Assembly: GCA_000310025.1 (NCBI GenBank)
Contig: FN649727.1
Span: forward strand, 5,556,027-5,620,026
DNA length: 64,000 nucleotides
Direction of reading: 5' to 3'
DNA from: Ectocarpus siliculosus
Taxonomy: Eukaryota; Sar; Phaeophyceae; Ectocarpales; Ectocarpaceae
Shown here: piece after piece, positions 1 to 64,000 of the stretch
Layout: every line of letters begins with the position of its first letter
Numbering within the stretch: position 1 is the stretch's first letter
Program-made: the position numbers and the translations under genes
The notes under the pieces: model-generated
Databases searched by the model: none
Seen by the model: the letters and a program-made list of their open reading frames with translations, nothing else
Told to the model about the DNA's origin: nothing

Positions 1-830
1 GGGCAACCTGTTGAGCCTTTGTGTGCTGGGGCTGTGTGTAGGGTGAACACGTGCCCGAAAGTCGAAAAAACTTGATGCTCATGCTGTGCATGGGCCCTGC
101 CCATGTTTTCCATGCATCGGAATGATATTTTGAGTGCTTTCTGCCCTGTCACGAGCGGTCTCCGCAGAGCAAATTTTCGAGTACCCCATTTAGTCTGAGA
201 AAGGGGTGGGTATACCGACTTTTGTCTATTTCTCATTTTATTCTCTGTGAACCCCAAGAAAATAATGGATGTATGTTAGTGTGATATTTTCAAATGATAG
301 AAAAGCTCTCTGCGGAGCGGAACAGTCTACTCTGGAAATCTCCCTACAGAGTATATGGTTCCGCACTGCCGGGTGACGAAGAGCGTTGTGGTCGTTTTCG
401 CGTGGTAACCAACGTGGAACCTTCTACTCTGGAAATAGAGATTCCTTGGTGTGGTGGTTTTACCGACCGTCGGTGGAGCCGTAGTTCCTCTTTAAGAGGA
501 ATGAGGCGCGAAAGGCCAAGCGTGGCTGAGTGTCCTCGGACAGCCTCGGTTGAGAGTTCGGAGTGGAGCGTGTCGTTATCGTGGACGCATTTCCTCCAAC
601 TCCAAGGTCCACAAAGTCGGTTCGCAGTAACTCGGGTGGGGGGGTTATCTCGGAACGTTTCTTCGGTGGAAAATGGATCACCAAGTTTGTGTATTTGTAC
701 AGCTTAGGAAACCCCATCAACCTGGCTCCCACATACTGACCCGTAGGGAGCTCTACACGGTTTTTTCTCTGTAGAGCATGGGGTTTCTCGTTTTTGACCG
801 TCGGTGTCACCTACACCCTTTCCCATTCAC
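1..830 (-). other. Terminal intron of MCM4, no exon found
   Basis: This stretch follows the last recognised MCM4 exon on the minus strand. The donor after residue Q1026 is GTGAAT. I searched it in minus-strand frames for the end of the MCM4 winged-helix domain and found nothing convincing, so the closing exon is probably to the left of the window. Open frames of 116-137 codons here look like chance. A short motif, TCTACTCTGGAAAT, occurs twice about 95 bp apart. Nothing else stands out. Confidence 0.6.
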
Positions 831-14002
<13,172 letters not shown>

Positions 14003-14403
14003 GTTTGGATCTAGTGCGAGAAAGGCAGATGCGCAGTACACACTCCCTCTCTCTCTCTCTCTGTTTTCTGCTCTCGCGAGGCTTGGGATGTAACACTCTC
14101 TTGCGCTGGCTGGCCGCTGTGGGCTGAATTTGAATTTTGAAAGGCGGCTCTGCAGCTAGCGCTGGAGGGTAGGACGAACTTCATCTTGGTTTCATAATTT
14201 GCATACTGAAACTAAGTATTAAGGGTTTGTACGCGATATGTTTGGCTGTCCTCTTGTATATTTGGTTCGAGCGCCCTCCCTCAATATTCAAATATGGAAT
14301 TTAGGGGGGTAGGGGGGGGGGGGTAGGCTCAGGGAGAGGAGCGAGAGAGACGGCCAGGCCATTCAGCGAGCTTTGCATCGAGCGGCAGAGCCATAGCTGC
14401 ACC
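14003..14403. promoter_or_regulatory. Divergent MCM4 / RPS24 upstream region
   Basis: Only 401 bp separate the two start codons, so both promoters and 5' UTRs must share this space unless non-coding first exons exist elsewhere. It holds a CT-rich tract (about 14046-14070), an 8-bp palindrome CTCGCGAG close by (about 14072-14079), AT-rich stretches and a G-run near 14310-14325. I see no TATA box that clearly fits either gene. Confidence 0.55.
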
Positions 14404-17400
14404 ATGTCTTCCAACGTCACCGTACGGACGCGGAAGTTCATCAGGAATGCCCTGCTCGCGCGGAGGCAGATGGTGAGAGATCGATTTTTCTTAGGAGACG
14501 CGCGCTGGTGGGGATGGGCCGCTGTGCGGTGTGAGTGGTTGGCTTTGGAGGACCAGCAATTGAGAGAGAAGGATTGCTTCCAGCCGGGGGCGTCACGGTC
14601 CGTTGCTACCGCTACCCCAGCGTTTGATCTTACAAGACAGACGGCCTCGCTGCCCTTTTGTGGTAGAAAAGACGGTTTGCTGAAACCTCGGCCATGTGTT
14701 TTCCCATCACAGCAAGTCCTATCCAAAAACAAGGCGCTTGGCAGCGCAGCAGCAGCAGTGGAGCCAAACCTATGTGGACCCCGCCGCGGCATGGCAGTCC
14801 AAGTCGGATGCTGACATCTAGGGATGCTTGTCTGCTGTAGATGGGTCTTGCACGTCCATGAATCCCGCTTGCTGCGGACTGCCCTCACGCGAACACAAGG
14901 CTGTGTCCATGGGGTGTACATCTGCTGCTGTGTTGCCCTGCCGTGCGATGTGTCGCCTGGAGAGTCTCAAAAACCAGTATTACAACACCCGCACGGCGTT
15001 CATGGCACCCTTACAGCTACGCTTGCAGAGATGGGAAACGGCGGTAAACCGCCCTGTTTGCTTTTCAAACTGGAGAAGACTGCGCACGAATTCCTCATCC
15101 CCGTTCTATAGAAAGTTCCGGGGATGTGCTGTAAAATGCGGCAGAGCGCGGTGCTGTTTGCTGTACGCTTTGTGTCCAGCGAGCCACCAGCAATAGCTTG
15201 AGCATTCGAAAGTTTTGCGTGATCCGAAAGCCGAAAGGCTGCGGGCACGTGTATTTTGGCGTTGTAGACTACTCCAAATTGCCACAGGTGATGCTGCTGT
15301 CTGTCAAAGGGTGCACCACGGCTCTGCCGCACCACCTTCGTTACGGGTACTACCGAGCTATAGAGCTATTTATTTAGTAAGTAGATACAGCTGCCCCGGC
15401 AACGTCACCCCCCGGCCCCCCCGGATTTGACTCCCGGCCGAGCCCCCAGCAGACAGCAGTTGACGCGAGGAGGTTACCAAACCACCAAAGCGACCGGAAC
15501 GCTGTCTCCATTTTTCATTCTTGTTGTTGGCACAGCAAAGACAGAAGTTGGCAGTAAATTGCTTCTGTCGCTGGAGCTCTTTCGTACCACCCACATGTCC
15601 ACCACCATGGCGACAGCAGTCCCGCTCTATCCACAACATACAGATCCTGGTGTCCCATTCGTTTGCTGGAGGTACCCCTTGAAACAATGTTTACAACCCT
15701 GTGAGCTCTTCTAGCACCACCGGAGGTGCCAATTGTGTGTGTTTACTCATTGGCATCCATCACGCTGTGTGTGTGTCGGTCCCATATGTGTATGGTGCCG
15801 ATCTCCACACCTTTCGGGGTATGTACTTGTATTAATGTTTGGCGTATCGGTGAGTGTCACACAGGAGGAAGGTCACGCAGGAGGGATTGTTTTTTGTTTT
15901 TCAAATGTCAGGATGTGCACTTATCGTTACGTGAGATACAACTAGTGGCGTGTGATTCACCATCACAGAGAATGAACGGCGTGATCCATCGACTGCGGCC
16001 GCATTTCCCTTTCTCTGGGTTGGTTGTCGTGTCGTGTGGTTCCCCTCCCGCTTGCCCACCAACCATCGTAGTCATGCGCAAGGGCGATGCTGCCCCGTCT
16101 CATGCGTCCGACTGCAGTGAAGATTGCTTCGCCGTGTGCTTGTGCGTGCGCTTTAAATCTCCCCCCTCCTGTGTTTGCCTTACTGAGACCTGTTTCATTG
16201 GCTTTTTGACCACCAGCCCTTGGCTCACACGCTCTCTCTCTGTGCTTGTATCCGCCTTGTGTGCGAAGGTCGTGGACATCATCCACCCCGGCGTGGCCAA
16301 CGTCTCCAAGACCGAGCTCGGGGAGATGATCGCGAAGGTTAGTCTTTGCCTGAAATGTTTGTCAAGCCGTTGTGTGCTGACGTCTTATTCTGTTGGCACG
16401 GAAAAGAGGGGCGGGCGATGGAATGCTAGCTTCGCACACTGCGCGATAACGACGGTCGTGGCATGCCACTACAGCGGTCCCTGTTGGCTGCTGTCCTGTG
16501 CCATGTTTTTGTCTTGATCATGACAGTGCCAAGCCTGGAGTCCCTGCCCATTAATTTTCATGTCAATACGGAATCGCGAACACTGCTGTCGCCTGCCGTA
16601 CGAGTGCAATGGGGGGGGGGGGGTGAAGAGTGCTACGTATTTGCATGACCATTGGACGGCCGCCCTTTGACCACGATGACGACAAGCTTTGATCTTAGTC
16701 GCAAACACTGAGGACGAATTAAGCGTCATCCATTTCTCGAGTGGTTTCAAACGGTGCCCATGTACAGTTACAGCGTAATTCTTTTCAGGTTTGATTGGAG
16801 CTCGGGGTAGCCGAACAACCTTCAAGATTTTGGTCGAAAACAGCAAGGACGGGTTTAGCAGGGTTTCCCACTCCTTCCATTGGTTTCGATGGGTTTTTTT
16901 CCTGGTGTGGGTTTGAGCATTGTTGTCTTTTGTCGTGTGAGAGACTGGGTAAGAGTAGCCTTCCATCACCTTTGGGCAGCCGTACTTCGACCACGATGAC
17001 GACAAGCTTTAATCTTAGTCGCAAACACTGAGGACGAATTAAGCGTCATCCATTTCTCGAGTGGCTTCGAACGGCTTGTTGCTGTGGTGTTGGATGTTTT
17101 TGTTTTATTTTAGTTGTGCGAGGGAGTGGGGCAAGAATATTTTTCGATTTCCTTGGGGCGGCCGTACTTGGACCACGATGACGACAAGCTTTAATCTTAG
17201 TCGCAAACACTGAGGACGAATTAAGCGTCATCCATTTCTCGAGTGGCTTCGAACTGCTTGTTGCTGTGGTGTGGATGTTTTTGTTTTTATGCTAATTGTG
17301 CCAGGGAGTGGGCCAGACTAATTTTCGATTTCCTTGGGGCGGCCGTACTTGGACCACAATGACAAGCTTTAATCTTAGTCGCAAACACTGAGGACGAATT

Positions 17401-18919
17401 AAGCGTCATCCATTTCTCGAGTGGCTTCGAACGGCTTGTTGCTGTGGTGTGGATGTTTTTGTTTTATTTTAGTTGTGCGAGGGAGTGGGGCAAGAATATT
17501 TTTCGATTTCCTTGGGGCGGCCGTACTTGGACCACGATGACGACAAGCTTTAATCTTAGTCGCAAACACTGAGGACGAATTAAGCGTCATCCATTTCTCG
17601 AGTGGCTTCGAACGGCTTGTTGTGGTGTGGATGGTTGCGATGTTGTTTTATTCGGGCGGGGGACGGAAGAGCGAAATATTTTCATGGTCTTTGGGCGACC
17701 ATACTTGGACCACGATGACGACAAGCTTTAATCTTAGTCGCAAACACTGAGGACGAATTAAGCGTCATCCATTTCTCGAGTGGTTTGGAGCTGTAACCCA
17801 TCCATGTTATCGCTCTTGCTTGCAATTGATACATGTGTACTTCTTGTTTTTGCTCGTTCTATAGGCCGTGCTTCATGGTACCTTGCAAAGCACATTTTGT
17901 ATTTCGGCAGCACGACCTCATTTTTTGGTGCAACGATCAGACTGCCTTATCAACGGTGTTGGTGAAGCGATGGCACGGCGTACTTCTGTTTTGGGATTTG
18001 TTCGTCTCTGTTGGTCGGTTTTCGTGATGAAACTGGAGCTGCTGCTCACCGCCAACTCGACGGCCGCGTACCCCCCCCCCCCCTCCCTGAACCTCCCTCG
18101 AGGCTAAACACACGCGTATTTTCGAAGCAAGCACCTTCGCCAGAATGCGCTGCGGAAGTTTTTTCGTGAAAAATTCAGTCCGTGTCCAATCTTGTACCCC
18201 GCCTGTCTCTCTGTCTCTTTCTCTGCGCATGTGCGCCCGAGCAGAAGTTCCGCGTGTCGGACGCGACGATGGTGACCCTCTTCGGCTTCCGGACCCACTT
18301 CGGTGGGGGCAAGAGCACCGGCTTCTGCCTCATTTACGACAGCGTGGAGGACATGAAGAAGTTTGAGCCCAAGCACCGTCTCGCACGGGCGGGTCTCCAG
18401 GTGTGTGTTTTGAGCCGTGGCCTGAAACAGACTGTTTTCAGAAACGTTCTTGGTACATTTGTGGTGCATGGTAGCGGTTTTGAGACGTTTTTTTTTGTCA
18501 TGTCGCGACTCTTGCTGTTGCTGTTGTTTTCGTGGTCTTGGCCCTACAAAATATTTCCGGTCTCTGCTCGGTACCTTCTAACGTACGGCGGGTTGGAGTA
18601 AAACGGCGCTAGTGCTGTGAGCGCTGATTTGAAGTGAAGACAATAAAAAAAAGTATGTGGGACAAAGCAGTTCGATACACAACTCAGCTTGTTTGCATTC
18701 TCTTCTTTGTCAACAAACGTCGAAGACTGTTAAGCGATTGTCCCAACTTTCGAATGTCTCACACACTCTTTTGTGTGTTGTGTTTTTTTTTCTTCCTTGT
18801 TTCAGGACAAGAAGGAGACCTCCCGCAAGCAGATCAAGGAGGCCAAGAACAGGCAGAAGAAGATCCGCGGCACCGGTCGCCGTATCGCCAAGCACAAGGC
18901 GAAGAAGGCCGCCAAGTAG
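14404..18919 (+). CDS. RPS24: 40S ribosomal protein S24 (eS24)
   Basis: eS24 is a structural protein of the small ribosomal subunit needed for 18S rRNA processing in other eukaryotes. Exons 14404-14472, 16269-16337, 18245-18400 and 18806-18919 (stop TAG) all join in phase 0 to give 135 residues, the normal size (human about 130). Family hallmarks are the TVRTRKF motif at residues 5-11, [15 protein letters not shown] in exon 3, EPKHRLAR near the end of exon 3, and a Lys/Arg-rich tail starting DKKETSRKQ. The ATG at 14404 is preceded by ACC and begins [11 protein letters not shown], matching the family start. Introns are about 1.8, 1.9 and 0.4 kb; the second holds the hairpin repeat array. An AATAAA at 19205-19210 is a candidate poly(A) signal. 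Confidence 0.97.
16671..17783 (+). repeat. Six-copy array of a 74-bp hairpin unit in RPS24 intron 2
   Basis: Copies are at 16671-16744, 16991-17064, 17173-17246, 17354-17424, 17532-17605 and 17710-17783. Spacing between starts is 320, 182, 181, 178 and 178 bp. Each core runs from CCAC to GTGG and folds on paper into stacked stems: CCAC with GTGG, GATGACG with CGTCATC, CTTTAAT with ATTAAG, CTTAGT with ACTGAG, closed by a CGCAAAC loop. Cores are almost invariant, while the spacer between copies 1 and 2 is unrelated to the others and the spacer before copy 6 is clearly diverged. Copy 4 lacks three bases in the 5' arm but keeps a shortened stem. The array lies on the sense strand of a ribosomal protein intron, a common place for small non-coding RNAs. 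The function is unknown. Confidence 0.85.
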
Positions 18920-20204
18920 ACATCTGGCCGGCTACGTTCTTTCAGCTGCCACCAAGCTTTGCAACACTTGTTCGCAATGCGGGATCTGTTTTTTGGCGGT
19001 CTTGCTTTGGTTGGTTTGCTCTGGAGGGGGGTCGGGAGGGGGGACCAGACGAGCATGCCTAGACGGGTTGATAGGAGCGGGCAACCGTGCCTTCTGCGAT
19101 GGCCAGCGTTGTGGTGTGTTGGTTGACGAGCCCTCGTCTGCTTTTGGCCGATCCCATCCCCTGTGATGTATGATCTGCCGCTCGTTTCTTTTTCGGAAGA
19201 ACATAATAAAAAGCTCACTGAAAATGCCGTGTCGGTATGATCTTGCCGCAAGCTGCTGTGGATTTTACCTGCCACCTGTTCCTTCGCACACAGTGCTCTT
19301 CAAGAGCGTTTCCGGGCGTGGCTCGCCAACCGGGTTTCCTGTCCCACGCGCTATTATTGTACCATTTGCATTGTTTGCAAAGGTACGCTATTGCTCTACA
19401 CTTACTTGCTGGTGTTCTCGCGCATCATGCATCGAAGGTCGACATAGATACACCGAAGCATACGAATCAGCCCAGCACCTAAGCTTACCAAACACATGAA
19501 ACACGCATGAATCTTGGCGAAGTTCGTTTTCTCTCCGACGAAAAGTCTGCGAAAATACGGTGCTGCTGGATGGCCGTGACGCACCAAGAGGCCGGGTACT
19601 TCGGCGAGCAAAAGGCGGAGGTGAACCCGAGGTGGAGGGCTGTCAAGATCGATTTACTGCTGCTGTAGTCCGGAGGATACTGCTGTATCTCTCGTCTCGC
19701 GTTGACCTGTTGATACCCGAGTGTTAAAAGGTGACACGGTTCTTTCGGAGATATTTAACAACGATGGTCCAAGGGATCAATCTCTCGCTACAAAAGACTC
19801 CCGTCTCGTACGCAGTTTGTACAACCGTTGGAAGAACAAGCTTGGCCTCGCTACTGCTGGAGTGCTACGCCTGCTTGGGAGAGGGGCACACGAGCACCCA
19901 TATTCCCTGACACAAAAGCACACGAGAGCTGTGCCACCGAACACACTTGATGGCGGTGCATGTAACTCTAAGCACCAGTGCACATGATATGCGTACAGCA
20001 GCATGCATATCATGTGCATAAATATGATGCGAATTCGAAGCAATCCTTTGGCTCTTGTGCGCAACGGTCCAGGAAACGGTCGCGAGCAGGGGAAAATATC
20101 ATCTGCGTGTCCCCTGTAACGGTCCGCGTGTTCTTTCATTTCCGTAGGAACACACACACAGCACGCCGCTGAGGGGCACGCTTCCTTCATTCCCTGCGCA
20201 CACC
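18920..20204. other. Intergenic region between RPS24 and ATPase gene A
   Basis: It contains the RPS24 3' end and the upstream region of gene A. The only gene-like item is a 53-codon plus-strand frame at 19507-19668, too short and isolated to call. A long inverted repeat at 19979-20018 is listed separately. Confidence 0.6.
19979..20018. repeat. Perfect 14-bp inverted repeat upstream of ATPase gene A
   Basis: The arms TGCACATGATATGC (19979-19992) and GCATATCATGTGCA (20005-20018) are exact reverse complements separated by 12 bp. The element lies about 190 bp before the gene A start codon, so it may be in the promoter or 5' UTR and could act as a dimer-binding site or RNA hairpin. No homologous element was seen upstream of genes B or C. 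Confidence 0.85.
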
Positions 20205-23200
20205 ATGGACTTCATGATGAAGATGGACTTCCTTTTAAAAAATGGTGGCGGGGGTGGCATGCATGTGAGTAGCAGCTGAGGATTACTCAGCAGCGAGGTC
20301 CGTAGCGCCTGCCTCGTTTATTTTCTCGGCTGCTCACGCCCACCGCAACCAACGTGACATGATTGAAGTCAGTTCAAAGTTCGAAGTAACGACTAAGAGG
20401 CCGACTTCACGAAGATGCCCCACAGCCTGACTCCTGCCCCTGCTGCCACTTGGGGCAGGCAGAACTTGCCCTTGCTTTTTCCCTGTAATGAACAGCTGTT
20501 CTGTCCGAAAAAGCACCCGCACAAATATTGACGCACGCTGGTGCCCGCTGCTGCTGTTCGTGCTTTTCAGTGCTTTGCGGCCAAACACCAGACCACATCG
20601 TTTACACACGCCCGTTTGCCTGCAAAGATTTACACGAAAAACGAAAGGGCGCTGCTGCCCTCTTGCTAGGTGTTAGGTTTCTGCGATTAGAAAAGAGAAG
20701 ATAATAATAGGGACAAGGGGGACGTGTGCACGAAGAGAGAGAGAGAGTGCGCAGTGATAAACTGCTGACGATAGCAGAGAGAGGCGACTGACTGGTGAAA
20801 TAAATGGCTTCTTTTATGCCACAATGGTAACAATGGCAACACAAGTAAATGATCACCACCAGGTTGCATGGTTGGATCAAGTTGGCTGGATGCCGGAGGG
20901 TTATCCAAGAGTTCGCCGCTGGCCTGCGTCACACTTTTCTTAGATCATTGGTGTAGCACACGCTGAACAGCGAGGGAAGGGGCGAGACGGGCGTCTGTGT
21001 TGTTTTATTCCTTCTCGGAAGCTGATTTGTTCTCAAAGTTCAAAGTTTACAAATGCAGTCTGTCCATGGATACACACATTCGCGTGTATTCTCTCCGCTC
21101 ATGTAAAACCCGTGGGCAAAACTGAACTATTCGGGACTACTCCTGTACTGCCTGTACACGTCACAGAGTTCTCCCTCTCCCTGCGTGTCGCCGCCCCACT
21201 ATTTGTGCATTGCCCGCGGGGCGCGGCAAGACGGGCCTGTCTTCCACAAGCACGAAAAAGGTATATTATACAGAAACCGGGAACCCTCCCCACCCCGGAA
21301 AAAATGTCTTGCGTACAAAACAAATCTTGAGGTAGCTCTAGCCTAATCACGAACTGGACCGAGGTTGGGTGAGGGTGTGCGGGTACAAAGCGCCTGTCCT
21401 CTCGAAACACGGGGTGTTTTAAATAGAGGGCGAAGGTTGCGTCAGAAATCCAGGGTCTCAGATGTTTTACGAAGAACAAATTCGGTCAATAATAATAGTA
21501 GACTCACAGCGGCCGGTGCTACTACACTGAATCCTACCTCTTCTCCGCAAAAGTCTGAGCTCCACGGACGCTGGCGACCAATGAAGGTGTTGGACCTTGC
21601 TAAAATTGCTGTTTCTGTGAGTGGGCCAGCGCTGCCTTTCATCTCCCTTTCATGCGGCATGAGGGACAAGGTCAGGTGTTGCTCGTGGCGTACGAAAAAT
21701 AGTATGTGCGCGGAGAGCACTCAGCCCGCCCCCCACTAACCCGCAAGGTTCGCGTTGAAAAATATCGGTCGTGTCATTCCACCCTCTCGGCGTGGATACA
21801 CTACACTTTCGTTCGACGAGGCGATGTTTGTTTTGCAAGGGATACTTTGATGAAGTTCCTTCATCTGTCACGTACATAATTGCGAAACAACAGACAGTCT
21901 CGGATAACTACCCAAAACACAAGAGAGAGGACCTCGAATTAATCACATTTTTACCCCCGGAAGCCACGAGGTTTGAGTGCACCTGCCCTTGAACCCTTGG
22001 CAAGGCCACCAGTTTCTGCGTGTAGCTGCACATCCATTGCTGTATCGAATTGCCAATACATTCGTTTTAATACGACAACAGCAGTGTGCGCTAGCGAAGC
22101 ATGACACGAACAGGCTGTAGGGTTTTTCTTTTGTGTCTCAAGAAGAAATCTTTCCATGCACGCATGCATGCATGCGTGTTTGCGATTCTTGATATCTAAC
22201 AACCTCTCTTCACAATCTGGCCTCAACTACATTTACCACAGGAGAGCATTCTGGGGAGGCTGTCCACGGGCAACCCCTGGATCGACACCGTCGTCGCCGC
22301 CGTCATCCCGATCGCCATGCGCTTCTTCCTGCCCGCCGGCACCTACAAGCCCATCTCGGGACACCTTGCCCTCGACGCCTTCTTGCTCGCGAGCGTCCCC
22401 CTGCTCAGGACCAAGCGGCGCTCCCTCCAGGAGTGGCTGCGCACCTGCGGCCTGAACTTGTTCTACAACGTGAACAACACCTACGAGACTACCGTCAGGT
22501 TCCAGAAAGAGGTGAGTGTACATAGATAGGCACACGGTAGGTGCTGCTTTCGATTGCCTTGTCGGCTCTTGCCGTGCATGTTGCTGCGGTTTTTTTCTGC
22601 GGTGCCGTTGTGGATAAATTTGTGGAAACCCATGCTTCGTTCCCCCGTCAGGCTTGTGCAAACCCTCACGTCGCACCCCGTATTGTTTTTGCCCCCCTCC
22701 GTTACTGCAACAATTCAAACCCGGGTTCAGAGCAAGAACGTGATGTACGCGCCAGAGGAAGCAGGCAGCGAGGACTCCGAGGAAGGGAAGAGGAACAACA
22801 TCCTGCAGAAGGCCATCCTGCTTTACGTCGGACACGTGAGCCTGCGTTGCTATTTTCTGAACCTCGTTGCGCTGCCGTCGTCGTCATGTTGTAATAATTT
22901 CAAACTACGGAAAGCTGCGAGTTAGTTCGAGAGGGACGCGACCTAGAACGTGTGTGTTGGGTGAATGGGGGGGGGGGGCTGGGGGGTGAGAGGTGTTGGA
23001 TAGGTTGTTGGCGAGGAGTCTCTGTCCGCCCGGTGCTTGTTTTTGTGTTATCGGAGGGAAGATAAGACAACGTTCTGCGAGAGGCCCGCGGTGTTGAGGG
23101 GTCTATCGACGTAAACACATTATAGGAGTACACCAAATGGCGTGAGATGCGTGCAGGTGTTTATGTTCACCTGTTCTGTCTTCCACGTTGTTTGACTCGT

Positions 23201-26200
23201 GCTCTCTGTCTGTGTCCCCCCCCCCGCCTTCGTCTCTGTCTGTCTATCTCTCTCTTCGTCTCTCTCTCCCTTTCTTTCTTTCTCTCCCCAGCTGGGTCTT
23301 GAGTACAGGAGGTCTCAAGCGCTGTTGACCGCCATCAAGCAAAAGCCGTCTGCGAGGGGACACGGTGGCATCGACCGCTACGGGCGAGCGAAGCAAGCGA
23401 AGGTATGTTCGTATGCAGATTTGTCTCTCTCTCTGTCGGAGCATGGTTGACGACAGCAGTGTGGCGTCATGGAATCAAGACGGACGCACCAAGAAAGCCC
23501 TGGGTGGTGTTCATTGTGTTGTGGCGTTTGCTGGCGTTCTTTTTCGTCTTTTTGTTTTTCTTCACGTTTGTTTTCTCTTAGGGTGTTGGCCGATCGCGGC
23601 CCGCCGGTCATAGGCACGCCCCTCCGTTGTTGGCCTCGCGGCGTGCTCTTTTCAAACGCGGATACTAGAACTCCCCTTGCAGCAAGCACCATGCTCCTGT
23701 ACTCTCAGTAGAGCCATGTACAGGGTGGTACGTGGTATACCTGGGTAAGCCACATGCAACAACCAAGCCTGCGCATACGTTTTCACCACGTGTCCCCCCC
23801 CCCGATGCAATGCGCATTGCGGTCGCTGTCCTAGTATTCCGCAAGACGGCGGCTGGTTTTCAACGTGCTTACGGCTGTATTTTTCGGCGTTGTTGTCATC
23901 GTCGTCGCCGTCGCCTCCTTTAGGTTTTTGGTGGAACAGCCGAGCAGCTCAGGTGCTTCAGCATCAGCATCGCTCCGCCCGAGGATGTCTGGGTGCTAGT
24001 GGACGAGGAGAATGGCGTGTGGTTCAAGCAGGTGGGTTGGAAGTAGCACGTAGTATTCATATATGCACGAGTGTTTGTCGCTGATCTCTTGCGGGTGCAG
24101 AACATGCGAGCAGTTGGACGACGTCGTGCTGCGTTGTTCTCGCGTGTCAAATGCTTGTTACCGCACAGATCTGTAGTCTGGTAAGTACAACGATTTCGAA
24201 AATCAGCGTTTTTTACCTGCGCGCTTGCTTGCTGCGGTGCGTTGTCATGCTGTTCGCGCCGTGTTCTGCTAGACACAGCGTGCATATTGTAAGCTCAACT
24301 TCTCCTCCCCCCCCGCCCAGACCGCCCAAGGCTACCTGCCCCCCCCCCCTTTCCGCGATCTCTGTCGCGCGCACTCCACGTTACCATGTTCCCTTCGTAA
24401 TCACTGATTTCTCCTGTTTTTTTCTTCCTCCAAACCAGAACCCAACGCTACCGTTCCCATATGCATGGGCACCCGACGTTCCGCAACAGAGAGAGAACAG
24501 AGAGTGAGACCATCTCCCCAACGCCCCCCCCCCCCCCCCCCCCCCCCCCTCCCCCCCCCCCCCNNNNNNNNNNNNNNNNNNNNNNNNNNNNNNNNNNNNN
24601 NNNNNNNNNNNNNNNNNNNNNNNNNNNNNNNNNNNNNNNNNNNNNNNNNNNNNNNNNNNNNNNTAACAAAAACCCCCCCCCCCCCCCCCCCCCCGTTCTT
24701 CCCCCCTCCTTCCTGTGCCCCCTTGCTCTCTTCCTCGCCCGGCCCAGGCAAAGGCCGTGCACTCCGGAGGGGGCGGCAGAGACGGTTCGAGCCCCGATCG
24801 GGACACGGTCACGACCATCGAGTACGACTTCCGGTGCGATAGGCAGGGGGGAAACGCCAAAGTCAAGGACTTCATCCAGAGGGCCTACGAGTGGTACACG
24901 GACGAGATGAAGTCAACCGAAGACCACTCCCGATACATGTGAGGCCGAACTCTCGAGAGGAGGTGGAGGGGGGAGAGCGCGTTTACGCTTGCGTTGGTCG
25001 TTTGATCATTTGCCCCGAACCCTTTGTTCACGACGGAGCAGCGTTCCAGTAGCGTGGGGGAGGGGGGCGTACTCAATTCTCATGGATAGCGGCATGGGGC
25101 AGAGAGGGACTGCAGGCGCGATGTCTGGTGCCACCGTTGCCGTGGCGTCCAGGTCCATGCATAGTCTACTGTAGTAGATATTATTTGTGCATGGTACATA
25201 ATGTTGAATAGGTATGAACGCGGCGTGTTAATGGCTTGGTTTTAGTCATCTGCCAAGCTGTCAAACCGCACGAGCCGCTCGATCTATCCATCCATCTGCT
25301 TGCGGACTCCGAGAGAGATAAGGGTGTGTGCACGCAGATTTGTTTTGCCGTTAATTGTAAACACGTATACGGTAATTCTGCGTCAGAGCGCACTGGACGA
25401 TCCATACCCCTGCCAACCACATTGAATCCGTCAATTGGAACCAATTGAACGCTTCAATCGTTCTTCTTCCTCATCTTTCCTTGCGAACAAAAAATGAACG
25501 CTCCACGTGCATAGGTACAGCCTGATCGCCCAACCCGAGCCGGCCAGGTCGAGGCTCGGCATTGGCGGCGTCGAATTTCCCGGGATGAACGGCGACGGGC
25601 GCGGGAGGAGCCCTCTCGACCCATCCCCCCTCAGGTACGCGGGTGTGCAGCAGTGTGGTGCGGTGGGCTGTCTGGCGCTAACGAGTTCGTGTGTGTGTGA
25701 GAGAGAGGGAGAGAGAGAGAGAGAGAAGAGAGAGAAGAGAGAAAGACGATCCTCAAGTAAGTGCGAACCAGACGAGGTAGTTCGTTGGTTGGGGCCCCTT
25801 GCGCCGGTTGACCGCTGACCACACACCCCCAACTCCCTTCGAAGCGGGACGGACAACCGTAGCGACGAGGGACAGGTCAACAGGCCACAGACTTGTGAGG
25901 GTGTTTGCCAGCTTGCCAGGGTAGGAGGGTAGAGGAAGGGAGCGGAGATGGAATTTCCGGGAAAAGGGGGGGGTAGGGGTATACGCTTGCGGCGAGGGGC
26001 CCAATCCTGGCGACTTTGTCGTTGCACGGTTGGTTGTAGCCGTTGTTGGCACCTTCCGAAAGCTCATGACGTACTTCCATACGCACACAACGCGCGTGCC
26101 TCTGCTATATAACCTTCCGTCCCTCGACATCATCAACCTAACCCCCCTCATGCGCCCATCGTCCTCGCCATGAGCAACAACAGCAGCAGGCACTACAGCA

Positions 26201-29200
26201 CCAAAACCCCAAAAAAAATCTCGAACCACCGCACGCGCTCAATCGCGTGTCCCTTTGATCGGGGTGTATGGAAACGACATCAGGTACAAGCGCTACCGGC
26301 TGGGCGACGTGAAGGACTTCGACTCCCTCTTCTTCCCGGAGAAGGAAAAGCTGCTCAGGGCGCTGGAGAACTTCGAGGCCAAGAGGGGCAGGTACGCCAT
26401 CAGGGGCTACCCACACAAGCTCGGTCTTCTCCTCCACGGCCCCCCCGGCACCGGAAAGACGAGTCTTATCAAGGCACTCGCGTGCCGGACGGGGAGGCAC
26501 ATCATCCAGGTTCCCCTTGGGCGGGTCAACACCAATCAGGTGGGGTGATGTGGGGTGTGGTGTCGTGGGCGGTCGAGGGGGCGGGGAGGGGAAAGGGTTG
26601 GGTTGAGAGATATGGGTAAGAGGGTGCAAGGGCGGAGTAGAACAGGGAGTGCGTGGGCGTTTTGTCAAGGTGTCTATCTATCGACTGTGAGACTTTTTCA
26701 TATCTTCGTGATGCACTTTGATTGTTTTTTTTTCGTGGTTTTTGTTCGTGCTCGAAGCCGATCGACTTTTGCCTGGGTAATAAAGGCTTTAGGCGGAGGG
26801 AGGTGCGACCACTGCTACGGGTGAAACTGCCGTGCGTGCTAACTTTGCTAGAAGGACAACCGAACCATCTCGCTTTTTGCCGTAGCCGTCACCGGTGCCC
26901 CTTGTTCTTGGTGTCTGCGCGCGTGGACAACCCGACTACCCGACCACAGGACCTAATGAACATCATGCTCGACGAGTCCTTCCCCGTCGCGAAGCAAGAC
27001 CTGCCGATTTCGCTCACGCACGACAACGTCATCTTCGTGTTCGAGGACGTAGACGCAGCCTCCAAGATCGTCAAAGCCAGGGACACCAACGACACGATCA
27101 GTTGCAACAACGACGCGAGCAAGCGTTTCGTTCGTCCTCTAAAGGGTGGTAGCGCCGGCGCCGGCGGCAGCAAGAACGGCCGCGGCAAAACCGGCGGCCG
27201 CGGCAGCAGCGGCAGGACCGGTGGTGCCAAATCTAGCGTCGGCAAGGTGGGCCAGACCAAGAGGGACAAGGGCAAGGGGAAGGGCAAGAGCAAGGGGAAG
27301 GGGAAGACCGTGGACAAGGCCGAGAGCAAGGGAAGTAGCATCAACGCCGGCACCGCGGAGTCAAAGGTCAGCACAATCTACATAAATAGGTGGACGGGAT
27401 AAAAAAAAGCGGTGCGCGTAGCACAATGTTGTACCTATTGGTAGGTAGAGTGGTTGAAATCTCGTTTCAGGTGTTTTCTCGCTCCTTTCTTCCTGCTTTG
27501 GCTGGTCGTGTACGCTCTCCGCAGCCCGTTGTTTGTCGCCTTGCGTCTCTCTCTGTGCTGGCGGTGCCTACTCTCCTTCATTTTCCTACCGTCTTCGCAC
27601 ACTTGGAACGGATCATGTCACGCGCCCGCTACCTCCTTGCAGCTACCTTCCGTGCGTCGTCCAATTGTGCGCCCAAATGGACGCACCCACATCCATTCCG
27701 TAGCACCCGCACTACTCTTTCTCGACGTGGTTCACCTCTGTAGCCATTTATCACACACAGCAGTTGTACCTTCCGTGTACCCCCCGGTCTCTAAAGCTCT
27801 GACTGAATTTTTTTCACCCAAGACTTGTTGCATGTCTATTTCCTCTCTCGCTCTCCCTAAGGAAAAAACACCGCCCGCCGCCCCCGCGAAAAACCGAACA
27901 CACAACCACCCTCAGGCGGTGGATGTCCCGAACACGGCACCAGCCCCGAGCAGCCTTCCCGCCATGTCGCCGCCCCTCACCCAGAGCCCCTCGACGTCCG
28001 ACAACGCCAAGACGGCGCCGTCATCGCTGCTGTCGTCCCCTTCCACGAGCGGGGAGGACATGGTGGTGGTGGCGGCGGTGGCCGAGGGGGAGGTCAAGGA
28101 GGGGGAGGCCGCGGCTGGGGCCGGGGGGAGAGGGGGCGAGGGTAGCACCGACGCGGCTGACGTCCGGGGTTGGGGCGGGGAGAAGAAGAAGAAGAAGAAG
28201 CAGGAGGAGGAGGTGGTGGTGGAGGAGGAGGAGGAGAAAGGCGGCAGAGGAGACGACGGTGATGATGATAGTACAACGGATGACGAGGGCAGCAGTGATG
28301 ACGACGAGGACAGCAGTGACGAGGAGAGGGACACGAAGCAGGCCGTGGGCCCTAGCAACAACAACAACATCAACAACAGGAGGGAGAGGAAGACCGCCCG
28401 GGTGAAGTACGCCAACAAGTACGACAAGCTCGACCTGTCGGTGAGTCGGTTTTGGCTGGTTGCGGCGGAAGTCCGCGGTCAATTGTATTCTGCGTTACCG
28501 ACCTCGAGGAAACAATCTCGCAATGTATGTACTACGCGTACGCAGGGATGTAGAGCCGTGGTCTGCGCATTGTTGTTGGGCGCCCCCCGTCAACAAAGCG
28601 AAGAAGAAGACGAACCTCCTACACATCAACAATGTGAACGCAGATGAAATGACAAACATCCACCCCACCCCGTGTGTTGAAAAGAATGTGACCGAAGGCA
28701 ATAACGACGGTCTCTTTCTCCACCCCGTTACAATGCGGGCGCGAATTCATCAAAGCGACGAAACCTCAAGTTGCGTAACGACTCCCATCTAACGGCCGCC
28801 TCACTAGATTCGCAACGCCCGCAACAAGTCGCGCGACGACCGGGAAAAACAAATATGGGCAAAAACCCCGAGACTGAACATCGCCGCGATTCCCTACAAC
28901 GACGCTACAGGGTCTCCTGAATGTTTTGGACGGGGTGGTGGACACCCCCGGGAGAATCGTCGTCCTCACGACAAACTTGGTGGACGTGCTCGATCGCGCT
29001 CTGATCCGCCCCGGCCGCATCGACAAGACAATTCTTCTGGGATACATGAAGTGAGTCATATGAGTCACATGAGTCACATGAGTCACATGAGTCATATGCC
29101 AGAGAACCAACCACCTGTAAACAAGAGGTGAAAATTTGTGACAAGGTTTTTTGTCGTTTTCAAAGAAAGCCGGAACAACTGTAACAAAACCCATGTTTTA

Positions 29201-29991
29201 TTTGTTGTTGAGTTGATTGCTGCCGACGTTTCGGTGGGGGTGTTGGAGTGCGCAAGGTTTAGGGCTGGACCTCGTGTCCCATCCTCCGTAGGCGCGTTGT
29301 TTAAGGCACCATCGGGGGTCACGCCAGCTCTAGGCGATGCGCCTTGTGCCCTTAGGAGCGATGCGCCATCGAAGGTTGGTGACTGTCCATCATCAACGTG
29401 CCACTCCCCTCCTTGACTAGTTTCGCCCCCCCGTTGTGATCGTGCTCCTTGAGCTTCACGTGTAAAAAAAAAAACGTGTCCATCATCGACGTGCCACTCC
29501 CCTCCCTGACTGCCTTCGCCCCCCCGTTCACCGTGCTCCTTGAGCTTCACGTGTGAAAAAAAAAACACTTGTTCCTTACACATACAGGCACCCCACCCCC
29601 TTTCGGCGTTGGTACACTTTGGGTACGGAGAAAATCGAGACAGAGAGAGAGAGATGATATGTGTACACCTGATTCCGACACACTAATCGCCAAACTTACC
29701 CCCCTCCCCCCTCCTCCAACCCGCAACGAAAAAAGGTACGACGCGGCTCTGGCGATGACCAAGCACTTCTTTCCCGAGGAGAGCGAAAGCATTACCGACG
29801 AGCAGAAGAAACGCCTCCAGGACGTCTTCAGCGACGAGGCCGCCGCGGTGCGGTGCAAGAGGACGTCCAAGCGCGGAGGCGGCGCCGACGGGGGCCAGCT
29901 GACGCCCGCCACCGTGGAGCAGATGCTGGGCGAGCACGACAAGGTGGACGACTTCCTCGATGCTCTGGAGAGGCTGGGGGATCCCCTGTGA
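20205..29991 (+). CDS. BCS1-like AAA ATPase, copy A
   Basis: AAA-family ATPase of the BCS1 type; the best-known relative is a mitochondrial inner-membrane translocase for the Rieske protein, but organelle targeting is not shown here. Exons: 20205-20264, 22242-22511, 22731-22835, 23292-23402, 23924-24031, 24748-24938, 25515-25634, 26284-26539, 26950-27366, 27916-28440, 28911-29050, 29736-29991 (stop TGA), giving 852 residues. Walker A GPPGTGKT is at 374-381, Walker B FEDVD at 438-442, sensor-1 N743 and RPGR at 754-757. A hydrophobic stretch in exon 2 may be a membrane segment. Between Walker B and sensor 1 sits a low-complexity insert (about 452-710): Gly/Ser/Lys-rich in exon 9, then Pro/Ser-rich and acidic in exon 10. 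Copies B and C have only about 25-30 residues there and lack that intron. The short first exon ending in MH and the exon phases match B and C, which fixes the start. An assembly gap lies in intron 5. Confidence 0.88.
22159..22178. repeat. 20-bp perfect palindrome in intron 1 of gene A
   Basis: The sequence is self-complementary throughout, built on ATGC repeats with CACG/CGTG ends. It lies about 64 bp before the exon 2 acceptor. It may be only an ATGC microsatellite. Confidence 0.8.
24564..24663. other. Assembly gap (100 N) in intron 5 of gene A
   Basis: Exactly 100 N, flanked on both sides by long poly-C runs. The homopolymers probably stopped the assembly. The exons on either side (ending 24031, starting 24748) join in frame, so no coding exon needs to be missing. 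Confidence 0.99.
29051..29095. repeat. 9-bp minisatellite starting at a splice donor of gene A
   Basis: Five units of RTGAGTCAY (GTGAGTCAT, three of ATGAGTCAC, ATGAGTCAT) begin exactly at the donor of the exon ending 29050. The first unit supplies the GTGAGT donor; later units carry ATGAGT and so are not donors. Each contains TGAGTCA. Confidence 0.9.
29385..29565. repeat. 93-bp tandem duplication in the last intron of gene A
   Basis: Two copies (29385-29477 and 29478-29565) begin GTCCATCATC and end in a CACGTGT then poly-A stretch. A few substitutions and small indels separate them. Confidence 0.85.
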
Positions 29992-32900
29992 GGGGGGGTG
30001 GAAAAGTCTCTGGGACGGGGGTGGTGGTGGTGGTGGTGGTGGTTGTATGCCTCTGCGCTGCCGAGCGTGTGTTTGTTGCCAAATGTTCTGTTGCTGCGTG
30101 CGCTGTGCGCGAGTTTCACCGGGCGCTCCGACCACGTTTTGCACGTGTTACTTCGTTATTTATCCTGTGACGAGCATACGACGCCCGAGTGACCGATGGT
30201 CCTGAGGATGACCTCCCCTCTGCGACCTCCTCTTGCCTTTAAAAGTAGTTAGTCTAGTTGTTATTGATTTTGCTGCGTTTTATCTACTAGCTCAAAATGA
30301 CTGGGGGGATACACAGCACAACGTTTCGTACATAAAACATCAGCGAGAATCTAAACGGTTCAAGAGTCTTTTCGTCCCTCTATGTTGTTGCGATGGGGAT
30401 CAATGGAACCATTGCCTGCATGAAGCATTGTCGCGATTGGCGCAATAGAACTGTAAGGTTGCGCGTACGGCAGGCAAGGTGTGTTTGGTTTGTGTGTGCA
30501 TGTGTCGTCGTTTGTGCGTGAAAGGAAGGATGATGGTGGTCGTGTGGGTGAGGGACGTATTTGTGGGCTGGTGGTGGGGTCCTACGCGGGCGAGCGAGGC
30601 ACCTTTTCGGAGTAGTGGGCTTTCTGTGAACGGGCACCAAAGCAAAGCGTAGGGGAAGGGAGAGGCGAAGTGAAGTGAAGAGTTCTTCAACGGGCTTTAC
30701 GGACCAAGATGAGGAGGAAATGCGATATTGTTCTCATTTTGTGGTCGGTGATCTATGTTCCATGTAAATTATTCAGCACTTTTTGTGTATGGGAGGCGGG
30801 GGTGGTCCCCTCGTACACACATTGTTTTCTTGTGTAGACGTACCGTATGAAACTATAATAGCGTCTCTCCGTGTGTTATGTGTACGGGTGGCGAATTGAG
30901 GTAACGATCATAAATGATAGTGGTATAGGATCGTTGGGCTTTTTGGTGTATTTGGGGTGATGAATCCACTGAGTACTGCGACGCACCCAACTTGTTTTAG
31001 CTCCCAAGGCTGAGTTAACCGAGATTGTTTTGAACGCCTACATGAGGGGAGAAGTCATCGAAGGGGAGGCTGGGTGCCTAAGGTACTGGTGGTAAATTTT
31101 GAATTTGATTGGGGTTAGGCTGTTTGATTTTTGGCGAATTTTCAGCTTTCTTGTCGTGGGCTAGAAGGGGACTTGCGCGCTTTCCGAGGAATCTGCGTGA
31201 GATCTACAGCCCGTGATGTGATAATAGTCGACAGGGGAGCGCGGAGTTTGGAAATTGGTTGGTTGACGGATTGAACACAGGGAGGGTTGGTTCCATTCGA
31301 CATGGATGATACGGCAAGGGATCGAGGCACAGCAGCAGTAGTTGGGACACAGTAGTAGTAGTAGGCTAACTTGGCCTCCTTTTTGGGCTCTCTCTTTTGT
31401 TTAGTCAATCAAGCGGACCGTGGTGGTGGCGAAGGGGTTTTACACCCATGTCAACATACGCCCACCCGTCGTGAGTATTTCTGTGAGCTGTTAAGTGTCT
31501 CGCGCATCTGTCTTTGGTCATTTCAGCACTGGGGTTCGCTGACCGTTCTTTGTTCTGGGATGGAACTCATAAAAACACATGTTGCTGCGGTTCAGAGATA
31601 ATGCGAAAGCTCTCCCCCCTATCTCGCAGAGTCATGAATGGTGGTCGAGTAGATTGTGTTGTGCGGGGTCGGGAGCCCTCACTCCGCGCAAGGGGGATGA
31701 TCGCACCACGTTGTGTTAAAATGGTCAAGCATCCTCGAGGCAGTTACACAGTGCTTACAACTAACTGTCTCTGGAAGTGAGAGCACCAGAAAATAAATCA
31801 AGTCACACGCAGCTGTCATCCGTACGCAAGGAAGTAAGAAGATGCCGAACACCCTTAGCAGGATGCAGCGCACCCTTCATGCGACTCGCCGAATCCCTGC
31901 TTGGTGATGTGAGAGGCTGGTCCGGTGAGAACCCGGCGTGCTCCGTCCCGGCTTTGTAGGGATGCGAGGTCAATGGTCTAACGACGACGGCATGCACGAC
32001 TTTGAGTACCCCCCCCCCCCCCCCCTATCGCCGAGTTTGCCGTGGAAGGTCCTGTTTTCACGCCATTAGTTAAAACCCTCCCGCCGGGGCAACCTTCCGA
32101 CAGTTCGGTGTGATGTGGGTTGTGCTCCTCCCTATTTTTCAAGGCACATCTTGTCCGGTACCAGAGTTTCCTTTCGTCACCAGAATGCATTGATTGCTGG
32201 TTGGCCCCGGGGGTCGAGGTTCAGAGAGGAGATCGAAAACAAGTCCCCACCCACCCCCTTGTCATCGATCGAGTTGACCCTGGGGGGACTTGGGAGGGAG
32301 GGGGGTCACCCGCAGCATCACAACTAACTGCGTCGTACGCAGCCATTCCTGTCCTTTACGCTTCAACCGCGGAATGACCATAGTCGAAGCCCCCCCCCCC
32401 CTCACGTAGACTGACCCAAAAGATAGTCAGCTATATATATATGTGTATAATGTTCGCGCAGGTTGCCCGCCGCTTTTCGAAGAGATAGATAGTTCGAAGA
32501 GGAGGGTGACCATTTTCGTTGTACCTGAGGATGCTGCTATTATGTGGTGTGGGTGTGGGTGTGCGACGCGAACGTTGCGATGTCCTGCTGCCCGCGCTAG
32601 GCAGTATGTATGTATGCATGTTCACTGGACGGTGGTATAATAATAGTGGGATTTCACCTCGGATGTATGTGGCATCGACTGCCACGACGACGATAAACAC
32701 CGTTCATTGTGAGATGAGATTTGAGTGTAATGACGTACAGTAGATAGAACTCCGCAATACCTGGACGAGTACAGTAGTAGACTATTTTCCGGGCGTGTCA
32801 ACATGGATGGGCGTGTTGAAATTTGTTGGGGGGGCGGCGGGGGCTTTGTTTGTAACAACCACGGCGGTGGTACCTGTCTGTCTGTGTTGCCAAACAGTAT

Positions 32901-33663
32901 TATTTCAAATGGTTAAATATATGTGATACATAAGTATGCACTTGTCGTTTTCCATCGAAAGATAGAGATGGATTCGTTGGGTGATACTAAGAAAATAAAA
33001 CAAAATAAAATTGAATAAAATAAAATAACAACAGGTAAAGAGAGTGAAACTGCTGTGCTTGCTCCAGGTTGGCGGCGGGCAACAATGGCGAACGACTCGC
33101 TCAAAAAACCACAGCAGCAGTCCATCCCTCTCGGCTCCGCTCTGCCGCATTATTGGGACGGTCGCTCTCTAGTCGGTGCCATCAAAGTTTTGGGTATAGT
33201 CTATCACACACGAAAACCCGTTCCGATCTCTGCTCACGCTCACAGCACCTCTCTCTGTAGAAGAGAGTTTCCGTTGGTCCGTTGGTCCAACCACAGAAAC
33301 CTTCCGTCGGTCGGTGGGGGTCCGGCTTCGGTTCTCAACAGTCTCCGGACCATTCCTGCTTTTCTTCACGTTCTGCCGCCAGGTTGCCGCTGCGCATCAC
33401 AGGACCACAAACCAAGCTTGCCTCCTCTACGGGCAGAACAACAGCAGGTCGCTTTGCAAGTGGCCAGGCAAGTCTTCCTGCTGAGCACCGCGCACCGAAC
33501 AGCTTTGTACAAGAGGCCTCTCCACGAGACACAAAGCTACCAGCGCACCTCCTGCAAGAGCACAGCAAGGTTGATCTGCGTCGAGATTCGGGTTGCGCAT
33601 ACGGCATCGGCCTGTACTATACAGCAGTACAATACGCGCAGTTCTCACTCGTGTGTCGTGAAT
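29992..33663. other. Intergenic region between ATPase genes A and B
   Basis: About 3.7 kb without a convincing gene. It holds a GTG-repeat just after the gene A stop, the 3' UTR of A, one copy of a dispersed repeat (31636-32025), poly-C/poly-G tracts near 32010 and 32390, and from about 33205 the start of the first duplication unit. Open frames here lack coding signatures. Confidence 0.6.
31636..32025 (+). mobile_element. Dispersed repeat, copy 1 (direct)
   Basis: About 390 bp that recurs in inverted orientation at 38993-39396, roughly 90% identical by eye, with a poly-C (here) or poly-G (there) run at one end. One frame in both copies encodes a similar peptide with the shared motif [21 protein letters not shown] cannot name a transposon family, and no terminal repeats or target duplication are clear at this copy. 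Likely a fragment of a mobile element. Confidence 0.6.
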
Positions 33664-34111
33664 ATGGAATTCATCAATACGTTGATGAAGCTGGAGGGCA
33701 ACCGCATGCATGTGAGGCTCGAGTCACGTGGTTTGCTGTTGTGTTATATCGTTCATATGAGTAACATGTAGTGTTGTGTCCTCTACCTTTTATTGCCGCA
33801 TGCATTTGTAACGAAGCTGATGGATGCATAGTTCCTACCGGCGAGTGCGCCCCTTCTGCAACCAGCCAAGCTGTTTGTGATGCTGCGCGAGCGACTGATA
33901 CACATTCAACGCGTGTGGCCCGCTTGGCACTCTCGTTGTGCAGCGCTTGTAGATTGTCAGGCTGCGTGGCTCGAGCTGTCCTCCGATACTCCCGCTGCCC
34001 CCGAACAGGACAACCAACGTAAATTGCGGACAAATCGATCTGTGTGCGGACCCCGCGACATACCACCACCCCTTTGACCCCCATTTCAAAGCAGAGAGAG
34101 AGCGAGCGAGC

Positions 34112-34201
<90 letters not shown>

Positions 34202-37200
34202 CCGAAGCCGACTAATGCGTCTACGGCTTGACCGTTCGAAATCCAGCCAGGATTTTGGGAATTGAGTAAAAGCTCGTTGCCTACATGCTGTTGGTGGCGG
34301 GTCCGTTGGGCGGGTGGGGTGGTATCTTCAATAATAGTTTTATGTAGATAGGTACCTAGACACCTGCCCGTAGAGCACGGTTCATAGGTAACACGTACTG
34401 CTGTATTTCCTCTGTGGTGTCGATCCACAGGGGAGCAACGAAGGAAAAGAAGTGTCACTTTTGCTTTTCGGGGGGCTGTGGAGCGTGCCGGATATGTTCA
34501 TTTCTTACTTCACAACTGGGCGCCACAATTGTCAGGACCGCCCGTAGAGATGCTCTGAGACTCTTGTTCGTAACAATCTCCGCGCGAGACCAGAGCCTTG
34601 GGGCAACAACACAGCTAGCTTGGCAGCATGCACATAGACAGTCGATATCTTACGGTTATTCATGTACAGAATCTCGGTAGGTTTTGTCGTGAGTTTTTGT
34701 GGGCTGCCACACACACAAGCGCATCCTCCACGCCCCTCGGTGCTCGTTTTTGCTATATAGTAGTCAAAGTAAGCCTGGCCGGGGGTGAGCCAGAAACATC
34801 GACATACCAGTGTACAAACCCTGTACTCTTCCTTACGAGGTACACCAGCGGCAGATAAAAGACAAGCGAAGAAGAGAAAACAAACGCCACGATATCAATC
34901 AGCGTCATCACTGATGAACTAAACACATGTCATCGTCATGCATGGTGGTGATGTTGTACCAGGGAAGCCTCACGAAGAGACTTTCGGGCGATGCCTGGAA
35001 GGACGCGGTCGCCACGGCCGCCGTATACACCGTCTTCATCGCGGGCATCCCCCTAGTCAGGGCTAACTGGCACCACATCCAGCAGCACATGCAAGCCAGC
35101 GGCATCACCTTCTTCTACAGGCTGGGGAACACCTACGAGACGACCATCAGGTTCCAGAAACCGGTGAGTAAGTAGTCTCGTGAGTAGTGTAAACGGGGCA
35201 GAGGAATGCAGGAGGGTGGGTGGTGAGTCGATCATTAGAAACGTAACTCCACGAGAAAGCCGACAGGCCGTAGAGTCTCCTCTCCAGCGAATCGAAAATC
35301 GAAACGCAACGCCGCCGCACGCTTGCATTCTTCGACCGTGGTCCCCTTGTTTTCGCGTTGGAGGGAGTGGGGGGTTGCTCATGATCATGCATGTTGAAGT
35401 CTTTTGACGATAGAACTCGCTGGGGGGGGGGGGGTAGAGAGCGGACAGTCTGCGTGCACGTTTGGACGTGTCTGCGAGGCTTATAGTCTAGTTCTGAGGC
35501 TCACCATGTTCTTGTGGACGCCCGCCGTCCCCGCTGCCGCCGCTAGGACCGCGAGAGCTTTTACTACGGGCAACCAGAGGCGGTCGAGGACTCCCAGGAA
35601 GGGAAAAAGAACAACATCCTGCAGAAGGCCATCCTGCTCTACATCGGACACGTGAGTCGTGTCGTTCGATTCAATAAGAGTACCAATAGTCTAGCAAATA
35701 ATGTAATGCACAGTCGCATGTGTGGACAAAAGAGGGTGGAGCCTTCGTGGGGCGCGTTCTGTTCTTTGTCCTTCTTGTCTTCACGACTGACTGTGGAAAT
35801 CCCCTCCATGAAGGGTATCACATCGCCCGAACGTCTGTTTGTCGATTCCTTCTTTTCACACAACCTTCTTTTGTGTGTTGATGGAGAGACAGAGACGACA
35901 TGTGCCTGGTATGCCGTTCTTTCCACCGCCAGCACTCGTCAAAGGCGGCACTGCAGTTCTTTTGTTGGTATTCTTGGTGGACCTTTGAGCGTGAAGAGTA
36001 GTACCGGGGCACCGGACAAGACATAATTCTCTATCATGCTAAAAGAGGCAAAGTAGCGAGGGTTCACGTGGAATTCTCACCAAACGCCCTTCTGTCTCCT
36101 CCTTTCGTTCTTCTGTCGCGACCGCCCTTCATTGTTGGTTGGAGACAACAGCTGGATCTCCACTACAGGAGATCTCTGGCCTTTTTGACCGCTGTCAAGC
36201 AGAAGCCCGCCGCGACCAAGGGGGATGGCGTTCATAGATACAGGAGGCCGGTGCCTAAGGTCAGTTGGGCCACTTGTCCGTCAAACCGGGGACCTGCTCG
36301 TGGTTCAGCTGTTCCCGTTCGTCCAAGAAACGTGCATACAAATTCCACGGTGGATGACCCCGCTGGTATCGTTGTTCCCGACCTCAATGGGGTCAATCAG
36401 CTCGCTCTGTCCATTACGTCAATGAGAGTGTGTCTTCTGCCGCTTCTGCTTCCTCCCCCGCGGCTGCTGCTTCAATAAACCACCAGTCAGTGTGACGTAT
36501 TCTGTGCCTTTTGTTGTGAGCGGCCCTTGTTGTTAGCAGAATATGTTGACTGCCATGGGTGTTTCCTCCTCTAGGCAACGAAACGCACGGGCGTTTGATA
36601 TTGTTGCTGGTGGTAGCCTGGCCCAGGCGGTACAAACACACGGGTGAATAGGGCAGCAGGGGCAGGAATAGCGCGAGTGTTTCCAGTCGATAAAGATCTA
36701 TGGGTTGTCAATACAGATACGACATGGTCTATCTGTGCAGCGCTTTCATCTCGGCAGTCAAAAAGGGCAACAACACACCAGATTGTTTGCTCCTCCATGT
36801 TCCGGTGTGATAAGTCTCGAGGTGGATCTGGCAATGCCTGCCGTACGCATGTATTTGATAATTGTCGCTCTCGTCCCGGCTTGTCTCTTCACTCGAGCAC
36901 AATCCAGGCATGAGTCTAATCTTGGGGCATCTGTCATTTGTCTCTCTCTCTCTCTCCTTCTCCCTCTCTCTCACCGTGGTCGGTTCTTGTACTCGTAACG
37001 CCACAGGTGTACGGTGGCTCCGCCGACCAGCTGAAACGCTTCAGCATCAACATCGCGCCCCCGGAGCAAATCTGGGTGGAAGTGGACAAGGAGAACGGCG
37101 TCTGGTTTAAGCAGGTGCTGCCCGTCAAATCTCAGAGCGGGTTTTTCTTGAGTATGCATACACATACATGTTGGTTAGCCTTTCAGAATTTACTCAGGCC

Positions 37201-40200
37201 CACCCATCCTGAACGTTTGGCCGGAAGACGCAATTCTCGCTATTTTTGTTGTTGGGGAGGTCGAGTAGGGGGGCTGTTTGTGTGTGCACTCGGCAGGATA
37301 CTAATCTCCAAGATCTCCGGGGGTTACGCAGATAAATATTGTACATGATGGGTGTGATGGAGTTGACGCGTAGGCTCTGCTTGCATGCCCATGTCTCTCA
37401 CTCGTTAATCGTTAATCAAGAAACTTGAGTCACTCCTTTGTGCAACACGCTCTCGACAAGAGCCCGTGAGCGTGATAGCATAGTACACGCGCCGACACCC
37501 TGAACACGATAGGTACAAACGGGAACAGGGGACGCTCACCTCGCTCGCGGCATCCACTTTATGTTTTCTCCATCATATACAAGTACAGCCTAGCCCATCT
37601 CTGCAAGCAGTGCAACAACACTTGCGGACGTCCTGCCCGCACGTTGCTCAATCGCTACTACTACACACCGCAGGGGATGCGAAGGAGCGAAGGGAAACCA
37701 CATACATACCTCGTGCACGTACATGGCATGGCGTTAAACGTCGCGTTTGGATTGGAAACAAATATGCTCCGGAATACGTCACCTTTGAAGCCGGAAATCA
37801 ACCAACCAACCAAGCCATTTCTTTGCTGCGTTGTCCCCGTTCCGCGGGCACCAGCTGCGCCTCATTTTTGTGATCTTCCCTTCTTGTCTCGTTCTCTCTC
37901 CCCCCCCCCCCTTCTCTGTCTCTCTGTCTGTCTCTCTAGACGAAGGACGTCGAAAAGCTCCCCGAGACAGAGGCGTCGTCCAAGAGCTCCTCCCGCAGGG
38001 CCCCACCGACGATTGTCGACTACACCTTCCGGTGCGCCGGGCCGGAGGGACAGGAGAAGGTGAAGAACTTCATCACCAATGCGTACGCTTGGTACACCAA
38101 AGAAATGGAGTCCACAGAAGACAACGCGAGATACATGTGAGTCAAAACAAAAGCAAGCCCAGATGGTGCAGTGGGCCAATGGGCATGTGGGGACAAACAA
38201 GGTCGAGTTCCATGAACAGGACGATGTACACACGTGGACACGTCGTACGTGAATAAGGAGCAGATACGCGGGGAGTGTCTAGGTACATACACGTCATTCG
38301 AGGCACACATTGGCACTCAACTTATTCACCAGGAGTCGTTTTCTTCTTGCTGAACTGCCCTACGAGAGAGGATAACTTAAAGACAATGTCATAATTTTTC
38401 CCATGCTACAAAGGAAGACTCGTCCTTGTCACATCCCGGAATATCCTCTGACTTGTTCCCGGGGGACACTATCTTTTTTGCCCACAACGATATCCCCGGG
38501 GGTATCTCTACGGTAAGGGGGACACGTTCAAAAAAAAAAAAAAAACGGGCACAAGTTGCCCCGGGGAAATCTACCGGAAACACACGCACACACACAACTA
38601 CCTCACACACACAACTACCTCACCTCATCTGCTTCACGATGTCTGGTCAAAACACCATCTACGAACAACAAGAACTCTGGTTCGGTTGCACCGATTTCGA
38701 AAAGCGATGTTTGTACCATCATGATACCTTATTGCTAAACGCGCGGACGGAGCCCGTGAACCTCGGACCTTATTCCGACGGCATTCAACAGAACACACCA
38801 ACCGATTTCCATGCACTCCTCCCCCAGGGACGCGTTTTCTATGAGCAAAAATCCCCCGGGGACACGTTTTTTATGCGCAGAAAAAATACGTCCCCGGGGA
38901 TATGTCTACGGCAGGGGGGAGATCATAAAAAAATACAAAAAACAAATTGTCCCCGGGATAATTCAGCGTTTTTATGCCCATTTCGGCCAAATTGGGGGGG
39001 GGGGGGGGGGGTACTCATAGTCGTGCATGCCGTAGTCGTTACACCATTGACCTCGCATCTCTACAAAGCCGGGGCGGAGCATGCCGGGTTCTCACCGGAC
39101 CAGGCTCTCACATCACCAAGCGCGAAGCGCCGTGAGGTATTCGGCGAGTCGCATGAAGGGTGCGCTGCATCCTGCTTAGGGTGTTCGGCATCTTGTGCTT
39201 GCTTCCTTGCGTACGGATGACAACTGCGTATGACTTAATTTATTTTCTGGTGCTTTCACTTCCAGAGACAGTTGTAAGCACTGTGTAACTGCCTCGAGGA
39301 TGCTTGACCATTTTAACACAACGTGGTGCGATTATCCCCCTTGCGCGGAGTGAGGGTTCTCCACCCCGTACAACATGATCTACTCGACCACCATTATGGT
39401 TACCGCCAAAAAAAAAACAGAGGTAAAAAAAACGGTTGCCGAGTTCACGAGGTGAAATGGCTTGTTGTACAACGTCGTTGCCAAGCGACGAAAACCCAAT
39501 CCCGGTGGCAAACACCGAGGGGGAGGCTTGCTTTACTAGGTCGTTGCAAAGCGACGAAAACCCAACCCCGATGGCAATTACCGGGGGGGGGGGATAATTC
39601 AGAGGAGGCACTAAGGATATGTCTAGCCGTGGCGATGTCCAAATGTGACAGAGCGTCTCTTGTTGGTGACAAGTATCACCCACGCTCTGGACGTCGCCAT
39701 GCGTAACTCACAAAAGATGTATGTGGTGCATGGGCAACGGTCATGATGCGGTCCGTCTGGGTGCCGGACTGATGGAAGTTTGACCACTCGTTGATCACGT
39801 TTACAAGTCATAAAACGACATTTAGCACCATGAGAACACAACGGTATCTATCTTCGGTTCGGAAGATGACTTGGGAACAGTAACATGGGGGAGACCCGAC
39901 ACTCTAAACTGTTTTGTCAAGACATTGGTGATGGAATACCTGGAATGGTCTGTTCGGGAATGTCGAGCAGAAAGGGAATAAGAAATGCTAATATACCTCC
40001 CATCCATGCGAGTGAGAGAGAAGAAACAAGAGCCCCAAATATGTTTCTTATGCTGCCATCTCCACAATCAACGTACAGAGTCGACTCAAAGCACGCACAC
40101 GCAAACACGAAAACAGCAGCAAAGTTGGAGCCAAAATCTGAACGAAAGCAATACGACAAAAAGCAAACTATCGGAGCACCTCGTTCGGGGAGGTGATTCG

Positions 40201-43200
40201 AATGACGATCTAAATCACAGGTGGACAGAGGGCTGACTTCACAACCCAGCGAAAGCGAGACAACAAGACATCCAAACCTCCAACAAAACATACGTGTGTG
40301 TTTGGATCGAAACGACTTCTCCTGTTTTCAGGTACAGTCTGGTGGCCGCCAAGGAACCGCCGAAGAAGAAGGGAGCGTCGGCCAGATACCCCGACGGCAT
40401 GGTAAATGTGGAGGGTCATCCCGTGAAGAAGGAGGATTCCTCTCCCATCATGTAAGCTGGATGTAGATCGTGCCGGTTGTTGTTGCTAAGTGTGTGTTGT
40501 TGGAGTACGGTGGGCCACGTCTTAATCTAGTCGTGTGCCCGACGATCAACAACTTTAGTCTGTTCCATCATCGTGAACGCATGTTTGCGACCCCTTCGGC
40601 GTTTTCCTCGGACCCCCCCCCCTCCCCCCTCCGCATTCTCCAATCGAATCACGATATGCGGTCATAATTACGTTTGGCTACGGCTTAGGTCGACCCGCCT
40701 CATGGGGCGATTCTCGATACCGTGGTGCGCAGATACGGGTGGAATGTGTTGTGTGTGAAAGCGCCAGGTAGATGTGGAGATTGCAATGATGAGAATGGGG
40801 GGGGGGGAGCAAGAATTACGTGGGCGGGTTTTTTCTCTTGGTTGGTCGTGTTTTGCTTGCTTCTCCGCACGCATCGAAGTCGAACACACCATGAGATGAA
40901 CTCAAGCGCATTTCAGCTTGAACGTGTGAGTGTGATCGGTGACTGGTCTGTTCACGGACGAGAGAGAACCCCCCACAAGAAAATGTGAACCCGGAAAAAG
41001 GCGAGAAACACGAGACAAGGATTACGGTTCAAAAGGGACTGACTGTCGAACGTTAGGGTTGAGCGTGCACACCGGATAACGTCACCGACAGAACAGGAAC
41101 GTGGACCTCTCTTCTCCGTCGGGCGAACCAACAACAACGAGTAGCGCCCACGACATCGCCCTCTCATTCAAGCCATCAAACCAATCGTCAGTAACATCAA
41201 CACCACCACCATCATGTACCCGCCAACGCCAACACCCCAATTATAATTGTCCTCGCACAAACAATACTTGTAACAAATACGCTCCACGCATCATCAGCTA
41301 CAAGCGCTACAAGCTGGGCGACGTGAAGGACTTCGACTCCCTCTTCTTCCCGGAGAAGGAACAACTGCTCAGGGCGCTGGAGAACTTCGAGGCCAAGAGG
41401 GGCAGATACGCCATCAGGGGCTACCCGCACAAGCTCGGTTTTCTCCTCCACGGCCCCCCCGGCACCGGAAAGACGAGCCTCATCAAGGCACTAGCGTGCC
41501 GGACAGGGAGGCACATCATCCAGGTTCCCCTGGGGCGGATCAAAACCAATGAGGTGAATTGGAGGAGGCACGGTGGTTGGAGTTGCAGGCAGGGGCGGGG
41601 CAGCAAGGGCGCGGGTAGGCGGAAGGACGATCGTCTCTCTATGTACTATATGCATGTACTGTAGCTCAGATATTCTTTGTGGTGTGGTGGGGTGCGATCG
41701 CAGACCAACCTACTCGGTGGTTTCTTTGCTTGTCTGCCCGAAGAAGTGCCGGTGGACATGTGCCTTTCGAAGGAGTGACGAAAAACGGTAAGGTTTCCGG
41801 TGCATGTCTCTCGGGTTGCGGCGCAAGAATAGGCCCACCGTTTTCCCGTGGTATTTTTCTTCCTAGGGTCGATGTGTGAAAAATGATTACCTTCTACAGT
41901 TCAGCGGTCGTCCCCGTTGATTGATCGAGTCTGTGTTAGGATCCAACCAACTTGTACTGCTGTATCTCGCCGAACCAATCAGCCAGAGATATCGATCGCG
42001 GTCCCGACCTTTGTCCAACTAAAAGTCCGAATCAAAATTGACCACCAATAAAACCCCGACAGGACCTGATGAACGTCATGTTCGACCAATCGTTCCGCGT
42101 GGCCACGCAAGAGCTGCCGGTCCCGCTCAAGCACGAGAACGTGATCTACGTGTTCGAGGACGTAGACGCGGCGTCCAAGATCGTCAAGGCCAGGCAGAGC
42201 ATCATCAATAACGACGACAGCAGCAGCAGCAGCAGCAGAAGCTGCAGCAAGGGCGACGACAGCGAGGAGTACGCGGACGCGTACGACAAGCTCGACCTCT
42301 CGGTGAGCCGCCACTGATCGATCGGGAGTGCCGTGTAGGCGGCATCCATGTACTATACCTCTTTTGACAGTATTACAGGGGTTTGGAGTTGAACACATTG
42401 ATTGCTGCCAGCTCGGTTTCTTTGTGGGTCAGTGATGGCGTTGTTCCCTCTTGACAGTTTTCCGGAGGTTGGGGGTTGACACCACATCGCTGCAAGCTCG
42501 GGTTCATGGTGAGTCGGGAATGCCGCCTTTTTAAAGATCCCTCTCCGGCGTTTGTTTGTTCACCACCCTTGGAACTGCGCTGTGATGCTCCCCTTCAACC
42601 ATGTGTCCCCCGCGCAATGAAGTAATTGCCGCGCACACACGCGCTACAGGTTTCTTCGAAAGAAACACGCGTTCCTCCCGAATCCTAGACTTGGTGTTTA
42701 CGCAAGGACAGCAACGATAGTAGACATAATTGGCCAACAACAATCAACAAAACATATGGCCAAAACTAAACAATAAAACATCGGACGCGTTGCCAGGGTC
42801 TCCTGAACGTTCTGGACGGGGTCGTGGACACGCCCGGCAGGCTCGTTGTGGTGACCACCAACATCGTCGACTGCTTGGACCCCGCTCTCATCCGGCCCGG
42901 GCGCGTCGATCAGAAGATTCTTCTCGGATACATGCGGTGGGTGAAAGTGGTGATGGGCAGGCCACTCTCTAGGCCGAAACCCTTCTTCAAAATCTCCCGT
43001 GTTAGTCAAACCGCCGCCGCCGCTGCGAAGATGGTATTGGTTGTTCTCTGCCGTCATTTAAGCTCTTTTGTCGGTGCAAACAGCAAACACCGGAAGTAAT
43101 TCATCCGTCCCGGCTCTATCCCGATTAGTTCAGCGCGTACCATGCCACACACAAGCTCACCTCCCCTCCCCCCCCCCCCTCGTGTACCCGAAACGAAAAA

Positions 43201-43629
43201 AGGTACGACGCGGCGCTGGCAATGACCAAGCACTTCTTCCCCGAGGAGAGCGAGAGCCTCACCGACGAGCAGAAGAAACGCCTCCAGGACGTCTTCAGCG
43301 ACGAGGCCGTCGCGCTGAGAAGGAGGCCCGCTTCGAACTACGGCGGCGGCGACCGGGGCGAGCTCACGCCCGCGACGATGGAGAAGGTGCTGGGCGAGCA
43401 CGAAAAGGTTGACGACTTCCTGGAGGCGCTTGAGGCGTTCGCTCTGGAGAAGCCGGCCAGCGGTGGCGGTGGCGGTGGCGGTGGCGACGCTCTACCCAAG
43501 GATCAGCTCGGGCTAACCCTGAGCAGCGGGGTGGCGAAGGCGGACGAGAACGTCGAAGAAGAGGAAGAGGAGGAGGGCGCAGGAGAGACCCCGGTGCTCG
43601 TGCCTGTTGGTTTCAAAGACGATGACTAG
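33664..43629 (+). CDS. BCS1-like AAA ATPase, copy B
   Basis: Same family and probable membrane/organelle remodelling role as copy A. Exons: 33664-33711, 34963-35163, 35547-35651, 36152-36259, 37007-37114, 37940-38136, 40332-40451, 41298-41553, 42063-42302, 42797-42936, 43203-43629 (stop TAG), giving 649 residues with all phases consistent. Walker A GPPGTGKT is at 348-355, Walker B FEDVD at 412-416, sensor-1 N483 and RPGR at 494-497. After Walker B there is a short Ser/Asp-rich loop encoded within one exon. The C-terminus has a short Gly run and an acidic tail rich in Glu. Exon 2 is 23 codons shorter than in copy A. The start MEFINTLMK is shared with copy C and aligns with copy A. Intron 1 has a long AG microsatellite, intron 5 a 253-bp insertion and intron 6 a 1.2-kb insertion. 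This is the intact member of the B/C pair. Confidence 0.88.
34114..34197. repeat. (AG)n microsatellite in intron 1 of gene B
   Basis: About 84 bp of uninterrupted AG, preceded by AG/CG-type variants. The homologous tract in gene C (46422-46467) is about half as long and interrupted, so the locus is length-variable between paralogues. Confidence 0.95.
37262..37514. mobile_element. 253-bp insertion in intron 5 of gene B
   Basis: Alignment with gene C (around 49521) shows a clean extra block flanked by AGGT on both sides, consistent with a 4-bp target-site duplication. No terminal inverted repeat or coding frame is obvious. Either a small non-autonomous element inserted in B, or C lost it by recombination between the AGGT repeats. 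Confidence 0.6.
38435..39609. mobile_element. 1.2-kb insertion with terminal inverted repeats, intron 6 of gene B
   Basis: Gene C has an uninterrupted sequence at the equivalent point (around 50610), while B has about 1175 extra bp. Near the ends lie imperfect inverted repeats: CCTCTGACTTGTTCCC from 38445 and, read in reverse, CCTCTGAATTATCCCC ending at 39605. Inside are several modules centred on the palindrome CCCCGGGG, an inverted copy of the dispersed repeat (38993-39396) and two 60-bp direct repeats containing AGCGACGAAAACCCAA (about 39464-39590). A 264-codon open frame (38426-39220) crosses unrelated modules and is probably not a gene. It looks like a composite non-autonomous DNA element. 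Confidence 0.65.
38993..39396 (-). mobile_element. Dispersed repeat, copy 2 (inverted, nested)
   Basis: Inverted counterpart of 31636-32025, nested within the gene B intron 6 insertion. It starts at a run of G and carries the same short peptide frame on the minus strand. It has a 17-bp extra segment near 39120 relative to copy 1. The mismatches between the copies are spread evenly. Confidence 0.6.
39630..39699. repeat. Hairpin in intron 6 of gene B
   Basis: TGGCGATGTCC and AGAGCGT on the left pair with ACGCTCT and GGACGTCGCCA on the right; an inner GGTGA/TCACC stem closes the loop. The homologous hairpin in gene C is at 50622-50689. Confidence 0.7.
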
Positions 43630-45997
43630 TACTAGATAGATAGATAGAGCTGACGACGGCGCGGCAACTACGACAGGATAGATAGATGGACAGTGGTAGT
43701 GTCTCGCTGCTGTTGTCCTCTTAGGTCTGCCGACGGGCGATCGTTTGCGGTTGCGCGCGCGCGTGCGTGACGGCGGGATGTGTGTCGAACAGAGGTGTGT
43801 GTGTGTGAAATACGGACACAATACGGTGCTTCTCCCGACCGGGCATTCTCTTCAATATTTGTCGCAAGATAACCCGTTTCGGAGGCTGGGGGGCGCGTAT
43901 AATAGGTGTTTACTGCTGCGAGGTGCGGGCGGACTTTTATTTCTTTTGGAGGGACAGACGGGGGTGATTCTTCCTGACGAGTGTTTCTTTGAGGCATTTT
44001 TTTGAGAACCTGTCTGTCGAGGGAGGCAAACCACGGCTTTTGTGGAGAAGGTGAAGCCCTCCTTCCTAGTCCTAGTCGACTAGTCTAGTATTGTAGCTCG
44101 ACAAGAGCATCCACAGACTACGACTGCTCAAGTGCGGTATTGTGGCAAGAAGATGCATCATCCGCGCTATTTTGTGGTGTACAGGACAGACCCCGCGCTG
44201 CTCGCATTGAGGGATGGATATGGTGGTATTGGTTTCAGTTTTGTCAACAAAGCCCTGTAAGGGGAGATTTTGACCGCGCTACATCTGAGCCCCGCTCGAT
44301 TGTTTCCAGACCCCCATGGCTTTTCGGGGGCCCCCTCACTGTACATATTCGATGAAAGAAAAACTGAGAAATCGTCTACAGTTGGTGTGTGTGCGTGTCT
44401 TCCGTCGTTTGGGTTCTGTTGCCGTATCTAGTGTTCCAACGTCTTGTGGTGCTTTTTTATGCGAGTGACCCGCTGAAGATATGATATTATGGTGGTGAGA
44501 ATATGGTGGTGAGAACGTCGACGCATCAGTTCAACGTGTTGCGTATTCTTGATGTGTTCGTGTATATGTTAGTTGTTGTCTGGCCGAAAGAATTTGTATC
44601 TTGCTGATATATATATATTATAGTCGAGCGCTACATATAGTATGTGCTGATGATGGTACGACATAGTTCCTTGTGGATGTTCGTTCAGAAGTTTCGGGAT
44701 TATGGTTGTTTTGGATGTGTCTTATTGGCGTTGCTGTGTGCACAGTGTGTGGTTCAAGCCTTCCTTCTTCGAGGAGTTCGACTCCGCTGGATGTTGGCGT
44801 TTCTGGGAGTTAGTGCTGTTAGCATGATGTTGTTGTGCTTCGATTTTTTTTTCTGTGACACTGAATCCCTGTGCTCGGCGAGACATGCATAATTTCGCCC
44901 CCCACAAAATACGTCTAAACAAAAGCAAAGTGCGGGGAAACCAGAGAGTGAGTGCAGAAGGGGCGATGAATCCGGGTCCCGACCTTTTGCGCGTGCGTGT
45001 GAGGGGTTGTTGGTTGCCATGGGCTCGTCTTGTACTTGCGTCGGCCGGGCGTCCAACCCTACTGCGCTTTTAGTAATGGTCTTGAATGTTTTACGTGTTT
45101 TTTTTTTTTTTGGGGGGGGGGGTATGCCACGCCGGAGCCTGATTGTGGGAGTGTGTGGTTTTCCGGTGTCACGTGTTGTTGATGTCTTCGGTACGATACA
45201 GTACTACGGTCGATATTGAGCACTAATAATAATTAAGTGTTCTGTGATGGCATGCGTTGTTCCATGCGACGCGGTTGAAGTTATTATTATCGCATCTTGT
45301 AAACTTGTACATTTTATTGGGGTTGCCGTCAACGACCCAGCCAGGATGAAGTTCTCTAACGGTCGGCAGGCTGTTGACAGTAAACATGATGCCATGAGAT
45401 TAATTGCCACACACGAAAACCCGTTCCGATCTCTGCTCGCAGCACCTCTGTACGCATACACACAGAGAGAGTATGTATCCGTTGGTCTGTTGGTCCACCT
45501 GATTTATGTACATAACCTTCCGTGCGTCGAACAGGATCTTAAGAGTATCCCTAACCCTAAACCCAAAGCACGGATTGAACACTTTATCCCAAATAATGTT
45601 GACTTTTAATCAATTTTGCTGCGTAGACTACAACTGCGTGCGTCCGCTTCGGTTCTTAAGAATCTCCGGACCATTCCTGCTTTTCTTCACCTTCTGCAAT
45701 AATAATTGCAGAGCGAACTTTCCACAGCACATCACACGACCACAAACCAAGCGTGCCTCCTCTACGGGCAGAACAGCAGCAGGCCGCTTTGCAAGTGGTC
45801 CGGCAAGTCTTTCTGCTGAGCACATCGCACCGACCAGCTTTGCACAAGAGGCCTCTCCACGAGACACAAAGCTACCAGCGTACTCCTCCTTCATCAAGAG
45901 CACAGATTGATCTGCGGCGAGATTCGGGTTGCGCATACGGCATCGGCCCGTACTACAGCAGTACAATACGCGCAGTTCTCACTCGTGTATCGTGAAC
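43630..45997. other. Intergenic region between ATPase genes B and C
   Basis: It contains the gene B 3' flank, the junction of the two duplication units near 45405, and the gene C upstream region. It aligns in part with 54690-56515 and with 33205-33663 but with many differences. Runs of T and G near 45100 and a short AT repeat near 44610 are present. No gene was found. Confidence 0.65.
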
Positions 45998-48900
45998 ATG
46001 GAGTTCATCAATACGTTGATGAAGCTGGAGGGCAACCGCATGCATGTGAGGCTCGAGTCACGTGGTTTGCTGTTGTGGTATATCGTTCATATGAGTAACA
46101 TGTAGTGTTGTGTCCTCTACCTTTTTTTGCCGCATGCATTGCAAGCATGCATAACAGCTGCTACGGGCGAGTGTGCTGGTTTTGCAGCAGACCAGCCAAG
46201 CTGTTTGTGATGCTGCGCGAGCGACTGATACACATTCAACGCGTGTGGCCCGCCTGGCACTCTCGTTGTGCAGCGCTTGTAGATTTCAGCCTGCGTGGCT
46301 CGAGCTGTCCTCCGATGCTCCCGCTGCCCCCGAACAGGACACAACCAACGTAAATTGCGGACAAATCGATCTGTGTGCGGACCCCTCGACATGCCACCAC
46401 CCCTTTGACCCCCATTTCAAAGCAGAGAGAGAGAGAGAGAGGGAGAGAGAGAGAGAGAGAGAGAGAAGTTGCGAAAACCGACTGATGCATCCCCGGCTTG
46501 ACCGTTCGAAAGCCAGCCAGGATTTTGGGAATTGAGCAAATTTTGCTGTTGTGGTGGCGGGTCCGTTGGGCGGAGGTGGTGGTATCTACAATAATAGGCG
46601 ATGATGTACATAGACTATGTGGATACCTGCCCGTAGAGCAAGTGACATGATCCTCCAAGGTTACGGTAAGACGTACTGCTGTATTTCCTCTGTGATGTCA
46701 AGCCAGAGAAGAGCAACGAAGGAAAAGTAGTGTCACGTTTGCTTTTCGGAGGGCTGTGGAGCGTGCCGGATATGTTTGTTTAGTTCACAACTGGGCGCCA
46801 CAATAGAGACTCTGAGACCCTTGTTCGTAACAATCTCCGCGTGAGACCAGAGCCTTGGGGCAACAACACAGCTAGCTTGGCAGCATGCATATAGACAGTC
46901 GATATCTTACGGTTATTCATGTACAGAATCTCGGTAGGTTTTGTCGTGAGTTTTTGTGGGCTGCCACACACACAAGCGCATCCTCCACGCCCCTCGGTGC
47001 TCGTTTTTGCTATATAGTAGTCAAAGTAAGCCTGGCCGGGGGTGAGCCAGAAACATCGACATACCAGTGTACAAACCCTGTACTCTTCCTTACCAGGTAC
47101 ACCAGCTGCAGATGAAGGCAAGCCAAGAAGAGAAAACAAACGCCACGATATCAATCAGCGTCATCACTGATGAACTATGTAAACACATGTCATCGTCATG
47201 CATGGTGGTGTTGTTGTACCAGGGAAGCCTCACGAAGAGGCTTTCGGGCGATGCCTGGAAGGACGCGGTCGCCACGGCCGCCGTATACACCGTCTTCATC
47301 GCGGGCATCCCCCTAGTCAGGGCTAACTGGCACCACATCCAGCAGCACATGCAAGCCAGCGGCATCACCTTCTTCTACAGGCTGGGGAACACCTACGAGA
47401 CGACCATCAGGTTCCAGAAACCGGTGAGTAAGTAGTCTCGTGAGTAGTGTGAACGGGGCAGAGGAATGCAGGAGGGTGGGTGGTGAGTCGATCATTAGAA
47501 ACGTAACTCCACGAGAAAGCCGACAGGCCGTAGAGTCTCCTCTCCAGCGAATCGAAAATCGAAACGCAACGCCGCCGCACGCTTGCATTCTTCGACCGTG
47601 GTCCCCTTGTTTTCGCGTTGGAGGGAGTGGGGGGTTGCTCATGATCATGCATGTTGAAGTCCTTTGACGATAGAACTCGCTGAGGGAGGGGGGTAGAGAG
47701 CGAACAGTCTGCGTGCGCGTTTGGACGTGTCTGTGAGGCTTATTGTTCTGAGGCTCACCATGTTCTTGTAGACGACCGCCGTCACCGCTGCCGCCGCTAG
47801 GACCGCGAGAGCTTTTACCACGGGCAACCAGAGGCGGTCGAGGACTCCGAGGAAGGGAAGAGGAACAACATCCTGCAGAAGGCCATCCTGCTCTACATCG
47901 GACACGTGAGTCGTGTCGTTCGATTCAATAAGAGTACCAATAGTCTAGCAAATAATGTAATGCACAGTCGCATGTGTGGACAAAAGAGGGTGGAGCCTTC
48001 GTGGGGCGCGTTCTGTTCTTTGTCCTTCTTGTCTTCACGACTGACTGTGGAAATCCCCTCCATGAAGGGTATCACATCGCCCGAACATCTGTTTGTCGAT
48101 TCCTTCTTTTCACACAACCTTCTTTTGTGTGTTGATGGAGAGACAGAGACGACATGTGCCTGGTATGCCGTTCTTTCCACCGCCAGCACTCGTCAAAGGC
48201 GGCACCGCAGTTCTTTTGTTGGTATTCTTGGTGGACCTTTGAGCGTGAAGAGTAGTACCGGGGCACCGGACAAGACATAATTCTCTATCATGCTAAAAGA
48301 GGCAAAGTAGCGAGGGTTCACGTGGAATTCTCACCAAACGCCCTTCTGTCCCCTCCTTTCGTTCTTCTGTCGCGTGCTCCCTTCCGGCTTTGTTGGGGTG
48401 AACGGTTCGAGGTCCACTACCGGAGATCTCTGGCCTTTTTAGAACACTGTCAAGCAGAAGCACCGCCGCGACCAAGGGGGATGACGAAGATTGCTACGGG
48501 AGGCCGGTGCCTAAGGTCAGTTGGGCCACTTGTCCGTCAAACCGGGGACCTGCTCGTGGTTCAGCTGTTCCCGTTCGTCCAAGAAACGTGCATACAAATT
48601 CCACGGTGGATGACCCCGCTGGTATCGTTGTTCCCGACCTCAATGGGGTCAATCAGCTCGCTCTGTCCATTACGTCAATGAGAGTGTGTCTTCTGCCGCT
48701 TCTGCTTCCCCTCCCCCGCGGCTGCTGCTTCAATAAACCACCAGTCAGTGTGACGTATTCTGTGCCTTTTGTTGTGAGCGGCCCTTGTTGTTAGCAGAAT
48801 ATGTTGACTGCCATGGGTGTTTCCTCCTCTAGGCAACGAAACGCACGGGCGTTTGATATTGTTGCTGGTGGTAGCCTGGCCCAGGCGGTACAAACACACG

Positions 48901-51900
48901 GGTGAATAGGGCAGCAGGGGCAGGAATAGCGCGAGTGTTTCCAGTCGATAAAGATCTATGGGTTGTCAATACAGATACGACATGGTCTATCTGTGCAGCG
49001 CTTTCATCTCGGCAGTCAAAAAGGGCAACAACACACCAGATTGTTTGCTCCTCCATGTTCCGGTGTGATAAGTCTCGAGGTGGATCTGGCAATGCCTGCC
49101 GTACGCATGTATTTGATAATTGTCGCTCTCGTCCCGGCTTGTCTCTTCACTCGAGCACAATCCAGGCATGAGTCTAATCTTGGGGCATCTGTCATTTGTC
49201 TCTCTCTCTCTCTCCTTCTCCCTCTCTCTCACCGTGGTCGGTTCTTGTACTCGTAACGCCACAGGTGTACGGTGGCTCCGCCGACCAGCTGAAACGCTTC
49301 AGCATCAACATCGCGCCCCCGGAGCAAATCTGGGTGGAAGTGGACAAGGAGAACGGCGTCTGGTTTAAGCAGGTGCTGCCCATGAAATCTCAGAGCGGGT
49401 TTTTCTTGAGTATGCGTACACATACATGTTGGTTAGCCTTTCAGAATTTACCCAGGTCCACCCCATCCCGAACGTTTGGCCGGAAGACGCAATTCTCGCT
49501 ATTTTTGTTGTTGCGGAGGTACAAACGGGAACAGGGGACGCTCACCTCGCTCGCGGTATGTTCATCCACTTTATGTTTTCTCCATCATATACAAGTACAG
49601 CCTAGCCCATTCGGAAGCTCTGCAAGCAGTGCAACAACACTTGCGGACGTCCTGCCCGCACGTTGCTCAATCGCTACTACTACACGCCGCAGGGGATGCG
49701 AAGGGGCGATGGGAAACCACATACATACCTCGTGCACGTACATGGCATAGCGTTAAACGTCACGTTTGGATTGGAAACAAATATGCTTCGGAATACGTCA
49801 CCTTTGAAGCCGGAAATCAACCAACCAACCAAGCCATTTCTTTGCTGCGTTGTCCCCGTTCCGCCGCCACCAGCTGCGCCTCATTTTTGTGATCTTCCCT
49901 TCTTGTCTCGTTCTCTCCCTGCCTCTTGTCTCTCTCTCCCCCTCGTTCTCTCACACAGTAGCTTATCGTCCCCCGGACCATCGCCTTTCGTGTTTTCAAC
50001 CGCACTGAGCCTGGCGTCTTTAAGTTGACCGCCCGGCTATCGCGGTCGATGCTAAAAACGCACCTCTATCTCTCTGTCTCTCTGTCTGTCTCTCTAGACG
50101 AAGGACGTCGAAAAGCTCCCCGAGACAGAGGCGTCGTCCAAGAGCTACTCCCGGGGCCCCCCGCCGACGATTGTCGACTACACCTTCCGGTGCGCCGGGC
50201 CGGAGGGAAACGAGAAGGTGAAAAACTTCATCACCGATGCGTACGCTTGGTACACCAAGGAAATGGAGTCCACAGAAGACAACGCGAGATACATGTGAGT
50301 CAAAACAAAAGCAAGCCCAGATGGTGCAGTGGGCCGATGAACATGTGGGAGACAAACGAGGTCGAGCTCCATCACCAAGGACGATGTACACACGTGGACA
50401 CGTTTTTACGTGAACAAGGAGCAGATACACGGGGAGTTTCTAGATACATACACGTCATTCGAGGCACACATTGGCACTCAACTTATTCTCCAGGAGTCGT
50501 TTTCTTCTTGCTGAACTGCCCTAAGAGAGAGGATAGCTTAAAGACAATGTCATAATTTTTCCCATGCTACAAAGGAAGACTAATCCTTTGTCTTGTCACA
50601 TACTAAGGATATGTCTAGCCGTGGCGATGTCCAAATGTGACAGAGCGTCTCTTGTTGGTGACAAGTATCACCCACGCTCTAGACATCGCTCGGGGTCTAC
50701 TAAACACACATGCATGATGCGGTCCGTCTGGGTGCCGGACTGATGGAAGTTTGACCACTCGTTGATCACCTTTACAAGTCATAAAACGACATTTAGCACC
50801 ATGAGCACATAACGGTATCTATCTTCGGTTCGGAAGACGACTTGGGAACGGTAACATGGGGGAGACCCGACACTCTAAACTGTTTTGTCAAGACATTGGT
50901 GATGGAATACCTGGAATGGTCTGTTCGGGAATGTCGAGCAAAGGGATTAAGAAATGCTGATATACCTCCCATCCATGCGAGTGAGAGAGAAGAAACAAGA
51001 GCCCCAAATGTGTTTCTTATGCTGCCATCTCCACAATCAACGTACAGAGTCGACTCAAAGCAGCAAAGTTGGAGCCAAAATCTGAACGAAAGCAAAACGA
51101 CAAAAAGAAAACTATCGGAGCACCTCGTTCGGGGAGGTGATTCGAATGACGATCCAAATCACAGGTGGACAGAGGGCTGACTTCACAACCCAGCGAAAGC
51201 GAGACAACAAGTCATCCAAACCTCCAACAAAACATACGTGTGTTTGGATCGAAACGACTTCTCCTGTTTTCAGGTACAGTCTGGTGGCCGCCAAGGAACC
51301 GCCGAAGAAGAAGGGAGCGTCGGCCAGATACCCCGACGGCATGGAAGATGAGGAGGGTCATCCCGTGAAGAAGGAGGATTCCTCTCCCATCATGTAAGCT
51401 GGATGTAGATCGTGCCGGTTGTTGTTGCTAAGTGTGTGTTGTTGGAGTACGGTGGGCCACGTCTTAATCTAGCCGTGTGCCCGACGATCAACAACTTTAG
51501 TCTGTTCCATCATCATGAACGCATGTTTGCGACCCCTTCGGCGTTTTCCTCGGACCCCCCCCCCTCCCCCCTCCGCATTCTCCAATCGAATCACGATATG
51601 CGGTCATAATTACGTTTGGCTACGGCTTAGGTCGACCCGCCTCATGGGGCGATTCTCGATACCGTGGTGCGCAGATACGGGTGGAATGTGTTGTGTGTGA
51701 AAGCGCCAGGTAGATGTGGAGATTGCAATGATGAGAATGGGGGGGGGGAGCAAGAATTACGTGGGCGGGTTTTTTCTCTTGGTTGGACGGGTTTTGCTTG
51801 CTTCTCCGCACGCATCGAAGTCGGACACACCATGAGATGAACTCAAGNNNNNNNNNNNNNNNNNNNNNNNNNNNNNNNNNNNNNNNNNNNNNNNNNNNNN

Positions 51901-54689
51901 NNNNNNNNNNNNNNNNNNNNNNNNNNNNNNNNNNNNNNNNNNNNNNNGAGTGTGATCGGTGACTGGTCTGTTCACGGACGAGAGAGAACCCCCCACAAGA
52001 AAATGTGAACCCGGAAAAAGGCGAGAAACACGAGACAAGGATTACGGTTCAAAAGGGACTGACTGTCGAACGTTAGGGTTGAGCGTGCACACCGGATAAC
52101 GTCACCGACAGAACAGGAACGTGGACCTCTCTTCTCCGTCGGGCGAACCAACAACAACGAGTAGCGCCCACGACATCGCCCTCTCATTCAAGCCATCAAA
52201 CCAATCGTCAGTAACATCAACACCACCACCATCATGTACCCGCCAACGCCAACACCCCAATTATAATTGTCCTCGCACAAACAATACTTGTAACAAATAT
52301 GCTCCACGCATCATCAGCTACAAGCGCTACAAGCTGGGCGACGTGAAGGACTTCGACTCCCTCTTCTTCCCGGAGAAGGAACAACTGCTCAGGGCGCTGG
52401 AGAACTTCGAGGCCAAGAGGGGCAGATACGCCATCAGGGGCTACCCGCACAAGCTCGGTTTTCTCCTCCACGGCCCCCCCGGCACCGGAAAGACGAGCCT
52501 CATCAAGGCACTAGCGTGCCGGACCGGGAGGCACATCATCCAGGTTCCCCTGGGGCGGATCAAAACCAATGAGGTGAATTGGAGGAGGCACGGTGGTTGG
52601 AGTTGCAGGCAGGGGCGGGGCAGCAAGGGCGCGGGTAGGCGGAAGGACGATCGTCTCTCTATGTACTATATGCATGTACTGTAGCTCAGATATTCTTTGT
52701 GGTGTGGTGGGGTGCGATCGCAGACCAACCTACTCGGTGGTTTCTTTGCTTGTCTGCCCGAAGAAGTGCCGGTGGACATGTGCCTTTCGAAGGAGTGACG
52801 AAAAACGGTAAGGTTTCCGGTGCATGTCTCTCGGGTTGCGGCGCAAGAATAGGCCCACCGTTTTCCCGTGGTATGTTTTCTTCCTAGGGTCGATGTGTTC
52901 TACAGTTCAGCGGTCGTCCCCGTTGATTGATTGAGTCTGTGTTAGGATTCAACCAACTTGTACTGCTGTATCTCGCCGAACCAATCAGCCAGAGATATCG
53001 ATCGCGGTCCCGACCTTTGTCCAACTAAAAGTCCGAATCAAAATTGACCACCAATAAAACCCCGACAGGACCTGATGAACATCATGTTCGACCAATCGTT
53101 CCGCGTGGCCACGCAAGAGCTGCCGGTCCCGCTCAAGCACGAGAACGTGATCTACGTGTTCGAGGACGTAGACGCGGCGTCCAAGATCGTCAAGACCAGA
53201 AAGAGCATCATCAACAACGACGACAACAGCAGCAGCAGCAGCAGCTGCAGCAAGGGCGACGACAGCGAGGAGTACGCGGACGCGTACGACAAGCTCGACC
53301 TCTCGGTGAGCCGCCACTGATCGATCGGGAGTTTCGTGTAGGCGGCATCCATGTACTATACCTCTTCTGATAGTATTACAGGGGTTTGGAGTTGAACACT
53401 TTGCTGCCAGCTCGGTTTCTTTGTGGGTCAGTGATGGCGTTGTTCCCTCTTGACAGTTTTCCGGAGGTTGGGGGTTGACACATCGCTGCAAGCTCGGGTT
53501 CATGGTGAGTCGGGAATGACGTCGTTTAGAAGATCCCTTTCAGCGTTTGTTTGTTCACTACGTTAGGAACTGCGCTGTGATACTCCCCTTCAACCATGCG
53601 CCCCCGGTCGATGGAGTAATTGCCGCACACACACGCGCTACAGTTTTTTTTCGAAAAAAACACGCGTTCCTCCCGAATCCTAGACTCGGTGTTTATACGC
53701 AACCTTGACAACGGTAGTAGAAATAACTGGCCAAAGCCAACCAACAAAACATATGACGAAAAACTAAACAATAAAACATCGGACGCATTGCCAGGGTCTC
53801 CTGAACGTTCTGGACGGGGTCGTGGACACGCCCGGCAGGCTCGTTGTGGTGACCACCAACATCGTCGACTGCTTGGACCCCGCTCTCATCCGGCCCGGGC
53901 GCGTCGATCAGAAGATTCTTCTCGGGTACATGCGGTGAGTGAAAGTGGCGATGGGCAGGCCACTCTCTAGGCCGAAACGCTTCTTCAAAATCTCCCGTGT
54001 TAATGCCGCCGCCGCCGCCGCCGCCGCCGCGAAGATGGTGTTGGTTGTTCTCTGCCGTCATTTAAGCTCTCTTGTCGGTGCAAACAGCAAACACCGGAAG
54101 TAATTCATCCGTCCCGGCTCTATCCCGATTAGTTCAGCGCGTACAATGCCACACACAAGCTCACCTCCCCCCCCCCCCTCCCCCCCCGTCGTCCACCCGA
54201 AACGAAAAAAGGTACGACGCGGCGCTGGCAATGACCAAGCACTTCTTCCCCGAGGAGAGCGAGAGCCTCACCGACGAGCAGAAGAAACGCCTCCAGGACG
54301 TCTTCAGCGACAAGGCCGTCGCGCTGAGAAGGAGGCCCGCTTCGAACTACGGCGGGGGCGACCGGGGCGAGCTCACGCCCGCGACGATGGAGAAGGTGCT
54401 GGGCGAGCACGAAAAGGTTGACGACTTCCTGGAGGCGCTTGAGGCGTTCGCTCTGGAGAAGCCGGCCAGCGGCGGTGGCGGTGGCGGTGGCGGTGGCGGT
54501 GGCGGTGGCGGTGGCGGTGGCGGCGGCCGTGGCGGTGGCGGTGGCGACGCTCTACCCAAGGATCAGCTCGGGCTAACCCTGAGCAGCGGGGTGGCGAAGG
54601 CGGACGAGAGCGTCGAAGAAGAGGAAGAGGAGGAGGGCGCAGGAGAGACCCCGGTGCTCGTGCCTGCTGGTTTCAAAGACGATGACTAG
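45998..54689 (+). CDS. BCS1-like AAA ATPase, copy C, exon 4 disrupted
   Basis: Near-twin of copy B. Open exons: 45998-46045, 47223-47423, 47801-47905, 49265-49372, 50098-50294, 51274-51393, 52318-52573, 53069-53305, 53795-53934, 54212-54689 (stop TAG). Walker A GPPGTGKT, Walker B FEDVD, TTN sensor 1 and RPGR are all intact. The region homologous to B exon 4 (about 48412-48515) lacks the acceptor CAACAG, and its body is 2 bp longer than in B, so it cannot be read in frame. Skipping it joins two phase-0 exons and still gives about 629 residues. The gene may therefore be functional without that segment, use an unseen exon, or be a young pseudogene. The last exon has a Gly run of about 25 residues against 8 in copy B. 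Intron 7 contains a 100-N gap. Confidence 0.75.
46422..46467. repeat. (AG)n microsatellite in intron 1 of gene C
   Basis: Short interrupted AG tract at the same place as the long tract in gene B. Confidence 0.9.
50622..50689. repeat. Hairpin in intron 5 of gene C
   Basis: GCGATGTC pairs perfectly with GACATCGC and AGAGCGT with ACGCTCT. Compared with gene B, one G-T pair has become A-T, so pairing is kept. It is the counterpart of the hairpin at 39630-39699. The intron number is one lower than in gene B because exon 4 is not counted. Confidence 0.65.
51848..51947. other. Assembly gap (100 N) in gene C
   Basis: In gene B the same interval holds only about 20 bp, so the 100 N is a default-size placeholder rather than a measured gap. 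It lies in an intron; flanking exons end at 51393 and start at 52318. Confidence 0.99.
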
Positions 54690-57600
54690 ACGACTGACGG
54701 CGCGGCAACTACGACATGATAGATAGATGGACAGTGGTAGTGTCTCGCTGCTGTTGTCCTCTTAGGTCTGCCGACGGGCGATCGTTTGCGGTTGCGCGCA
54801 CGCGTGCGTGACGGCGAGACTTGTGTCGAGTAGAGATGTGTGCGTGATAACGGACGCTACGGTTCTTCTCCCGACCTGACACTCTCCTCGATCTTTTTCG
54901 TAAGATGACCCGTTTCGTAGGTTCTAGCTGTAGTAGGTGCTAGCTGCGAAGGTGCCGGCGGACTGTTATTTCTTTTGGAGGGGCAGAAGGGGGTGATTCT
55001 TCAGGACGATTGTATTATATATATTTGCCCCTCGCAGTCCACCCGTCACCCGTACGTATATACACAGTAGTCCACATCTATCTGCGGGGATAAAACATTA
55101 AAAAACAAGTTGCGAGCAGCACGCATACATAGAGAGGTTTCTTTGAGGCATCTACAGCAGCAGTTGAGAAGTTGTTTGTCGAAGGCGGCCAAACCGCCTT
55201 TGTGGAGAAGGTGAAATCCTCCTATCCTACTTGTAGTCGAATAGTATCGTAGCACGAGAAGAGCATCCGCAGGCTACGACTGCTCAAGTGCGGTATTGTG
55301 GCAAGAAGATGCATCCGCGCTATTATGTGGTGTGCGGGACAGAGATATGATGGTACTGGTTTCAATTTTGTCAACAAAGCCCAGGAGGGAGATTTTGACC
55401 GCGCTACATCTGAGCCCCGCTTGGTTGTTTCCGGACCTCCACTGCTTCCTGTTTCGGGAGCGCCCTGATTGTGTTCGGTGTACTTCATATCCTCTCTCGT
55501 TAAATTGACATATGGTCTACAGTTGGTGTGTGTGCCCGTAACCGTCGGGTGGGGTTCTAATGCCGTACATGTCTGTTCTATTTAGTCTAGTGTGTGTTCC
55601 GACGTATTGTGGTTCTTTTTTGGTGGAGAGGACTCGCTGAACAGATGATATTATGGTGATGAGAATGGCGCATCAGTTCAAATGCGTCATATTATTTGGG
55701 CCGGGGCCTCGGTATTTTTCTTGATACGGTTGTAAATCAACATGTTGCTGTCTGGTGATGGATTGGTACTTACTTCAGCTTCGTGCGACTAATTAGTTTT
55801 CTAGGATGTTCGCCCGGAGGTTTCGGGATTGTTGTTTTGGGTGCGTTATTGTTGGTGTTGCTATCTGTTTCATTCAAGCCTTCCTTCATCGAGGAGTTCG
55901 ACTACGCGGGATGTTGCGTTTCTGGGAGTTACAGTAGTGTTGTTGCATGATGTTGTTCTGTGCCACTGGAACCGTGTGCTTGGCGAGACATATAGTCTAC
56001 ATAATTTCAAACCACAAAATATCTCTAAACAAAAGCGAAGTGCGGGCAAAACCAGAATGTAGAAGGGGCGATGAATCCGGGCTCCGATCTTTCTCGTATG
56101 CGTGTGAGGAGTTTGCTGCCATGAGCTCATCTTGTACTTCCTTGCGCGGGCGGGCGTCCAACCCTACTACTGCGCTTTTAGTAATGGTCTCGGATGTTTT
56201 TGTGTGTGTGTTTTTTTTTTGGGGGGGGGTATGCCACGCCGGAGCCTGATTGTGGGGGTGGGTGTGGTTTTCCCGGTGTCGCGTGTTGTTGTCTTTTGGT
56301 GCGCACGATACGGTCGATATTGAGCACTACTGTAGGTGTTTCATGCTGGCATGCGTTGTTCCGTGCGACGCGGTTGACCTTATTATTGTCGCATGTTGTA
56401 CAATACAACTGGTACATTTTTATTGGGGTTTCCGTCAACGATCCAGACAGTATGAAGATCTCTAAAGGTCGGCCCAGGCTGTTGACAGTATAAACATGAT
56501 GCCATAGACCAATTGCCAAGCTAAGCTACCCGTTTCCTACGGGGGCTTGCCAAGAAGAAAATTGTGTGTTTGGTGGTTTAAGTGGCTTTAGTGAGCGAGG
56601 AACGGGAGGGAGGGCAGGCCTGATCTAGTTACTTACGATAAATGGTGAACAAACGACGAATGATTGGAGATTGGGGTGTCGGGTAGTGCCGCTGTACATG
56701 GGTGCACGCGCGTCCACTGCACTTCAATCCCGAGCGTGTTCTACAGACGAGATGCGCTGCAAAAGCGACGTGCATCATGCCAATACAGAAAGCTTGAGCG
56801 CAGTTACGGCTGTGCTTTCAACTGACGAAATCCACAGACGAGAGGCTTGGTCAAGTGCGTACTACTGTACCACACTATAGCTGGGCCTGTGCCATCTTTT
56901 TCTCTTGGTGGGATGCATATAAACCATGTCACAGCCTGGACTAACAGCCGTCGAAGGAGTCCTGGTGAATACTATAGACCACCGGACGTCTCCCTACGGT
57001 CGGGGCTACATCGCCGCTGGACGCTTGCGCTGCGCTCCTTTATACGAACCAGCGTGTGTGCGTCCGATGCGTTGGATACAAAGAAAGGTGTTAAAAGTTC
57101 CCAGTTGTTCACTTGACTACGAGGAGCGGCAACATTCCGTGGACGTCAACTGATGCGTACGTGCCTTCATCTGTCACGTGCGGGATCCGCTCTAACAACG
57201 TGGTAAGAAACAAGACACAACACAAATGTTAGCCCCAAAGTGAATGTACTGCCCAAGCGGATGGATGGGTGTTCTGTCCGTATTTTTTCCATCACATCCA
57301 TCCATCGGCGTCGCTCAAACCCACCACGGTCGCCCGAAGGATCCCGTACCTCCCTCGCTCAAGCGGCGAAAAAATCTTGTTGCCAACAATGAACTATAAC
57401 CATCACCAAAACTAGCGGGAGAACGGAAACAACATAGAAGTACATATTTACACGTCTAAGCCACCGACACGAAGCAGGTATACGACCTTCCTCCTCTCTT
57501 CTCTTAACCCGTCTTGACCCACTAATAAAACCGTCCTCACCACTACCCACCCCCCGTCCTTATCCCTGTCGGCAAGTCCGTCAGTCGTCGTGAACATGAC

Positions 57601-58020
57601 AGACCACATAAAAGTCGCGCGTTCTGCGAGACTGGTGTCGCAACGCAGCACACAGAACAATATTGCAAGGAGAGACAGCCTTGTCCGGCCCTGAATCGAC
57701 CGTCTACAACACACTATATTTGTCATTCTACATACTACAGCAGCAGCATGTAGATCGCAAAGAGGGGCTTGTCACGACGACCGGAGAAAGAGGTGCCGCC
57801 GCGAATAGGCGCTCTCTTGTTGGCGTAAATCGTTCCAAACCATGTACCATCCGGTTCCCGAAACTCAGTACACCTCGCTTGCCTCGGTCAACCGCGGCAG
57901 TCTACTGGTGTACAGTACCTCGCAAGCCAAAAAAAATGCAACGCAGGCGTCTGCTTCGAAAAAAGGTGCTACAAAAACCGCGTGAGAAAAACTTGGAATG
58001 TACGTTAGCGCCGTCGGTCG
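54690..58020. other. Intergenic region between ATPase gene C and the zinc-hook ATPase
   Basis: It contains the gene C 3' flank, the diverged end of duplication unit 2 (to about 56515), then about 1.5 kb of unique sequence up to the stop codon of the minus-strand gene. It includes a T-run/G-run pair near 56211-56228. No frame here has a recognisable protein. Confidence 0.6.
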
Positions 58021-61000
58021 TCATTGTAGCCGAGGACCTACAACAACCGAAGAGCTGTCTCGCTGCTTCACCACCTGGTCGATGGCGTCGAACGATTCCT
58101 GTAGTTCCTCCGAGGGAAGATCCTGAAACACACACACACACATTATAGTGGCCGACGGGGTATATGTGGGTGGGTAGAAGTACGCACGTAAACGTTGGTG
58201 GGCTCGAGCTACATCGCGGCACTTGGGGTGATACTCCAATATTATTGTTCCGTGCGATGTTTGTTGCCTCTCCAGTCGACGCCGTACTGCGGTCATTGCC
58301 GGCCTACTACTACTTCCTCTACGTATGATTTCTCGTTTATTACGAACCCACCTGTAGTATGACGAGGATGGTCGAATACATGGCGTGCGTGGGTCCGAAG
58401 TCGGATTCTTTGCCCGCGTTCCGCCCGTGCGTCAGGGCTCTAAGCATGCTTGCCACCTGCAAAAGAAGCGGAGAAAGGATACAAGGAGAGGTTAACGACG
58501 AGATGCAGAGAACTATAGAGAAGGCGAACGAGCACAGAAGAACGGGGACAACACCGGCAACATAGTCACACCCCACCACAACCGCCCCCCCCCTCCCTCC
58601 CCTCCAAGAGGTTTTCAACCAACCCGCACAGCCCCCACCCCCCCGCACGCGAAACACCCCCCCCTCAACTCACCCGCTCCCTGCCATACGAATCGAGCTG
58701 GCTCAGCACCTCGTCGAGGACCAAGAGGTTGCACGAGAACCGCCCCCTCTGCCGCGCCAGCTCGATGAAGGCCAGCTCCAGGGCCAGGCTCGCCCGCCTC
58801 CACTGACCCCCGGACAGCTGCGACAGGGAGCGGTCGCGGAAGCGACCGTCGGCGGCCCTGACGCTGGCCCTCTTCACGACCCGGTCGCCCTCCATGGGCA
58901 GGTGGAGCTGCAGGGCGCCGTCCGACAGCGCGTCGAGGTACCTGTCTTTGTCATTGTGCAAGGGTTTAGCTAATTGCCCAGCCCGTGTGTGTTGTTCGTT
59001 TATGGTTTTAGTGCGAGCGATCCACACACATGCGCTCTTCACATGACTGACCGACGCGTACGAAACCGAAAAAAAACGAAACGACACGAACGAAACCGAA
59101 GAAAAGTGGGACGAGAAACACTGTGCAGCATCCAAGACGTGAGGACGCTTGGTTTGATGTTAAGCTGCCTCCGGTTTTGTATTTGCTCGAAATCTATCTC
59201 TGCAAGAGAGCGCCGAAACCCTCGCAACGAGAGGAGACCACCGGATGCATGCAACGAGGACTCTGCTCTAATTCTCGCCCAGGGAGATTTCTCGTCAGCA
59301 GCGTCTGCCTCTCTATTCGCCAGCGGGCCTAACGACGCAGCTCGGACGTCCAGCGCATCGGGGGTATCCGTCTATACTACAGACATTAACGAGAGAGATC
59401 ACGACATTCTCCTGCACAGTTTTGTCGTGGGGTGAGCAATCGGCCATTCGAACAGGGGCGCTGAGATACCGACCAACAACAAGGGCATAGGAAAGAACGA
59501 AGAAATCCCAGCAGGTACGTACGGGTCACAACTTACCCCTCACCTCTCGACAACAACTGCAAGAAACCCCATTTGCCGTCCCCCCTCCCTCGCTACATCA
59601 TACACCAAGGTGTGTGGTATTGACTGCACATTGTCCTGCCCAGATAATTTCTTTGCGACAACGACACAATCGACGCCCCCCAACCCCCCGCCCTCTTTCC
59701 CCTCGAACCCCCCGCTTCTGAGCCGCCGCCCGCCCCATCGCAAAGCCACACCAAACCTACATAGTCTACCTATGATCCCCCGTTTTCAAGTACGCTCTGA
59801 CCTGGCAACGTTTGCCTCCAGCTGGTTCACGGCATCCCGGAAGACGAAGTTTTGGACGCCTCGCATGCCGAGGTGCTCAGCAAGGGCTGGCGGCGAAACG
59901 AAGCAAGGGGACGCGGTTGATGCATTCGCAACGGTGATTGGGGTGCCAGGTGGGTGGGCTGGCGGTAAGGTCGCGGTGGGGCTGGCTCGTCTCATCAGAG
60001 ATCGGAGCGGGTGTGGCTACAAAATTCATTGCAGCATTTTCGCGCCTTGGCCGCGGTAGATCAAGCCCAGTTGCGCGGCCGTGTGCACGCAAGAGTGCCG
60101 AGAGTAGGAAAAGCATGCCGACGCGAGCAAAACGTGAGCAGGAGTCCGCGCAGTCGAATTCTCAACAGGGTTCTCTTTTCGCAAAAATACAACTACAATA
60201 AAAAAAAAAGTTTTCCGGCGGCGGCAGGCCGAGGGTGGCGCCGCGAAAACACGGTCCGCTTTGCGACAACACCAGCGACAAGCAGTTCCTCGACGTCTCC
60301 GCGTGAAACAACCAACAGAAGGGGCAAGCACCAACGAATTCTACGGCGCCCCTTACCGGTGCTGGTGGCCTTATGGGCGGAGGCGTCTTTCTCCTTCTTC
60401 TCCACCTCGGACAGCTCCTTTCGAAGCCTTTCCGCCTGCGTCTCGATCTCGCGGACCCGCGACAAGGCCACCTCTTTCGCTTGCAACAGCCGCTCTTGTT
60501 CGGCCTTTTTTGTTCCGTTGTTGTTGTTGTTGTTGTTGTTTGGTATTTGTTGTTCCGAGGCCGGTGCCGCGCAGCCGAGCAAGACCAACGGGCAGTCCAC
60601 CCACGTGCCGAGGTCAGCGGGATGGCGTAGCAGGGGGGGAAAGGGGAACGTGACCAAGTTCAAACGATCGACGATTGGGGGGGGCGCAGGGTGAGCAATG
60701 GCAGCCAAGACGCGAGGAGAGAAGGGGGCGGGGTCGTGACCGACCCCGTCTGGAACGTTGCCCTACAGCAGAGACGGTAGCGACGAATCATGACGCTGAC
60801 CGTAACAGGCAAGGTTGGCAAAAAAGAAGTGTGTTCGTACGCTCTGCACCCCTTCGCGGCATGCGCGGTGAGGGAAACGATGCAAAACTGCTATTAGAAG
60901 GAAAACAGGGCCAAAACACACGCGGACGTTCTTGAGACTATTCTAGCTCAAGAGCAAGACGATGTCCAACACAACGAGGAATAAGAATGCACGAAAAACA

Positions 61001-63974
61001 AATTGCGTAGCCCCTCCCCCTGCCCCACCCCCGTTTCTGCCTCACCCCTCCTGCCCGCCCTCCGTTTATCCTATTACCTTGTCAGTCAGTCAAAAGGACG
61101 TGCGTGCAAATGAACCGCGGGGGCGACATGAGGAAAAGAGAAAACGGAACAAAGGCAAGCTATTTAGAAGGGCGTTGCAAACACGTCTAAATTTACCTGC
61201 TCCGCTTGAGACCGTAGCTGCAGCTCTGCCTCCCGTGCAACCGCTTCCGCTAGCTCGTGCTGAGCAAACGTCTGGTTTTTGTCCATCCCGTGGAGGGTTC
61301 CAGCGGGAGGAAACGCGAACGTGTGGGGCGGGGCGCGCGGGGGGGGGGGGTAAGGACTCGATGCATTCAAGGAGACTCACAACGTTACCCTGACCTCTCT
61401 ACGGAAGACGTGGGGCGACATTTACCAAAACACCGGCAGAACAAGCAGCAGGCGCCGGCCGGCTATTGCGACGAAATGCTGCTCTGCTGCTACAACTCTT
61501 GCGGGTGCTGCCACTGGCCGGCACTGTTGTTGTTGCTCAGGTGTGTGTGTGTGTCGCGGACCTGCTTATCTCGGAGCGCTTTGAGAGCCCACTCCGCCGC
61601 CTTGGTCTTGCCCTCCCACTCCCGCCGCAGAGCCGCCTCCCTTCGAGACTGCTCCTCCATCTTAGATTCCGCCGCGGTAGCCCCATGCTCCGCTCGCCTG
61701 ATTCGACGACACCAAACGATTGTCAAACAATTTTCAGTTTAAGGCTGATACGACAACAACTTTGGCAAGTTCTGTTCATGCATAGGCCATCGATCGCGAA
61801 TACCCCGTACGGACGTGGTGGCGCCAGACAAGATCACCAAAAACAAAAAGTCGCAAATGCTTCAAAGATATGAAATGCTTCAAAGATGCCCATGATGTAA
61901 CTAACGCACAGAATAAAACTAATGTTGAACCTCTCCTTGGGCTCTTAAGGAACTGTTCTCTCTCTCTCTCTCTCTCTCTCAATTAACGACAGACACGCCG
62001 CGCCCGCCGCAGCTGCCCCCCCTCGTACAAAGCAATAGAACTCTCAACATCACACCTCGTCCCCTCGCGAGACAACTATCACACAAGCCACAAACAACTG
62101 GGCGCACCACCATCACAAACTCGAAGCACGACCAACAAACAGCACGTCAAAAAACTACCTACACACATCCACCCACAATCCGCGGCGGCACTCAAGCATT
62201 CCTTACAGGGAAAAAAAAAAAATCTCACCGGAGCTCGTCTCGCCGTGCCCTTAGTTCCTCCCCGCTCTCCCTCTTCCGCCCGAGGGCCTCCCGCTGCTCC
62301 CTCTCTAAGCGCCCCAGCTCGCCCACCAGGTCGGCCTTATCCCGAGCCAGCTCTAGCGACCGGCGAGCGACCGTCGCCTCCCTCTGAGACCTGGTCAGCT
62401 GCGCCTCTGCTACTGTCTGGGACACCCGGAGGATCTCCCCGCGCTCGTGGATGATGTTGGGCGAAACGGGCTGTCCGCATGTGTGGCAGGCACCCTTTGG
62501 GCGGGATTGGGGGAGGGACGGTAACAAGCAAACCGGTTGAGTGATCTGGTGCCCTGCAGGTCTTGGTTGAGAATAAAGTTGCAACAGATTGGGTGCGCCG
62601 CTCTCCCCCGTCTTCCTTCTGCATCTCTCACGCCAATCCGTTCGTTCGACCCCCGTCAAAACCACTCTATTCCGATCATCAACCCTAACGCTCCTCTGCG
62701 ACCACTTAGCATCTTGCTCTTGCGTCGCTATTACTCCGCTCAGCACGGATGTACTCACTTACAACTCGCGACGCTTTCCTTCGTACCTCTACCGGCACTA
62801 ATTTCTCTTTCAACGTCGTACGTATTCATCCACCTATTAACGCTGCTCGCCGCCCCCAACCAACCCAACGCCCCACCCCCATCAACAGCGCCACCGCTCA
62901 CCACCTCTCACTCTACACGTATCCACACCTTGCCGACCACTTCGAGACCCGCGTGCGCCTGGACAGCCTCGGCCGCGTGCCTGAGGGCGGCCTGTGCGTC
63001 CGCGAGAGAGGCTCGCGAGGACGAGGCGAGCCCCTCCGCCCGCTCAACCTCGCGAGACGCCGCAAGCGCCGCCGCTGCTGCGGTCTGGTCCGGGCTCTCC
63101 CCGCCTGATCTGTTGATGCTGGCGAGCTCGGCTGCAACCACCCCCCCCCCCCCCCCCCCCGGTGTAGATTTTTTTGAGTCCGTGTGACAACGGAGCAACG
63201 GCAAGAACGTTGGATGCAAGCGGTATCGGTCTAGAGTTTCCGTTTTGCGAACGGTAGTCGGTGGATAAACAAAAAGGCAAAGGGATAACAATTAAAAGGG
63301 ATTCTCTCTGTGGTCTTCCTCCCGTGTTGACAAGTCCCGGCTGATGATTCCAAAACATAACGAAAGGTGTCAAAAACTGCTGGCTAGAACAGATGGGGAC
63401 ACAACATACACAATTGCGTTGGGCGTACAAGGGTGGAGTAGATCAAGCGAGCACGCAAACGCGTTTCCCGCCAAGCGGTTACACGGCGAAACCAACCAAA
63501 AACGACCGTTCTTCACAAGCGCGCTAACCGGCAGCCTACCTGCTCCTACCACCACCCTGTGCGCAAAGAGTCAATCCCTCTGCCTGCACTGTAAAAAAAA
63601 TCACCCCCAGACACCCGGCGTTTCCGGATAGCACGCACATCGGGTCACGCTTCAAACAACGAACAGAGAAAACACATTTTCCCCGACGAAGCAAAAATCT
63701 CCCACTCGTGGTTTCCCTCGCGGTAATTCTCGACCTACCTACTCAACTTAGCCGCTACGATGCAACGCCCGCCCTCCGGCAGCATCATCACCACCACCAT
63801 CACCACCACTATCGCCCACAAACGCACCCCACAGATCAGGATCCCTTTTTCGCAGCAGTACCAGTTTCTCCTTCACCCCGAGCTCCGCGCGTTCCGAGTC
63901 TGCCAGTGCCGCCTCGCTCCGCTGCACGTCCCGGCGGAGGAAGGAGACGCGCTCTTGTGCCGCCTTCGCCTCGC
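58021..63974 (-). CDS. Rad50/SbcC-type zinc-hook SMC ATPase (5' end missing)
   Basis: C-terminal part of an SMC-like ATPase with a zinc hook; relatives (Rad50, SbcC) pair with a nuclease in DNA end processing. Exons on the minus strand: 63974-63828, 63131-62929, 62494-62229, 61697-61562, 61271-61197, 60504-60357, 59886-59802, 58941-58674, 58456-58352, 58122-58021 (stop TGA), about 511 residues, all phases consistent. The third exon opens with CHTCGQPVS, a CxxC zinc hook, flanked by charged heptad-like coiled-coil arms. Later come RGVQNFVF, the ABC signature LSGGQWRRASLAL, Walker B LLVLDEVLSQLD and a conserved end STILVILQDL. The signature and D-loop differ from canonical eukaryotic RAD50, so this is probably a second, SbcC-like lineage. 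DEV replaces the usual DEP after Walker B. The N-terminal Walker A half lies to the right of the window. Confidence 0.82.
61957..61980. repeat. (TC)n microsatellite in an intron of the zinc-hook ATPase
   Basis: About 24 bp of TC, reading (GA)n on the coding strand, within the intron between the exons ending 62229 and starting 61697. Confidence 0.9.
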
Positions 63975-64000
63975 CTGTCGTATTTTTAGTAGACAAACAA

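Follow-up and report, generated by a model that had tools for sequence, protein, structure and literature searches.

Box C/D snoRNAs are recognised by the motifs RUGAUGA (C box) and CUGA (D box) together with terminal inverted repeats, a definition given in the part of PMC7671301 available to us. In the Ostreococcus tauri clusters treated in that same part, the C/D snoRNAs are intronic and their hosts are tied to ribosome biogenesis or RNA processing, and the locus described here shares both traits. For Ectocarpus itself, snoRNAs were predicted with CDseeker and ACAseeker (PMC4513859, available part), and the loci reported below may already stand, unremarked, in the supplementary lists of that paper; a literature search returned no paper that we recognised as describing an RPS24-intron snoRNA cluster. 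Here we analysed a window of 64,000 nucleotides of Ectocarpus siliculosus DNA (contig FN649727.1, positions 5,556,027 to 5,620,026), in which intron 2 of the RPS24 gene carries six near-identical units. We read these units, with a probability of about 0.88, as tandem copies of one box C/D snoRNA, about 76 nt long and encoded in the intron, that would guide 2′-O-methylation of the large-subunit (LSU) rRNA. The sequence comparisons presented below indicate that the array is a further case of a well-known kind of RNA, and neither a new hairpin RNA nor a satellite.

The host gene (14404..18919, + strand) was identified as RPS24 by tblastn, by the PF01282 domain (E 5.4e-27 with three exons joined) and by splice sequences. 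The tblastn query was human RPS24, and it located four exons on the + strand at about 14404-14472, 16269-16337, 18245-18400 and 18806-18919, bounds that are approximate, with the splice points read by eye. The array lies in the second intron (about 16338..18244, +) and consists of six copies of a 76-nt core (GACCAC...GTGG) on the sense (+) strand, namely c1 (16669..16744), c2 (16989..17064), c3 (17171..17246), c4 (17352..17424), c5 (17530..17605) and c6 (17708..17783). An invariant 37-mer, starting in these copies at 16694, 17014, 17196, 17374, 17555 and 17733, gives spacings of 320, 182, 178, 181 and 178 along the array, and none of 100 shuffled sequences in the control on this 37-mer gave six matches. 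The cores of c2, which represents the majority sequence, c3, c5 and c6 are identical in every pair (76/76), while c1 departs from them by a single A-to-G change (1/76 positions) and c4 in four columns, a 3-nt gap and one G-to-A, located in the C-box region. An earlier note on this DNA had described six near-identical units of 74 nt within an intron of a ribosomal-protein gene, in sense orientation, with an A-to-G change in copy 1 and a 3-bp loss in copy 4. The 37-mers and the core alignment confirm the six units, tblastn and PF01282 bear out the host, and both changes are present, that of c4 being accompanied by the G-to-A; a conserved block does exist, its length being slightly greater than proposed, at about 76 nt.

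In the 189-Mb genome, as far as it is readable, the core matched six times, always at the RPS24 locus; the count is a lower bound, and parts of the genome read N. Searching the genome for the guide plus box pattern with up to two mismatches returned six exact matches and three with two mismatches, against one for the reversed-pattern control, and the exact 37-mer gave no match in either the viral or the prokaryotic collection (0 and 0). Tandem Repeats Finder reported two-copy repeats of 93 nt (window 29384-29566) and 66 nt (39459-39589).

The cores and their surroundings have diverged to very different extents. In all 15 copy pairs, between 71 and all 76 of the core positions are identical, whereas the flanks, taken as 40 nt on each side, are identical at only 36/80 positions between c1 and c2, 38/80 between c2 and c6, and 44/80 between c1 and c6; Fisher tests of core versus flank in four chosen pairs gave p values of 6e-12 to 5e-16. 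Among c2-c5 the flanks are still 70-100% identical (28-40/40 per side), and we therefore regard these copies as recent duplicates. The spacer 3′ of c1 is unrelated and c6 has drifted on both flanks, so that the unrelated spacer between copies 1 and 2 and the drifted spacer before copy 6 reported previously are both seen, the drift extending also to the 3′ flank of c6. That the cores were kept while the c1 and c6 flanks are only about half identical points to selection on the core, in agreement with what the earlier note had preferred over simple satellite growth, a preference further upheld by the single-locus occurrence. Gene conversion limited to the core could alternatively keep the cores alike, and it would need the same borders each time.

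Each unit contains the elements of a box C/D snoRNA, in part in variant form (coordinates for c2, + strand). The strands CCAC (16991..16994) and GUGG (17061..17064) can pair as a terminal stem in all six copies, providing the inverted repeat of the C/D definition. Next to this stem lies a C box, AUGACGA (16996..17002), which matches RUGAUGA loosely, at 6/7 positions in five of the six copies and at 5/7 in c4, where it reads AUGACAA; the earlier note's view of GATGA as C-box-like is borne out. The terminal D position is occupied in 6/6 copies by CUCGA (17056..17060), where the canonical box would be CUGA. The CTGA likened earlier to a D box is found in the middle of the unit (17028..17031), at a D′ position, and is not terminal, its place beside the stem being taken by CUCGA. 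Relative to the usual motifs, AUGACGA and CUCGA each carry a pyrimidine substitution at what would normally be the U.U pair, and in the geometry of a kink-turn the GA of the C box would face the GA of CUCGA in a fitting register. A scan of the window for canonical C/D snoRNAs gave no candidate on either strand, with settings (at most one C-box mismatch, CUGA, and a terminal stem with five or more Watson-Crick pairs) that are blind to a unit with a 4-bp stem and CUCGA. No Rfam family reached its gathering score in the window, and at a relaxed threshold the only match was a chance one to CrcZ (E 3.7).

An antisense element, UUAAGCGUCAUCCAUUU (17039..17055 in c2, +), directly precedes CUCGA. Yeast rRNA sequence first suggested the LSU rRNA as its target. 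Against the Rfam LSU consensus, which is eukaryotic and not this genome's own rRNA, these 17 nt form 16 Watson-Crick pairs and one G.U (-24.9 kcal/mol) with model positions 1316-1332. With the LSU fragment L007, an IMG/VR contig that came from a pattern scan and whose first 589 bases match RF02543 (2e-126), 14 bp form directly before CUCGA (13 Watson-Crick and one G.U). Antisense elements of at least 10 nt ending at a D or D′ box are expected of C/D guides, and here the complementarity reaches 17 nt with the consensus and 14 nt with L007. When its position was left free, a run of at least 13 Watson-Crick pairs arose in 28/2000 trials with 5.6 kb of random sequence resembling rRNA, so the weight lies in the placement of the pairing next to the box and in its greater length, 17 nt, with the consensus; such a run ending 0-2 nt before a D or D′ box occurred in only 1 of 1500 random 5.6-kb sequences. 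Random units compared with L007 alone reached 13 in 6/5000 cases, L007 having been chosen for holding the target.

On this basis the LSU rRNA of the alga is predicted to read AAAUGGAUG(G/A)CGC near model positions 1316-1332. A pattern search of the readable genome for a copy of the LSU target gave no match, and no rDNA was present in a sample of 20 contig starts. Taken as a D′ guide, the stretch before the mid-unit CUGA made at most 6 pairs with the rRNA and U2 pieces compared, some 2.9 kb in all, and had no target among them; U2 snRNA was rejected as its target, since the pairing amounts to 12 bp in c1 (two of them G.U) and to only 10 in c2, and is not adjacent to the box. Some rRNA-like stretches came up besides: an isolated one on contig 229 (L033 1501-1593) has 81% identity to L007, its surroundings fall under the Rfam LSU cut-off, and it is perhaps a decayed piece of rDNA. 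Eukaryotic rRNA is also present on the IMG/VR contigs L007 (1-589), L008 (3632-4543) and L010 (3-188), and in L007 the LSU rRNA passes straight into non-rRNA, which looks like a chimeric assembly.

Counting five nucleotides back from the CUCGA of the unit leads to a G, position 1320 of the Rfam LSU model. This predicted site lies 143 model positions upstream of the equivalent of yeast G1450, which would place it, absent indels, near G1307 of the yeast 25S rRNA and near position 1317 in Arabidopsis. Between 1278 and 1377, Table 2 of PMC11542601 lists nothing for plants, and since human, yeast and algal sites enter this table only if they are conserved in plants, it does not settle whether the site is novel.

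The same genome offers internal controls for both the variant box and the local duplication. SNORD24 (RF00069) matched three times, with 63, 59.7 and 48.3 bits against a cut-off of 41, and among control genomes 11 of 14 gave matches at an E of 10, none of them above the cut-off. In all three matches the internal D′/C′ region reads UAUUUGCUAC(A/U)-CUCGA followed by GGGAUGACGACA, and the C′ string, GAUGACGACA, present in 3/3, contains the C-box string of the array unit, AUGACGA. In yeast, U24 is the guide for Gm1450 and Cm1437. When the five nucleotides are counted back from the C that opens CUCGA, the D′ guide of SNORD24 leads to model G1463, the equivalent of yeast Gm1450, and the D guide leads to model C1450, 13 positions away; Table 2 of PMC11542601 lists yeast Gm1450 and Cm1437, which are likewise 13 apart. 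The SNORD24 copies are located on contig 56 (L054 80-154, L054 412-486 and L055 64-138), and in the first of them the terminal C box is damaged, reading GATATTG, so that this copy may be decaying; the SNORD24 cores are identical at 61-68/75 positions and their flanks at 7-16/40. Four U14-like sequences (SNORD14, RF00016; 44.9-47.7 bits, E 4.5e-7 to 2.6e-6, below the 64-bit cut-off) form two local pairs (L050-L053) on contigs 16 and 61, with cores identical at 113/116 and 110/115 positions and dissimilar 40-nt flanks (7-17/40 ungapped). The local copies of both families show that snoRNA duplication with freely varying spacers is not confined to the RPS24 array in this genome. In the terminal D box both families retain CUGA, and this speaks against a fully canonical array unit.

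The units could instead be read as a hairpin non-coding RNA or a microRNA precursor, given that the cores can be folded into a hairpin, that c1 gains a G-U pair in it, and that intronic microRNAs on the same strand are common in Ectocarpus (PMC4513859, available part). The predicted folds argue against this, and we attach next to no probability to it. The fold of the majority copy (-15.8 kcal/mol) has a z score of -1.58, with 12/200 shuffles at least as good, that of c1 a z of -1.69 (13/200) and that of c4 a z of only -0.63 (50/200), so that in none of the three copies folded is the hairpin an unusually stable one; the arms bear large offset bulges, and Ectocarpus microRNAs rarely cluster, according to the part of PMC4513859 available. 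Of the four stacked stems described before, the majority copy, in its minimum-energy structure, forms the outer and apical ones and leaves the middle one open; in c1 the middle one forms through the G-U pair. With 12-13 of 200 shuffles folding equally well at z scores of about -1.6, the four-stem hairpin is not supported as the functional fold. The hairpin is weak and probably a by-product: its 7-bp outer stem consists of the C-box strand GAUGACG paired with the guide CGUCAUC, and would exist because the rRNA target, AUGGAUGGCG, resembles a C box, so that a guide complementary to it also matches GAUGACG in the unit itself. The hairpin, earlier held to be atypical for a C/D snoRNA, thus loses its force as an objection. 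Other candidates were rejected: a hammerhead ribozyme (a CTGAGGA...CGAA core-like string seen by eye, with misfitting helices and no ribozyme in the relaxed Rfam search), an H/ACA RNA (the 3′ end lacks an ACA box), an exon, coding or alternative (the frames are all short, and spacer indels by eye shift the frame) and a minus-strand RNA (fold z -0.55, no CUGA seen).

A functionless tandem repeat with a period of about 180 bp, of the kind the earlier note had named, as a nucleosomal satellite, as its main alternative, would account for the regular spacing of c2-c6 (178-182) and for the near-identical spacers of c2-c5. It would not explain why c1 and c6 hold the core between half-identical flanks, nor the rRNA pairing, and a satellite should occur at many loci, whereas the core occurs at one in the readable 189 Mb; we consider it very improbable. 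The location in intron 2 of RPS24, on the sense strand, would also suit a cis element regulating RPS24 splicing, for example through binding of the RPS24 protein, but we found no specific evidence for this, the LSU complementarity and the boxes common to SNORD24 would be left unexplained, and we give it hardly any credence. Closer to the preferred reading, and unlikely in our estimation, is a C/D-type RNA acting as an LSU folding chaperone in pre-60S assembly and not guiding methylation. The length of the 17-nt pairing, the divergent D box and the fact that the plant-based table (PMC11542601) maps no site to the corresponding position are all compatible with a chaperone, but the pairing stops right at the box, where that of methylation guides also ends, and CUCGA also follows the U24 guide whose count gives a known site.

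The box C/D snoRNA reading, which agrees with the earlier proposal of a candidate non-coding RNA family, suggests the following course. The units would be spliced out with intron 2 of RPS24 and trimmed to the CCAC/GUGG stem, where AUGACGA and CUCGA would fold into a kink-turn bound by the C/D proteins. Fibrillarin, NOP56/58 and 15.5K are the proteins expected on a stable RNA of this class. The 17 nt before CUCGA could then pair with the LSU rRNA sequence 5′-AAAUGGAUGGCGCUUAA-3′ (Rfam consensus), and under the five-nucleotide rule the G at model position 1320 would receive the 2′-O-methyl group, the six copies presumably raising the dose of a single guide. More tentatively, and at slightly less than even odds, this lineage may use a variant kink-turn, AUGACGA/CUCGA, in both terminal and internal positions, here in a six-copy guide for an LSU site near 1307 that falls outside the sites of the plant table. 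An apparent array of hairpins is in this way turned into a specific prediction of rRNA modification, and the variant box suggests that C/D searches requiring CUGA would miss variant-box snoRNAs in this lineage.

Compared with the O. tauri clusters, the RPS24 locus is set apart by one snoRNA repeated six times, a repetition that the available part of PMC7671301 does not describe. In Ectocarpus, this amplification of one guide within a ribosomal-protein intron has its counterpart in the local duplication of the U14-like and SNORD24 sequences. The unit and the U14-like sequences are both local multiples with conserved cores and dissimilar flanks, but the latter, of 115-116 nt and with a CUGA D box, have no visible sequence kinship to the unit. 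SNORD24/U24 differs in that the variant pair is internal, whereas it is terminal in the unit. The guide and the LSU target are not the same in the two, and the unit gives no match to RF00069. The two are nevertheless alike in CUCGA and GAUGACGACA, in a guide that ends at CUCGA, and in local copies with conserved cores.
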